NCBI GenBank assembly: GCA_003278195.1
Contig: QCGE01000001.1
Coordinates: 62,001-126,000, forward strand
Source of the DNA: Prochlorococcus sp. AG-363-P08
GTDB taxonomy: Bacteria > Cyanobacteriota > Cyanobacteriia > PCC-6307 > Cyanobiaceae
DNA: 64,000 bases
Reading direction: 5' to 3'
The stretch's first letter is position 1; each line of letters starts with the position of its first letter. The notes below the pieces were generated by a model that had not been told where the DNA came from, ran no database searches, and saw nothing but the letters and a program-made list of their open reading frames with translations. Positions 1 through 64,000 of the stretch are shown piece after piece. The position numbers and the translations under genes were made by a program.

Positions 1-2
1 AA

Positions 3-227
3 CTTGCTTCTAGTGGCTTTGCAGACACAACACGTGTTGGGGGAGGAAATCCAACTCTTGGAGCAGCCATGGCATCTTCAAATACCAATGCAATACTTAA
101 AGGAATCAAAAACTATCAATCTATTATTAATGATTTTGAAAAATTAATTAAAGAAGAGAATTGGCCAGATCTAAAAGAGCAACTCAATCAAACTAAAATA
201 CTAAGAGAAGAATTCTTCTCGTCTTAA
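3..227 (+). CDS. tyrA: Arogenate/prephenate dehydrogenase, C-terminal part (truncated at window edge)
   Basis: Frame-3 translation LASSGFADTTRVGGGNPTLGAAMASSNTNAILKGI... ending TAA at 225-227; GFxDxTRxGxGNPxLGAxMAxxN is typical of cyanobacterial TyrA. Confidence 0.7.
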   Translation, partial: LASSGFADTTRVGGGNPTLGAAMASSNTNAILKGIKNYQSIINDFEKLIKEENWPDLKEQLNQTKILREEFFSS

Positions 228-244
228 AAAATGAAAATTTAAAC

Positions 245-1750
245 CTAAATATTTAAGGATATTCCCCTCTTGGACAAAAGCTGCCTACATGCCATTAAAG
301 CAGACTGTGTAACACCTGCTGTACCTTCTCCAGGGTAAATCGAGTCTCCACATAACCATAAACCTGGAATTGGAGTTCTACTAGCCAATCCAAATGGACC
401 AAAAAAATCGGGATGCTGGCCAATACCACCTACAATTCCATTAGGTCGACCAGTCCATTTAGCAAAACTTTTGGGAGTTGAAAGCTCATTATGATGCCAA
501 TCATTAGAAGAAATCTTTAATAGATTTTCCAGCGCACATCTTATAGAAAGCTGAGATCTCTTTTTTTTATTTTTATAAGCGGCATCACTTAAATCACACC
601 ATTCAAAAATATCCGTAAAGACACTTGCAATAACAGTTGCATAACCACTAGGAGCTCGTCCATCACCTTCACTACTAATTGAGACAAATAAATCACCCGG
701 ATCATCAAGTGATAGTTGAATATGATTTGGACATTCCGCTGGTAAGAAATCTCTTTTAATTGAAGAATAGAAAACTATTGCTCCACTTGGAACGGGGAGT
801 TTTTTTAAATAGTCAACATAAGAATCAACATGACTATTGCCAGGTTCAAGCAAGTCAATTAAGCATTGTGGAGGAAGACTACACACAACATCAAGTGCTG
901 AATACTTTCTCACTTTTCCTACAGAATCTTGAACACTTACATTTACTAAATTCTTAGTGGGTTCAACATCTAAAGATATTACACGATGTTGGCAAAATAT
1001 ACCTCCTCCATCTCTCCTAATTGAATTACTTAATTGATCACTTAGAACTTGCATAGATCCATTCAAATGCCAAAGGCCTAAGGGATCCTGAGCCATTTGT
1101 AAAACTGTTGCCCCATATAATGCCGCTGTTCTATCCACTGGCTCTTGAGAATATAGTTTAAGTTGTAAATCCAAAAAATGTCTTAACCGTAAATCTTGAT
1201 TTACACCACAAAACCTTAGTAAATCAGCAACAGAGCATTTACTAAATAAACCTGAAAAAAGAGTAGATGGTCTAATTGCCTTGGAAAATTGAATGAAATC
1301 CCATGTATTTCTGAATGGAAGAATTGGGCCTCTATTTGCAAAATCCCAATTCGCAGAATGTAAATCTTCTAATAAACCCCAAAAAGATTCAGTACCAGGA
1401 AAATGTTTTTTACGCTCTTCTTTCCAACGGCCTCGATGATGCCAAAGATTAATCGGATCAAGACCATCTGCAAGATCTACAGAACATGCTGGATCTAATA
1501 AATGTGCTTTAGGCAATGGAATGCCTAAATGTTGAAAAACTCTCTGATGGCTCCCACCTATTTCAAATCCCGCAACCTGAGTAGCACCTGCATCAAATAC
1601 AAAAGGTCCACGAGAAAAAGTTCCGGCACAGCCACCTAATTGAGAATGTGCTTCAAAAAGAGTTACCTCAACTCCCTGATTCGCCAATAAGGCTGCAGTA
1701 GTCAGGCCTGCAATCCCTCCACCAATGACAATTACGGGTTCTTGTAGCAT
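245..1750 (-). CDS. crtD: FAD-dependent carotenoid desaturase/isomerase family oxidoreductase (CrtD-like)
   Basis: N-terminal VIVIGGGIAGLTTAALLANQGVEVTLFEAHSQLGGCAGTF Rossmann motif; C-terminal PGLWLCGDSIYPGEGTAGVTQSALMACRQ as in CrtI/CrtD/CrtH family. Confidence 0.75.
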   Translation of the reverse strand: MLQEPVIVIGGGIAGLTTAALLANQGVEVTLFEAHSQLGGCAGTFSRGPFVFDAGATQVAGFEIGGSHQRVFQHLGIPLPKAHLLDPACSVDLADGLDPINLWHHRGRWKEERKKHFPGTESFWGLLEDLHSANWDFANRGPILPFRNTWDFIQFSKAIRPSTLFSGLFSKCSVADLLRFCGVNQDLRLRHFLDLQLKLYSQEPVDRTAALYGATVLQMAQDPLGLWHLNGSMQVLSDQLSNSIRRDGGGIFCQHRVISLDVEPTKNLVNVSVQDSVGKVRKYSALDVVCSLPPQCLIDLLEPGNSHVDSYVDYLKKLPVPSGAIVFYSSIKRDFLPAECPNHIQLSLDDPGDLFVSISSEGDGRAPSGYATVIASVFTDIFEWCDLSDAAYKNKKKRSQLSIRCALENLLKISSNDWHHNELSTPKSFAKWTGRPNGIVGGIGQHPDFFGPFGLASRTPIPGLWLCGDSIYPGEGTAGVTQSALMACRQLLSKRGISLNI

Positions 1751-1785
1751 TCCAAAATGCCTACAAAGCTAATCAAGAGAAGTGT

Positions 1786-2694
1786 ATGCAAAAGCAATTG
1801 CTTGAATCACTTTTTAACCCAAAAGGTCCCTTTGAAGGGAATGAACTACAAAATATTTCTTGTATTCAAGATGGATCTAAGAATAAAGCTTGGAAACTGG
1901 ACTTATCTGATGGACGGAAATTCTTTGCGAAAACAGGCGATAAACACATGCTGCAAGCAGAATCAAAGAGCTTAAAAAAGCTAAGTAGCTGGGCAGATCA
2001 CTCTTTAATAATTGTTCCTAAGCCTTATCTAGTGCAAGAAATATCTGGAACATCCTTACTTCTTACACCCTGGTTAGACCTAACAGGTGGAGATCAGATT
2101 TTATTAGGCAGAGGTCTTGCTCTGATACACAAAAAATCCGCTGAACAAAGCCCAGGGAATTTTGGCTGGGATTCTGATGGATACATAGGCCTAGGGCCAC
2201 AACCAGGAGGTTGGATTAAGGATTGGGGAGAATGCTTCGTTCAACTCCGTTTAATCCCACAAATGAAAATTGCTACTAAATGGGGATTAGAAATTAGGGA
2301 TTTCGAATCTCTCTTAATAGACCTGGTTGACTTTTTAAATCAACATTCTCCTTCGCCAAGCCTTGTCCATGGTGATTTATGGAGTGGAAATGCCTCAGTC
2401 CTACTTGATGGCCGAGGAGCTCTAATAGATCCTGCTTCGTGGTGGGCTGATAGGGAAGTAGATATTGCTATGAGTAAGCTTTTTGGCGGATTTTCAAAGT
2501 CCTTCTATGAAGGCTATGAAGAAATTTGGCCCTTAAAACCCAAAGCTCATGAAAGAGTAGAAATTTACAACCTGTACCATCTACTCAATCATGCAAATAT
2601 TTTTGGAGGTTCATACCAAAAACAAAGCATATCAAGTTTGGAAAGAATTAAAAGGCAAGTCTCTTATGAAAAGGATAAGAAAGAACTAGCCTAA
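1786..2694 (+). CDS. Fructosamine kinase family protein
   Basis: LVHGDLWSGNASVLLDGRGALIDPASWWADREVDIAMSKLFGGF catalytic region of fructosamine/ketosamine-3-kinases. Confidence 0.85.
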   Translation: MQKQLLESLFNPKGPFEGNELQNISCIQDGSKNKAWKLDLSDGRKFFAKTGDKHMLQAESKSLKKLSSWADHSLIIVPKPYLVQEISGTSLLLTPWLDLTGGDQILLGRGLALIHKKSAEQSPGNFGWDSDGYIGLGPQPGGWIKDWGECFVQLRLIPQMKIATKWGLEIRDFESLLIDLVDFLNQHSPSPSLVHGDLWSGNASVLLDGRGALIDPASWWADREVDIAMSKLFGGFSKSFYEGYEEIWPLKPKAHERVEIYNLYHLLNHANIFGGSYQKQSISSLERIKRQVSYEKDKKELA

Positions 2695-3090
2695 ATATTC
2701 CTTGCGAAGATTCTGAACCTTCTCAAGAACAGCATTTCTCTTCTCACTAGCTCGAAGGTTTTGCCAACTCCACTGTCCAACTACTACCAATCCCAAAAGC
2801 TCGAGCAAACCGGGGATGACTGGCAAAAGGTTGATGGTGTCAATCACCCCTTTGATGATGATCTGGGCAATAATCACAACAGTGATAATCCCAGCTGCCT
2901 TGCCGTATTTACCCATCTGAGTCCAATCGACCTTTGCCAGCGTCTCATTGACAGTTCTCATCATTTTGCTGAACTGCTCTGAGTAGTTGATCGTGTCGTC
3001 CTGTTTTCCAGAATTGGCCACAGCTTTTTTGGTAGTGGTGGTGTTAGTGGTGCCTGTAGTCGCGTCAGAGTTTAGTTCAGTCATGTCCAA
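2686..3090 (-). CDS. CAAD-domain membrane protein (cyanobacterial aminoacyl-tRNA synthetase appended domain type)
   Basis: 134 aa, two TM helices, TINLLPVIPGLLELLGLVVVGQWSWQNLRASEKR typical CAAD motif. Confidence 0.75.
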   Translation of the reverse strand: MDMTELNSDATTGTTNTTTTKKAVANSGKQDDTINYSEQFSKMMRTVNETLAKVDWTQMGKYGKAAGIITVVIIAQIIIKGVIDTINLLPVIPGLLELLGLVVVGQWSWQNLRASEKRNAVLEKVQNLRKEYLG

Positions 3091-3137
3091 AACTCTGGAT
3101 GCAATTATGTAATGAGAATATCGAAAGTGTCTATGTA

Positions 3138-3641
3138 ATGCCAGGTTTCCTTAACTTCGAACATGATTGCCTAACAATTCTTCGTCGAAGCATGATCGCA
3201 GTTGCGCCTGAAGAAGGGTGTGCATTGTTGCTAGGCAATCAAAAGAATTCAGCAATCTTCCCAAAAAAAATCATTTGGAATGTGAGTCTGATTTGGCCTT
3301 GCTGCAATGCTTGGGAGCCAGGTTTTTTTAACCTCGATCATCGATCAATTTGTCTATCACTAGGATCTGAGCAAAAGCTAACTAGAGAAAATCGCTTTGC
3401 TCTAGATCCAAGAGAACAACTTTTGGCTCAGCGTTGGGCACGAGCAAATAATCTAGAAATCATCGGTACTGCTCATTCCCATCCTGAGGGGGATGCCTAC
3501 GTATCAGACACAGATCTTCGCTGGGGCATGTCTCCAGGATTAATGGTTATTGTTGCCAAAAATCAATTAGTTCGAGCCTGGTGGAAAAACGATAGTCAGT
3601 CAAATCAGCTACAGCCAGTGCAGCTAGCCCACTCGTCTTAA
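3138..3641 (+). CDS. JAMM/Mov34/MPN family metalloprotease-like protein (upstream ATG at 3099 also possible)
   Basis: EEGCALLLG ... IIGTAHSHPEGDAYVSDTDL matches the JAMM HxHP...S..D metal-binding signature. Confidence 0.8.
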   Translation: MPGFLNFEHDCLTILRRSMIAVAPEEGCALLLGNQKNSAIFPKKIIWNVSLIWPCCNAWEPGFFNLDHRSICLSLGSEQKLTRENRFALDPREQLLAQRWARANNLEIIGTAHSHPEGDAYVSDTDLRWGMSPGLMVIVAKNQLVRAWWKNDSQSNQLQPVQLAHSS

Positions 3642-3649
3642 ACCAGACT

Positions 3650-4843
3650 ATGGAAAAAAGCAATTCGCATCACAAGCCAAGTCAGACCAAAAAAGCCAAA
3701 TTATTACCTAATGAATTAGATCGATATGCAAGGCATATCTGCCTTCCAGAAATAGGTTTACAAGGTCAAGAGAAACTCAAAGCAGCTTCTGTGCTTTGTG
3801 TAGGAATGGGTGGTCTTGGCTCCCCAATAGCTCTTTACCTTGCAGCAGCAGGGATAGGACGAATAGGGCTTATTGATTTTGACTGGGTAGAAGAATCCAA
3901 CCTCCAAAGACAAATAATTCATGGGATGTCTTCCATAGGCCTTAGTAAAATATCTTCTGCAAAAAAACGAATAAATGAAATAAATCCAGAATGCCAAATC
4001 GATCTTTTTGAAACGTCATTAACAAGTGAAAATGCTTTGAATATAATTGAACCTTATGATGTTATATGTGATGGGACCGATAATTTTGCTAGCAAGTATT
4101 TAATAAATGATGCATGTATTCTTCTTGATAAACCTTATATCTATGGATCAGTTCAAAGATTCGAAGGACAAGCCTCTGTATTTAATCTCAATTCAAAAAG
4201 CCCAAACTATAGAGACTTAATACCAGAACCGCCGCCTCCTGAATTAATCCCAAACTGCGCAGAAGCAGGTGTGATTGGTGTACTTCCAGGATTGATTGGG
4301 TTGATTCAAGCCACTGAAACGATCAAGATAATTACAGAGATTGGAGAGCCACTTGATGGTCGATTACTAGTTTTCAGCGCACTAACCATGACCTTCAAAG
4401 AGCTAAAGTTAAAGAAAAGGATGAAGAATAGTGCTATCAAAAAATTAATTGACTATGAAGAATTTTGCAATCCTAAAAATATTTACCCAAAGACGAATAA
4501 GCCGATCGTTCCAAGCATATCAGCTAAAGAGTTAAAGAATTTACTTGATGAAAACAATGAATCGCTATTACTAATAGATGTCCGCAGTCCAACTGAGGCC
4601 GAAGCAAAATCAATCAAAGGTTCAAAACTATTTCCGCTAAATGAAATTGATAATCAAGACGCTATCAATCTAATAAAAAAAATTAGCTTGAAAAAAAAGA
4701 TATATGTATATTGCAAAAGCGGTATTCGTTCAGAGAAAGCAATAGATATCTTAAATAAGCATGGGATATTTGCGACAAATATCAAAGGCGGAATACAAGC
4801 ATGGGAAAAGATGGTAGCTGAAGAAAATCATAACCAGAAATAA
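3650..4843 (+). CDS. moeB: E1-like adenylyltransferase MoeB/ThiF with C-terminal rhodanese domain
   Basis: VLCVGMGGLGSPIALYLAAAGIGRIGLIDFDWVEESNLQRQIIH; LIPNCAEAGVIGVLPG; rhodanese YCKSGIRS near C-terminus. Confidence 0.88.
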   Translation: MEKSNSHHKPSQTKKAKLLPNELDRYARHICLPEIGLQGQEKLKAASVLCVGMGGLGSPIALYLAAAGIGRIGLIDFDWVEESNLQRQIIHGMSSIGLSKISSAKKRINEINPECQIDLFETSLTSENALNIIEPYDVICDGTDNFASKYLINDACILLDKPYIYGSVQRFEGQASVFNLNSKSPNYRDLIPEPPPPELIPNCAEAGVIGVLPGLIGLIQATETIKIITEIGEPLDGRLLVFSALTMTFKELKLKKRMKNSAIKKLIDYEEFCNPKNIYPKTNKPIVPSISAKELKNLLDENNESLLLIDVRSPTEAEAKSIKGSKLFPLNEIDNQDAINLIKKISLKKKIYVYCKSGIRSEKAIDILNKHGIFATNIKGGIQAWEKMVAEENHNQK

Positions 4844-4858
4844 ATATTTAGCCTCTAA

Positions 4859-6067
4859 TTAATAATCAACTCCCCTTTTAAGATCGACCCCTTGTTCCGC
4901 ATAATGCTTATGGCAAACCATCTCTGAATGTACACTTGCTAAATCAAAGTAAGCAGGCTGATGCTTACACCTGCCAGTAATAATTACTTCGGTTTCTAAT
5001 GGTTTTCTAAGCAAAGTCTGTAATATTGGCTCCACTGGAAGCAACTCAAGATCAACACTTGGATTTAGTTCATCAAGTATTACTGTTTTGTATAGGCCAC
5101 TTGATATAGCAGCTCTTGCAATTTCCCAAGCTCTCTCAGCTTCTACGTAATCAATAGGCTGTTGCTGACCTCTCCAAACTATGGCATCTCGTCCAGAGCG
5201 AAGATGATCTACTAAATGTGGATAACTCTCCCTTAAAGCCGCAATTGCTGCATCCTCTGTATAACCACTCCCACCTTTTAACCACTGAAGAATCAATACT
5301 CTATGACTTTTATCTTGACTAATTCCACGACCTATAGCTTGAAGAGCTTTGCCCAATGCACTAGTGGATTTGCCTTTGCCTTCACCTGTATAAATCTCAA
5401 TCCCACGACTTGGTTTTAAAGACACCAAATTATCCTCTTCTTTTGGTGGACGTCTATGCGCACGCATTTCTGAGTGCAAATCAGCAACTTTGACTAATTC
5501 AGAGGGCGCAGCTCTTCCAGTAACAATAATTTCCATTCCTGCAGGCCTAGCGATCAAGGTACTCACAACGTCTTTTATGTCCAATAAACCCAACTCAAGA
5601 ACTGGATTTAACTCATCCAATACAACAACTGAATACAGAGCACTAGCTATCGCTCCCTTTGCAATATCCCAACCTCTCTTAGCTTCCTGTAGGTCAAAGC
5701 GTGTTGAACTTTCAGCTGTAAAAAAATCAGCTCTTCCTGTTCTTACCTGATCAATTAAGTGAGGAAATCCTTGCTGAAGCGCTTCAATCGCAGCATCTTC
5801 GTCATATGCCCTTCCAGGACCCTTAAGAAAACGAAGCAACAAAACACGAGTACGCCTTTGCTCACAAATTCCAAGACCGATCGTCCTAAGAACAACCCCT
5901 AAAGCAGCTTGACTTTTGCCTTTTCCTTCGCCGTCATATATATGTAATTGTCCATGGCTTCTTTCCTGGCGATCAGCAGCAGTAACAATGCCGATTCCTC
6001 GTGCATTGCTCTTTCGAGAACCCTTGTTTTCTTTAGACGTCTTGGCTGCGTCCGTCTGTGAAGACAT
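4859..6067 (-). CDS. cobO: Tandem-duplicated cob(I)yrinic acid a,c-diamide adenosyltransferase (CobO/BtuR) family protein
   Basis: Two homologous halves each with GEGKGKS P-loop, LDELNP and (I/V)TGR motifs; start set at the MSSQTDAAK Met rather than the longer ORF. Confidence 0.8.
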   Translation of the reverse strand: MSSQTDAAKTSKENKGSRKSNARGIGIVTAADRQERSHGQLHIYDGEGKGKSQAALGVVLRTIGLGICEQRRTRVLLLRFLKGPGRAYDEDAAIEALQQGFPHLIDQVRTGRADFFTAESSTRFDLQEAKRGWDIAKGAIASALYSVVVLDELNPVLELGLLDIKDVVSTLIARPAGMEIIVTGRAAPSELVKVADLHSEMRAHRRPPKEEDNLVSLKPSRGIEIYTGEGKGKSTSALGKALQAIGRGISQDKSHRVLILQWLKGGSGYTEDAAIAALRESYPHLVDHLRSGRDAIVWRGQQQPIDYVEAERAWEIARAAISSGLYKTVILDELNPSVDLELLPVEPILQTLLRKPLETEVIITGRCKHQPAYFDLASVHSEMVCHKHYAEQGVDLKRGVDY

Positions 6068-6138
6068 ATACAAGCCTCTGTACAGATGGAGCTTAACTAG
6101 TTCTAGTCGATGTGTTCGTTTTCTAAAAGAAGAGTTTC

Positions 6139-6969
6139 GTGTCACAGTTCCACCAAATAGAGCCTCTGTCAAAACTTGAGCTAGGTCACCTTGTCTCCTT
6201 ACGCAAGTTCCTACTTGAGCTCAAGCAAGTCTGCATTGCCTATTCAGGCGGTGTAGACAGCTCTCTAGTGGCTGCTATCGCCCATGAACAACTTGGCAGC
6301 AAAGCATTTGCAGTAACAGGGTTATCTCCAGCTTTAGCTCCAACACTTTTGAATGAAGCGCGGCAACAAGCTAAATGGATAGGAATCTGCCATGAAGAAT
6401 GCATTACCCAAGAACTTGAAAACCCTTCATACAGCAATAATCCCCAAAACAGATGTTATGCATGCAAAACAGAATTGCATGGGCATCTAAATGTGATTTC
6501 TAAAAAAGCTGGCAACTTTCAATTAATAGATGGGGTCAACCTTGATGATCTTGCTGATTACCGGCCTGGCCTAAAGGCAGGGCAAGAAGCTGGTGTGATC
6601 TCACCTCTTGCAGAATTAAAAATAGGGAAACAATCAATTCGTAAAATCTCAAAAGCTCTTGGGTTTCCCTGGTGGGATAAGCCTGCACAGCCCTGCCTGG
6701 CTTCACGGTTTCCTTATGGCCAAAAGATCACTAAAGAAAACTTGCAAAAAGTAGGAGAAGCAGAAGCTTGGCTAAGAAGCATTGGCTTCAAGGAAGTTCG
6801 CGTCAGATGCGAAAATGAAAGTGCAAGAATCGAAGTTCCTGAAGAGCAAGTCAACGATCTTTTAGTTAAATCATTGAGAAGTAAAATCCTAATAGAGTTA
6901 ACATCGATCGGATTTAAGTCTGTGAGTATTGATATCGAGGGATTGATTAGCGGGAAACTAAATAGATGA
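6139..6969 (+). CDS. larE: ATP-dependent sacrificial sulfur transferase LarE family
   Basis: CIAYSGGVDSSLVAAIAHEQLG PP-loop; NPQNRCYACKTELHG; PCLASRFPYG motif. Confidence 0.85.
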   Translation: MSQFHQIEPLSKLELGHLVSLRKFLLELKQVCIAYSGGVDSSLVAAIAHEQLGSKAFAVTGLSPALAPTLLNEARQQAKWIGICHEECITQELENPSYSNNPQNRCYACKTELHGHLNVISKKAGNFQLIDGVNLDDLADYRPGLKAGQEAGVISPLAELKIGKQSIRKISKALGFPWWDKPAQPCLASRFPYGQKITKENLQKVGEAEAWLRSIGFKEVRVRCENESARIEVPEEQVNDLLVKSLRSKILIELTSIGFKSVSIDIEGLISGKLNR

Positions 6970-6993
6970 ATCCATGAATAGGCTTAAAAATAT

Positions 6994-7494
6994 TCAAAGC
7001 TTACTTTTTTCATTTTTTACCTCTATTGGCTCTCTAACAAGATTCAAAATCTCTTCTGGGCTTTCTCTTTGAAAACTTTTGAGAGATGATCCTTTTGCAC
7101 CTAACTCTTTTCTTAAAAACTCACATGCCATTTCAGGTAATGTGTGATCACCACAAGTAAAAACATCAACAGCTGCATAACCAATCTCAGGCCACGTGTG
7201 AATAGACAGATGGGATTCAGCTAAAAGTGCAAGACCAGTAACCCCCTGAGGCTCAAAACGATGAGTTATAAGGTTTAGCAACTTTGCTCCTGCTCGCTTG
7301 GCGGCAGTCGTAATAATTGTCCGCAAAAATGCTTCATCATTAATCTTGACCTGATCACACTCATACAGTTCAAGAATGCAGTGCTTACCTACAATTTTCC
7401 CCGTCTCAGAAGTGCTTTGAGTCCAATTGACTTTTATAGGCTTTAAATTTCTCCATCCAGGATTTGGATGCAAGCATGACTGGGTAGGTTCCAT
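6994..7494 (-). CDS. speD: S-adenosylmethionine decarboxylase proenzyme
   Basis: [29 protein letters not shown], the self-processing ESH site of class 1 AdoMetDC. Confidence 0.92.
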
Positions 7495-7528
7495 TTAAGA
7501 ATGCAAATTGTTCAGCACATTACTTGAC

Positions 7529-8626
7529 CTACCCTCCATCTCTAAGCAACTCAGTGTTCAGAACTTGGCAATGTCTTTTCCAATTTCCTTCAAAAGCTTC
7601 TAGATGGGTTGCTGTAATTAAGCATTGATGGCTATCTCCAACAGCATCAAGTAGCAATAGTTGTCTAGCAGGATCCAATTCCGCCAGTACATCATCTAAA
7701 AGGAAAAGCGGAGATTGACCATATATCTCACCGACAAGCTCAAGCTCAGCAAGCTTCAAGGCAAGCACCAGTGTTCTTTGTTGTCCAGCAGAAGCAAAAC
7801 GACGAGCTGGGACGCCATTCAATAAAAAAACAATCTCATCACGATGCGGGCCAATAGAACAACTTCCTACTCGCTCTTCTTGAGTGCGTTGAGAAAAAAG
7901 CTGTTTCTCAATAGATAAACGCCATGACTCTTCCTCTTCTTCTCCTTCTAAGAAACTCCCTGGCTGATAATCAAGTGTGAATTTTTCTTTTCCATTACTT
8001 AGATTCTCGTGCCATCGGGCTGCAAGCGGAAAAACATATGCCAATGCCCTCTTTCTTCTTCTATGAATTCTTGTACTTACTAATGCCATCTGCACATCAA
8101 ATGCATTTAAGAGTTCATCTCTGTCAAGTTTGGGAACATGTTGAAGATTTCTCCACAAATGACTCCGTTGTCTAAGGAGCTTGATGTAGCGAGTTATCAA
8201 ATCTGCATATACAGGTTCCAACTGTTGCACAACCCGATCAAGCCAATGTCTCCTAATAGATGGTTCTCCTCGAACCAAATCCAGATCAAGAGAACTAAAT
8301 CCCACAAAACGCAGGGGGCCTATGAGGTCTAATTGGCGCGCTAATGGTTTGTTGTTTAAAGAAGCCGACCGGCCTCCTTTCCTTCTTAACTCAAGTTGAA
8401 GAAAGTCATCAGCATTCGCTTTTGCCCTAACTAATGCTTGGGATTTATCCCAATGAATAAGGTCCTGATCACGATTAGACCGATGAGATCGAAGACTTCC
8501 AAGAAGCTCAACAGCCTCAAGCAAATTAGATTTTCCTACTCCATTAGGACCAATAATCAAAAGCCGATCCTGCTCCAACTCCAAACGAAGTTGTATGTAA
8601 TTACGGAATCCCTCTAGTTCGAGCAA
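7529..8626 (-). CDS. recF: DNA replication and repair protein RecF
   Basis: [71 protein letters not shown]. Confidence 0.93.
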
Positions 8627-8719
8627 GTTAAGCCGAATTTTTCGAAGAGCGGTTGAAGATAAGGTACCGTGATTAAGGCCTTTATCTAGACAAGTGATCT
8701 AGTCAATTGGCCTTAATAG

Positions 8720-8793
8720 GGGCATGTAGCTCAGTTGGATAGAGCATCAGATTCCGGTTCTGAGGGTCGGGGGTTCGAGTCCCTCCATGCTCG
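8720..8793 (+). tRNA. tRNA-Arg (anticodon CCG)
   Basis: Cloverleaf gggcatg...TCAGA-TTCCGGT-TCTGA...GGTTCGAGTCC...catgctcg; acceptor ends pair with one G:U. Confidence 0.93.
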
Positions 8794-8812
8794 TATCTTT
8801 TATATAAGAAGC

Positions 8813-9310
8813 TTAAAAAAGTCTTAATCCCATAGCACGAATTCCTCCTGGATCAATCAAGAATCCATTATCGTTTAATGCTTTAATTGTTACCTCTGAT
8901 GCCGCAATGGAAATACTGCAACCGGGAACATCTCTTCGCAATATTCTCAATGTTCTATGTACTAAAACTGCAAGGAGACTACCTTGTTGATCACCAGGTC
9001 TTGCAACTAAATTCCATAAATTTGCATTCAATCCATAATCCGTAGTGGCTCTTACAAAACCAACCAATGAACCAGTTGATTCTTCAATTATGCTCAAATT
9101 GCATATACTCCTCTCCATAGCTAATTCTAATTTTTTTTGGGAATATGTTTCTTCTCTGCATCTCCAAAGTAATCTATTAAGTGCTCTCGGTGTAGGCGGG
9201 TTATCTACCTCCAGAACAAATCCTGGCGGCAAGCTTGGGAACAATGACTTATTTACAAAAGGCATCAAACTTTTATCAGCCCGTATTACGCATTCCTGCC
9301 GCAATGCCAT
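8813..9310 (-). CDS. GNAT-like acetyltransferase family protein
   Basis: 165 aa; [59 protein letters not shown] resembles GNAT motif A region. Confidence 0.6.
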
Positions 9311-12296
9311 TAATAGTTAACAAGGCTCCTCTCAAAAGTTCACTGCGGCTATATGTACGTCCGTCTCCATCTGTAGCGGGAGATTCACTCATAGGTGGCT
9401 GGCGATTCTGATCACGCAACCTTTTCAAAAGAGCAACTTGAAGGAAGCCTAATGGAACTATTGTTCTATTCCTGAGATCAACAGACAACTGCAAAGCCTT
9501 ATCAGCAGCTAAAAGTCTTGAGTTTCCTGTAATTTCCATTACCAAAGTTCTAGTTCTATTATATTCGTTTTCAATAACATCAAATATTTTTTTAAAGGCC
9601 TCACGATTATCATTACTACCAAGACTATTAACGTAGTGTTGTGCTAAATCAAGGTCTACCTTTGATAAAGTCATCTCAACTTTTGATATCAACATTCTAA
9701 AAAATGGCCAACGTTGATGAAGCATTCTAAGTAGGTCAAGTTGAGAAGAATCTGAAAGCAATTCAGCTTCTAAAGCAGTGCCAACACCAAACCAACTTGG
9801 CAGTAAAAATCTACTCTGCGTCCAACCAAAAACCCATGGAATAGCCCTTAGGCTTGACAGATCCTTTGCACCCCTTTTACGTCTTGCAGGGCGACTAGAA
9901 ATCTGTAATTTACTAATCTCTTCAATAGGAGTGACTTGTTGGAAAAACGCTACTAAATCAGGGTTATCATGTACCAAAGCCCTGTAATGTTCTCTTGATC
10001 TTGCAGCCAATCTTGTCATCAACTCATTCCACTCTGGCGTTGCATCAAGTTGATTAGTTACAAGGCTATTCTGCAAAACTGCAGTAGTTACAGTCTCTAA
10101 ATTATAAAGAGCAAGCTCTGGAAGACTATACTTTGAAGCAAGAACTTCTCCCTGCTCAGTAATTTTAATTCTCCCCTGAAGTGTGCCACTAGGCTGAGCA
10201 AGAATTGCTTGATAAGCCGGTCCTCCTCCTCTGCCAACAGAACCTCCTCGTCCATGAAATAACCTTAAAACAACTCCTTTTTCCTTAGCTAGATTTTGCA
10301 AAGCAATTTGGGCCTGATGAATCTCCCAATTACTAGAAAGAAAACCTGAGTCTTTATTACTGTCTGAATAGCCAAGCATTAATTCCTGGAGTTGTTGTGA
10401 TTTCTCTCCAACAAGTGGAAGTAAATTTCTATATATAGGAGTCTCAAATAAGTCTTCCATCACTGCAGGTGCATGCTGCAAATCTTCAACTGTCTCAAAT
10501 AAAGGAACCAAAAGAAGCTCTGAGTGACGTGCAACTGGATCAACCAAACCAGCTTCTTTAGCTAACAACAAGACTTCTAATAAATCAGATCCACTATGAC
10601 TCATTGAAATGACATATGTTCGACAAATTCGGCTTCCAAATTCCTCCTGAAGTCTGGTAAGCATACGAAACACAGCGAATGTTTCAGCAGTGCTATTAGA
10701 CCATTCAACAGATGAAGGTATAAGTGGCCTCCTTGTATTTAACTCTGCCTTTAACCATTCTACTCTTTCAGATTCTTCCATGTCTTCATAGGACTTAGGA
10801 AGATTTAAATAGCGAGTCAATTCATCAATTGCATCACTATGCCTAGTACTCTCCTGACGAATATCTAAACTTGCTAGAGAAAATCCAAATATCCTCACTT
10901 GAGTTAGCAAAGTTTCTAGTGGCTCACATGTAAGGTCTGTACTTACCAAACTATTTCTTATCAGCTCTAAATCACTACGAAATTCAGCAATTGATCCATA
11001 ATGAAGATCTTCAACTAAATTAATAGAAGGCCTCAGTTTACTAATGCCCTCAGGAACTATCTCCCACCCTGCATCTGCCAACTGTTGATTACGTTCTTGA
11101 GTTAATCTCAAACGTTCTAATGTATAACTTAATTTCAATCTATAAGGTTCTAATCTATATCTGGCTGCACGTTCTTCATAGACCTTAGGAAAATGCAATC
11201 TATCCATTTCCAAAGATTCTAATAATGGAGCACTTACCTGACTCCATTGCATTGAAATACTCAATTGATCTCTAAGGTCTTGTACAGCACTGATATAACG
11301 ATCCAACATTAATTTACGCTGATAGCAAGCTGTTCTCCATGTGATCTCAGGGGTGACAGATGGATTCCCATCTCTATCTGAACCAACCCATGAGCCAAAT
11401 GTACAAAAAGCTGCCTGTGGTATATGTACATCTGGATAACTAGATGCTAAAGCTGTAGAAATCCTCCTTCTAAGTTGCGGCATTGCATCAAACAAAACCT
11501 GCTGAAAATAGTGGAGTGCATAATCAACCTCATCAAGAACAGAAGGCTTGAATTGATGTAATTCGTCTGTTCGCCACCAAAGACGTATTTCTTCTTCAAG
11601 CTGAAGTCTTAAAATTTGATTCTCAGTTTCCGAAATAAGCGTATCAGACTGCAACTGCTGCAACAAACTTGCTACTCTTCGTTGTTTATGACGAACCGTA
11701 TGTCTTACAATTTCAGTAGGGTGCGCTGTAAATACAAGCCGAATATCCAATTCCTGAAGAAGATTCTCTAACTGTGCTGGAGGAACATTTAAGCGACGTA
11801 ATCTTTCAAAGAGTTCTCGAAATGTTGCAGGATCAGTCTGACTCGCCAATGGAGGGGCGAATGGATCGACAAGATCTTCTTCATTATTATCTCTACTTCT
11901 TTTCATGCTTTCTAGATAGCTATCTTCTTCAATACGCTGCTCAAGAATATTGACAAGTTGAAAATATAAAGAGAACGCTCTAGCAGCCGTAATTGCTTCT
12001 GCTAAATCCATCTCCCGGATCAACAAAATAATTGCAGCACTTGTCCCAGCTTCATCACTACCTTCGACTGCAAGTGGATCACTTAATTGCTTAAGACGAA
12101 ATAAGCGTTCTGCTTGTTCTGGAGCACATTCACTATGTAACACTGTTTGCCATAAGTCCTCTACAAGCTCAAGTCTTTGCTCCAAAAGACGGCCAGATTG
12201 ATTTTGAACTTGTTTAGTCTTGATTGCATCTTTATATTTGCCATTTAATGGCTCCAAATCATTCATTAGGTCTTTAGCAGAATCTGATTTAGTCAT
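9276..12296 (-). CDS. ppc: Phosphoenolpyruvate carboxylase
   Basis: 1006 aa; [51 protein letters not shown], final residues RNTG. Confidence 0.97.
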
Positions 12297-12299
12297 TGC

Positions 12300-13439
12300 T
12301 TAGAAAATTGCCTCCGTTCGATATTTTTGATTCTCCTCTGCTGACATTAAAACAATCCCTTCTTCCAAAATAGACTGAATGGTCTTGCCAACTGAATATT
12401 GGTGAAGCCATTGCATTGCTTGATTTCCATTCCTCAATAGTGAGTTTAATGGTGACAATTGATGAGTTAAATCAAACTCTCGTGCCATTGGTGTAACCTC
12501 CAAGATCAGTTCTTCAATCCAATCTCTACAAGAAATCAAGCTCCCATCTCGCCAGTGAGCAAGATTTGCATCCAAGCTATTTTTAGCAGCCTCAGAATCA
12601 TTTTGATCACTTAATTTAGCGAGCTCTTTTGCTGATAGTTTACTTACTTTTAAAGGATCAAGCTTTTCAGGATTTTTCAAAAGACATAGAACTCTTAACT
12701 CCAAAAGAGTTGTCAATGCAATCAAAACTGAAGGGTCTGTTATTAGATCACAAATTCTCAACTCCAAACGATTTAATTCATAGGGTCGGCGAGGACCATT
12801 AGGGCGAACAGATGTCCACAAATGTCGTTCATTTAACATTTTTCCAGAAGAAAGTTCCTTCTCAACCCAAGTCACATAGTGTTCATAATCCAAAAAAATA
12901 GGAACATATTCCGGGTTCAATGGAAACTGTCTCCATCTTTGCGAATGAACCCCTGTGGGAATACCATCTAGGAAAGGAGAACTTGCACTTAATGCAAGCA
13001 TCAAAGCACCTTCACATCTAACCAAACGCAAAGCCGCAAAAAGTAAATCTAAGTCTTCAAGGCCCAAATTAATATGAATGCTGGCTGTAACGACCCTTGT
13101 GCCATAAGCCTCTTGAATAAAATCATGATAGGAATTGTCAGGGTCAGACCGTTCAAATATCTGACTATTTCCCATACTTAATGTGCTGCCTGGAATCAGA
13201 GTCAAATCCCTCGCTGACAACCATTCTCGCAACCTCCTTCTAGGTAAAACTAGAGCTTCCCATAACAGAGAATAATCAGAGATTGGCTGAGTTATGTACT
13301 CAAGATTTCTGTGATCAGGCTCTTTCACAAAGTCAAGTAAATCATTAGTAGCCTCTCTTGCTACTCCCTTATGAATCCCACTATGTGAGCCTGTAAATAG
13401 CTCTACCTCAAATCCTTTTAACAACAATCTCTTTTTCAT
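12300..13439 (-). CDS. gshA: Glutamate--cysteine ligase, cyanobacterial type
   Basis: KGFEVELFTGSHSGIHKGVA start and VVTASIHINLGLEDLDLLFAALRLVRCE region of cyanobacterial GshA. Confidence 0.88.
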   Translation of the reverse strand: MKKRLLLKGFEVELFTGSHSGIHKGVAREATNDLLDFVKEPDHRNLEYITQPISDYSLLWEALVLPRRRLREWLSARDLTLIPGSTLSMGNSQIFERSDPDNSYHDFIQEAYGTRVVTASIHINLGLEDLDLLFAALRLVRCEGALMLALSASSPFLDGIPTGVHSQRWRQFPLNPEYVPIFLDYEHYVTWVEKELSSGKMLNERHLWTSVRPNGPRRPYELNRLELRICDLITDPSVLIALTTLLELRVLCLLKNPEKLDPLKVSKLSAKELAKLSDQNDSEAAKNSLDANLAHWRDGSLISCRDWIEELILEVTPMAREFDLTHQLSPLNSLLRNGNQAMQWLHQYSVGKTIQSILEEGIVLMSAEENQKYRTEAIF

Positions 13440-14962
13440 GAGTTCTCAGAGCCAGTCTCTAAACAAGCAAGAGCTGCAAGCATTCCTCTTGCCTTATTAA
13501 GGGTTTCTTGATACTCAGCATCTGGAATTGAATCAGCAACCACACCAGCACCTGCTTGAACTTGAACTTTTAAACCACCTTCTGGATGGCTTCGAACAAC
13601 CATCGTACGGATAGTAATTGCTGTATTGAGTGCACCTGATAAATCAACTGATCCATAAATTCCAGAATAAGGGCCACGTGCATCAGGCTCTAACTCATGA
13701 ATAATTTGCATTGCTCGTATTTTGGGTGCTCCACTAACTGTGCCAGCAGGAAATGAAGCCATAAGTAAATCCCATACATCCTTAGAAGAAGCAAGAAGAC
13801 CTTGAACCTCGCTAACAATATGCATTACATGGGAATACTTCTCAATAACCATTAATTGTTTTACCGAAACACTCCCAGGCTTACTAACTCTTCCAAGATC
13901 ATTTCTGCCTAGATCAACAAGCATCACATGCTCAGCCAATTCCTTGGGATCAGCAAGAAGTTCATTCTCTAGCTCCTGATCCTCTATAAGGTTTTTTCCA
14001 CGAGGTCGAGTACCCGCTATAGGCCTCAGACTTGCTCGAATCCCTTCTGATACAGGCTCTGCCTTTACCATGACTTCTGGGCTTGAACCAATCAACTGCC
14101 AATCTCCGAAGTCAAAAAAAGCCATATATGGAGATGGATTAACCATTCTCAAGCTCCTATATAAATCAAGTGGTTTCTTGTTAACCCTTGCTTCTAAGCG
14201 TTGACTTAGTACAAGTTGAAAAACATCTCCAGCAGCAATATGGTCCTTGGCAATTAGTACAGATTTCTCAAAATCAGATTGCGTAGTGTTGCTAATGGTT
14301 TTTGGATATTTAGTTGAGTTAGGTTTCCATCCCAATGATCCACTGGACTGCAATGGCTCATTAATACGGCTTTCCAAGTCCTGAATTCGTTCCAGAGCAC
14401 TTTGATATGCCATTTCAGTGCGTTGTCCAGCCGTTAAATCCCCATAAGCGACTGCAGTAATCAAGCGTTTCACCTGATCTACGATCAGAATACTGTCCAT
14501 AAGCATCCATATACCCTCAGGTAGATCATTAGATCCATCCTCATAAACCGGTACTTTCGGCTCAATCCACCGAATTAACTCATATCCCCACATGCCATAA
14601 AGCTGGCCCAAAGGAGGAAGACCCCTAATAGATGCTGTTTTGTAAGGAGCAAGCCAACATCGAAGCTCTTCAAAAGGATTTCCCTTAATACTTTCCGACT
14701 TTCCTGAACGCCATGTTCTTGATAAATGGTTGCCCTGGGCTTTAGCAATCCAAAGTGGATTACTAGCAACCACACTCCATCGTCCAAGGTTCTCTCCGCC
14801 TTCAACAGATTCCAATAAAACACCAGGAGGATGCCCCTCGCCAACCTTTAACCAGGTAGACAAAGGAGTTTCCAAATCCGCTGGCCAACTTTTAGCCAAA
14901 GGTATGAAATTAAAGCCGTTTGAGGCAGCCTCATCGAATGAGGCTCTATCAGGACTGAGCAT
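13436..14962 (-). CDS. trpE: Anthranilate synthase component I / chorismate-binding enzyme
   Basis: [77 protein letters not shown]. Confidence 0.93.
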
Positions 14963-14970
14963 TAGGGAAT

Positions 14971-14992
14971 CTTCGCAGCAAAGGCTGCGAAG
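14971..14992 (-). promoter_or_regulatory. Perfect 9-bp stem-loop between psaD and trpE
   Basis: cttcgcagc-aaag-gctgcgaag, 8 nt upstream of the trpE ATG on the minus strand; no T-tract. Confidence 0.5.
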
Positions 14993-15029
14993 TTAAAAAT
15001 CCCTTAAGGGTTTAGTAAATAAAAGGTGA

Positions 15030-15458
15030 TCAGGCGTCGTATGTGTTCCGACCGCTGAACTTAAGACCTGCAGGATTTGGATTTTGCCCTATTCGACGAG
15101 GGTTGTGGTTAACAATTTTTCTACCCTCATTAACCTTTTCAGGAAACACTCCATCTTTGGGATGAAGAAATTCTGTATCTCCACCTGGGAAAATCCGATA
15201 GATCTTGTAGTCCTCAATCCTCGGCTTGAATGTTCTGAGCTGAGTGCCTAAAGCTAGGCATTGTTCTTTGCGTGCAAAATACATGAGGTTTTCGCCCTCA
15301 TTCATGATTGCAGCACCACCTGTAGGCAATTCGAAAGCCTGTGATTTGGTGCTGGACCAAGTGATTGCGTACTTTTCCTCAGTTTCAGCGGAGTTTAAAA
15401 GTCCACCAGTGCTCCCTATGGACTTTGGGAGATTTCCTTTAAGAGCCTGGGATGCCAT
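15030..15458 (-). CDS. psaD: Photosystem I reaction center subunit II (PsaD)
   Basis: [89 protein letters not shown]. Confidence 0.97.
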
Positions 15459-15576
15459 TGCTGTCCTCGAAAATCGTAAAACCGGTACAAGTCAAAAGTA
15501 GCACCGTGTTTTGTGCTTTATGAGCCTACAGAGGGTCAACCTTCACACCCGTCAACATTGTTAGAACTTAAAAAAA

Positions 15577-16956
15577 TCAAATATTGCACCCAGCAATGGG
15601 GAAAAAGACAGTTAAAGCGCTATCACGGCGATCAGTAAGACGTCCTCCCAAGCTTGCTAGAAGTCTTTGTGTGGCAGCTCTACTAAGTTGCAAACTTCCT
15701 GTATTTGGATTCCAACTCAATACTGGACCTAGCGCAGAATTTTTCTCCCCATTGGATAGTTCACTCTTATGTGAACTGGGCAACTCACTCAATAATTGAA
15801 GTTTTAAACGATGCCCTGCTGGCCTCAGTCTCAATGTCAAATTTCCACCTGGTGGCAATCCTCTGCTGGTTCTATCAATAACTCCTCCAAGCATCATTTC
15901 TAATCTTTCTGGATCGCTTAGGACCTGAGGCAAGTCATCAGATATGTCCAAATTCAAAGTGACTCCTCTTCTTTCAAGTTGGTCACTAATGGTTGGGGAT
16001 AAAAGCCTCAACAATTTCCCAAGATCAGTCCTAGCCAACATTGATTTTTCCTGAGGCTGACGTTGCAATTCAGCAGCATTGAAAATCAGGCCGAATCTAT
16101 CAATTTGCTCATTGCACTCAGTATCAATTTGCCTAAGACGAGTCTCTACAATCTCAGAGAGATCCTCTCGCCTTAATAGCGACCGAATAAGTGTCCTAAT
16201 GGTCGCAAGTGGTGTCCTTACCTCATGTGTCAAAGCCTCTAAAAGAGTCAAAGCCGAACTTTGATCTTCGATCAATGCAGAATTTGACTGTTTATCAGGC
16301 ATTGCCTGAAAAGTAAGGCTAGGTGCCATCCCAGCCAACCTCTCAGCTAAACGAGGCCAAAACATCTTTTCTAAGTCGTTATTACTTTTCAACTCACCTA
16401 AATTTCCAAGCTCCCTTCTTAGCTCAAGCGCATGTAAATGAGATTCATCTTTAATTCTTAGATCTAAAATCTTTAAAAGATCCGCAATTACTTCTGGATC
16501 ACTTCGCATGAGTAAATGTCGTTTACCGTTACTGCCATACAAAGACAGTGCAATCTGAATTTGAGGTGTAATTATTATTAATAAGGGATCATATCCATCG
16601 TCCTCCCGTAATGGCATTCGCCTATAATGTGATTCACCAGGGAGATTTTGTTTAGATATTGAATTACATCTTTTGGGCAGTAAAAGGTTGCCATTTGGTG
16701 AATGCAAGCTAGCCAATTCCTCTGGGGCCCATACCCAACCTTTTAATCGATCCAACAATCTGGTCTCATAAAGAGCGGGAAGAGGAGCTGCTATCCAAAG
16801 CCCTTGCATTGGATCCATAGGCAACAGGATGTCAGCTTGAAGTGTTTCTAAAGCCGCCCACCAAAGTCGTCGGACTGTATCTTCATGCACTCCTGATGAA
16901 TGGACTCCTTTGGCCATTCGCTTTTGTATAGCTTGGAGGCTTTTTGAAGTATTCAC
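15577..16956 (-). CDS. Sensor histidine kinase-like protein with degenerate ATPase domain
   Basis: H-box EALTHEVRTPLATIRTLIRSLLRRED is clear; C-terminal region occupies the HATPase position but lacks clear N/G1/G2 motifs. Confidence 0.75.
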   Translation of the reverse strand: MNTSKSLQAIQKRMAKGVHSSGVHEDTVRRLWWAALETLQADILLPMDPMQGLWIAAPLPALYETRLLDRLKGWVWAPEELASLHSPNGNLLLPKRCNSISKQNLPGESHYRRMPLREDDGYDPLLIIITPQIQIALSLYGSNGKRHLLMRSDPEVIADLLKILDLRIKDESHLHALELRRELGNLGELKSNNDLEKMFWPRLAERLAGMAPSLTFQAMPDKQSNSALIEDQSSALTLLEALTHEVRTPLATIRTLIRSLLRREDLSEIVETRLRQIDTECNEQIDRFGLIFNAAELQRQPQEKSMLARTDLGKLLRLLSPTISDQLERRGVTLNLDISDDLPQVLSDPERLEMMLGGVIDRTSRGLPPGGNLTLRLRPAGHRLKLQLLSELPSSHKSELSNGEKNSALGPVLSWNPNTGSLQLSRAATQRLLASLGGRLTDRRDSALTVFFPIAGCNI

Positions 16957-18230
16957 AAATCCTCAGTTTTCAAGGAGGATTGACGAGCCACAGAAAGGCA
17001 TAATCCAAGCGCAATGAAATTGACCATTAATGCCGTTCTCCCATAACTCATAAAAGGAAGAGGAATTCCAGTAACAGGACCTAAACCAATAGTCATAAAT
17101 ATATTAACTACAACCTGAAACATCAACATAGTACCTATTCCAATTACCACTAAAGACTCAAAGTCAGTAGAAGCATTTCTCGCAATACTTAATAGCTTAA
17201 TCAGTAAAATTGCAAAGCAAAAAACAACAAAGACTGTTCCTAAAAAACCTGTTTCTTCACCTAATGCACTAAAAATGAAGTCAGTGTGTTGTTCGGGGAT
17301 GAATCTCAATTTTGTCAATTGTCCTTTTAATAGCCCTAACCCAAACAAACCACCTGAACCTATCCCTACAGTACTTTGAAGTAAATGATAACCACCACCA
17401 AGTGGATCCTTAGCAGGGTCTAAAAATAACAATAATCTCTCACGTTGATAAGCCTTTAAAAAATTCAACCATATCCATGGTGTTGAAAGTGCTATCAAAA
17501 TATTTAAAAGAATTGCAACCAAAGCAGATGACATTCTCGCAGGCAAAGAACGATATGCCAAAAGACCAACAAAAGGAATCCACGCAATCAATGCAAGTGG
17601 AATTACAGCTACAAATAAAGCACTAACTAATAATGAGAATGCTAATACAACCCATTCAATATGCATTCCAGACCAATAAAGCATCGTCATCAGGCAAGCA
17701 CCAAAAACCAATGAGGTTCCTAAATCAGGCTGCAAAAAAACAAGTACCCAAGGCAAGGAAATAACCGCCAAAGGCCTTAATAATTGAACAGGGCGCTCTA
17801 TAGGGTGTCGTTCAAGAACTGCTCCAAGCAAAAGAATCGCAGAAAGTTTGGCTAATTCTGAGGGTTGAAAGTTAAATCCAGCAATATTTAGCCATCGCTG
17901 CGAACCTAAAGCAGAAACTCCAATCCATCGCACTGCAATCAGGCTTAAAACAGTTGAAAAATAAATAGGCAATAAAAAAGGTTTAAATCTTCTCAACGGT
18001 AATCTTGACAATGCAATTGAAAGAGCTATTCCGACTAGGGCAGTAATCCAATGCTGATACCATTCAGCTATATTTGTAGTCCTTTGCGTACTTGCAATAA
18101 GAATACCAGAAAGTGTTACTAAAAAAATTGGTATGCACCATAAAATATAATTATTTTTTTTTGATTTAGTTGTCCGGCGAAATGACTTCAAGAAAGATGT
18201 ATTAGATCTGAATAATGAAACTCTAAACAT
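16953..18230 (-). CDS. rodA: RodA/FtsW/SpoVE family (peptidoglycan glycosyltransferase)
   Basis: Multi-TM; SQRWLNIAGFNFQPSELAKLSAILLLG; EQHTDFIFSALGEETGFLG; GIPLPFMSYGRTALMVNFIALGL. Confidence 0.92.
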   Translation of the reverse strand: MFRVSLFRSNTSFLKSFRRTTKSKKNNYILWCIPIFLVTLSGILIASTQRTTNIAEWYQHWITALVGIALSIALSRLPLRRFKPFLLPIYFSTVLSLIAVRWIGVSALGSQRWLNIAGFNFQPSELAKLSAILLLGAVLERHPIERPVQLLRPLAVISLPWVLVFLQPDLGTSLVFGACLMTMLYWSGMHIEWVVLAFSLLVSALFVAVIPLALIAWIPFVGLLAYRSLPARMSSALVAILLNILIALSTPWIWLNFLKAYQRERLLLFLDPAKDPLGGGYHLLQSTVGIGSGGLFGLGLLKGQLTKLRFIPEQHTDFIFSALGEETGFLGTVFVVFCFAILLIKLLSIARNASTDFESLVVIGIGTMLMFQVVVNIFMTIGLGPVTGIPLPFMSYGRTALMVNFIALGLCLSVARQSSLKTEDL

Positions 18231-18236
18231 CTGAAG

Positions 18237-19310
18237 TCAATTCAAAGTAAGACTATTAAAAAGATGTGTTGCAAGTTTCATGAATTCGTTAGAGGTTAAC
18301 GAATTAGGTTGACTAAGCACTATTGGCTTACCTGTATCGCCTCCTTCTTGAACAGGCATTTCCATAGGTATTTGAGCCAAAAGAGAAACATTATTTTCAT
18401 CAGCCAACTGTTGACCACCTCCGCTTCCAAATAGTTCATAACGAATTTCTTTTTGATCAGGTGGTATAAAACAAGTCATATTCTCGACAACTCCTAACAC
18501 CGAAATACCCATCTGCAAAAACATTGCTAGACCTCGCCTTGAATCCTGTAAAGATACTTTTTGAGGAGTGGTAACAATAACCACACCAGCCATTGGTACC
18601 GCTTGAGCTAAAGATAATTGTGCATCACCGGTCCCAGGGGGAAGATCAACCACTAAGAAATCAAGTTCACCCCAAGAAACCTGATAAAGAAACTGACGAA
18701 TTATTCCGTTAAGCATTGGTCCACGCCAAATAACAGGTTGGTTTTCCTCTATAAGGAGACCCATTGAAACAACTGAAATACCACAACTTTTGATAGGAGT
18801 CATTGTTTGCTCTGCCCCATTGCCATTAACTTCTGGAGTTTTATCTGCTACACCTAACATCGTTGGCGTATTTGGACCATATATATCTGCATCTAAAAGG
18901 CCTACCTGAAGCCCTTTTTTCGCAAGAGCACAAGCCAAATTAACTGCAACAGTACTTTTTCCTACACCACCCTTACCACTACTAACAGCAATTACTCTTT
19001 TGACTCCAGGAATCGATTGGCGTTCTTCGGTTTGCCCATGACCAGCTTGACCAATTGAAGCTTCCCCTTGAGGATTAGCGATCTCAATCTGAACCTCCTG
19101 AATTTCCTCTAATTCATTAAGCAAATCTCTGATTTCTTTAGCAATCCGATCTCGTTGATTAACAGCAAACCTTGGCAAATTTAGTCTCAAAACAACTTTT
19201 GGAGGATCAACACGTATTTGCTCTATCCATCCAAGCTCTATTACGGACCTTCCACTCCCTACATCCTTGACTTGCTCAAGAATTGTTCGCACTTGTTCAA
19301 CAAAGCTCAT
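18237..19310 (-). CDS. mrp: Mrp/ApbC/NBP35 family iron-sulfur carrier P-loop ATPase
   Basis: VIAVSSGKGGVGKSTVAVNLA deviant Walker A; DIYGPNTPTMLGV; VDLPPGTGDAQLSLAQ. Confidence 0.92.
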   Translation of the reverse strand: MSFVEQVRTILEQVKDVGSGRSVIELGWIEQIRVDPPKVVLRLNLPRFAVNQRDRIAKEIRDLLNELEEIQEVQIEIANPQGEASIGQAGHGQTEERQSIPGVKRVIAVSSGKGGVGKSTVAVNLACALAKKGLQVGLLDADIYGPNTPTMLGVADKTPEVNGNGAEQTMTPIKSCGISVVSMGLLIEENQPVIWRGPMLNGIIRQFLYQVSWGELDFLVVDLPPGTGDAQLSLAQAVPMAGVVIVTTPQKVSLQDSRRGLAMFLQMGISVLGVVENMTCFIPPDQKEIRYELFGSGGGQQLADENNVSLLAQIPMEMPVQEGGDTGKPIVLSQPNSLTSNEFMKLATHLFNSLTLN

Positions 19311-19434
19311 TCCTTCGCTATCAGTAAAGAGAATCTAATCTTAGTGGCGATAGCCAATGCTCTAGCCTAATCAGGTAGAAAAAACTACTGAACAGAACCC
19401 AACTCCTCATTACGCAATTCCTCCTGGATTTTCC

Positions 19435-20547
19435 ATGATCCGTTCCTTCTTCAGTCGATTGATCGCTAACAAGAAAGGTTCTTTTACTCCAAATGAAAGG
19501 TCTCAAACTGCTATAGAGAATTTGAAATTACCACCTGACAATTCCAGAGAACGTGCGCGGAGCCTCGTGTTAGGTCTCCAAGATGAGATTTGTTCAGGCC
19601 TAGAACAACTTGATAGTTCCGGGAAATTCATAGAAGAATCATGGGATAGACCCGAAGGTGGAGGTGGGCGATCAAGAGTGATGAAAGAAGGAAAAATCTT
19701 TGAACAAGCTGGGGTGAACTTCTCCGAAGTACATGGTGAAGAATTACCTCCCTCGATCCTGAACCAACGACCTGAAGCCAAAGGCCACCCATGGTTTGCA
19801 ACTGGAACATCGATGGTTCTGCATCCACGCAACCCATATCTACCAACTGTCCATCTCAATTATCGTTATTTTGAGGCAGGGCCAGTCTGGTGGTTTGGCG
19901 GAGGAGCAGATTTAACCCCGTATTATCCTTATCTAGAAGATGCTCGTCACTTTCATCGAATACATAAGCAAGCTTGTGATTCAATAAGTCCTGATTTTCA
20001 TAAGGTATTCAAACCATGGTGTGATGAATACTTCTATTTAAAACATCGTCAAGAATCTAGAGGAGTAGGAGGAATTTTCTATGACTATCAAGATGGATCT
20101 GGTCTTTTATATAAAGGCCAAAATTCAAAAGGTAAAGCAGCAATGTCAGCAGCAGAGTTAGGGGAAAGACCAAAAACCTGGGAAGAATTATTTAACTTAG
20201 CTCAGGCCTGTGGAAACGCATTCCTTCCCGCATATAAGCCTATAATTGAAAAGCGAAAAGATTACAACTATGGAGAAAAAGAGCGTGAGTTTCAGTTGTA
20301 TAGGCGTGGTAGATATGTTGAGTTTAATCTAGTCTGGGATAGGGGTACTATATTTGGTCTGCAAACTAATGGGCGTACAGAATCAATATTAATGTCACTG
20401 CCACCACTTGCCCGATGGGAATATGGTTATGTGGCTGAAAAAGGTTCTCGAGAAGCTCTTCTAACAGAGCTATTTACTACATCTCAGGATTGGCTAAATG
20501 ATCAAGAACTAGAAGCAAGGTGTGAGCCATACCAAGCTATTGATTAA
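19435..20547 (+). CDS. hemF: Oxygen-dependent coproporphyrinogen III oxidase
   Basis: [51 protein letters not shown]-like [28 protein letters not shown]. Confidence 0.95.
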
Positions 20548-21325
20548 TAGTTTGAGGGTTATTCAAACCATTCAAAATTGAATCAGCAATTCTTATAGCA
20601 ATCAATTTAATTGTTGTTTCACTAGTAGCAGTATTTCGCAAATTATTCTCCAACTCACCTTCTAATTTTCCTACTTCTAGAATCCTAATTTGTCTTCGAG
20701 GAGAGCCAAGTCCACCACGAAATAATATTGGATAGCGCCCAAACTCTTGAGCAAGTGACTCATCTATTGTATTTAAATTTGCGGTAAGAGCAGGAATCAA
20801 TCCCGAGCCATATCCATATTTTCCATAAGCATCAAAGTGAATTTCTATTGCGTAACCACCATTTAAAGAATGACGATATCCTTTCGACCAATTACTTCTT
20901 GGATCAGTTTCATCAACAAGATGACGTACACTTGGATCATATGAACTGATATTCAAACCTTTATCTGTACCAACTCTAACAATTTCATCTCTTATCTTTA
21001 AATTCCAATACAACTCATCTCGCATACTCTTATCCATTGGCTGAGCTCCTTTCAAATCAACTGCCTCACCAGCAGTTCCAGCTCCATTCATCCCTTGAGA
21101 ATCTGCATGTCCTGCTAAAACAAGAATTGGAATATCTTTTAATGGCTCATCTTTACCAACCCAGAAACTAGGCAATTGCACACGAGGTCCTAATAAAGGA
21201 TCAATAATTGACTCTGGATGACTTTCCACAGAGGTATGGACACCAGAACAATAGAGTCCAAACAATGCAACATAAGCTATTAATCTTTTTCTTTTGATAA
21301 GCATGAAGTCAAGAAAAGAATTCAA
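20537..21325 (-). CDS. Secreted protein, possible N-acetylmuramoyl-L-alanine amidase-like
   Basis: Signal-like N-terminus; [10 protein letters not shown] ... [11 protein letters not shown] resembles amidase_3 metal-ligand spacing. Confidence 0.5.
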
Positions 21326-21918
21326 ATAGGTGAGGACAAAAGAGATCCATCGCTAGCTAAATCAAGATGTTTTCCAAGCTCCAACTCCATAGCAATAAGC
21401 TCATCGCGATGAGCTTTGAGCAAAAGAGAGCTGCCCAAAGCTTCTGGCGGACTAATCAACCTCAATTCAACCCATTCAACTCTTGCCGCCCTGCGCATAT
21501 ATACCAAGCCAGCTAATGGACCTAATGCAGATATGCATAGTGGCCACCAACCCGTAAATGTATATAACTGGATAAAAACAAGTCCGAGACATGCAGCACC
21601 AACCGTCCCAAAAACTGATAACAAAATGGCCAAAGATTGACTTGAAGTCACACTTCCCCGAAACCTGAGTACCTGTCTATCTAAATTACCCCCATCTCTA
21701 ATCCAACCTCTTTCTTCAAGCCATGTAGTGATGCCGTTTAAAACTTCTAACGGAGGCTTAGAAGATTTCACCTCTACAACTGTAGTCCTATCTTTACTGG
21801 CAGCTCGAAGAAAAAAAATTAACCCAATAGCCAGCAATAGGGTCAACAAAAGAGTTGAAGACAAAACTTTTGACATGTCCAATAAGAAAAAACAAACTAA
21901 ATTGCTTTGAATGGCCAT
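21322..21918 (-). CDS. Cofactor assembly of complex C subunit B (CCB-like, DUF2930) membrane protein
   Basis: 198 aa with N-terminal TMs; GWIRDGGNLDRQVLRFRG...ALGPLAGLVYMRRAARVEWVELRL. Confidence 0.6.
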   Translation of the reverse strand: MAIQSNLVCFFLLDMSKVLSSTLLLTLLLAIGLIFFLRAASKDRTTVVEVKSSKPPLEVLNGITTWLEERGWIRDGGNLDRQVLRFRGSVTSSQSLAILLSVFGTVGAACLGLVFIQLYTFTGWWPLCISALGPLAGLVYMRRAARVEWVELRLISPPEALGSSLLLKAHRDELIAMELELGKHLDLASDGSLLSSPI

Positions 21919-22157
21919 CCAAATGACTGACCATTAAGAACTTACAAAAATAGAACGAGGGATCTATAACAATATGGCCCCGAAAAACAAGAGAGTCTCC
22001 TTACGAGAGATTCCCTTAATACTTATTCTCGCACTAAAGGCTAAAAACATATGTAACCTCCCCATATTTTAATTACTTCCAAATTCTTTAATTATTTTAA
22101 ACTCCTTAACTTTATGTCAGCCTAATCTTTCTCTATTAAAAAATCCTTCTTTGAATC

Positions 22158-22802
22158 ATGAAAGAATTTTCTTCTAAACCCAAAAAATTTGCCGTATTTG
22201 ATGAAGATATTGATATTGAATGGGAAGCACTTCTGCAAAGTTCCACTGAATTAGCGGTAGACACAGAGGCGATGGGTCTGATCCATGGAAGAGATAGATT
22301 ATGCCTAGTTCAAGTATGTGATACTAATGACAATGTTGCATGCATAAGAATCAGGAAAGGACAGACATCTTCTCCTCGCCTTAAGAAATTAATGGAGCAT
22401 TCCTCTATTGAAAAGGTATTTCATTTCGCACGCTTTGATGTTGCTGCACTAGCAACGGGCTTAAGCATTAATGTAAACCCTATTTTTTGTACAAAGATTG
22501 CTAGTCGCCTAGCCAGGACTTATAGCCCTAGACATGGATTAAAAGAAGTTGTGATGGAGCTTGTAGGGATAGAGCTTGATAAGCAAGCACAAAGTAGTGA
22601 TTGGGGTAAATCCGAAGAATTAAGCAATGAACAACTGATATATGCTGCAAACGACACCAGATATTTATTAGCAGCAAAACATCGTCTGCAAGAAATGCTT
22701 CTACGTGAAGAGCGATGGGAACTTGCTAAAAGTTGCTTCAAATGTATTCCTGTTATGTCGACTCTTGATCGTATGCGTTTTCATCAAATTTTCGAGCATT
22801 AA
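22158..22802 (+). CDS. rnd: Ribonuclease D-like 3'-5' exonuclease
   Basis: LAVDTEAMGL, VFHFARFDVAAL, QSSDWGKSEELSNEQLIYAANDTRYLL DEDDy exonuclease motifs. Confidence 0.88.
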   Translation: MKEFSSKPKKFAVFDEDIDIEWEALLQSSTELAVDTEAMGLIHGRDRLCLVQVCDTNDNVACIRIRKGQTSSPRLKKLMEHSSIEKVFHFARFDVAALATGLSINVNPIFCTKIASRLARTYSPRHGLKEVVMELVGIELDKQAQSSDWGKSEELSNEQLIYAANDTRYLLAAKHRLQEMLLREERWELAKSCFKCIPVMSTLDRMRFHQIFEH

Positions 22803-22816
22803 TATATCAAAAATAT

Positions 22817-23083
22817 TTAATCTTCAATCATAAAATTCTCATCCTCTGCCAAGGCTTTTAATAAGTCATCTAATTGTTTCCCAGGACCAATCTCATTTTT
22901 GAGACTAGAGCGGGCTTCTTCCAATAACTGTTTAGCTATCTCCTTTCTTCTTTGTAAATCTTTCACCCCCTCCTTTGCAGCAGCCAATTCAACTCGTCTA
23001 CGTGCAGCAGCAAGACTAATGCTGAGGCAACTTGCAATCTCAGCACAAATTTTTAAATATGCATGATCCTGAATAGCAGACAT
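22817..23083 (-). CDS. Conserved small hypothetical protein, helical/charged
   Basis: 88-aa ORF between rnd and the LpxB-like gene; no recognisable domain. Confidence 0.55.
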   Translation of the reverse strand: MSAIQDHAYLKICAEIASCLSISLAAARRRVELAAAKEGVKDLQRRKEIAKQLLEEARSSLKNEIGPGKQLDDLLKALAEDENFMIED

Positions 23084-23144
23084 AAACTCTTCTTCAAATA
23101 TCCATTATCTATCTTGAATGAAGAAGCGCAAATTCTCAGGATTA

Positions 23145-24374
23145 TTAGCTCTTCAAAAGAAAACTCGAAACAAGTTCTGCCAACATCGCACTTCCTCCTG
23201 GCAAGCCCATACGTTGTGCCCCTCGATCTCCTAAACCATCGCGCAGATGACGGTTATTTAAAAGCAATTTAACTCTTGCAGCTAAAGCTGTTGGAGTACT
23301 GAAAGGCTGCACTGCACCTCCCAAAAGACGACTTTGACGTTTAGCAAAACCCTTCTTAAATTGAGGCCCTGATCCTGGCAAAGAAACCGCAGGTATACCA
23401 AGTCCAACAAGTTGTTCAGTTGCTGTTCCTGCTGTTGTAAGGCCAACTTCTGCCCAACTAGCCCATGCCGCGAACTGACCGGGGCCAAGCAATAGCAACT
23501 GGGAGCCTTTTTGCCAAGAAGATTGCGCTTTCAATTCACTTGCTGGTAAAGCAATAGGTTTATATCCATGCTCAAATAACAATTGACCCAACTCAGCACA
23601 TGAGGGATTTGATCCAAGTGCAACCAATACCACTATTGATTCTTCAAAATCCAAGGTTGCGAGAGAATTAAGTAATCTTTCGAAATTCCTCATAGCTTCT
23701 GGGATACGGCTTCCACATAACAAAATCAATCTTCGATATTTCACAAGAGACGGTGGGCAAAATTTGTTTTCTAATTGATCCATCATTGGATTGCCTGGAG
23801 AATGTGCTCTTACTCCATGCCTTCTAAGACCTCGAGCAGTTAATTTGTCTCTTACTGCAACCAACTTGCAACGGGGCGATCTCATTAATAGCCACTCCCA
23901 AGGATCCCATTCCGTCCCTTTAAGCCTGTGATAGTAATCACTAAGAGCAATACCAGGTCCACTCATCCAGGTGTAATCACTTTTCGGAGTGCCAATAAAT
24001 CCATAAATAGATCCACTACTCCATGCCAGTAACAATGGGAATAGGTCGCCAACTGCCAAAAGCAACCTCCCTTGAGATGCCTCATGACGAATTCGTCTCC
24101 ATTGCCTAACACAAAGCAGCATTAATCCAGAGGAGAAGTCAGCGATCAAACCACTAATACTTTGATTGCTAAAACCACCAGAAGGCAATCTTGCTATAGG
24201 ACCTATTTGATTTAACCAACCCTTAGAAACGGCATCTGTAAAGGCTTTTCCCTCTCCTACTAAAGGCATTACTTCTAAAAGAAGGTTGGGGTGAATTTTA
24301 TGAATTGATTCCAAAACCCTAAGTGCTATCAAGTCTTCTCCATGACCATTTGAAATGACTAATAGTGCTTTGAT
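23145..24374 (-). CDS. Lipid-A-disaccharide synthase-related glycosyltransferase-like protein; start uncertain (non-canonical ATC proposed)
   Basis: IKALLVISNGHGEDLIALRVLESI; VGLTTAGTATEQLVGLGIPAVSLPGSGPQFKKGFAKRQSRLLGGA. The ORF extends to 24548 but its N-terminus reads antisense through tRNA-Cys. Confidence 0.75.
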   Translation of the reverse strand: MKALLVISNGHGEDLIALRVLESIHKIHPNLLLEVMPLVGEGKAFTDAVSKGWLNQIGPIARLPSGGFSNQSISGLIADFSSGLMLLCVRQWRRIRHEASQGRLLLAVGDLFPLLLAWSSGSIYGFIGTPKSDYTWMSGPGIALSDYYHRLKGTEWDPWEWLLMRSPRCKLVAVRDKLTARGLRRHGVRAHSPGNPMMDQLENKFCPPSLVKYRRLILLCGSRIPEAMRNFERLLNSLATLDFEESIVVLVALGSNPSCAELGQLLFEHGYKPIALPASELKAQSSWQKGSQLLLLGPGQFAAWASWAEVGLTTAGTATEQLVGLGIPAVSLPGSGPQFKKGFAKRQSRLLGGAVQPFSTPTALAARVKLLLNNRHLRDGLGDRGAQRMGLPGGSAMLAELVSSFLLKS

Positions 24375-24419
24375 TCCCTGGCTGATACCACCTGCGGAAT
24401 ATAGTGATACTTGATCAAT

Positions 24420-24490
24420 GGCGGCATGGCCAAGCGGTAAGGCAGAGGATTGCAAATCCTTTATCCCCAGTTCGAATCTGGGTGCCGCCT
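24420..24490 (+). tRNA. tRNA-Cys (anticodon GCA)
   Basis: ggcggca...GGATTGCAAATCC...CCCAGTTCGAATCTGGG...tgccgcct; perfect 7-bp acceptor. Confidence 0.95.
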
Positions 24491-24816
24491 TCTTACCTCT
24501 CCTGAAGATCAGTAGGAGGAATTCAATTATTAGCTCTCTCTTACGCATCTAAAGCTGTAGGACAATCAGTCCTTTTATCCTCAAATTCATTATCGCAAGA
24601 ATGCTACGCCAAGCCAATCATCGAGGATCCCAGAGTAATTAAGAATAAAATGAATAAATTCATTGGCTGCAACTTGGCCATTTGCCTAAACAAGCAGTAA
24701 TACATTTAGCCTGTAAAGCCTGTAAGAAATGCGTTGCATTTATTTAATTTAATGAGTAGCCTTTTTATCTTTAACACAAGATCTGTACTTTCTGAAATCA
24801 TTTGCTCCGTATTTCC

Positions 24817-25908
24817 ATGAAAAGACAGCCAAAAATAGCATTAGTCTTATCAATTAACTTCTTGGCATTCTTATGCTTTATATCAATAATTGAGTTATTC
24901 CTAGGTAAATGGATCAAGAACTTTGCAAGTAAATCAGACTACAAACCAATACCTGCAATGATTAAGAATAGAGTTTTAAAGTATGATGCACGAGAGATAT
25001 ATTCATCAAAAAACTCAGTACCTATAATATACAAAAGAGACAAATTAGGTTACAGGAGTAGATCTCTGCCTGATACAAAAGAAGTTATCTTAGCGATTGG
25101 AGGCTCTACAACTGATGAAAGATTTATTACTGAGGGCGAAACCTGGGTAGATAATTTAGACACGTTGATTCCTGAATTCGATTTTATAAACGGTGGAATC
25201 GATGGGCAAAGTTCTTATGGACACCGCATTGCAATCAAAGAATGGCACTCCTTGGCTTTAGAAAAAGAAAATACAAATTCAATAATATTCTATATAGGAA
25301 TTAATGATCGAAAGCTATTAAGAAATCAATTAACTAAGTACGACATTGCACAGGGCTATGAATATATAAAAATCATTTTGAAAGATAATTCATTTTTTTA
25401 TAGCAATGCTTTAAAGGTTTTCAATGGATTAGGAAGCAAGAAAGGGGCAATACTGAGAAGACATATGGCAAGGGAAATTGAATTCCTGAAAAAAGGGAAA
25501 ATCTATGATTCTCACGAAAGATTAAATAGATCATCTTTTATATCCTACAAAAAGACTTTTTCAAATCTACTTTCAGAGACAATAAATAACTTCCCTAATA
25601 GTCGTATATTTGTAGTTCAGCAACAAATACCAGGATGCAAGTTCCTAAATAATCATAGAGTATATGACAGACACCCACTTATTTATGAAAAGCATCCTGA
25701 CATGAAATCTATATGCCTTGATTTGCTGTATGTATATAATATCCAAGAAGAAATCATTAATTCGTTTGATTTCAAGGAAAGCATCACTCTCATTCCTATG
25801 TATCTACAACCTGTCCTAGACGATGATGATGTTTATGATTATATTCATACCAATAGAGATGGTTCTCTTAAAATTGCAAAATTTATTCAATCATTTCTTA
25901 GACGGTAA
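24817..25908 (+). CDS. Membrane-anchored SGNH/GDSL-like hydrolase family protein
   Basis: N-terminal TM anchor; AIGGSTTDE (block I-like), NGGIDGQSSYG, YIGIND, and C-terminal DYIHTNRDGSLKIAKFI (DxxH-like). Confidence 0.65.
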   Translation: MKRQPKIALVLSINFLAFLCFISIIELFLGKWIKNFASKSDYKPIPAMIKNRVLKYDAREIYSSKNSVPIIYKRDKLGYRSRSLPDTKEVILAIGGSTTDERFITEGETWVDNLDTLIPEFDFINGGIDGQSSYGHRIAIKEWHSLALEKENTNSIIFYIGINDRKLLRNQLTKYDIAQGYEYIKIILKDNSFFYSNALKVFNGLGSKKGAILRRHMAREIEFLKKGKIYDSHERLNRSSFISYKKTFSNLLSETINNFPNSRIFVVQQQIPGCKFLNNHRVYDRHPLIYEKHPDMKSICLDLLYVYNIQEEIINSFDFKESITLIPMYLQPVLDDDDVYDYIHTNRDGSLKIAKFIQSFLRR

Positions 25909-26065
25909 TTAATACTCCAAGATACTATTTCTCAATGATCATAGGTTTCACGCAATCAATCAGGAGATTTGCATTATAGATAAAAATACTTAGCAAGAAG
26001 AATGATTCTTTGAGGTCAAAAGCATATATCTAAGACTAAAAAAAGATTCAAAGTCATTGCACAAA

Positions 26066-26302
26066 TCATTTGCCTCCATTGCAGAAATTTACTGCAGCAG
26101 AAATACTATTATCATTTCTTAATTCTTCAATGCAATCATTAAAAATCATTGCTTCTTGATTCATTGAGGATAAGCCTAATGCAATTGCTGCCAGAGAAAT
26201 TGATGCGACAACCCTTGTGCCGAGTGTAGTGAATCCAAATAGAAGCATTAGAGCCTTTTTTCTTGAACAGCTCTTCTTATTTTTTTTTTGAACTTTACTC
26301 AT
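26066..26302 (-). CDS. Small membrane-anchored hypothetical protein
   Basis: 78 aa; Lys-rich N-terminus, one TM segment, short C-terminal domain with two Cys (DCIEELRNDNSISAAVNFCNGGK). Confidence 0.55.
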   Translation of the reverse strand: MSKVQKKNKKSCSRKKALMLLFGFTTLGTRVVASISLAAIALGLSSMNQEAMIFNDCIEELRNDNSISAAVNFCNGGK

Positions 26303-26403
26303 GCCTTGTCTTATATGAAAACCTACTCTATGTCTTACTTGGCTGATTTGACTAGCAAAAAAAGCCCAGAAAACCGTATATCATAAATAAAAACAGAAAA
26401 GAA

Positions 26404-26937
26404 ATGAAGCCTATCAAACAGATTAAAAAAACAAGAGAAGCTTCACCACTTTTTAAATACTGGGGATCCGAGCAAAACAAGGACGATGAAATGGAAAGAC
26501 TTTCAATGAGTAATCCTTCCGGTCCATACAAAGAAGGTGTTGCCTTATTTAATGAAGAGCCTTATAAGTGGGAAATCTTATATCAAAGTATTTTAAAAGA
26601 AATCATAATGGGAGACAAAAGCTGCATAAATAGTCTTTCAAAACTACTACTATCAGTCAACATATCTGAAAGAGAAAAAGTTATCAAAAACTTCTCGAAA
26701 TTAAATTTACTTGAAAAAGAGATAATTGCGGAAATAAGTGAAATTATCTTTTCTAAAGAAAATGATATTTTAAATGGAAGCCATTACCCTGGCAAAAAAA
26801 ACAATGTAAAAAGATTTATCAGAATATTAATTGCAATTTTTACAAATCCGTATGGAGTAGAATTAAAAGCAAAAAAAACCAAATTATATGAACATACTGG
26901 CTATATAATAAATGCTATCAAGCAGCCTTACACATAA
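26404..26937 (+). CDS. Hypothetical protein, no recognisable domain
   Basis: 177-aa ATG-initiated ORF in accessory-looking region. Confidence 0.5.
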   Translation: MKPIKQIKKTREASPLFKYWGSEQNKDDEMERLSMSNPSGPYKEGVALFNEEPYKWEILYQSILKEIIMGDKSCINSLSKLLLSVNISEREKVIKNFSKLNLLEKEIIAEISEIIFSKENDILNGSHYPGKKNNVKRFIRILIAIFTNPYGVELKAKKTKLYEHTGYIINAIKQPYT

Positions 26938-26949
26938 CCACTTAACTCT

Positions 26950-27630
26950 TTATTGTTGTTCAACTATTATTCGCCTTATTGTTGAAAGAGCTAGTCCTGT
27001 TTGCTCTCTGATAGCCCGATAAGAGAATCCATCTTGCCTTAACCTGATGACTAGCCTCTCCTTAATAGGACTAGTTCTTGGCCTCCCCCCAGTATTCCTA
27101 ACTAGAAAATATTCTTCATCTATATTTCTATTTGGCTCGGCATAAATAGGCTTTTCCTGAAGTGATAAGAGCCCGTAAAGCAATGAAATAATTGGCAATG
27201 ATACATTTCCTATTTTACTAGTGTCAATAAGGCCATCAATACTTCTAATCTCTATCCCCTGACTATGTATGCAATGCAGAGAATTTACAACCCTAGAATA
27301 ATTACTACCTAAAGAACTTAAAGTCAAAAGAATTAATTGATCCCCATACCGCAGATTCTTTAATGCCAAATCTAATTGTGGCCTTTCGTGTATAGATCTA
27401 ACACTGGTTGAAATGTCCTGAAAAATCTTATGACAACCCTCCCTTCTAAGTAGAGAAACTTCTTTATCCACATCTCGACTAAATGGACCTAAGTAAGAAT
27501 ATCCAACTTTCCTCCTAAAAGAATCCGCCATGAATGGCTTTCTATGAGCAAGAAACCGTGAAGAAGTTTTCCTAAACCCAGGCATAAAAGTTCCAATAAC
27601 ACTGTTCCAATAACTATTATAGCGAAACAA
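26950..27630 (-). CDS. Serine recombinase (Hin/Gin invertase-like) homologue with substituted catalytic residues; HTH C-terminus. Start may be 27531
   Basis: VGYSYLGPF...CHKIFQDISTSVRSIHERPQLDLALKNLRYGDQLILLTLSSLGSN...GIEIRSIDGLIDTS; C-terminal GGRPRTSPIKERLVIRLRQDGFSYRAIREQTGLALSTIRRII. Confidence 0.75.
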   Translation of the reverse strand: MFRYNSYWNSVIGTFMPGFRKTSSRFLAHRKPFMADSFRRKVGYSYLGPFSRDVDKEVSLLRREGCHKIFQDISTSVRSIHERPQLDLALKNLRYGDQLILLTLSSLGSNYSRVVNSLHCIHSQGIEIRSIDGLIDTSKIGNVSLPIISLLYGLLSLQEKPIYAEPNRNIDEEYFLVRNTGGRPRTSPIKERLVIRLRQDGFSYRAIREQTGLALSTIRRIIVEQQ

Positions 27631-27874
27631 ATCCAGAACAGTTATCAGAACAGCTGTAATTATGGGCTGATCTCTAAATTTTCATTATTTTTGAAGCTTT
27701 TACAAAGCCCTCACCATTCCAGTAATAATAAGATATATGTTATGCAAACCGTTTTTAAAGTACTAAGTCCAAACATAGGCTCTTTAGATTAAGCTTTCTT
27801 TGTTTATTGAGTTGACAACCTAGGATTGGATTCAAGAGCTTGAAACGCTCCCTTTCTAAAATTTAATTATCCAA

Positions 27875-28147
27875 GTGGGTGCTAGCAGGGGAATAAGAAA
27901 AAAAATCCTTTTAAATGCTATTTCTGTTGTCATGCTGATTCCAGGAATATGTCTAGCAGATACGCAAATATGCGAAATTAAATATGGTGAAAAGAATCTT
28001 GATCAAAATAAAGCTATAAATTCATTTACCCGTCTATTAAATAATCAGAATATAGAGAAGTGTCATCAAATAGGGATTGAATTTAATGAGTTTGGAGAAG
28101 AGCTATCAGACAAACCAATTTATGCTTGTTGCTCTCCCGGCGAATAA
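27875..28147 (+). CDS. Small putative secreted hypothetical protein (GTG start)
   Basis: 90 aa with signal-peptide-like ILLNAISVVMLIPGICLADT and several Cys. Confidence 0.45.
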   Translation: MGASRGIRKKILLNAISVVMLIPGICLADTQICEIKYGEKNLDQNKAINSFTRLLNNQNIEKCHQIGIEFNEFGEELSDKPIYACCSPGE

Positions 28148-28209
28148 GAAATATCTTCAACTAAAGTTTGAATAAAATAAGAAATTAAGCAAAAAGTAAT
28201 TTTTTATCT

Positions 28210-28389
28210 TTAATATTCACTATCTGCGACACACCTTCCTATGCATCTTTTTGCATTATTAGAAGTTCTTAAGCAATGATTGCAAAGAATTTTTTCCTCC
28301 TCTACAAAAATTTCTAAATCAACTTGAGCTTTAGATTTTACTTCTTCAGATGCATCAGAATAATTAGGAATAAAAGTTTTACTAGACAT
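28210..28389 (-). CDS. Cys-rich small conserved-looking protein, 59 aa (not in supplied ORF track)
   Basis: Translation of minus strand: MSSKTFIPNYSDASEEVKSKAQVDLEIFVEEEKILCNHCLRTSNNAKRCIGRCVADSEY*; CxxC ... CxxxC arrangement. Confidence 0.65.
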   Translation of the reverse strand: MSSKTFIPNYSDASEEVKSKAQVDLEIFVEEEKILCNHCLRTSNNAKRCIGRCVADSEY

Positions 28390-28462
28390 TCTCTATACTC
28401 ATGATAGTCTGCTAGGACTGAAAAGTATTCTTATTATTAATTTTACACTAAAGCGCTATTAG

Positions 28463-29137
28463 CTATTCAGAGTCAGGGAGATTTGGATCTGGACTAACCA
28501 CTACTGGCAAACTTGAAGTATTGTTTTTTGGATTAGAAGGGGATGACCGCATAGGTAAAACAACTTTTACAGGGGGAGGTTCTGGCGGAGTCCTTGGAGG
28601 AGTCGCTTTCTTCTCCTTCTCCTCTTCCTCCTCATTAGAACAAGCGGCTAATGCCTCTCTCAATAGAGAATCAAAAGTTGCTCCGGGAAGTCTATGTCTA
28701 GCAACTTCTAAAAATGTTCTTGGAAGGGATTCAGCTGCTGCTGTTCGCAATGCTGGGTTATTACGTCGATGCTCCTGCTCATCTTGAATGGCTCGAATAA
28801 AGCGACGAGTTACATCCCTCTTAGTTGACGCCTTGATAAAGGTGTCATTATCACCCACCCCACTTCCTACTTCACGCTCAAGATCACTTAATCGTCTATC
28901 AAGACTTTCAAGAACCTCTTCAGCTTCCTTTCCAATATGGGCCAATTGGCCATCTGAAAGATTAGGCATATCTGCCACATAAACCTTTCCATGATCCCTA
29001 AGGGTCAAAAAAGTAGGTCTTGCGGCTTGACGGCTAGCGCCATTTACTTCATAACCTCCTTGAAGTGGCCTGCGAGGAGGAACTGGACCAGCAGAACTAC
29101 GTCTCCGCGTTAGGCGTTGAGAACTATCAAAAGGCAT
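28463..29137 (-). CDS. Hypothetical protein with charged middle and Pro-rich C-terminus
   Basis: 224 aa; EEEEEKEKKATPPRTPPEPPP low-complexity tail. Confidence 0.55.
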   Translation of the reverse strand: MPFDSSQRLTRRRSSAGPVPPRRPLQGGYEVNGASRQAARPTFLTLRDHGKVYVADMPNLSDGQLAHIGKEAEEVLESLDRRLSDLEREVGSGVGDNDTFIKASTKRDVTRRFIRAIQDEQEHRRNNPALRTAAAESLPRTFLEVARHRLPGATFDSLLREALAACSNEEEEEKEKKATPPRTPPEPPPVKVVLPMRSSPSNPKNNTSSLPVVVSPDPNLPDSE

Positions 29138-29273
29138 CGAGATAAAAAAAATGTAACGACGCTGATACCGAACTAATGATTCGGAATGCTTTTAACTACT
29201 TTACTGGCAGCCCTCAAGTAATTGGTAATACCTAACAGCTCGTTAGAAATCCGAAGCAATCAGACCATTCTTT

Positions 29274-30314
29274 TCATGAGCTAGGCAAACCCTTTACTAA
29301 TTGCTGATCCTTGTCTGTATGAGCTTCTACGACTCCTATTGTCCAAGCATCAAAGCCTGTATTGGAAGAAACCTCCAAAAATCGCTTCTCCTCAAATTCT
29401 GAAACAACAGCGCAAAAGCCAATTCCAAGATTAAAGGTATTCCAAAGGTCAACTTCAGGGATTTCTCCGGCTTCTTGAAGCCATGTGAATATTTCTGGTC
29501 TAGACCAAGCTTTGACATCAACAAAGGCTCTAAGACCAGTAGGTAAACACCTTGGAAGATTCTCTGGCAAGCCACCACCAGTGATATGAGCCATAGCTTT
29601 GACCTCTACTTTTGCTCCTAAAAGGGACTTAACCAATTCTCCATATAACTTTGTAGGCTCTAAAAGTGTATTGATCACTGAAACTTGGTCTTTGCCATAT
29701 TGAGTGGTTTGATCAACTTTCTTTAGGTCTAAAACCTTTCTAACAAGGCTAAAGCCATTGCTATGAACACCACTACTACCTATACCAATAATCCTGTCAC
29801 CCTCGCAAACATTACTACCATCAATTAAAGCTGCCTCTTCGGCAACCCCAACACAAAAACCAGCCAAGTCATATTGACCAGGCATATAAAAGCCTGGCAT
29901 TTCAGCTGTCTCCCCGCCTAACAAAGAACAACCACTCAAGCGACACCCCTTGGCAATTCCCTCAATTACTTGACCCATAGCAGCGGGACTAAGTATTCCG
30001 GTAGCTATGTAATCCAAAAAGAAAAGAGGTTCCGCTCCAGAAGTGATTACATCGTTAATACACATAGCCACAAGATCAATACCTACCCCAAAATGAGCTT
30101 GATACTTCTGAGCCAACTCAAGCTTGGTCCCCACTCCATCAGTACCTGCAACTAAAACTGGACTCTTCAGTCCTTCAGGAAGACGAGTAAAACCTCCAAA
30201 GCCCCCCAAGCCACCTATCACCTCCTTCCGATAGGTGGCTTGCACGTTAGATTTGATTTGATTCACGAAAGACCTTCCGGCCTCAACGTTTACTCCTGAA
30301 GTCTTGTAATCCAT
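29274..30314 (-). CDS. purM: Phosphoribosylformylglycinamidine cyclo-ligase
   Basis: [54 protein letters not shown]. Confidence 0.96.
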
Positions 30315-30449
30315 AGCAAGCTAATCCCTCTTTAATAGTCACCCCCCTTGGTCAATTGGCCAATAGCAATTAGACAGTTTGAACAATTATCAAAACAATT
30401 ATTACCACTTGACTAAAAAATTGATCCACGGATTCAACCTTACGCTTTT

Positions 30450-30602
30450 ATGAGAGAACTTTTAACAACAAATAACGTTTTACAAACAAAAGCCTCTGGG
30501 CTATCAATGCTGTCATCTATAGGTAAAGTGAAGACTATGGTTTATGGAATTCCAATTTTTTTAATTCAAATTCCATACAAAAATAAGGAGTTGCAACACT
30601 GA
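30450..30602 (+). CDS. Putative 50-aa ORF overlapping the panC-cmk start
   Basis: ATG...TGA: MRELLTTNNVLQTKASGLSMLSSIGKVKTMVYGIPIFLIQIPYKNKELQH; stop overlaps the proposed panC CTG as CTGA. Confidence 0.35.
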   Translation: MRELLTTNNVLQTKASGLSMLSSIGKVKTMVYGIPIFLIQIPYKNKELQH

Positions 30603-32143
30603 GCCTTCCCTTCTTACAAACGAATATTGAATTACGTCGATGGCGGGAAAGCCAATCTTGTGAAATATTTTTTGTGCCTACAATGGGATCCTTGCACAAG
30701 GGTCATAGTTCTCTTATTAGTGCTCCAAAAAATATTAAATTGAATAAACCATTTAAAGTTATAACAAGCATTTTTATAAATCCGCTTCAATTTGGAAAAA
30801 ATGAGGATTTTGAAAAATATCCAAGAACTATTGACAAAGACTGTGAAGTAGCAGAAGAAGCCGGGGCTTCTGCAATATGGGCTCCTTCATTTGAAGATAT
30901 CTTTCCTGGTGGCTTGTCAAACACCTGCCAAGTCAAGGCACCATCTGATCTTCAGAAATATCTTTGCGGTTTTCATAGAAATGGTCACTTTGACGGAGTA
31001 GCTACCGTTGTAACTAGATTATTAAGTCTGGTACGCCCTGAAATTTTAATCCTAGGGGAGAAGGACTGGCAGCAATTAATAATCTTGCGTAAACTAATAT
31101 CTGATCTAGGACTTCCTATTAAAGTTCTATCAGTTGCAACAGTCAGAGATGAGAATGGAATCCCTTATAGTTCTAGAAATAATTACCTCACTAAATCAGA
31201 GAAAAAGAATTTAATATTCTTCTCTCAGACATTAAAGAACACTAATAAAAAATTCAAGTTGGAGGGTAAGCTTAACAATACTGAGCTGAAAAACGAATTA
31301 ATTAAACATGATTTGAAGGTGGAATACATTGAAGCTGTTGATCCATTTACACTTCAACCGACCAATGCAATCAAAAACCACACCTTACTAGCAGCTGCCG
31401 TGAGATGTGGAAACACTCGCCTAATAGATCACACTTTTCTCATGACTCGTAAACCTGTTGTTGCAATTGATGGTCCTGCAGGGGCAGGTAAAAGCACTGT
31501 CACGAAACTCTTCGCAAAAAGATTGCAATTGATTTATCTAGATACTGGCTCAATGTATCGCGCTGTTACTTGGTTAATTCAGAAAGAAAATATAGACCCA
31601 AATGACGAACAAAGGATCAGGAAACTACTTGAGAATCTACAACTTGAGCTCAAATTCTCTGATTCAGGTAATCAAATTATTATAATCAACAAGCTAGATG
31701 CAACAGATGCAATAAGGGAACAAACTGTAACTAATCTAGTATCTACAATTGCCTCAAATGTTGACGTACGTAAAGCACTAACTACTCAACAAAAGCAAAT
31801 CGGAAGTGATGGTGGCTTAGTGGCTGAGGGAAGGGATATTGGAACTACTGTATTCCCAGATGCAGAGCTAAAGATCTTCTTAACAGCAAGCCCTAAGGAA
31901 AGAGCAAGGCGAAGAAGAGATGATCTGATACAAAGAGGACAAATTGTAGAAGATATAAAAATAATTGAAAAACAGATCATCGAGAGAGACTACAAAGATA
32001 GCTCTAGAAAAGTGTCACCTTTAAGAAAGGCAGATGATGCTATAGAAGTAATTACAGATGGAATGGATATTGAGAAGGTGGTTAATGAATTAGTAGAGCT
32101 TTTTCGTCTTAATGTTCCTCAAGAAGTATGGTCTAGTCATTAG
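30599..32143 (+). CDS. panC/cmk: Bifunctional pantoate--beta-alanine ligase / cytidylate kinase
   Basis: PTMGSLHKGHSSLI, LGEKDWQQLIILRKL, then VVAIDGPAGAGKSTVTKLFAKRL, EGRDIGTTVFPDAELKIFL. In-frame upstream extension begins at CTG after AAGGAG. Confidence 0.9.
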   Translation: MSLPFLQTNIELRRWRESQSCEIFFVPTMGSLHKGHSSLISAPKNIKLNKPFKVITSIFINPLQFGKNEDFEKYPRTIDKDCEVAEEAGASAIWAPSFEDIFPGGLSNTCQVKAPSDLQKYLCGFHRNGHFDGVATVVTRLLSLVRPEILILGEKDWQQLIILRKLISDLGLPIKVLSVATVRDENGIPYSSRNNYLTKSEKKNLIFFSQTLKNTNKKFKLEGKLNNTELKNELIKHDLKVEYIEAVDPFTLQPTNAIKNHTLLAAAVRCGNTRLIDHTFLMTRKPVVAIDGPAGAGKSTVTKLFAKRLQLIYLDTGSMYRAVTWLIQKENIDPNDEQRIRKLLENLQLELKFSDSGNQIIIINKLDATDAIREQTVTNLVSTIASNVDVRKALTTQQKQIGSDGGLVAEGRDIGTTVFPDAELKIFLTASPKERARRRRDDLIQRGQIVEDIKIIEKQIIERDYKDSSRKVSPLRKADDAIEVITDGMDIEKVVNELVELFRLNVPQEVWSSH

Positions 32144-32612
32144 ATTTCAATCTTCTAAGTAATCCATCACATGCATCATCTAAAAGGTCAAGAACATCTT
32201 CAAATCCCTTGTCACCACCATAATAAGGGTCTGGAACTTCAACAAGATTTGTCTTTGATGCAAAAGTAAGAATTGGATTTAACTCAGCCTTTTTAACTAT
32301 AGATTGTTGACTGGATAGAAGCTTGACATCTTTCAAATTCTGATTATCCATAGTCAGAATAAAGTCAAAGGTAGAGATGTCTTCTTTGCTAATTTGCCTG
32401 GCAATACTAGGTAAATGAATACCTCTCTTACTTGCTGCTAATGACATCCTAGAATCTGCTGGATTACCAACATGCCAAGATCCAGTACCTGCCGAATCAA
32501 CAAAAAAGTCATCCTGTATACCTTGAGTTTTAATCTTATTTATGAAAACACCCTCTGCTGCAGGTGATCTACATATATTGCCTAAGCAAACGAAAAGAAT
32601 CTTTATAGTCAT
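32133..32612 (-). CDS. Low-molecular-weight protein-tyrosine phosphatase
   Basis: ILFVCLGNICRSPAAEGVF; VPDPYYGG. Confidence 0.95.
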   Translation of the reverse strand: MTIKILFVCLGNICRSPAAEGVFINKIKTQGIQDDFFVDSAGTGSWHVGNPADSRMSLAASKRGIHLPSIARQISKEDISTFDFILTMDNQNLKDVKLLSSQQSIVKKAELNPILTFASKTNLVEVPDPYYGGDKGFEDVLDLLDDACDGLLRRLKSND

Positions 32613-32708
32613 AAATAACTGAAATAAAAGAGTGTTAGTAATGTATTTTAGGTTTTCAAAGGTTAATAGCAGTCCAATAAGTCAATAAACCGAGCAATTC
32701 TCAATAAT

Positions 32709-34237
<1,529 letters not shown>

Positions 34238-34368
34238 TCAGGATTTAACCACTTTAGAAGAAATTCACACCCGATATACGAATAAAAAGTCGGGCTAGGC
34301 AATCAAGCAGTAAAATTGCATTATAGACTAATTTTAATTGTATTTTTTGTATTTGTCTAAGGCTTTTT

Positions 34369-35091
34369 TCACTCTGTGCTTCCTTTACGTTTGCGTCTAG
34401 TAAGCATGCCGAATAGAAGCTTGCCAATTGTTGCTATTAGGTTTCCTTCGAGTTCTTTAAACATATTCATATTATATGCAAATGCTTTATTAGCTTCTTC
34501 CACTATTGATTCTGCTGTACTTTGATTAATAGGTAAAGAGTTTAAATTCTCAGAATATCTTTTTTTGAATAACTTTTCATCATGAATAAGTGGGAAGTCA
34601 TAAAAGTTTAAACCCTCATCTTCCTCAAGATTCATTGCTTTCTTAGCTATCCTTTTAAGAATCTGACCCCCAGATAAATCACCAATATATCTAGTGTAAT
34701 GATGGCCTAATAAAAGTTCAGGTGAATTACAAGCTATATAGTGAATACGATCTACGTAATCTTTAGCTGAAGGTGTGGGCTTAACTTCAACAGACCAATT
34801 CTCCCCAAAATAAAAGGCCAAGTCTTGCTTGATTGCCTCAGTTCTATTTAGTTCCTTATAATCAAATGTACTCACAATTTTGTGACCTTGCTCAGACAAG
34901 TGCTGAATCTCTTGTTCCATAGCAGAATAGACAAAATAAAGATCTGCCATCAGTAATCTATAGCTAGATTTATCAACTACTCCTTTAAGGAAACAAGTCA
35001 CAAACCCAGTATTCTCAGCCATTGTGTGGGCCTTTTTGGTACCTTCTCTTAATAGCCTTGCAAGGTCTAAAGACATTGAACGTGTACGCAC
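34369..35091 (-). CDS. ho1: Heme oxygenase
   Basis: LLREGTKKAHTMAENTGFVTCFLKGVV; LLGHHYTRYIGDLSGGQILKRIAKKAM. Confidence 0.95.
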   Translation of the reverse strand: MRTRSMSLDLARLLREGTKKAHTMAENTGFVTCFLKGVVDKSSYRLLMADLYFVYSAMEQEIQHLSEQGHKIVSTFDYKELNRTEAIKQDLAFYFGENWSVEVKPTPSAKDYVDRIHYIACNSPELLLGHHYTRYIGDLSGGQILKRIAKKAMNLEEDEGLNFYDFPLIHDEKLFKKRYSENLNSLPINQSTAESIVEEANKAFAYNMNMFKELEGNLIATIGKLLFGMLTRRKRKGSTE

Positions 35092-35121
35092 TAATAATGA
35101 AAGCAGTCTAAGTGAGAAGAA

Positions 35122-35568
35122 TTAAAAGATTTCATGTGAAGGTGGAAAAAGAGAGAAAAGTTCTCTACATATCTCCTTGAGCTGAAGCAGGTGAACAGGC
35201 TCTGGCAAGTAGTCACCTGTTGGTTTCCATTCTCCAACAGTAGCCAACCTCCATCTCTCTCCCTCATAGGTCATTCCTCTAATTACCACTCCCAAAAGAT
35301 GCGGTTTAACTGATCCAACTTCCTCTCCACTTAAACGAAGCTGCAAAAGCAGGCTCCGACACTGCAAACGTGGAGACCAACCTGGGAAATGGAAAGACAT
35401 ATCTAGAGACTCAGCCTCAGACCACATACGTGTCTGAGGATCATCACGCCATGGAGTCAAATTCACAGAAGCCTCTGGATAATGAAGGCGTACAAGCGCT
35501 ACTGACGAAGCAAGTGCATGGGCAAAATCCAAGCTGTGAACATAATCAGATGCATTCACCAATCCCAC
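35122..35568 (-). CDS. Conserved hypothetical protein
   Basis: 148 aa ORF upstream of ho1 on same strand. Confidence 0.5.
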   Translation of the reverse strand: MGLVNASDYVHSLDFAHALASSVALVRLHYPEASVNLTPWRDDPQTRMWSEAESLDMSFHFPGWSPRLQCRSLLLQLRLSGEEVGSVKPHLLGVVIRGMTYEGERWRLATVGEWKPTGDYLPEPVHLLQLKEICRELFSLFPPSHEIF

Positions 35569-35714
35569 CTATCCCTTCTAGAGGTAGCAAAAAGCATGCC
35601 TATTAGGTATTCATATTATATATAGGAAATCTAATTAACGATGCCTGTAAAATATCCTGAGGGTTTTAAATTTGCTTTTAAAAAAGCATCCCTATGGAAG
35701 AGGGTGTCTAAAAA

Positions 35715-37034
35715 ATGAATTTCCTGAAGGCTATCACTAAAATTTCTAAATATGCAATAGTAGGAGGTTTAGCTGCTACAACACATGCAATCTCTCTACT
35801 CATTTTAAGCAATTATTTACCACTTTGGACTAGTAATCTTAGTGGATTCTTATTAGCGTCTTGCATAAGCTACTTAGGGCATTCAATATTTACTTTTAGA
35901 AAAGCAACAAACGGAAATCGCTTTGCCAAAAGATGGTTGATTTTTCAATTTATTTTAAATATAATTGTCTGCTTACTATTACCAATAATATTAAGTTCAG
36001 TCAAACATCTACCTTTCACTACATGGATATTTGTACTTTCTCCAACATTAATAAATGCTTTAATCTGGTCTAATGCTGCAAGATTTAGCTTTATTAGAAT
36101 CTATTCCTCTAGATATAAGCCAATAATACATGCTGACGACCTAGGCCTTTCGAATGCAACCAATAAAGCAATTTTCTCACTGGCAAAAAACAATGAACTC
36201 AATAGTGCCAGCATTTTAATTAATGGAGCAGAGGTGGAATCTGCTATTAAAGATTGGCAAGAGAAGTTTACTTTCCCACTTACACTTCATGTATGCTTAA
36301 CTGAAGGTAAAGCAGTCTCTTCTCAAGAAGGGAAAAGTCAAGTAACTAATAGTCAAGGTATATTGAATCAAAGCTTTGGCAAGCTAATTCTTTACTCCTT
36401 GCTTCCAAAAAACAATTCCAACCGAATATCTGTCGAGAATCAAATAAAAAAAGAAATTAGTGCTCAGATAAATCTTTTCAAAGAATTGACTTCTTATGAT
36501 TCTATTTGGATAGACGGTCATCAACATATTCATTTAATTCCTATTGTCCTTGATGTTATTCTTAACCTATCGAAAGGGGCTAAAGTTACTTGGCTAAGAA
36601 CTACTTTTGAGCCAATACCTACAGGGGTATCACTTAATTACTGGAAGAAAAGCATTCTTCAAGGAGGCCTAATAAAATGGTTTGTTCTTCAACTTCTAAC
36701 AATTCTTGCAAAACCAAGGATAAAGCAAGCACAAATCAAAACTAATGCAGGTTTTGCTGGAATACTATTTACAGGGCAAATGATTGAACAACCACTTTTT
36801 GCATGTTTTAAAGAACTACAAACCATAGAGCCAAGAAATGGTCAAACCCCATCAATTCTGCTTACGCATCCAGCTGCAGAAATTGATTACAAGGATCTTG
36901 ATAATAAAAAATTACTAGCCTTCGAACTATCAAAAAAATTTATTTCTTCAAGCTTAAGACAAAAAGAATGGGATGAATTAAAAAGATTAAAATTACTTTC
37001 TGACTATTCTAGTCTTGGCAGTGAATCTTTCTAA
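35715..37034 (+). CDS. GtrA-like membrane domain fused to YdjC/ChbG/HpnK-type polysaccharide deacetylase domain
   Basis: N-term KYAIVGGLAATTHAISLLIL...LLASCISYLGHSIFTFR (GtrA); C-term IIHADDLGLSNATN, LHVCLTEGK, IDGHQHIHLIP (YdjC family). Confidence 0.82.
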   Translation: MNFLKAITKISKYAIVGGLAATTHAISLLILSNYLPLWTSNLSGFLLASCISYLGHSIFTFRKATNGNRFAKRWLIFQFILNIIVCLLLPIILSSVKHLPFTTWIFVLSPTLINALIWSNAARFSFIRIYSSRYKPIIHADDLGLSNATNKAIFSLAKNNELNSASILINGAEVESAIKDWQEKFTFPLTLHVCLTEGKAVSSQEGKSQVTNSQGILNQSFGKLILYSLLPKNNSNRISVENQIKKEISAQINLFKELTSYDSIWIDGHQHIHLIPIVLDVILNLSKGAKVTWLRTTFEPIPTGVSLNYWKKSILQGGLIKWFVLQLLTILAKPRIKQAQIKTNAGFAGILFTGQMIEQPLFACFKELQTIEPRNGQTPSILLTHPAAEIDYKDLDNKKLLAFELSKKFISSSLRQKEWDELKRLKLLSDYSSLGSESF

Positions 37035-37986
37035 TAAAATAATGAGGTCTCGCTTTTGTATCCACATAAACCCTGCCAATATAATCACCTAGTACTCCTA
37101 TTCCAATAAGTTGTACGCCTCCTAGAAACAAAACAGCCACAATCAAAGAAGCATATCCAGGAACATCAATCCCATTAAAAATAGTTTGTAAAATAATAAC
37201 CAAAGCATATAATATACTGATTAATGAAACTGTTATCCCTAAAAAACTCCAGATTTTTAAAGGTAAGACAGAAAAAGAAAATATTCCATCTAATGCATAG
37301 CCCAACAACTTCAAAGGGCTCCAAGAACTAATTCCCCCAATACGGTTAACCCTTTTATAACTAACTTCTATACTTCTAAAACCTGTCCAAGGCACTAACC
37401 CTTTAGAGAACCTACTAAATTCACGCATTTCTGTTAACGCATTTACTACAGGTGCACTTAGTAATCGATAATCGCCTGCTCCTTCAGTTAACTGGATAGA
37501 GTCAACAAGTCGGTTGAACACTTTGTAGAACCATGAGGCAGTAGTTATTTTCAAGAGCGACTCTTGATCACGACTATCCCTTACAGCAGTAACAATCTCT
37601 GCACCATTAGTCCATTCAAAAACCATTTCATCAATTAACTCAGGCGGATGTTGCAAATCAGAGTCAATCAAAACAACTGCATCGCAATTGCCTTTTGCAT
37701 AATCAAGGCCCGCAAGCATTGCAGACTCTTTACCGAAGTTTCTAGTTAATTCAAGTAAAACCAATTTTTCAGGGATTGCATGATCAACTTGCTTGCCATG
37801 CCAATCAAGAATTCTGGAAACTGTTCTATCCCTTGAACCATCATCTACCAAAACCAATCGATCAACTTTAGGTATCGCAACAACCCGCTCAATAAAATGC
37901 TCTATAGCCTCCTCTTCGTTGTAACACGCTGCTACCACCCAGATCTGAGAGGTACCTCCAGAATTAGTCAAAGGAGAATAGGTCAT
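37009..37986 (-). CDS. Family 2 glycosyltransferase, GtrB/DPM1-like with two C-terminal TMs
   Basis: VVAACYNEEEAIEHFIERV, LVDDGSRDRT, LTRNFGKESAMLAGLDYA, VLIDSDLQHPPELI; C-terminal GVQLIGIGVLGDYIGRVY. Confidence 0.9.
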   Translation of the reverse strand: MTYSPLTNSGGTSQIWVVAACYNEEEAIEHFIERVVAIPKVDRLVLVDDGSRDRTVSRILDWHGKQVDHAIPEKLVLLELTRNFGKESAMLAGLDYAKGNCDAVVLIDSDLQHPPELIDEMVFEWTNGAEIVTAVRDSRDQESLLKITTASWFYKVFNRLVDSIQLTEGAGDYRLLSAPVVNALTEMREFSRFSKGLVPWTGFRSIEVSYKRVNRIGGISSWSPLKLLGYALDGIFSFSVLPLKIWSFLGITVSLISILYALVIILQTIFNGIDVPGYASLIVAVLFLGGVQLIGIGVLGDYIGRVYVDTKARPHYFIRKIHCQD

Positions 37987-38118
37987 GTAATCAAAAGAAA
38001 ATTACATCCTTTAAGCGCTATTTGCCTTCCTAATTCAAGTTTTCACTAAATAAGGAAGATAAATCACACCTCCAAGGCATAGGCTCAACAGAGGAGCATC
38101 TTCTTCTAAAGAGTGGTT

Positions 38119-39543
38119 ATGACGCAATTCGAAAAACTGACCCCACCATCAAAAGGGAAGATTATTCGTTTCGAGAATGGAGAACCTGTCGTCCCCGATA
38201 ACCCTATTATTCCTTTTATCCGTGGAGATGGAACCGGTGCCGATATTTGGCCAGCAACGCAAAAAGTTATTGATGCCGCAATAGAAAAAGCTTATGGCAC
38301 AACAAAGAAGATCGAATGGTTCAAAGTTTATGCAGGCGATGAAGCCTGCGAAATATATGGAACTTATCAATACTTGCCTGAAGACACGCTTCAAGCAATC
38401 AAAACCTATGGAGTAGCAATAAAAGGCCCTCTTACAACTCCTATTGGAGGTGGAATCCGATCGCTGAATGTTTCTCTAAGGCAAATCTTCGACCTTTATT
38501 CATGTGTTCGTCCATGTCGTTATTACGAAGGCACACCTAGTCCCCATAAAAGACCTCAAGACCTTAATGTCATTGTTTATAGAGAAAATACCGAAGATAT
38601 ATATATGGGAATCGAATGGGAAGCAAAAGACCCTGTAGGAATCGAGTTAAGAGAGCACCTCAACAAAGTAGTAATCCCAGCCAATGGAAAGTTGGGCCAA
38701 CGTCAAATCCCTAAAGAAGCTGGCATAGGGATCAAACCAGTAAGCAAAGAAGGAAGTCAAAGGCATATTCGTAAAGCAATTCAACATGCTTTACGAATGG
38801 AAGGGACAAAAAGACACGTGACCTTGGTGCATAAAGGCAACATTATGAAATTTACAGAGGGTTCATTTCGGGATTGGGGATATGAATTAGCTACTAGTGA
38901 ATTCCGAAAGGTTTGTGTTACCGAACGAGAAAGCTGGATTCTTCAAAATTTTGATAGCAATCCAACTATTAGTTATGAAGAAAATGCGAAGATGATTGAC
39001 CCTGGATATAATTCTTTGACCTCCGAAAAGAAAGAATCAATATGCAATGAAGTCAAAAATGTTATTAATTTAATTGGAATAACCCATGGAAAAGACAAAT
39101 GGCGAGAAATGGTCTTAGTTGATGATCGCATAGCTGATAGCATCTTCCAACAAATTCAGACACGTCCTCAGGAATACTCGATTCTCGCAACTCTAAACTT
39201 GAATGGAGACTATATATCTGATGCGGCGGCTGCAATTGTTGGTGGGCTCGGGATGGCTCCTGGCGCCAATATTGGTGACAAAGCTGCCATATTCGAAGCT
39301 ACTCATGGCACAGCTCCTAAGCATGCAGGTCTTGATCGAATCAACCCTGGCTCAGTCATACTCAGTGGTGTCATGATGCTGGAATTTCTTGGATGGCACA
39401 AAGCGGCCCAACTAATTACCAAAGGAATTAGCGAGTCGATTTCAGAGCAGAAAGTTACTTACGACTTGGCTCGACTGATGGAACCTCCAGTAGAACCATT
39501 AAGCTGCAGCGGATTCGCAAAATCGATAATTGAGAGATTTTAA
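38119..39543 (+). CDS. icd: Isocitrate dehydrogenase (NADP+)
   Basis: IPFIRGDGTGADIW, TTPIGGGIRSLNVSLRQ, YRENTEDIYMGIEW, ATHGTAPKHAG. Confidence 0.96.
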   Translation: MTQFEKLTPPSKGKIIRFENGEPVVPDNPIIPFIRGDGTGADIWPATQKVIDAAIEKAYGTTKKIEWFKVYAGDEACEIYGTYQYLPEDTLQAIKTYGVAIKGPLTTPIGGGIRSLNVSLRQIFDLYSCVRPCRYYEGTPSPHKRPQDLNVIVYRENTEDIYMGIEWEAKDPVGIELREHLNKVVIPANGKLGQRQIPKEAGIGIKPVSKEGSQRHIRKAIQHALRMEGTKRHVTLVHKGNIMKFTEGSFRDWGYELATSEFRKVCVTERESWILQNFDSNPTISYEENAKMIDPGYNSLTSEKKESICNEVKNVINLIGITHGKDKWREMVLVDDRIADSIFQQIQTRPQEYSILATLNLNGDYISDAAAAIVGGLGMAPGANIGDKAAIFEATHGTAPKHAGLDRINPGSVILSGVMMLEFLGWHKAAQLITKGISESISEQKVTYDLARLMEPPVEPLSCSGFAKSIIERF

Positions 39544-39616
39544 GTAAGGAATCAAATGGCTAATCCAAAATTTCTAGATAAAACTGGTTCAATAATTAGG
39601 CAGAGCTAACTTAAAT

Positions 39617-40996
39617 ATGCACAATAGAAACATGGAGCCAATCCAAAAAAAATCAAAAGTTCTTAATCAATTTATCCCTAATGGAACAATTGATCCATGT
39701 GTTCATTGTGGTTTTTGTCTACCAACTTGTGCGAGTTATAGGGTCCTTGGCACAGAAATGGACTCACCCAGAGGAAGAATCCACATTTTAAAATCTATTG
39801 AAAGTGGTGAGTTAAAAATGGATAAAACAATTGCACACCATTTCAACACATGTCTTGGATGTTTTGCATGTGTAACAGCTTGTCCCTCAGGGGTTAGATA
39901 TGACAAATTAATAGAAGCAACTCGTCCAGAAATAAATACAAATAATTTAGAAAGCTCTTGTCAAAAATTATTCAAAAAAATTCTCTTATCTATTTTACCT
40001 TACCCTAAAAGATTAAGAACAATTCTCCATTCTGTTCGAGGCTATTCTGGAAGTCATTTTCAAAATATTTTCCGTGAACTCAAGTTTACTAGAATTTTTG
40101 GAAGTCAAATTGAGGAAATGGAAGCACTATTACCCCCACTAGTAGAAGGGAGTTTTAAAGATAATTTCAAAATAATCAATGAATACGATGGAGCTAAGCG
40201 TGGTCGAATAGGACTGGTACTTGGATGTGTCCAAAGGTGTTTTGATCCAGATGTAAATCAAGCAACATTGGCAGTATTACAAGCCAATGGTTTCGAAGTC
40301 ATCATTCCAAATGACCAAGGTTGTTGTGGTGCTGTTACCCATCATCAAGGCTATATAAATTCAACTATTCGCCATGCAGAAGAACTAGTAAAGAGCTTTG
40401 TAAATGTTATTGGGAAAGGAAAGCCAGCTGGCGAAGAGCCATTAGATGCAATTGTTGTTGCAGCATCTGGGTGTGGTCACACAATGAAAGCTTATCAAAC
40501 ACTTTTGGATAAAGAAAAAAATTTTCAGATTCCTGTCCTCGATGTGCATGAATTTCTAGTTCAAAATGGTCTTAGCAAAAAGTTTATTGAATCTCTTCAG
40601 CCCATAAAAATGATTAGCAATGAAAACATCACTTCTACAGAATCAATAGAGGTTGCTTATCATGATGCTTGCCACATGATACATGGACAAAAAATTTCAG
40701 AAGAACCTCGTCAACTCTTAAAGAAAATACCAAATATTGTACTTCGTGAGGTTAAAGAAATGGGTCTATGTTGTGGAAGCGCAGGTATCTATAATCTAAT
40801 TCAACCAGAAATCGCAAAAGAGCTGGGAACAATCAAAGTTAATGACCTGAGTAGCACTGGTGCAAGCATAGTTGCCAGTGCAAATATTGGGTGCACTTTG
40901 CAAATACGAAGGCATAGGAAAAGTGATTTAAAAGTATTACATCCAATGCAATTACTTGCAAAATCAGCAGGAATCGACAAGTCTCCAAACTCTTAA
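39617..40996 (+). CDS. glcF: Glycolate oxidase iron-sulfur subunit
   Basis: DPCVHCGFCLPTCASY, NTCLGCFACVTACPSGVRY; QGCCGAVTHHQG; CCGSAGIYNL. Confidence 0.92.
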   Translation: MHNRNMEPIQKKSKVLNQFIPNGTIDPCVHCGFCLPTCASYRVLGTEMDSPRGRIHILKSIESGELKMDKTIAHHFNTCLGCFACVTACPSGVRYDKLIEATRPEINTNNLESSCQKLFKKILLSILPYPKRLRTILHSVRGYSGSHFQNIFRELKFTRIFGSQIEEMEALLPPLVEGSFKDNFKIINEYDGAKRGRIGLVLGCVQRCFDPDVNQATLAVLQANGFEVIIPNDQGCCGAVTHHQGYINSTIRHAEELVKSFVNVIGKGKPAGEEPLDAIVVAASGCGHTMKAYQTLLDKEKNFQIPVLDVHEFLVQNGLSKKFIESLQPIKMISNENITSTESIEVAYHDACHMIHGQKISEEPRQLLKKIPNIVLREVKEMGLCCGSAGIYNLIQPEIAKELGTIKVNDLSSTGASIVASANIGCTLQIRRHRKSDLKVLHPMQLLAKSAGIDKSPNS

Positions 40997-42319
40997 AAGA
41001 GTTTCTGAATCACCAAGATTCCCTGGAAATGTGATGACTGGCATATGAATATTTCGTTCATTTAGAGAAGCAATTACTAATGATAGGCCTGGGAAAATCT
41101 GACCTTTTAAATCAACACTCTCAACGCCAAATCCTTCTTTCAAAAGTACATTTGAGGTGATTCCACCTTTACTAATTAAATAACCCAATTTTAACGCTAG
41201 TTGACTTATTATCTTTGCAATAAATTGCGCCAAAAAACAACCAAACAAAACTCTTGATTCTAACGTTGGTAAAATCCATTCACCGCGGGTCGTATATAAC
41301 ACTGGTGTCTTCCCATCAGCTAGTAAATTCTCAATCTTTGATAACAGCTCACTCTCCAATTCTAAAACACATGAATCCTTAAAACTTTGATTATATAAGT
41401 CAGCCAACTTGCTGACAGGTATCTCCACTCCATGGCAACTAGTGCCTTCAAGCAATTTTTGCAATTGTGCATCAGCAAGACTTACATAGGAACCAACGAT
41501 CACCATTCCTGGCAAAGGATTTCCAAACTCATCTTTTCTACGCATATTTGCAATCAAACTCTCTTCTAATATTTGAGGAGCTAGGCATGATAAAGAGTTT
41601 AAAAAACTTGCTGCTGAGCGAAATAAAAACCTTTTCTTTCCAGTCAAATTCCTCACTGCTTCTGCTAATGCATCCAATTGTGATGATTTCACTGCATCTA
41701 CAATTACATTCTGATTCTTAGAACATGATTCCAACCAAGCCTCCAACGCATTCATCCCTTCTTTCCCAGCAGCAGCCTTATCAAGTAGGGACAAACTAAT
41801 TCTTTTTACAGAGCAAGGATCTATCTGACCTGAGCTTTTTTCATTCAACCACTCAGCCAAATTACTAGTTGAATAAGCAAATAACCTGTCCTTTGCAAAA
41901 GAAGTTGTATGAACTGGCTTCCCATTCAATAAATGTATGCCATCAACCGTAGTGCGACCACCTTGAAAAAAAGCGGGTATATGGAGCGTGGCATCAAAAG
42001 GTCCAAACACTCCAGCAATCATGCTTGGCTCTAGTACACCATGCCCTCTAAGGGTGGAATCACCTCTACTCACAAAAAAAATGTTATTTAGAGATAAACC
42101 CTCAGCAAGAATTGCTCGTTTCAGAACAAAGCAAATTTCGCTAATACGACCAGCGGCCTCTGCTGGAAGCAACGCTCTAGTGTTAGCCAATATAAAAAGG
42201 AGAGGAGATTCATGGCGCAGTCCTCTACATAGAGCATCGAATTCCCACGAAAGCAACAATGGGCAGCTATGAACTGTTTGCGAACCAGTTGGATCATCAT
42301 CAAGCACAACAATCTTCAT
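40964..42319 (-). CDS. DUF1537 / four-carbon acid sugar kinase family protein (OtnK-like)
   Basis: IVVLDDDPTGSQTVHSCPLLL, FFVSRGDSTLRGHGVLEP, ISKGGITSNVLLKE. Confidence 0.82.
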   Translation of the reverse strand: MKIVVLDDDPTGSQTVHSCPLLLSWEFDALCRGLRHESPLLFILANTRALLPAEAAGRISEICFVLKRAILAEGLSLNNIFFVSRGDSTLRGHGVLEPSMIAGVFGPFDATLHIPAFFQGGRTTVDGIHLLNGKPVHTTSFAKDRLFAYSTSNLAEWLNEKSSGQIDPCSVKRISLSLLDKAAAGKEGMNALEAWLESCSKNQNVIVDAVKSSQLDALAEAVRNLTGKKRFLFRSAASFLNSLSCLAPQILEESLIANMRRKDEFGNPLPGMVIVGSYVSLADAQLQKLLEGTSCHGVEIPVSKLADLYNQSFKDSCVLELESELLSKIENLLADGKTPVLYTTRGEWILPTLESRVLFGCFLAQFIAKIISQLALKLGYLISKGGITSNVLLKEGFGVESVDLKGQIFPGLSLVIASLNERNIHMPVITFPGNLGDSETLLRVWRLVDSC

Positions 42320-42354
42320 ATCATCCACTGACTGTGAAACCCCAAATAACAAAG

Positions 42355-43560
42355 CCTGGCATGACCATCGAACCAAGTTCTCCAAAAGACCTTTCTAATC
42401 TTTTAGCAGAGCTACATGAAGAGACAAAACTTTGGCATCCATGTGGACTGAGTTCAAGAATCAACTGGGGACCTCCAATCGAAAAAAGATCAAAACCAAT
42501 CAGCACCAGGCGTCTTAATAAAGTAATTAATCACTCAGCTGAAGATTTAACTATCACTGTCCAAGCAGGTATTCCCTATGGTGAATTACAGGATTATTTA
42601 GCGGAACAAAATCAATGGCTTGCCATTGACTGGCCTTGGGGAACAAACCCACACAAGGATACTAAAAGTAGTGGCAGCATAGGTGGATTAATAGCACGCG
42701 GACTTTCTGGAAGTTTGCGATATAGACATTTAGGTGTTCGTGATCAGATAATCGGAATCGGCTTTCAACGTAGTGATGGGATAGAAGCAAATGCAGGAGG
42801 AAAAGTAGTAAAAAATGTAGCGGGATATGACATGATGCGACTACTTTGTGGCAGTTGGGGAAGTCTTGGAATAATCACAGAACTAACCCTTAGGACACAA
42901 CCAATAAAACCAGCTCATTCTCAAATTCATATCAACGGTCCGTTTCCTGAATTGGAAGAATTTAGATGTAAGGTAATACGTTCTACCTTCACCCCGGAAT
43001 ACTTTGACTGGGTGAAAAATGATCCTAATGAGTGGAAATTAGAAATAGGTTTGGCAAGTGTTTCTGATGAGGCCATTAAAGACCAAATAAAAGGACTTAA
43101 AAAGTTGATCAACTTACAGGGACTTGAATTAATTGAAGAAGAATGGGAAGGCCCTTTGCTCACACATCAATTCCCGAGAATGCACAATTCAGATGTTCCT
43201 TGGTTAATAAGACTATCTATCCCACCTGCAAATGCTAAAGATCTAATTTGTAGTAATGAGATAGCATCACTTAAAAAGTGGAACTGGCGGTTTTCAGCAG
43301 GAACTGGTATTGGAGAAGGGTGGGAAACAAGAATATTAGATATTGAAGGAATCTCTCAAAAGAATAAAGTAGATAGCCTGCGAAATTTTATCAAAAAAAT
43401 CAACGGAGAACTGATTATATTAATGCAGCCAAAGAACATTGAAATCCCTTTAAAATCATGGGAGGATGTTCCATCAAAAAGTCTAATTGAAGCATTGAAA
43501 TATAATTTTGATCCAAAGTCTCAAATCTCAATTGGACGCCTTCCAGGCGTGGCCTCATAA
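42355..43560 (+). CDS. glcE: Glycolate oxidase FAD-binding subunit
   Basis: FAD_binding_4 region: LTITVQAGIPYGELQDYLAEQNQWLAIDWPWGTNPHKDTKSSGSIGGLIARGLSGSLR; GGKVVKNVAGYDMMRLLCGSWGSLGIITELTLRT. Confidence 0.9.
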   Translation, partial: PGMTIEPSSPKDLSNLLAELHEETKLWHPCGLSSRINWGPPIEKRSKPISTRRLNKVINHSAEDLTITVQAGIPYGELQDYLAEQNQWLAIDWPWGTNPHKDTKSSGSIGGLIARGLSGSLRYRHLGVRDQIIGIGFQRSDGIEANAGGKVVKNVAGYDMMRLLCGSWGSLGIITELTLRTQPIKPAHSQIHINGPFPELEEFRCKVIRSTFTPEYFDWVKNDPNEWKLEIGLASVSDEAIKDQIKGLKKLINLQGLELIEEEWEGPLLTHQFPRMHNSDVPWLIRLSIPPANAKDLICSNEIASLKKWNWRFSAGTGIGEGWETRILDIEGISQKNKVDSLRNFIKKINGELIILMQPKNIEIPLKSWEDVPSKSLIEALKYNFDPKSQISIGRLPGVAS

Positions 43561-44418
43561 ATTTACGACAGAAAAATCACATGTAAAGTTGGTTGATTCT
43601 TCTGGGTCAAGAAACTGCAGACGATCATGAGTAACCAAAGAGTTCCTTGGGCTAGTCCAAGGTTCTAAGCAAACCATCTTTCTTGGTGGGTCTGTCCAGA
43701 TCACCGGCAAGTCAAGAGGGTATTGAAATTGCGCATCAATACGGATTCCTGCTAATAAATCGGTTAGGCAAACTTTTTCAGAGGGTCCTGAAAGAAAATC
43801 AACTCCTCTTTCAAGTCTTGAAAGTTGCTCATTTGTATTAGTCATAGACTTATCTAAATAATTTATACAAGTATCAGTTAATCCTTCTATTTTAGAATTT
43901 TCTAAATTAGTAATATTAAAATAAGGATGTATTCCAAAAGAAAAAGGCATTTTATATTTACTGCGATTTTTAATCTCAACTCTCATATAAATACCATTTT
44001 TCTTGAATTTAACTTCAATCAGAATAATAAAATAGTAAGGATATTGAACGAGTGTTTCCTGGTTTTCAGAAAGACTTAATACAATCGCTTGCTTGTTTTC
44101 GTTGTATAAAATTTCCCAAGAGTTATCCCTAGCAAATCCATGCTGAAGCATTTCAAACTTACCTAAAGGTGTCACATAAGAATCATTTGACAAATTTCCA
44201 CATATTGGAAACAAAATAGGAATACCTCCTCTAATACTTTTATTTTTTTCATTAAATCTCTCCATATCAAGGTAAAGGATTTCTCTATTATTGCAACGCC
44301 ATTCTGTAATTAAGCCACCACGCTCAGGCACTATTCTCAACCGATCACCATTAAACGTATTCATGAACTCCCAATGTTCATATGGATCATTCTTTTGGGT
44401 AAACTTCATGACCATCAA
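43555..44418 (-). CDS. Galactose mutarotase-like / aldose 1-epimerase family protein
   Basis: IRGGIPILFPICG, MPFSFGIHPYFNI, VCLEPWTSPRNSL motifs. Confidence 0.82.
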   Translation of the reverse strand: MMVMKFTQKNDPYEHWEFMNTFNGDRLRIVPERGGLITEWRCNNREILYLDMERFNEKNKSIRGGIPILFPICGNLSNDSYVTPLGKFEMLQHGFARDNSWEILYNENKQAIVLSLSENQETLVQYPYYFIILIEVKFKKNGIYMRVEIKNRSKYKMPFSFGIHPYFNITNLENSKIEGLTDTCINYLDKSMTNTNEQLSRLERGVDFLSGPSEKVCLTDLLAGIRIDAQFQYPLDLPVIWTDPPRKMVCLEPWTSPRNSLVTHDRLQFLDPEESTNFTCDFSVVNL

Positions 44419-44455
44419 TTCAATTGTAGAAATAATCTAAGAATCAGACTTATTG

Positions 44456-45406
44456 CTATCCTTTTAACCAAGAAAGCATTTCTGCATTGACACGCTCAGG
44501 TATTTCATCATGAGGACAATGACCAGCCTTCAAAAGTACCTCTTTAAATTCTAATGATGCCTGTCTAGCAAAAACTCGAAACTTATCTTGTTTCGCTTTT
44601 GCATTTCTGAGCCAAGGATCACTATCTCCCCAAAGCAAAAGTAATGGTGCTTGTAAATCATTAAATAATTCATCTATAGGCTTACCTTTTAAGCCACGTG
44701 CTTGAAAAACTTTACGAAACACCTGAAATGCACCAGGATCCAAAGAAGGCCTCCTAATAGACTCAATCAAATAATCATCTACATTTGTAGGATCTATATA
44801 TACCTGCTGAAGAGTACTTCGAATAACACGAGGTCTGCGAAGATTCTCAAATATCAATCTCTGCATAGCAGGATATATAAACCACTTAAATAAAATATCT
44901 CGTGAAATACCAGATCCAATAATTTTCCGCAACCTAGTGGAGAAATTCTTTGGCTGGGAAACATACTTTTCATCACTAAAATAACCAGCTGCATTAAGCA
45001 AAACAACGCCCGCAGATTCTTCTTCTAAAGCAGCACCTGCAGCAAGTGCTGCATAACCTCCAAGAGAATTCCCCACAATTACCGTGGGTCTTCGAATTCT
45101 CTCTTTTACATATGCAACTACTTGTTCCTTCCAAAGCTCGCCGCCGTACTCCAATTCAGGAGGCTTAGCACTCCGTCCAAAGCCAAGTAAATCAATTGCA
45201 TGTACTTCATAAGATTCTGAAAGTACAGGAATGTTGTATCTCCAATGATCTGTTGAAGCACCAAAACCATGCACAAGTAATAATGCAGGCCTCTTTCTCT
45301 TATTAAACAAACCGAAGGCACTCTCCTCAGGAGAACTACTCACCGAGAAAACATCATGTCCTAAATAACTCCAAGGTTGATTTGGTGTCGCAGTTATAGA
45401 AGTCAT
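44456..45406 (-). CDS. Alpha/beta hydrolase fold protein
   Basis: ALLLVHGFGASTDHWRYNIPVL, VIVGNSLGGYAALAAG, PLLLLWGDSDPW, AGHCPHDEIPE. Confidence 0.88.
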   Translation of the reverse strand: MTSITATPNQPWSYLGHDVFSVSSSPEESAFGLFNKRKRPALLLVHGFGASTDHWRYNIPVLSESYEVHAIDLLGFGRSAKPPELEYGGELWKEQVVAYVKERIRRPTVIVGNSLGGYAALAAGAALEEESAGVVLLNAAGYFSDEKYVSQPKNFSTRLRKIIGSGISRDILFKWFIYPAMQRLIFENLRRPRVIRSTLQQVYIDPTNVDDYLIESIRRPSLDPGAFQVFRKVFQARGLKGKPIDELFNDLQAPLLLLWGDSDPWLRNAKAKQDKFRVFARQASLEFKEVLLKAGHCPHDEIPERVNAEMLSWLKG

Positions 45407-45542
45407 AGAATCAATGAAATCACTTGCCAAGTAAGAGAATGGTAGGGAAGTAAATATAAACTCATAAGAGAATTATCCATGCAGAGATAATTCTACTAAG
45501 ATCTCATATTTAGCTTTGGGATCTGTACTGTGATTTAAAAGT

Positions 45543-46916
45543 CTATAAAAGTCCCACTGGATTTGCGGCTATCTCATCTGGAATTTCATTACCTCCACCA
45601 GGAGTTTTATCTTTAAGAACAATTCTTAGTAGAACAGGCGCCAGAAAAGTCGTGCCAATAACCATCAACAAGACCGCAGCTTCCAAAGAAGGGGTTAATA
45701 ATCCTGCACTTGTTCCTAGGCCAAGAAAGATCAAGCCGACTTCTCCTCTAGGCATCATTCCCAATCCAACCACTAAACGATCTGTCGGTTTATCAATAAG
45801 AAATGACCAACCTGCTGCGATTTTTCCCACAATTGCAACAATCAACATAAATCCAGCAACCACTAACGCAGAACGACTAGCGGGATCAAGAGGGTTGATA
45901 ACAGAAAGATCCATCCCAGCTCCAACTAAAACAAAGAAAATGGTTGCGAAAAGAGACACTAGAGGAAGAACTGACTGTTGAATCGCATGATTATTTTTAG
46001 AACTACTCAGTATCAAACCGGCGGCAAAGGCGCCTAATGCCGCCTCCAAGCCAATAGCAGTTGCAACAAAGCAACTCAAAACAAGAATTACAAAAGACGC
46101 AACTACAACTGCCCCAGGCGCTTTTAATCGGTCAAGCACCCAATCAAATGCTGGGGCAGCCGTTCTACTAAGAACAATCGCTCCAATTACAAATAATGTT
46201 GCTGCAAAAACAAGCTTGACAATCGGGGCAATTTGTAATGATCCTCCACTCGCAAGAGCAACTACCACAGCAAGAATGACTATTCCTAAAATGTCATCAA
46301 GAACAGCTGCACCAATCACTATTTGTCCTTCACGAGTTTTGAGATATCCAAGTTCGCCAAAAACACTCGCTGTAATTCCTATGCTTGTTGCTGTCATAGA
46401 AGCCCCTGCAAATACAGCAGGGATTAAATCAACCTGAAAAATAAACATCAAACCCAATGTTCCAAAGGCAAAAGGCAGAATCACTCCTGCCATAGCAACG
46501 GTAAATGCTTGAACTCCCACTGCTACTAGTTCTTCTAATTCACTTTCAAGGCCTGTGAGAAAAAGCAATGCATATAAACCAAGTGTGGCAACAGCTTGTA
46601 GAGACGGAAAACTCTCAAAGTAAAGATCAGGCACCGCCTCAGGTGGCACTGAAGCCAACGTGCTTATGAACTGAACAAATCCCTCATTCAATTGAGCATT
46701 AGTAGAAGGAGGCATCAACAAATGAAACCCTGATGCCCCAATAACAACACCCGCAAGTAATTCGCCAACGATAGTTGGCAAACTCAATCTCACCAAAACT
46801 TCCGCCAAAGTTCTTGCTGCCAAGAAAATAAGCAAAAAATTAATGACTCCTATTAAGGTTTCAGCGACCTCAACGTCATGGGTGCTAAGCACTGAGAGCA
46901 CTTGAGGCAAAAACAT
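45543..46916 (-). CDS. CPA2-family Na+/H+ antiporter (NapA-like)
   Basis: Multi-TM; LPTIVGELLAGVVIGASG, GASMTATSIGITASVFGELG, AAVLDDILGIVILAVV, MMPRGEVGLIFLG. Confidence 0.9.
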   Translation of the reverse strand: MFLPQVLSVLSTHDVEVAETLIGVINFLLIFLAARTLAEVLVRLSLPTIVGELLAGVVIGASGFHLLMPPSTNAQLNEGFVQFISTLASVPPEAVPDLYFESFPSLQAVATLGLYALLFLTGLESELEELVAVGVQAFTVAMAGVILPFAFGTLGLMFIFQVDLIPAVFAGASMTATSIGITASVFGELGYLKTREGQIVIGAAVLDDILGIVILAVVVALASGGSLQIAPIVKLVFAATLFVIGAIVLSRTAAPAFDWVLDRLKAPGAVVVASFVILVLSCFVATAIGLEAALGAFAAGLILSSSKNNHAIQQSVLPLVSLFATIFFVLVGAGMDLSVINPLDPASRSALVVAGFMLIVAIVGKIAAGWSFLIDKPTDRLVVGLGMMPRGEVGLIFLGLGTSAGLLTPSLEAAVLLMVIGTTFLAPVLLRIVLKDKTPGGGNEIPDEIAANPVGLL

Positions 46917-47204
46917 AAGACCGATTTAGTTCACCAGAAGGAAAACATAAAGGACCGTGCTCCCAATAAATGCTCATAGCGCAATGTTCTGAAAACCAAA
47001 ATCTCAAAGTGTGGATCTGAGGTCACTAGATGTATGACCGTCAAAGTAGAGCTAGCGTCTTTCAAAACATTTTTACAACTATTGATTTCCGGGAATTAGC
47101 CCAAGGACATAAGTCCTATCCATCTTCCCTGAAAGAGAACACCCTTGCCTTCTTAAAGCAGAAAGATCACTAATCCTGCACTTCAACTTTTGTCGAAAAC
47201 CTTC

Positions 47205-49727
47205 ATGAGCGAGTCCAAGCCCCTTGACCTGCGTCTTCCAACTCCAGGTTGCTATGCAGACCCAGAACGCGCAGGCATTGATGTAGATGCCGTCTTTGAT
47301 GGCATGACTGAACATCTCTTCTTTACTCTTGGAAAACTTGCTCCAACCGCTAGCCTCCACGACCTCTATATGGCATTGAGCTATGCCGTAAGAGATCGCT
47401 TAATGACCAGATATCTCGCAAGTCTTGAATCTATTCGCGCTAAACCTCATAAAACAGTTTCATATCTCTCTGCTGAATTTCTTATTGGTCCCCAACTAAA
47501 CAACAACCTTTTAAATCTGGGTATCCAAAAAGAAGCTGAAGCAGCTCTTCGCAGGTTTGGTATTGAATCCCTTAGTCATATTTTAGAAGTAGAAGAAGAG
47601 CCAGGTCTAGGAAATGGTGGCTTAGGGCGATTAGCAGCCTGCTACATGGAGTCACTTGCAACACTCCAAGTACCAGCAATTGGTTATGGAATTCGATATG
47701 AGTTTGGCATCTTTAATCAAGTAATTCGTGATGGCTGGCAAGTAGAAGTTACTGATAAATGGCTAAAAGGTGGATGGCCTTGGGAATTACCCCAACCAGA
47801 TGAAGCATGCTTAGTTGGTTTTGGAGGACATACTGAAAACTACATCGATGAAAAAGGAAGCTATCGCTCTCGATGGATTCCATCAGAGCATGCGATTGGT
47901 GTGCCACATGATGTCCCAATACTGGGATATCGAGTTAATAGCTGCAACCGACTAAGACTATGGAGAGCAGATGCAACTGAAAGTTTTGATTTCTATGCGT
48001 TTAATATCGGAGATTATTATGGAGCAGTCGAAGAAAAAGTTGGTTCAGAAACTCTTTCAAAAGTACTGTATCCAAATGATGGAACTGATGAAGGCAGAAG
48101 ACTAAGACTAAAGCAACAACATTTCTTTGTTAGTTGCTCTCTTCAAGACATGCTAAAAAGCCTAGAAAAAAGATCTATCCCCTTAGAAGAGTTTTCAAAT
48201 CACTGGACAGTTCAGCTCAATGACACTCATCCTGCAATTGCTGTCGCTGAATTAATGAGGCTATTAATTGACAACTACCACTTTGACTGGGATAAAGCAT
48301 GGGAAATAACCTCAAAATCAGTTTCATATACAAATCACACACTTCTACCAGAGGCCCTAGAGAAATGGGATCTGGACCTTTTCAGAAGTTTGCTACCTAG
48401 ACATCTAGAACTGATTTACGAAATCAATCAAAGATTTCTTCAAAAAGTCCGCTTAAGGTATCCAGGAAATGATTCGATTCTTAGGCAATTATCAATCATT
48501 GACGAAGATGGTGGCAAGGCAATTCGTATGGCTCACTTAGCAACAATAGGTGCCAAAAATGTAAATGGTGTAGCAGCTCTTCATTCAAATCTGATCAAAC
48601 GGCAGCTCCTGCCAGAATTCGCTAAATTATGGCCTGAAAAATTTACTAATGTCACAAATGGTGTTACTCCACGTCGTTGGGTTGCACTCTCAAATCCAGC
48701 ACTTTCCTCACTTTTAGATAAAGAGCTAGGCCCAGAATGGATTACAAACATGGAATTACTAAATGATCTTGAGAAAAAGAAAAATGACATTTCATTCCTT
48801 GAGAAATTTGGTGAAACAAAATTAATAGGAAAAAGGAAGTTAGCTGGATATATACACAGACAAACAGGAGTTTTAGTAGACCCTTCTAGTATGTTTGATG
48901 TACAAGTTAAAAGAATTCACCAATACAAAAGACAACACCTAAATGCTCTTCAAATTATTGCCCAATATCTACGTATTAAGAATGGCAAGTCCAGAGGGAT
49001 GGCTCCAAGGACAGTAATTTTTGGAGGTAAAGCTGCTCCTGGCTATTACATGGCAAAACTAATAATCAGGTTTATCAATGGTATTGCTGAAACCATCAAT
49101 GCTGATCCAGATATGGATGGACTTCTCCGAGTAATATTTCTTCCTGATTACAATGTAAAACTTGGAGAACAAGTTTATCCGGCATCCGATCTATCCGAAC
49201 AAATTTCCACCGCAGGTAAAGAAGCATCTGGCACTGGAAATATGAAATTTGCTATGAATGGAGCACTTACAATTGGTACTCTTGATGGTGCAAATATTGA
49301 GATACGTGATTTAGTTGGAGCAGAAAATTTCTTCTTATTTGGTAAAACCGAATCTGAAATAATGGAGCTGCGGAATGGAGGATATGAGCCACAACAGTAT
49401 ATTAATTCTTTACCAGAGCTTGCTGAAGCACTCAAACTGATTGAGGTGGGACATTTCAGCAATGGAGATGCAGATCTTTTCCGACCAATACTCGACAACC
49501 TTAAAGGAACAGATCCCTTCTTCGTTATGGCAGATTTTGAAGATTATTTAAGAGCACAAGATAGTGTAAGTAGGGCTTGGACCGACCGCGAAGAATGGAA
49601 CCGGATGTCCCTGCTCAATACAGCAAGATCAGGCTTCTTTTCTTCAGATAGATCCATTCGAGAATATTGCAAAAGAATATGGAAAGTTGACCCTCTTCCT
49701 GTAGAAATAACTTGTGATGTGCGCTAA
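47205..49727 (+). CDS. glgP: Glycogen/starch/alpha-glucan phosphorylase
   Basis: YLSAEFLIGPQLNNNLLNLG, EEPGLGNGGLGRLAAC, TNGVTPRRW, KRIHQYKRQHLNAL, EASGTGNMKFAMNGALTIGTLDGANIEI. Confidence 0.97.
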   Translation: MSESKPLDLRLPTPGCYADPERAGIDVDAVFDGMTEHLFFTLGKLAPTASLHDLYMALSYAVRDRLMTRYLASLESIRAKPHKTVSYLSAEFLIGPQLNNNLLNLGIQKEAEAALRRFGIESLSHILEVEEEPGLGNGGLGRLAACYMESLATLQVPAIGYGIRYEFGIFNQVIRDGWQVEVTDKWLKGGWPWELPQPDEACLVGFGGHTENYIDEKGSYRSRWIPSEHAIGVPHDVPILGYRVNSCNRLRLWRADATESFDFYAFNIGDYYGAVEEKVGSETLSKVLYPNDGTDEGRRLRLKQQHFFVSCSLQDMLKSLEKRSIPLEEFSNHWTVQLNDTHPAIAVAELMRLLIDNYHFDWDKAWEITSKSVSYTNHTLLPEALEKWDLDLFRSLLPRHLELIYEINQRFLQKVRLRYPGNDSILRQLSIIDEDGGKAIRMAHLATIGAKNVNGVAALHSNLIKRQLLPEFAKLWPEKFTNVTNGVTPRRWVALSNPALSSLLDKELGPEWITNMELLNDLEKKKNDISFLEKFGETKLIGKRKLAGYIHRQTGVLVDPSSMFDVQVKRIHQYKRQHLNALQIIAQYLRIKNGKSRGMAPRTVIFGGKAAPGYYMAKLIIRFINGIAETINADPDMDGLLRVIFLPDYNVKLGEQVYPASDLSEQISTAGKEASGTGNMKFAMNGALTIGTLDGANIEIRDLVGAENFFLFGKTESEIMELRNGGYEPQQYINSLPELAEALKLIEVGHFSNGDADLFRPILDNLKGTDPFFVMADFEDYLRAQDSVSRAWTDREEWNRMSLLNTARSGFFSSDRSIREYCKRIWKVDPLPVEITCDVR

Positions 49728-49751
49728 TTAAGAGGTAAAAAAAGTTTTATT

Positions 49752-50219
49752 TTATTGATTTCTATCAGGTAAATCAGGAGTTTGGTGCAGCAGTCGATTT
49801 AAACGTAACCTATCCAAATTCAAAGGATCAGGAGCTAGTTCACCAGCTAATTCACGAAATTTTTGCTCTACTGACTCAGGCATCTTCACATCAAATATTC
49901 TCTCCATTAGCACTTCTATTGAGAACAAATGAGCATTAATGTTTTCTAAATCAGCTATAGCTTGCTGAAGAGTATCCGGAACTTCTTCGGAGATAGAAGT
50001 TTGATCAGAACAAGCTTCGTTTGAAGGTTCAGAGTTATGCCTAGAAGCATCCTGCTTCTGTAGATCCTCTAGAACTCTTCCCGCAAGAGTTCTAAATGAC
50101 TGCAATGCAGCCCAATTAAGTTCTTGCTGATGACGCAAAGTAGGAAATTCACGAATCAAACGATCGTGCTCCCTATAAAACCTTTGACAGTCATTACATT
50201 GACAGGGCTCTTCAGGCAC
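49752..50219 (-). CDS. Conserved hypothetical protein with N-terminal CxCxxC
   Basis: 155 aa, MPEEPCQCNDCQRFYREHDRLIREFP... Confidence 0.55.
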   Translation of the reverse strand: MPEEPCQCNDCQRFYREHDRLIREFPTLRHQQELNWAALQSFRTLAGRVLEDLQKQDASRHNSEPSNEACSDQTSISEEVPDTLQQAIADLENINAHLFSIEVLMERIFDVKMPESVEQKFRELAGELAPDPLNLDRLRLNRLLHQTPDLPDRNQ

Positions 50220-50255
50220 AGGAGTCCCTACAGCTAACTCCTATCATGCCATCCG

Positions 50256-50585
50256 CTATGCCGCGATGGATGAATCACCAGACTGTTCATCCTCTCCACC
50301 TTCTGTTTCAAGGCAATCAGGCAAAGGAATTTCAATAGTCGTTACAACTTGAATGACATCACGAAGTCGCATTGAGTCAGCAAACCAACCCATAGCTTGT
50401 TCCGTGTCACCGCGCCGCTCGGCATCAGTGGCCTGATCCTCATGAGCCTCTGCTAGAAGGGCTAACCAACAAAGACATCTAGCCTGGACAACAGACAAGT
50501 CCAAGTCAGTAGGTTGAGAATTAGCAATGTTCTCGCTTTCCTGTTGGACAAGGAGCCGTAGTCGTAAATCGTGAAGCTGTGTCAT
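50256..50585 (-). CDS. Conserved hypothetical protein
   Basis: 109 aa ORF with charged helical character. Confidence 0.5.
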   Translation of the reverse strand: MTQLHDLRLRLLVQQESENIANSQPTDLDLSVVQARCLCWLALLAEAHEDQATDAERRGDTEQAMGWFADSMRLRDVIQVVTTIEIPLPDCLETEGGEDEQSGDSSIAA

Positions 50586-50684
50586 AGAGACTGTTTCACC
50601 GACCTAACGCTAGCGGCAGTGTAAAGATTGCCCAGCCCCCCACATTTAGTACCGACCACTACTAAGGAGAAAATCCAATATTCA

Positions 50685-50758
<74 letters not shown>

Positions 50759-50796
50759 ATTGAAAGAAATCAACCTCAAAGGGCATTATGGACGTT

Positions 50797-51180
50797 GAAA
50801 GCAGGAGAGGTGATCGCAATCAAATATTGCTGCTTCTTAACAGCAATATTTGATTGAGGAAAGTCCGGGCTCCCCGATGGCCAAGCTTGCTGGGTAACGC
50901 CCAGTGCGGGTGACCGTGAGGATAGTGCCACAGAAACACACCGCCGATGGCCTTAAAGGCACAGGCAAGGGTGCAAAGGTGCGGTAAGAGCGCACCAGCA
51001 GTATCGAGAGGTGCTGGCTCGGTAAACCCCGGCTGGGAGCAAGGCAAAGGAACGTAGGCTGGCCATCTACCTCGTTCCAAACAATGAGCCGCTAGAGGTT
51101 CTCGGCAACGAAAATCCCAGATAGATGATCACCCACCCCTAAAGGTGGTGAACAGAACCCGGCTTATGACCTGCTTTCAC
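50797..51180 (+). ncRNA. rnpB: RNase P RNA (bacterial type A)
   Basis: GAGGAAAGTCCGGGCTCC, AGTGCGGGTGACC, CACAGAAACA, GGTAAACCCCGGCTGGGAGCAAGG, AGAACCCGGCTTATGACCTGCTTTC; terminal gaaagcagg/cctgctttc pairing. Confidence 0.96.
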
Positions 51181-51211
51181 CAAACTCAAAAAAATCAATA
51201 ATTTAGATAGA

Positions 51212-52024
51212 TTGCCTACAAATTCAACACATAACACTCAAGACATCATGCAAGATATAGGCAACAAAAATTTATCTGCCAAGCGATTTAAACAACTAAA
51301 AGAACTACTAGTCAAATTAAAAGCTGATAAGCCTTCAAGTAATAAATCTGAGAATCTAAAAACTCAAGATATCTCTATTATTGATGAAGCTCTTACCCAC
51401 ACATCAGCAAATCTCACACAAAACCATGAGAGACTAGAGTTTCTAGGCGATGCAGTACTTCGCCTGGTTGCATCTGAATTTATTGACCGTCACTATCCAA
51501 GCATGAAAGTTGGGGAAAGGTCTGCCCTTAGAGCACATCTCGTAAGTGACAAATGGTTAACAACAATAGGAGAAAAAATTAAAGTAGAAAAAATATTAAT
51601 AGTAGGCAAAAATGCAATTGGTGACAGGCATGGAGCTGCAACATTAAAAGCTGAAGCGACGGAGGCATTGATTGGAGCAATATATGAATATTGGAATGAT
51701 CTAGAGCCAATCCACACTTGGTTAACACCTGAATGGATAAAAGAAAGCAAATCTTTCTTGTCTAACCCTGAACAATACAATTACAAATCTGCACTACAAG
51801 AGTATTGCCAGGGACAATCTATGGACATACCTAAATATAAAAGTGAGGAGAAAAATTTTGAGCATGGCAATGCTCATCGATTCTTTTGTAGAGTTTATCT
51901 TATGCACACATTATATGGAGAAGGTTGGGGAGCATCTAGGCGCGAGTCAGAACAAAATGCTGCTCAAAAAGCCTTTAAAAAATTAAAAGAAAAATCTGTT
52001 CATAATGAATCTAAAAAATATTAA
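51212..52024 (+). CDS. rnc: Ribonuclease III (TTG start as listed, or ATG at 51248)
   Basis: NHERLEFLGDAVLRLVASEF signature; C-terminal dsRBD YKSALQEYCQGQ...GASRRESEQNAAQKAFKKL. Confidence 0.92.
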   Translation: MPTNSTHNTQDIMQDIGNKNLSAKRFKQLKELLVKLKADKPSSNKSENLKTQDISIIDEALTHTSANLTQNHERLEFLGDAVLRLVASEFIDRHYPSMKVGERSALRAHLVSDKWLTTIGEKIKVEKILIVGKNAIGDRHGAATLKAEATEALIGAIYEYWNDLEPIHTWLTPEWIKESKSFLSNPEQYNYKSALQEYCQGQSMDIPKYKSEEKNFEHGNAHRFFCRVYLMHTLYGEGWGASRRESEQNAAQKAFKKLKEKSVHNESKKY

Positions 52025-52042
52025 ATATTCAGTTTTTGGCTT

Positions 52043-52228
52043 TCAGGCAACTTCTAAATCCTCAAGAGGAATTGTAACTAATTTATCCCAATTTCCACCC
52101 TCAAAAAGTACTGCTGCCCTCTCATCACTAATCCTTTGGACAAACCCCTTATAACCGTTATATATAGAGGTCAGGTCATTCACCACAACCGTTGCACCAG
52201 GCAAGATTGGAGAGGTGGTATTTCCCAT
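52043..52228 (-). CDS. Small CRR42-like (NDH assembly family) protein
   Basis: 61 aa: ILPGATVVVNDLTSIYNGYKGFVQRISDERAAVLFEGGNWDKLVTIPLEDLEVA. Confidence 0.6.
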   Translation of the reverse strand: MGNTTSPILPGATVVVNDLTSIYNGYKGFVQRISDERAAVLFEGGNWDKLVTIPLEDLEVA

Positions 52229-52281
52229 GAAATCAATTTCAAAGCTTCGTTAATGCATTATCCACTGAATTGGAAAGAAAA

Positions 52282-52812
52282 ATGACTGAATCTCAAGACT
52301 GGCTAACAGTTGGAAAAATTGTTGCTGCACAAGGCTTAAAAGGGGAACTACGAGTAAACCCAAGCAGCGATTTCCCAGAAAGATTTACCGAGCCTGGACT
52401 TCGTTGGATAAAAAAAGGTAAAGAGACTATTAAAAAAATTCAATTAATTTCCGGCCGGCATATACCAGGAAAATCTCTTTTTGTAATTAAATTGGAAGGA
52501 ATTAATAATCGTAACGCTGCTGAATCTCTAATTGGCAACGAGCTTTTAGTCCCTTCAAGTAGTCGTCCAGAACTGCCTGAAAATGAATTTCATCTATTGG
52601 ATTTAATAGGTCTTCAAGTACGTCTAGAGCCGCTTGAGTACCCAGTCGGAGAAGTAATAGGTCTTGAAAGTGCAGGCAATGACCTTTTAGAAATTCAATT
52701 AAAAGAAGGTAAAAAAGTGTTGGTCCCCTTTGTTGAAGAAATAGTGCCAAAAGTGAAGATCAATGAAGGTTGGCTAGAGATAACCCCCCCTCCAGGCTTA
52801 CTTGATCTTTAA
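52282..52812 (+). CDS. rimM: 16S rRNA processing protein RimM
   Basis: [32 protein letters not shown]-barrel [37 protein letters not shown]. Confidence 0.93.
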
Positions 52813-52875
52813 AGACATCGACAAATACAAGTCCTTTGCGCGATTCTTAAGGAACAAATCACTTCAAATAAAGTA

Positions 52876-54330
52876 GTGGAACCTAGACCTCTAATCCCTG
52901 TAATCCTTTCTGGTGGATCAGGAACACGGCTTTGGCCCCTTTCCAGAGCAAGCTATCCAAAACAATACTGGGCATTAGGTGAGTCGACTAATAAAACCCT
53001 TCTTCAACAAACTCAAGAAAGACTGCATGGTCTTGAGGGATTGTCTGAACCTTTATTGATTTGCCACGAAGATCATCGATTCATAGTTGCAGAGCAAATG
53101 CGGCAATTAAACATCTCACCGAGAACCATACTTTTAGAGCCAATTGGTCGCAATACAGCTCCCGCAATAGCAGTAGCTGCACTTCAAGCAACTGAACGAG
53201 GAGAAGATCCCCTTCTTCTAGTTTTATCAGCTGATCATCTGATACAAAATGCCTCTGAATTCCGTAAAACAATCACAGCTGGTCGAAATGCTGCAGAGGA
53301 AGGGAGGTTAGTAACTTTTGGAATTATCCCAACACGTCCTGAAACTGGATATGGGTATATAGAAGTTGAGAAACCACTAATCAATCACAAATCAAAAGGA
53401 TTGCCAATTTTGAGGTTTGTAGAAAAGCCCAACAAGATAACAGCAGAAAAATTTCTTGTTGAAGGCCGTTTTACTTGGAATAGCGGCATATTTCTCTTTA
53501 AAGCAAGTGCAATATTGAGCGAATTAGAGCGACTTGCTCCAGAAATTGTTAGCTGCTGTAGAGCATCACTAGAAAATGAAATGCCAGATATGGAATTTTT
53601 AAGACTTGAAAGAGAAGCTTTTGCTAATTGCCCAAATGTGGCTATCGACGTAGCTGTTATGGAAAAAACCAATTTAGGAACAGTACTACCACTAGATGCT
53701 GGATGGAGTGATGTGGGTAGTTGGGGTGCACTTTGGGATACTGCCAAAAAAGATAACGATGGCAACGTATTAAGAGGTCGCGTTATTACAGAAAAGAGTG
53801 AGAATTGTTATCTCCGCAGCGAGCATAGGCTTGTAGTTGGACTTGGAATTAAAAATCTTGTAGTTGTTGAAACTGATGATGCAATTCTGGTCACCAACCG
53901 AGAACAATCACAAGAAGTGAAAACTATTGTTAATCAACTTGAAAGCGATGGAAGTCCCGAAGGAAAAGCACATAGAAAAATATATAGGCCATGGGGTTAT
54001 TACACTAGTGTGGTAGAAGATAATCGCTGGCAAGTTAAAAGGATTGTGGTCAAGCCAGGAGAAAGCCTTTCTCTACAAATGCACCATCATCGTGCAGAAC
54101 ATTGGATCGTCGTCAAAGGTACGGCTCTAGTAGAACGTGATGGTGCTAAACAGTTGTTAGGGGAAAACGAAAGTACTTATATCCCGCTTGGTTGCAAGCA
54201 TAGATTAACAAATCCAGGCAAAATGCCAATGGAGCTAATAGAAGTTCAAAGTGGTGCGTATTTAGGTGAAGATGACATTATACGTTTTGAAGATAGGTAC
54301 AAAAGACTAAACAAAATAAAGCTTGCTTAG
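52876..54330 (+). CDS. manC: Mannose-1-phosphate guanylyltransferase / mannose-6-phosphate isomerase
   Basis: PVILSGGSGTRLWPLSRASYPKQY; VEKPNKITAEKFL; RPWGYYTSV...GESLSLQMHHHRAEHWIVVKGTALV. Confidence 0.95.
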   Translation: MEPRPLIPVILSGGSGTRLWPLSRASYPKQYWALGESTNKTLLQQTQERLHGLEGLSEPLLICHEDHRFIVAEQMRQLNISPRTILLEPIGRNTAPAIAVAALQATERGEDPLLLVLSADHLIQNASEFRKTITAGRNAAEEGRLVTFGIIPTRPETGYGYIEVEKPLINHKSKGLPILRFVEKPNKITAEKFLVEGRFTWNSGIFLFKASAILSELERLAPEIVSCCRASLENEMPDMEFLRLEREAFANCPNVAIDVAVMEKTNLGTVLPLDAGWSDVGSWGALWDTAKKDNDGNVLRGRVITEKSENCYLRSEHRLVVGLGIKNLVVVETDDAILVTNREQSQEVKTIVNQLESDGSPEGKAHRKIYRPWGYYTSVVEDNRWQVKRIVVKPGESLSLQMHHHRAEHWIVVKGTALVERDGAKQLLGENESTYIPLGCKHRLTNPGKMPMELIEVQSGAYLGEDDIIRFEDRYKRLNKIKLA

Positions 54331-54331
54331 A

Positions 54332-56236
54332 TTATTCAACAGTGACACTTTTTGCTAAGTTCCTAGGCTGATCAACATCAAGTCCTCTATGTGCTGCAAT
54401 ATGATAACTCAATAATTGCATAGGGATCACTGAGAATAATGGACTAATCCATTCACTAACTTTTGGCAAAGGAAGTAAAGAATCAAATATTTTCGTATCA
54501 GGTCCCTCAGGCGCAATTCCAATAAGCTGAGCATCCCTTGCCTTAGCTTCCTGAGCGTTACTTAATACCTTATCAAAGACAACTCCAGGCATCGCAATAG
54601 ATATAACAGGGACACTAGGGTCTAACAAAGCAATTGGACCATGCTTCATTTCTCCAGCTGGATATCCCTCAGCATGAATATAACTAATTTCCTTAAGTTT
54701 CAGCGCTCCTTCTAAAGCTATTGGATAGTTAATACCTCTTCCTAAAAAAATCACATCTTGAATATTTGCAAAATGAGGTGCTAATTCCTCAGAAATCTGG
54801 TCATGTTTTTTTACTAATAGTCGAAGTTGTCCCGGAACTGCTCGAAGCTCATTAGTAAGATTTAAAATCTCCTCCTGACTACGACTTTTACGACGTGCAG
54901 CAAACATTAATGCAAGGCCATAAAAGGCAAATAATTGTCCAAGAAATGTTTTTGTTGCTGCAACTCCAACCTCCATTCCAGCTCCTATGTCAAGAATATT
55001 TGGAACTTGTCTAGCCAAAGAACTTTCTGGGCGATTAGTGACTCCCAACTGACGCGATGCAAACGCAGGATCTCCATGCTCTGTTCTTCTAGTAGCTTCC
55101 ATCAAAAGAGCTGCCAATGTATCTGCTGTCTCACCTGACTGAGTAACACCAATTGTCAAAGTATTAGGCATTAAAGGAGGGGCTGCATACCTGAATTCAC
55201 TTGCATAGAAAACTGAAGTAGGAATTCCAGAAAACTGTTCAAGAAGATAAGCTCCAACCAATGCGGCATGTCGGCTAGTACCACAAGCAAGAATCTGAAC
55301 TCGCTCAATCCCTTGATAAAAAGAGTTATCAAATGGAAATGCAACTGGAGTATCAACAGAAAGTCCTTCAGGCAAATGCCTAGATACCCACAATTCAGCT
55401 ATTTCGGGCTGCTCATGAATCTCTTTAAGCATGTAATGCCGAAAATTACGCTTATCAGTTACATAATCTGAACCGCTTAATAGCGTTGGACTCCTCTGTT
55501 GTCTAATCCCTTGAGCGTCATACAACTCGATTCCAAGAGGAGTTAATAAAGCAACTTCGCCATCTTCCATCGGCAAAATAGTTCTTGTAAAGCCAGCAAG
55601 CGCAGGGGTATCACTTGCACAAAGAAATTCACCCTCTCCCAAGCCAATTAGCAAAGGTGCTTGCTTACGCGCCACTACTAAGGCCTCAGGAGTTTTAGAC
55701 CAAATAACCGCAATTGCATAAGCGCCTGTCAACTGAAGTGAAACTTTCTGAACAGCTGACAACAACATTGCGCCAGTTTTCACGCTGCTTTCTAATTCCA
55801 AACTTTTAAGCTCTCTCGCAATCAGATGAGGGATTACTTCTGTATCAGTTTCAGAATTAAAAACAACTCCTTCTGCTTCAAGCTCCTCTTTTAAGGACCG
55901 ATAATTCTCAATAATTCCATTCTGAACAACTGCTATTTCACTAGCAGTATCTCTATGAGGATGAGCATTTCGCTCTTCAGGCTTGCCATGAGTTGCCCAC
56001 CTCGTATGTCCAATCCCTAGAAAACCTTCGGCACCTCCCTTCTCAACAAGTGCTGCAAGATTTGCAAGCTTACCCTTAGCCCGCTGACAGGTCATCAAAC
56101 CAAAATCAGCGTTCTCCCTTGAGGCAACTGTTGCAAGACCCGCGGAATCATATCCTCGGTATTCAAGCTGCTTTAAGCCTCCAAGAAGCAAAGGAGCTGC
56201 TTCACGAGAGCCAATAACCGCAACGATTCCACACAT
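54332..56236 (-). CDS. glmS: Glutamine--fructose-6-phosphate aminotransferase (isomerizing)
   Basis: MCGIVAVIGSREAAPLLLGGLKQLEYRGYDSAG; IGHTRWATHGKP; final AKSVTVE. Confidence 0.97.
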   Translation of the reverse strand: MCGIVAVIGSREAAPLLLGGLKQLEYRGYDSAGLATVASRENADFGLMTCQRAKGKLANLAALVEKGGAEGFLGIGHTRWATHGKPEERNAHPHRDTASEIAVVQNGIIENYRSLKEELEAEGVVFNSETDTEVIPHLIARELKSLELESSVKTGAMLLSAVQKVSLQLTGAYAIAVIWSKTPEALVVARKQAPLLIGLGEGEFLCASDTPALAGFTRTILPMEDGEVALLTPLGIELYDAQGIRQQRSPTLLSGSDYVTDKRNFRHYMLKEIHEQPEIAELWVSRHLPEGLSVDTPVAFPFDNSFYQGIERVQILACGTSRHAALVGAYLLEQFSGIPTSVFYASEFRYAAPPLMPNTLTIGVTQSGETADTLAALLMEATRRTEHGDPAFASRQLGVTNRPESSLARQVPNILDIGAGMEVGVAATKTFLGQLFAFYGLALMFAARRKSRSQEEILNLTNELRAVPGQLRLLVKKHDQISEELAPHFANIQDVIFLGRGINYPIALEGALKLKEISYIHAEGYPAGEMKHGPIALLDPSVPVISIAMPGVVFDKVLSNAQEAKARDAQLIGIAPEGPDTKIFDSLLPLPKVSEWISPLFSVIPMQLLSYHIAAHRGLDVDQPRNLAKSVTVE

Positions 56237-56241
56237 ATAAA

Positions 56242-56260
56242 AGCCCGGCAGCGCCGGGCT
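56242..56260 (-). terminator. Probable terminator hairpin after psaC
   Basis: Minus strand AGCCCGGC-GCT-GCCGGGCT followed by TTTTAT (8-bp perfect stem, 3-nt loop). Confidence 0.6.
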
Positions 56261-56317
56261 GAACTTATGGGATCAGCCTATAAAAAGGCGTTCCCTTATC
56301 TGCACACTATAAAAAAA

Positions 56318-56944
<627 letters not shown>

Positions 56945-56953
56945 GGAGCACAA

Positions 56954-58201
56954 ATGGTGGAGGGTCTCCATCGCGTTGTGGTCACAGGCCTCGGTGCGAT
57001 AACGCCGATTGGGAATACTGTTCAGGCCTATCTGGATGGTCTTACCACTGGTTCTAACGGTGTAGCAGCAATTACTTTGTTTGATGCTGCTAATCATGCA
57101 TGTCGGTTTGGGGCTGAAGTAAAAAACTTCGACCCAACAGGCTTTCTTGAGCCTAAAGAATCAAAAAGATGGGATCGATTCTCAAAGTTTGGAGTTGTAG
57201 CAGCAAAACAAGCTGTTCTCGATTCAGGCCTCACTATCACTGAAAGCAACTCAGCACGCATCGGAGTCATCATTGGCTCCGGAGTAGGGGGATTACTAAC
57301 AATGGAGACACAAGCACATGTGCTTGCAGAAAGGGGACCTAATCGGGTTAGTCCTTTCACGGTTCCAATGATGATCCCCAATATGGCTACAGGACTTGCT
57401 GCTATTGCCCTCGGAGCAAAAGGTCCGAGTTCAGCCGTTTCAACAGCTTGTGCTGCTGGGTCCAATGCAATTGGAGACGCTTTTCGGTTACTTCAACTTG
57501 GGAAAGCAGATGCAATGATTTGCGGCGGGGCAGAAGCAAGCATTACTCCTCTTGGAGTAGCAGGGTTTTCTAGTGCAAAAGCACTTTCCTTCCGCAATGA
57601 TGATCCTTCTTCAGCTAGTAGACCTTTTGATGCTGACCGAGATGGTTTTGTAATTGGAGAAGGAGCAGGAGTTTTAGTACTCGAGAGACTAGAAAGTGCT
57701 AAATCCCGTGGAGCGACAATTCATGCTGAGATTGTTGGTTACGGAACCACTTGTGATGCCCACCACATCACATCTCCAACGCCTGGAGGAATAGGAGGTG
57801 CTGAAGCAATGCGACTTGCACTTCAAGACGGAAAACTAGCGACTGATTGCATTGACTACATCAATGCCCATGGAACTAGTACACCTGCAAATGACAGCAA
57901 TGAAACTGCCGCAATCAAAAATGTCTTTGGGGATCAAGCAAATGCAATCCCGATAAGTTCAACAAAATCAATGACTGGCCACCTACTTGGAGGTTCAGGG
58001 GGTATTGAAGCAGTGGCTTGTGTCCTTGCTCTTCAGCATGGAGTAGTTCCTCCTACCATCAACTACTCGAACCCTGATCCATCATGTGATCTGGATTACG
58101 TACCAAACACTGCTAGAGAATCCAATCTAAAAGTTGTACTCTCGAATTCCTTTGGATTTGGTGGTCACAATGTTTGCCTTGCTTTCAAACAGATGACCTG
58201 A
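56954..58201 (+). CDS. fabF: 3-oxoacyl-[acyl-carrier-protein] synthase II
   Basis: [51 protein letters not shown]. Confidence 0.97.
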
Positions 58202-58265
58202 TTCACATTCGCCTCAAGTCATCTATCAAACTAAAAAATTTCCTGCTCTCACACCTTCTAAAACC

Positions 58266-60275
58266 ATGGTCGCTGCGCCTGCTTCTCTAGACAAACTATG
58301 TGTCAACAGCATAAGAATGCTCGCCGTTGATGCAGTAAACAAGTCCAATAGCGGCCATCCAGGCCTACCTATGGGTTGCGCCCCCATGGGATACGCACTC
58401 TGGGATAGGTTCTTTCACCACAATCCAAAAAACCCAAATTGGTTCAACCGAGACAGATTTGTGCTTTCCGCCGGGCATGGTTGCATGTTGCTATATGCCC
58501 TCTTGCATCTAACTGGTTATGACTCGGTTTCAATAGATGACATCAAAGAATTCCGTCAATGGGGTTCTCGTACTCCTGGACACCCAGAAACATTTGAAAC
58601 GCCAGGAGTAGAAGTAACCGCTGGTCCTTTAGGGGCTGGTATTTCAAATGCTGTAGGCCTCGCCATAGCTGAAGCCCACCTGGCAGCAAAATTCAACAAA
58701 TCAGACGCAACAATTGTTGATCACTACACATATGTGATTATGGGCGATGGTTGTAATCAAGAAGGTGTATCTGCTGAAGCATGTTCACTAGCAGGTCATC
58801 TAAAGCTAGGCAAATTAATAGCTCTCTATGATGACAATCAAATCACCATCGATGGACGAACCGATGTTTCATTTACCGAAGATGTTTTAAAACGATATGA
58901 AGCTTATGGATGGCATATACAACATGTTCAAGATGGAAATAATGATATAGATGCTATTGCTAAAGCAATAGCATCAGCAAAGAAAGTCACTGACAAGCCA
59001 TCAATCATCAAAATAAGTACCACCATTGGATATGGTTCACCAAACAAAAGTGATACTGCAGGTGTACATGGTGCTCCCTTAGGTGAAGAAGAAGCAATCC
59101 TTACCCGCAAACAACTGGGATGGGATTATTCGCCATTTGAGATCCCTAAAGATGCATACGACCAATTCAGGAAAGCAATCGAAAAAGGAAGCAAATTAGA
59201 AAATGATTGGAATGAATCATTAGATGCTTACCGCAAAAATTACCCAACAGAAGCAAATGAATTTGAAAGGATGCTTCGCGGAGAACTTCCTCAAGGATGG
59301 GATAAAGATCTACCTACCTATTCAGAAAACGATAAAGGTCTTGCAACACGAAAACACTCTCAAATTTGCCTTGGAGCCCTTGGACCAAACCTTCCTGAAC
59401 TAATTGGCGGCTCAGCTGACCTCACGCACTCAAACTACACAGATATCAAGGGTGAAACTGGTTCATTCCAAGCGCAAACACCCGAAAAACGTTATTTACA
59501 CTTTGGGGTACGTGAGCATGCAATGGCAGCAATCTTGAATGGTATTGCTTATCACAAAAGCGGTCTAATCCCATATGGAGGAACATTCCTTGTTTTTGCA
59601 GACTATATGAGAGGTTCTATGCGCCTTTCTGCACTAAGCGAACTAGGAGTTATTTACGTACTTACTCATGACTCAATTGGAGTTGGTGAAGATGGTCCAA
59701 CTCATCAACCGATCGAAACAATCCCATCACTGAGAGCAATGCCAAATATGCTCGTATTTCGACCAGGAGATGGAAACGAAACCAGTGGTGCTTACAAACT
59801 AGCCATATCAAATAGGAACCGGCCTAGTGCCCTATGCCTAAGTAGACAAGGCATGGCTAATCAGGCAAATTCATCTATTGAAAAGGTTGAATTAGGAGGA
59901 TATGTTCTTGAAGACTGCGAAGGCACACCAGATCTCATTTTAATAGGAACCGGTAGTGAGCTTGACTTATGTGTACAAGCAGGAAAAGAACTAACTTCTG
60001 AAGGACACAAAATACGTGTTGTCTCTATGCCATGTGTTGAACTATTTGAAGAGCAAAGTGATGCTTACAAAGAAAAAGTATTGCCAAATATCGTTCGCAA
60101 AAGATTAGTTGTAGAAGCAGCAGAGTCCTTCGGATGGCACAAATTCATTGGTTTAGATGGAGATAGCATAACGATGAACAGTTTTGGAGCTTCTGCACCA
60201 GGTGGCACTTGCATGGATAAGTTTGGCTTTACAGTGGAAAACGTGATCAACAAATCACGAGATCTCCTTGCTTAA
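58266..60275 (+). CDS. tkt: Transketolase
   Basis: [68 protein letters not shown]. Confidence 0.97.
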
Positions 60276-60317
60276 GCAAACTAGAGCGGAACACTCTCAT
60301 CATCAGGGAATTAAGAA

Positions 60318-60360
60318 CTACACATCTGACCTAATTAATTTCAAATGGTTAGATGTGTAG
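60318..60360. repeat. 14-bp inverted repeat downstream of tkt
   Basis: ctacacatctgacc ... ggttagatgtgtag with one G:U and a 15-nt loop. Confidence 0.6.
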
Positions 60361-60496
60361 CCATATTTAGACACCCAAATAAAAAATGTCTATCTGGTCT
60401 AAAGTTTGGACATTGAAGACAGATTTGCAAGCAGCCTCTAAGATGAAATCATAAATTAATTTCAAGATTCAATTCACTGTTCAAAACCAATCTGAC

Positions 60497-61483
60497 ATGA
60501 AGGATTTGAATCAAGAACAATCAACCATTCAGAGTAGAAAGGTTTACCGCAATCTAATAACAGGTGGTGCTGGTTTTCTAGGCTCACATCTAGCAGATAA
60601 GCTAATGAATGCTGGTCAAGAAGTGATTTGTTTAGATAACTATTTTACTGGCAGAAAGTCCAACCTTAAACAATGGATTGGTCATCCTAAATTTGAACTA
60701 ATTCGCCATGATGTTACCGAACCTATAACATTAGAAGTAGATAGAATATGGCACCTTGCTTGCCCTGCATCACCTGTACATTATCAATTCAACCCCATCA
60801 AAACTGCTAAAACAAGCTTTCTAGGAACTTATAATATGCTAGGCCTAGCAAGAAGAGTTGGGGCAAGAATATTACTTGCAAGTACTAGTGAAGTTTACGG
60901 AGATCCAGAAATACATCCACAACCAGAAAGTTACCGTGGCTGTGTAAATACACTGGGAATACGCAGTTGCTACGACGAAGGCAAAAGAATTGCTGAGACC
61001 CTTTGCTTCGACTACCAAAGAATGCATAATACGCAAATCAGAATAATGAGAATCTTCAACACTTATGGCCCAAGAATGCTTCCTGAGGATGGCAGAGTAG
61101 TCAGCAACTTTATAGTTCAAGCACTTCGTGGTAAAGAATTAACTATTTATGGAGATGGTCAACAAACTCGGTCATTCTGCTATGTAGATGATCTCATCGA
61201 AGGCATGATTCTTCTTATGAATGGGGTCCATCCAGGTCCTATTAATGTAGGTAATCCAAAAGAGTTTACAATTCTAGAACTTGCAGAAATTATTCGAAAA
61301 AAACTTAATCCAAATCTCAAGTTTACAAACAAACCACTGCCTCAAGATGATCCTCTGCAAAGACAACCAGTCATTGACTTGGCAGAAAAAGAATTAGGCT
61401 GGGAACCAAAAACTAACCTAGAAGACGGTCTAGAAAAAACAATAGAGTGGTTTAAAAGTAAATTAACAGGTGAAGATTTTTAA
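60497..61483 (+). CDS. UDP-glucuronate decarboxylase (UXS-type NAD-dependent sugar epimerase/dehydratase)
   Basis: [67 protein letters not shown]. Confidence 0.88.
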
Positions 61484-61560
61484 TGGTCAAATAGTTCTAA
61501 GAAATCGAATAAGAATAAATAGTAATTTAGTTATCAGATCTTACAAGCAAGGAAAAACTA

Positions 61561-62943
<1,383 letters not shown>

Positions 62944-62970
62944 TTAAGCAATAGATCACGCATATTCACT

Positions 62971-63054
62971 TCCCTTCGCCGGCTTGACCCGTATCAGGTT
63001 CAGAGGGTGTGATCTCAGCCCGTACAAAAACGATGTACTGGCACCCCTAGTGGT
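62971..63054 (-). promoter_or_regulatory. TPP riboswitch (THI element) upstream of thiC
   Basis: Minus strand ACTAGGGGTGCCAGTACATCGTTTTTGTACGGGCTGAGATCACACCCTCTGAACCTGATACGGGTCAAGCCGGCGAAGG, conserved GGGGTGCC / CTGAGA / ACCC...TGAACCTGAT. Confidence 0.93.
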
Positions 63055-63253
63055 TTTAGAAACCTAGCTAAAATTGACAACACAAGCCGCGATCCTTGTT
63101 CAAAAAAGATTTTCTTTGATCTTTGGCTCACCAAAAGCATTGATGTGAACGAAAAAATACTGATGGAATCACTATCTCTAAAAACTTATTCTCAACTCTT
63201 CAGTGGATTTGAGAGTTTTTCAAAAAATAAATACTTAATCAACCACTAGACTC

Positions 63254-63475
63254 TCATGAAGAATAATTATCTTGACTGTTCAACATAGAATTCATCAACA
63301 TCACTCTTCCTCTTCTTCGACTGATAGGACCTTTAAGGATCAAACCACTTCCAATAAATAATGCAGGTATAGATTGGAGACGATTACTATCTTGCCGCTG
63401 TAAAAGTCCTACGAGTGAAATCAATACTAAAAAAGGAGCAGAAAGAGATAAAAAAGCATTTTTAGAGATCTTCAT
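63254..63475 (-). CDS. Small membrane-associated hypothetical protein
   Basis: 73 aa with hydrophobic N-terminal segment. Confidence 0.4.
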   Translation of the reverse strand: MKISKNAFLSLSAPFLVLISLVGLLQRQDSNRLQSIPALFIGSGLILKGPISRRRGRVMLMNSMLNSQDNYSS

Positions 63476-63493
63476 GAATCTTTTTTGATAAAC

Positions 63494-63997
63494 CTAGGAG
63501 GCATTTCTGTGCATCCAAGAAAGCAAAGTAGCCATAAGAACCTTTATACCAGAGACTAAACTTTCTTCTTCTGGACAAAAGTTGCCATTATGCAAAGGAG
63601 CGCAGCCATCTTTGCCTGCAACACCAAGTCTAAACATAGTTCCCTTGACATCCTGCAAAAGCTCCGCAAAGTCCTCAGCACCAAGAGAAGCCTTTTCAAG
63701 GCGTAAAACATTAGGATTTCCTAACTGCTTAATAGCTGAGGTCTCTAAAAGAGTTGTCAGAGAAGGATCGTTATAGACCGAAGGAGCAATCCTCTTATAT
63801 CTAACTACAGCTCTTGCACCAAAACTGGAGCAAATCCCTTCAACAATTTCAGTTATCCATTTAGGCAAACTTTCATTTAAAGAAGGATCTAAGCAACGAA
63901 CTGTGCCTAGAAGGCTTACCCGCTCAGCTATGACATTAAAAGCCTTTCCACCCTCAATTCGACCAAAACTAATTACTACAGGGTTTAAAGCATCCAA
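63494..63997 (-). CDS. M20-family amidohydrolase/peptidase, C-terminal part (truncated at window edge)
   Basis: INVIAERVSLLGTVRCLDPSLNESLPKWI...LGAEDFAELLQDVKGTMFRLGVAGKDGCAPLHNGNFCPEEESL. Confidence 0.85.
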   Translation of the reverse strand: MDALNPVVISFGRIEGGKAFNVIAERVSLLGTVRCLDPSLNESLPKWITEIVEGICSSFGARAVVRYKRIAPSVYNDPSLTTLLETSAIKQLGNPNVLRLEKASLGAEDFAELLQDVKGTMFRLGVAGKDGCAPLHNGNFCPEEESLVSGIKVLMATLLSWMHRNAS

Positions 63998-64000
63998 TCT

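Follow-up and report, generated by a model that had tools for sequence, protein, structure and literature searches.

The window analysed here, a 64,000-nucleotide stretch of the Prochlorococcus sp. AG-363-P08 genome, contains an open gene for a small serine recombinase that has lost its catalytic residues. Judged from the DNA and its relatives, the gene probably encodes a domesticated resolvase, one that does not recombine DNA but binds its own promoter and probably represses transcription from it (probability about 0.6). When mobile-element enzymes are described as domesticated, they have usually kept their chemistry. What appears to be new is a naturally catalysis-dead resolvase keeping operator-like res sites, and the papers searched contained no earlier account of one.

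Family assignment and fold

The gene and its DNA-binding domain were placed as follows:

26950..27585 (-), dead small serine recombinase, 211 amino acids from the ATG; the open reading frame reaches a TTG at 27630
26965..27090 (-), C-terminal DNA-binding domain (GGRPR...SYRAIREQTGLALSTIRRII), near-invariant in dead and intact copies

The reading frame (26950-27630, reverse strand) is uninterrupted over 226 codons counted from the TTG, as the first-pass annotation of this DNA had stated. The likely start is the ATG at M16 (27585-27583), placed by alignment with intact relatives, which gives the 211-residue protein.

The protein matched Pfam family PF00239 (E = 3.7e-8; 34 bits against a cut-off of 23.3) and PHROG 125, DNA invertase (5e-12). 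PDB sequence matches at about 1e-8 included Gin, Sin, and Tn3 and gamma-delta resolvase, with the Gin entries 4m6f and 3uj3 among the best. A structure model built with 18 relatives (pLDDT 78.8, pTM 0.54) had Tn3 resolvase on site III as its best Foldseek match (5cy1, E = 1.5e-11), with further matches to Sin (2r0q) and gamma-delta resolvase (1gdt). The catalytic domain of the model has the resolvase fold, with TMt values of 0.73-0.76 to 2rsl and 2gm5. Pfam, PHROG, PDB sequences and fold all bear out the serine-recombinase family that the first-pass annotation had read from motifs. Its label of a Hin/Gin-type protein was too narrow, since the best structural match is a Tn3 resolvase bound to an accessory site. 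Hin and Gin invertases share sequence similarity, size and domain order with the window protein; unlike them, it has lost the catalytic residues, and no invertible segment was shown at the locus.

The C-terminal helix-turn-helix (HTH), also named in that annotation, proved to be real: HTH_23 and HTH_7 matches to it fall below the Pfam cut-off, but over 47 residues it shares 77-79% identity with the corresponding domain of intact relatives.

Loss of active-site residues

R45 and D67 have active-site roles in serine recombinases. The same is true of R8, R68 and R71 in resolvase (PMC4499144). Six positions were scored (R8, S10, R45, D67, R68 and R71), and the window copy reads YGRSSS across them. 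At the GYxRVS position it has GYSYLG, with R8 replaced by Y46 (27493-27495) and the nucleophile S10 of small serine recombinases by glycine, G48 (27487-27489). At the DRLGR position it has SSLGS, with D67 replaced by S105 (27316-27318), R68 by S106 (27313-27315) and R71 by S109 (27304-27306). The sole active-site residue kept is R45, as R83 in ERPQL (27382-27384). The alignment thus upholds the initial motif reading, in which GY-x-R-V-S-T had become GYSYLGP, with loss of the arginine and the nucleophile, and DRLGR had become SSLGSN, with loss of the aspartate and both arginines.

Loss of catalysis in the window protein is supported by these replacements. A recombinase that is still active and uses the substituted residues would have the intact fold and HTH and the retained R45 in its favor, but such activity is scarcely credible with a glycine at S10, a position that varies among the clade relatives, and with R8, D67, R68 and R71 all lost.

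Relatives of the dead recombinase

A family-wide search found a relative in 172 of 400 genomes, and the named loci with relatives belong nearly all to Prochlorococcus and Synechococcus single-cell genomes. No relatives of the recombinase were found in the viral contigs searched. All six active-site residues were kept in 47 of the 98 aligned copies. In seven copies (L090, L093, L099, L100, L111, L115 and L116) only D67 was changed, to serine, mostly as SRLGR or SRIGR.

On the tree, the window copy grouped with six others in a clade with a support of 95, and all seven are dead. Their states at the six positions were YGRSSS, VERDSL, LDRDCL, NTRRAD, AVRWSS, VHKNCD and FCREYN. Among window-clade relatives the S10 position was occupied by E, D, T, V, H, C or G. 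A topology test did not reject a single clade for all copies lacking S10 (p_AU 0.118). By parsimony the tree requires at least six changes, so catalysis may have been lost once or several times.

Three other species of the genus (G001, G002 and G003) carried dead copies (L040, L041 and L043) at the same locus, each with different replacement residues. The first-pass annotation had asked whether the catalytic substitutions would be conserved among orthologues, and in this genus they are not. It had also held that close orthologues with an intact active site would point to recent decay or a sequencing problem. None was found: the closest intact copy is 44-45% identical to the window protein, and every same-genus copy at the locus is dead. 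Because several other genomes have dead, open copies at this locus, sequencing error as the source of the dead residues is very unlikely. Relative to the window protein, the same-genus copies are 62-72% identical in the HTH and 28-32% identical in the catalytic domain.

Several truncated copies keep mainly the C-terminal HTH (L208:1623-1904, L209:1354-1549, G024:C32:1532-1645 and G016:C42:51-278). Those of L208 and L209 are about 96% identical to an intact copy. The truncated copies may be either decaying mobile copies or stand-alone HTH proteins.

Locus and neighboring genes

The gene lies in a variable island with the following neighbors:

24420..24490 (+), tRNA-Cys, on the lpxB-like side of the island
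26404..26937 (+), orf177, convergent neighbor, adjacent in the genus and often unlinked elsewhere
27875..28147 (+), orf90, encoding a small protein with what looks like a signal peptide, divergent from the recombinase gene
28463..29137 (-), conserved orf224, the purM-side island border, used for synteny
29274-30314, purM, next after orf224

In G001-G003 the gene is likewise located between purM/orf224/orf90 and orf177/lpxB-like, and each of the four species of the genus has orf90 divergent from it. Shared regulation of orf90 with the dead recombinase is possible. Obligate partnership of orf90 and orf177 with the gene was rejected, as each also occurs without a recombinase. A Pfam search of the neighboring ORFs showed no transposase.

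In other genera, dead copies (L044-L048) and intact copies (L051, L056 and L108) were found at or near the island, which was thus also reached by active copies. G009 retains, between orf90 and orf177, only some 70 residues of a relative, and G023 has nothing of the recombinase left at the orf90/orf177 locus. The gene is therefore dispensable in some lineages. In G024 (L048:6813-9148) and G009 (L200:4130-5326) the recombinase or its remnant is inverted relative to the window order at this locus; orf177 is likewise inverted in G024, not in G009. The island with the dead copy of G003 also holds a second, more distant serine recombinase (L041:11224-11805; WRTS...SRLGRS).

Dead and intact copies can occur together, as in G002, which holds both dead L043 and intact L042. 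This co-occurrence and an HTH nearly the same as in active mobile copies would suit a dominant-negative or accessory subunit, which would bind the sites of active relatives or enter mixed tetramers and so limit how far mobile copies arriving at the same islands can recombine; resolvase with the S10A change is still able to synapse DNA (PMC4499144). Such a role is improbable for the window protein, given that its own genome (84% complete) has no second PF00239 match and that the high-light genomes described below usually carry one family copy.

Sites upstream of the gene

Most intact copies have an ordered, res-like array of three GTGTTCCAWTAAGG sites upstream of the gene, with positions given relative to the IGY motif:

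Site A, GTGTTCCAATAAG, at about -216
Site B, GTGTTCCATTAAGGCGTTCTGGTTG, at about -134
Site C, TTTTTGGAACAC, at about -79, just before the ATG

The corresponding region of the window contains:

27590..27614 (+), two direct copies of GTTCCAATAAC (27590-27600 and 27604-27614), which read GTTATTGGAAC toward the gene
27616..27621 (-), TATAAT hexamer, candidate -10, between the two site groups
27633..27651 (-), GTTCTGATAACTGTTCTGG, corresponding to site B (GTTCCATTAAGGCGTTCTGG) in the intact copies

The GTTCCAATAAC/GTTATTGGAAC copies are the counterpart of site C (TTTTTTGGAACAC) of intact relatives, and by alignment the window sites stand in the same order as B and C. Binding-site-like repeats are thus found upstream of the gene and around a candidate promoter, as in Tn3-type systems. 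A sigma-70 and terminator scan, which gave nothing of use at the operator-like sites, does not list the hexamer because it lacks a good -35 partner.

A site matrix trained on intact copies scored the window upstream region above 300 of 300 shuffles. Pairs of GTTCNNATAAC, direct or inverted, occurred only at this promoter in the 1.58-Mb genome, with zero control matches, and the inverted pair formed by GTTCTGATAACTGTTCTGG and 27604-27614 occurred once in the genome. Site C overlaps the position expected for a ribosome-binding GGA, and its conservation alone therefore proves little. Neither alignment nor matrix gave a clear site at the position of the distal site A in the window. The matrix also gave no significant match at the dead copies L041, L043, L048, L067, L069 and L110, so the operator-like sites are not conserved across the dead clade.

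Crossover in Tn3 takes place at the site distal to tnpR, and resolvase autoregulates the promoters that lie within res (PMC7157771). By analogy, site A would be the crossover site, and the window pattern would resemble a res site reduced to its operator part.

A genome-wide single-site search turned up three other TGTTCYRATAAC matches; they were rejected as targets because they lie within apparent coding frames, and nothing else pointed to a wider regulon. A 66-bp inverted repeat near intact copies was rejected as a crossover site, being outside the A-B-C array and resembling a hairpin-rich island repeat. This repeat was found in inverted orientation near intact recombinases at L052:7284-7349 and 11291-11356, and also in L057, L142 and L144; the stretch upstream of the gene in L144 is inverted relative to L052. 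The inverted stretch suggests that island segments rich in TPR-type genes rearrange.

Constraint on the dead protein

Compared with intact L060, the window protein is 32% identical in the catalytic domain and 79% in the HTH; compared with dead L040 and L041 the values are 28-32% and 70-72%. The latter two copies have both lost R8, S10, R68 and R71. Between them, codon positions 1/2/3 differ by 0.43/0.25/0.62 in the catalytic domain and by 0.22/0.12/0.64 in the HTH. Second positions thus differ far less than third positions, which argues that the protein is still constrained. In a neutral simulation from an intact copy, 7% of frames were open at 80% identity and 0 of 400 at 45%; the simulation used substitutions only, without indels, and is hence conservative.

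These data bear on the alternative that the gene is a slowly decaying relic, which lost its function recently, whose frame is still open and whose sites are functionless leftovers of res. Decay or absence of the counterpart at the same locus in G009 and G023, catalytic positions that vary freely among dead copies, the missing distal site, the sites undetected in several dead copies and the low identity of the catalytic domain would all fit a relic. An open frame at such divergence is nevertheless unexpected without constraint, the codon-position asymmetry persists between two copies that have the same losses, and the four species of the genus have a conserved HTH. A relic is accordingly considered unlikely. 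The earlier view of a repurposed protein rather than a decaying pseudogene holds in that fold and HTH are kept and evolution is unlike free decay; it does not extend to two other genera, in which the gene has decayed or been lost at the locus.

A proposed route from resolvase to regulator

A domesticated regulator is the reading preferred here, and its regulatory role is supported indirectly by the res-like sites at the gene's own promoter. The ancestor would have been a Tn3-resolvase-like serine recombinase, whose active relatives have a res-like site array upstream. In the window lineage the chemistry would have been lost, while the fold, the HTH and the two promoter-proximal sites were kept. 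The dead protein would bind these sites, probably as a dimer, and would probably repress its own promoter in the way that Tn3 resolvase acts at res; an effect on the divergent orf90 is also possible. The comparisons above establish homology, absence of the active-site residues, synteny, a conserved HTH, constraint on the protein and retention of the sites at this promoter alone; from them we infer DNA binding, dimerisation, repression and the role at orf90. Binding without cleavage is feasible, as the S10A variant of resolvase still binds DNA in addition to synapsing it (PMC4499144).

The window gene shares with TnpR and res of Tn3 and gamma-delta the fold (5cy1), the C-terminal HTH and a site array directly upstream. 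At res, bound Tn3 resolvase regulates its own gene, tnpR, along with tnpA (PMC7157771), and a similar autoregulation is proposed for the window protein. In contrast to Tn3 and gamma-delta, the window copy lacks all catalytic residues but one, no transposase or transposon turned up among the neighboring ORFs searched, no distal site can be made out in the window, and the half-site sequence and spacing differ. The Sin tetramer at site II offers a second likeness, a resolvase-family protein that acts by DNA binding without cleavage at that site; unlike the window protein, Sin has an intact active site and carries out recombination at site I. The S10A resolvase resembles the window protein in the loss of the nucleophile, but is a laboratory mutation, whereas the window protein represents a natural lineage.

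A parallel dead clade in high-light Prochlorococcus

A second group of dead relatives was found in genus g18, whose genomes appear to be of the high-light Prochlorococcus type from their gene content and the single-cell genome AG-418-C09. The dead relative was present in 160 of 200 g18 genomes and in 63 of the 66 high-quality ones, and high-light genomes usually carry a single family copy. In this relative S10 is replaced by T, I or A, R45 by K, and R71 mostly by K. It adjoins a lipA-like gene, from which it diverges, and gltB-, psaL- and psaB-like genes lie nearby (names by sequence reading); example copies from G020-type genomes are L053:6526-7203, L059:6750-7412 and L117:5602-6264. Most of the g18 spacer varies; the exceptions are a site pair, TTTAGAACGTTATTTTTAATACAGATATCAGAAC, which is related to the motif of the family, and the stretch adjoining the gene.

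The dN/dS comparison that the first-pass annotation had proposed was run on this clade and gave a median of 0.19 over 187 pairs, with 0.25 for the catalytic domain and 0.06 for the HTH; these figures describe the high-light clade, constraint in the window's own genus being judged from identity and from codon positions between L040 and L041. The g18 clade provides the strongest evidence that a dead family member can have a selected function. The g18 and window clades may either share one catalytic loss or have lost catalysis separately.

Natural lineages appear to have kept a resolvase for its DNA-binding side alone; among high-light Prochlorococcus, nearly all good genomes carry a gene of this kind, and purifying selection on it is strong. 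A broader proposal, held tentatively and at slightly less than even odds, is that Prochlorococcus turned small serine resolvases into non-cutting, res-derived regulators, possibly repeatedly, one of which became near-universal in the high-light clade. If true, a highly abundant photosynthetic organism would have gained a regulator that similarity searches assign to a recombinase family, and the sites would be an example of a res site becoming an operator. The near-universal, single-copy g18 gene may be a more important experimental target than the window gene.
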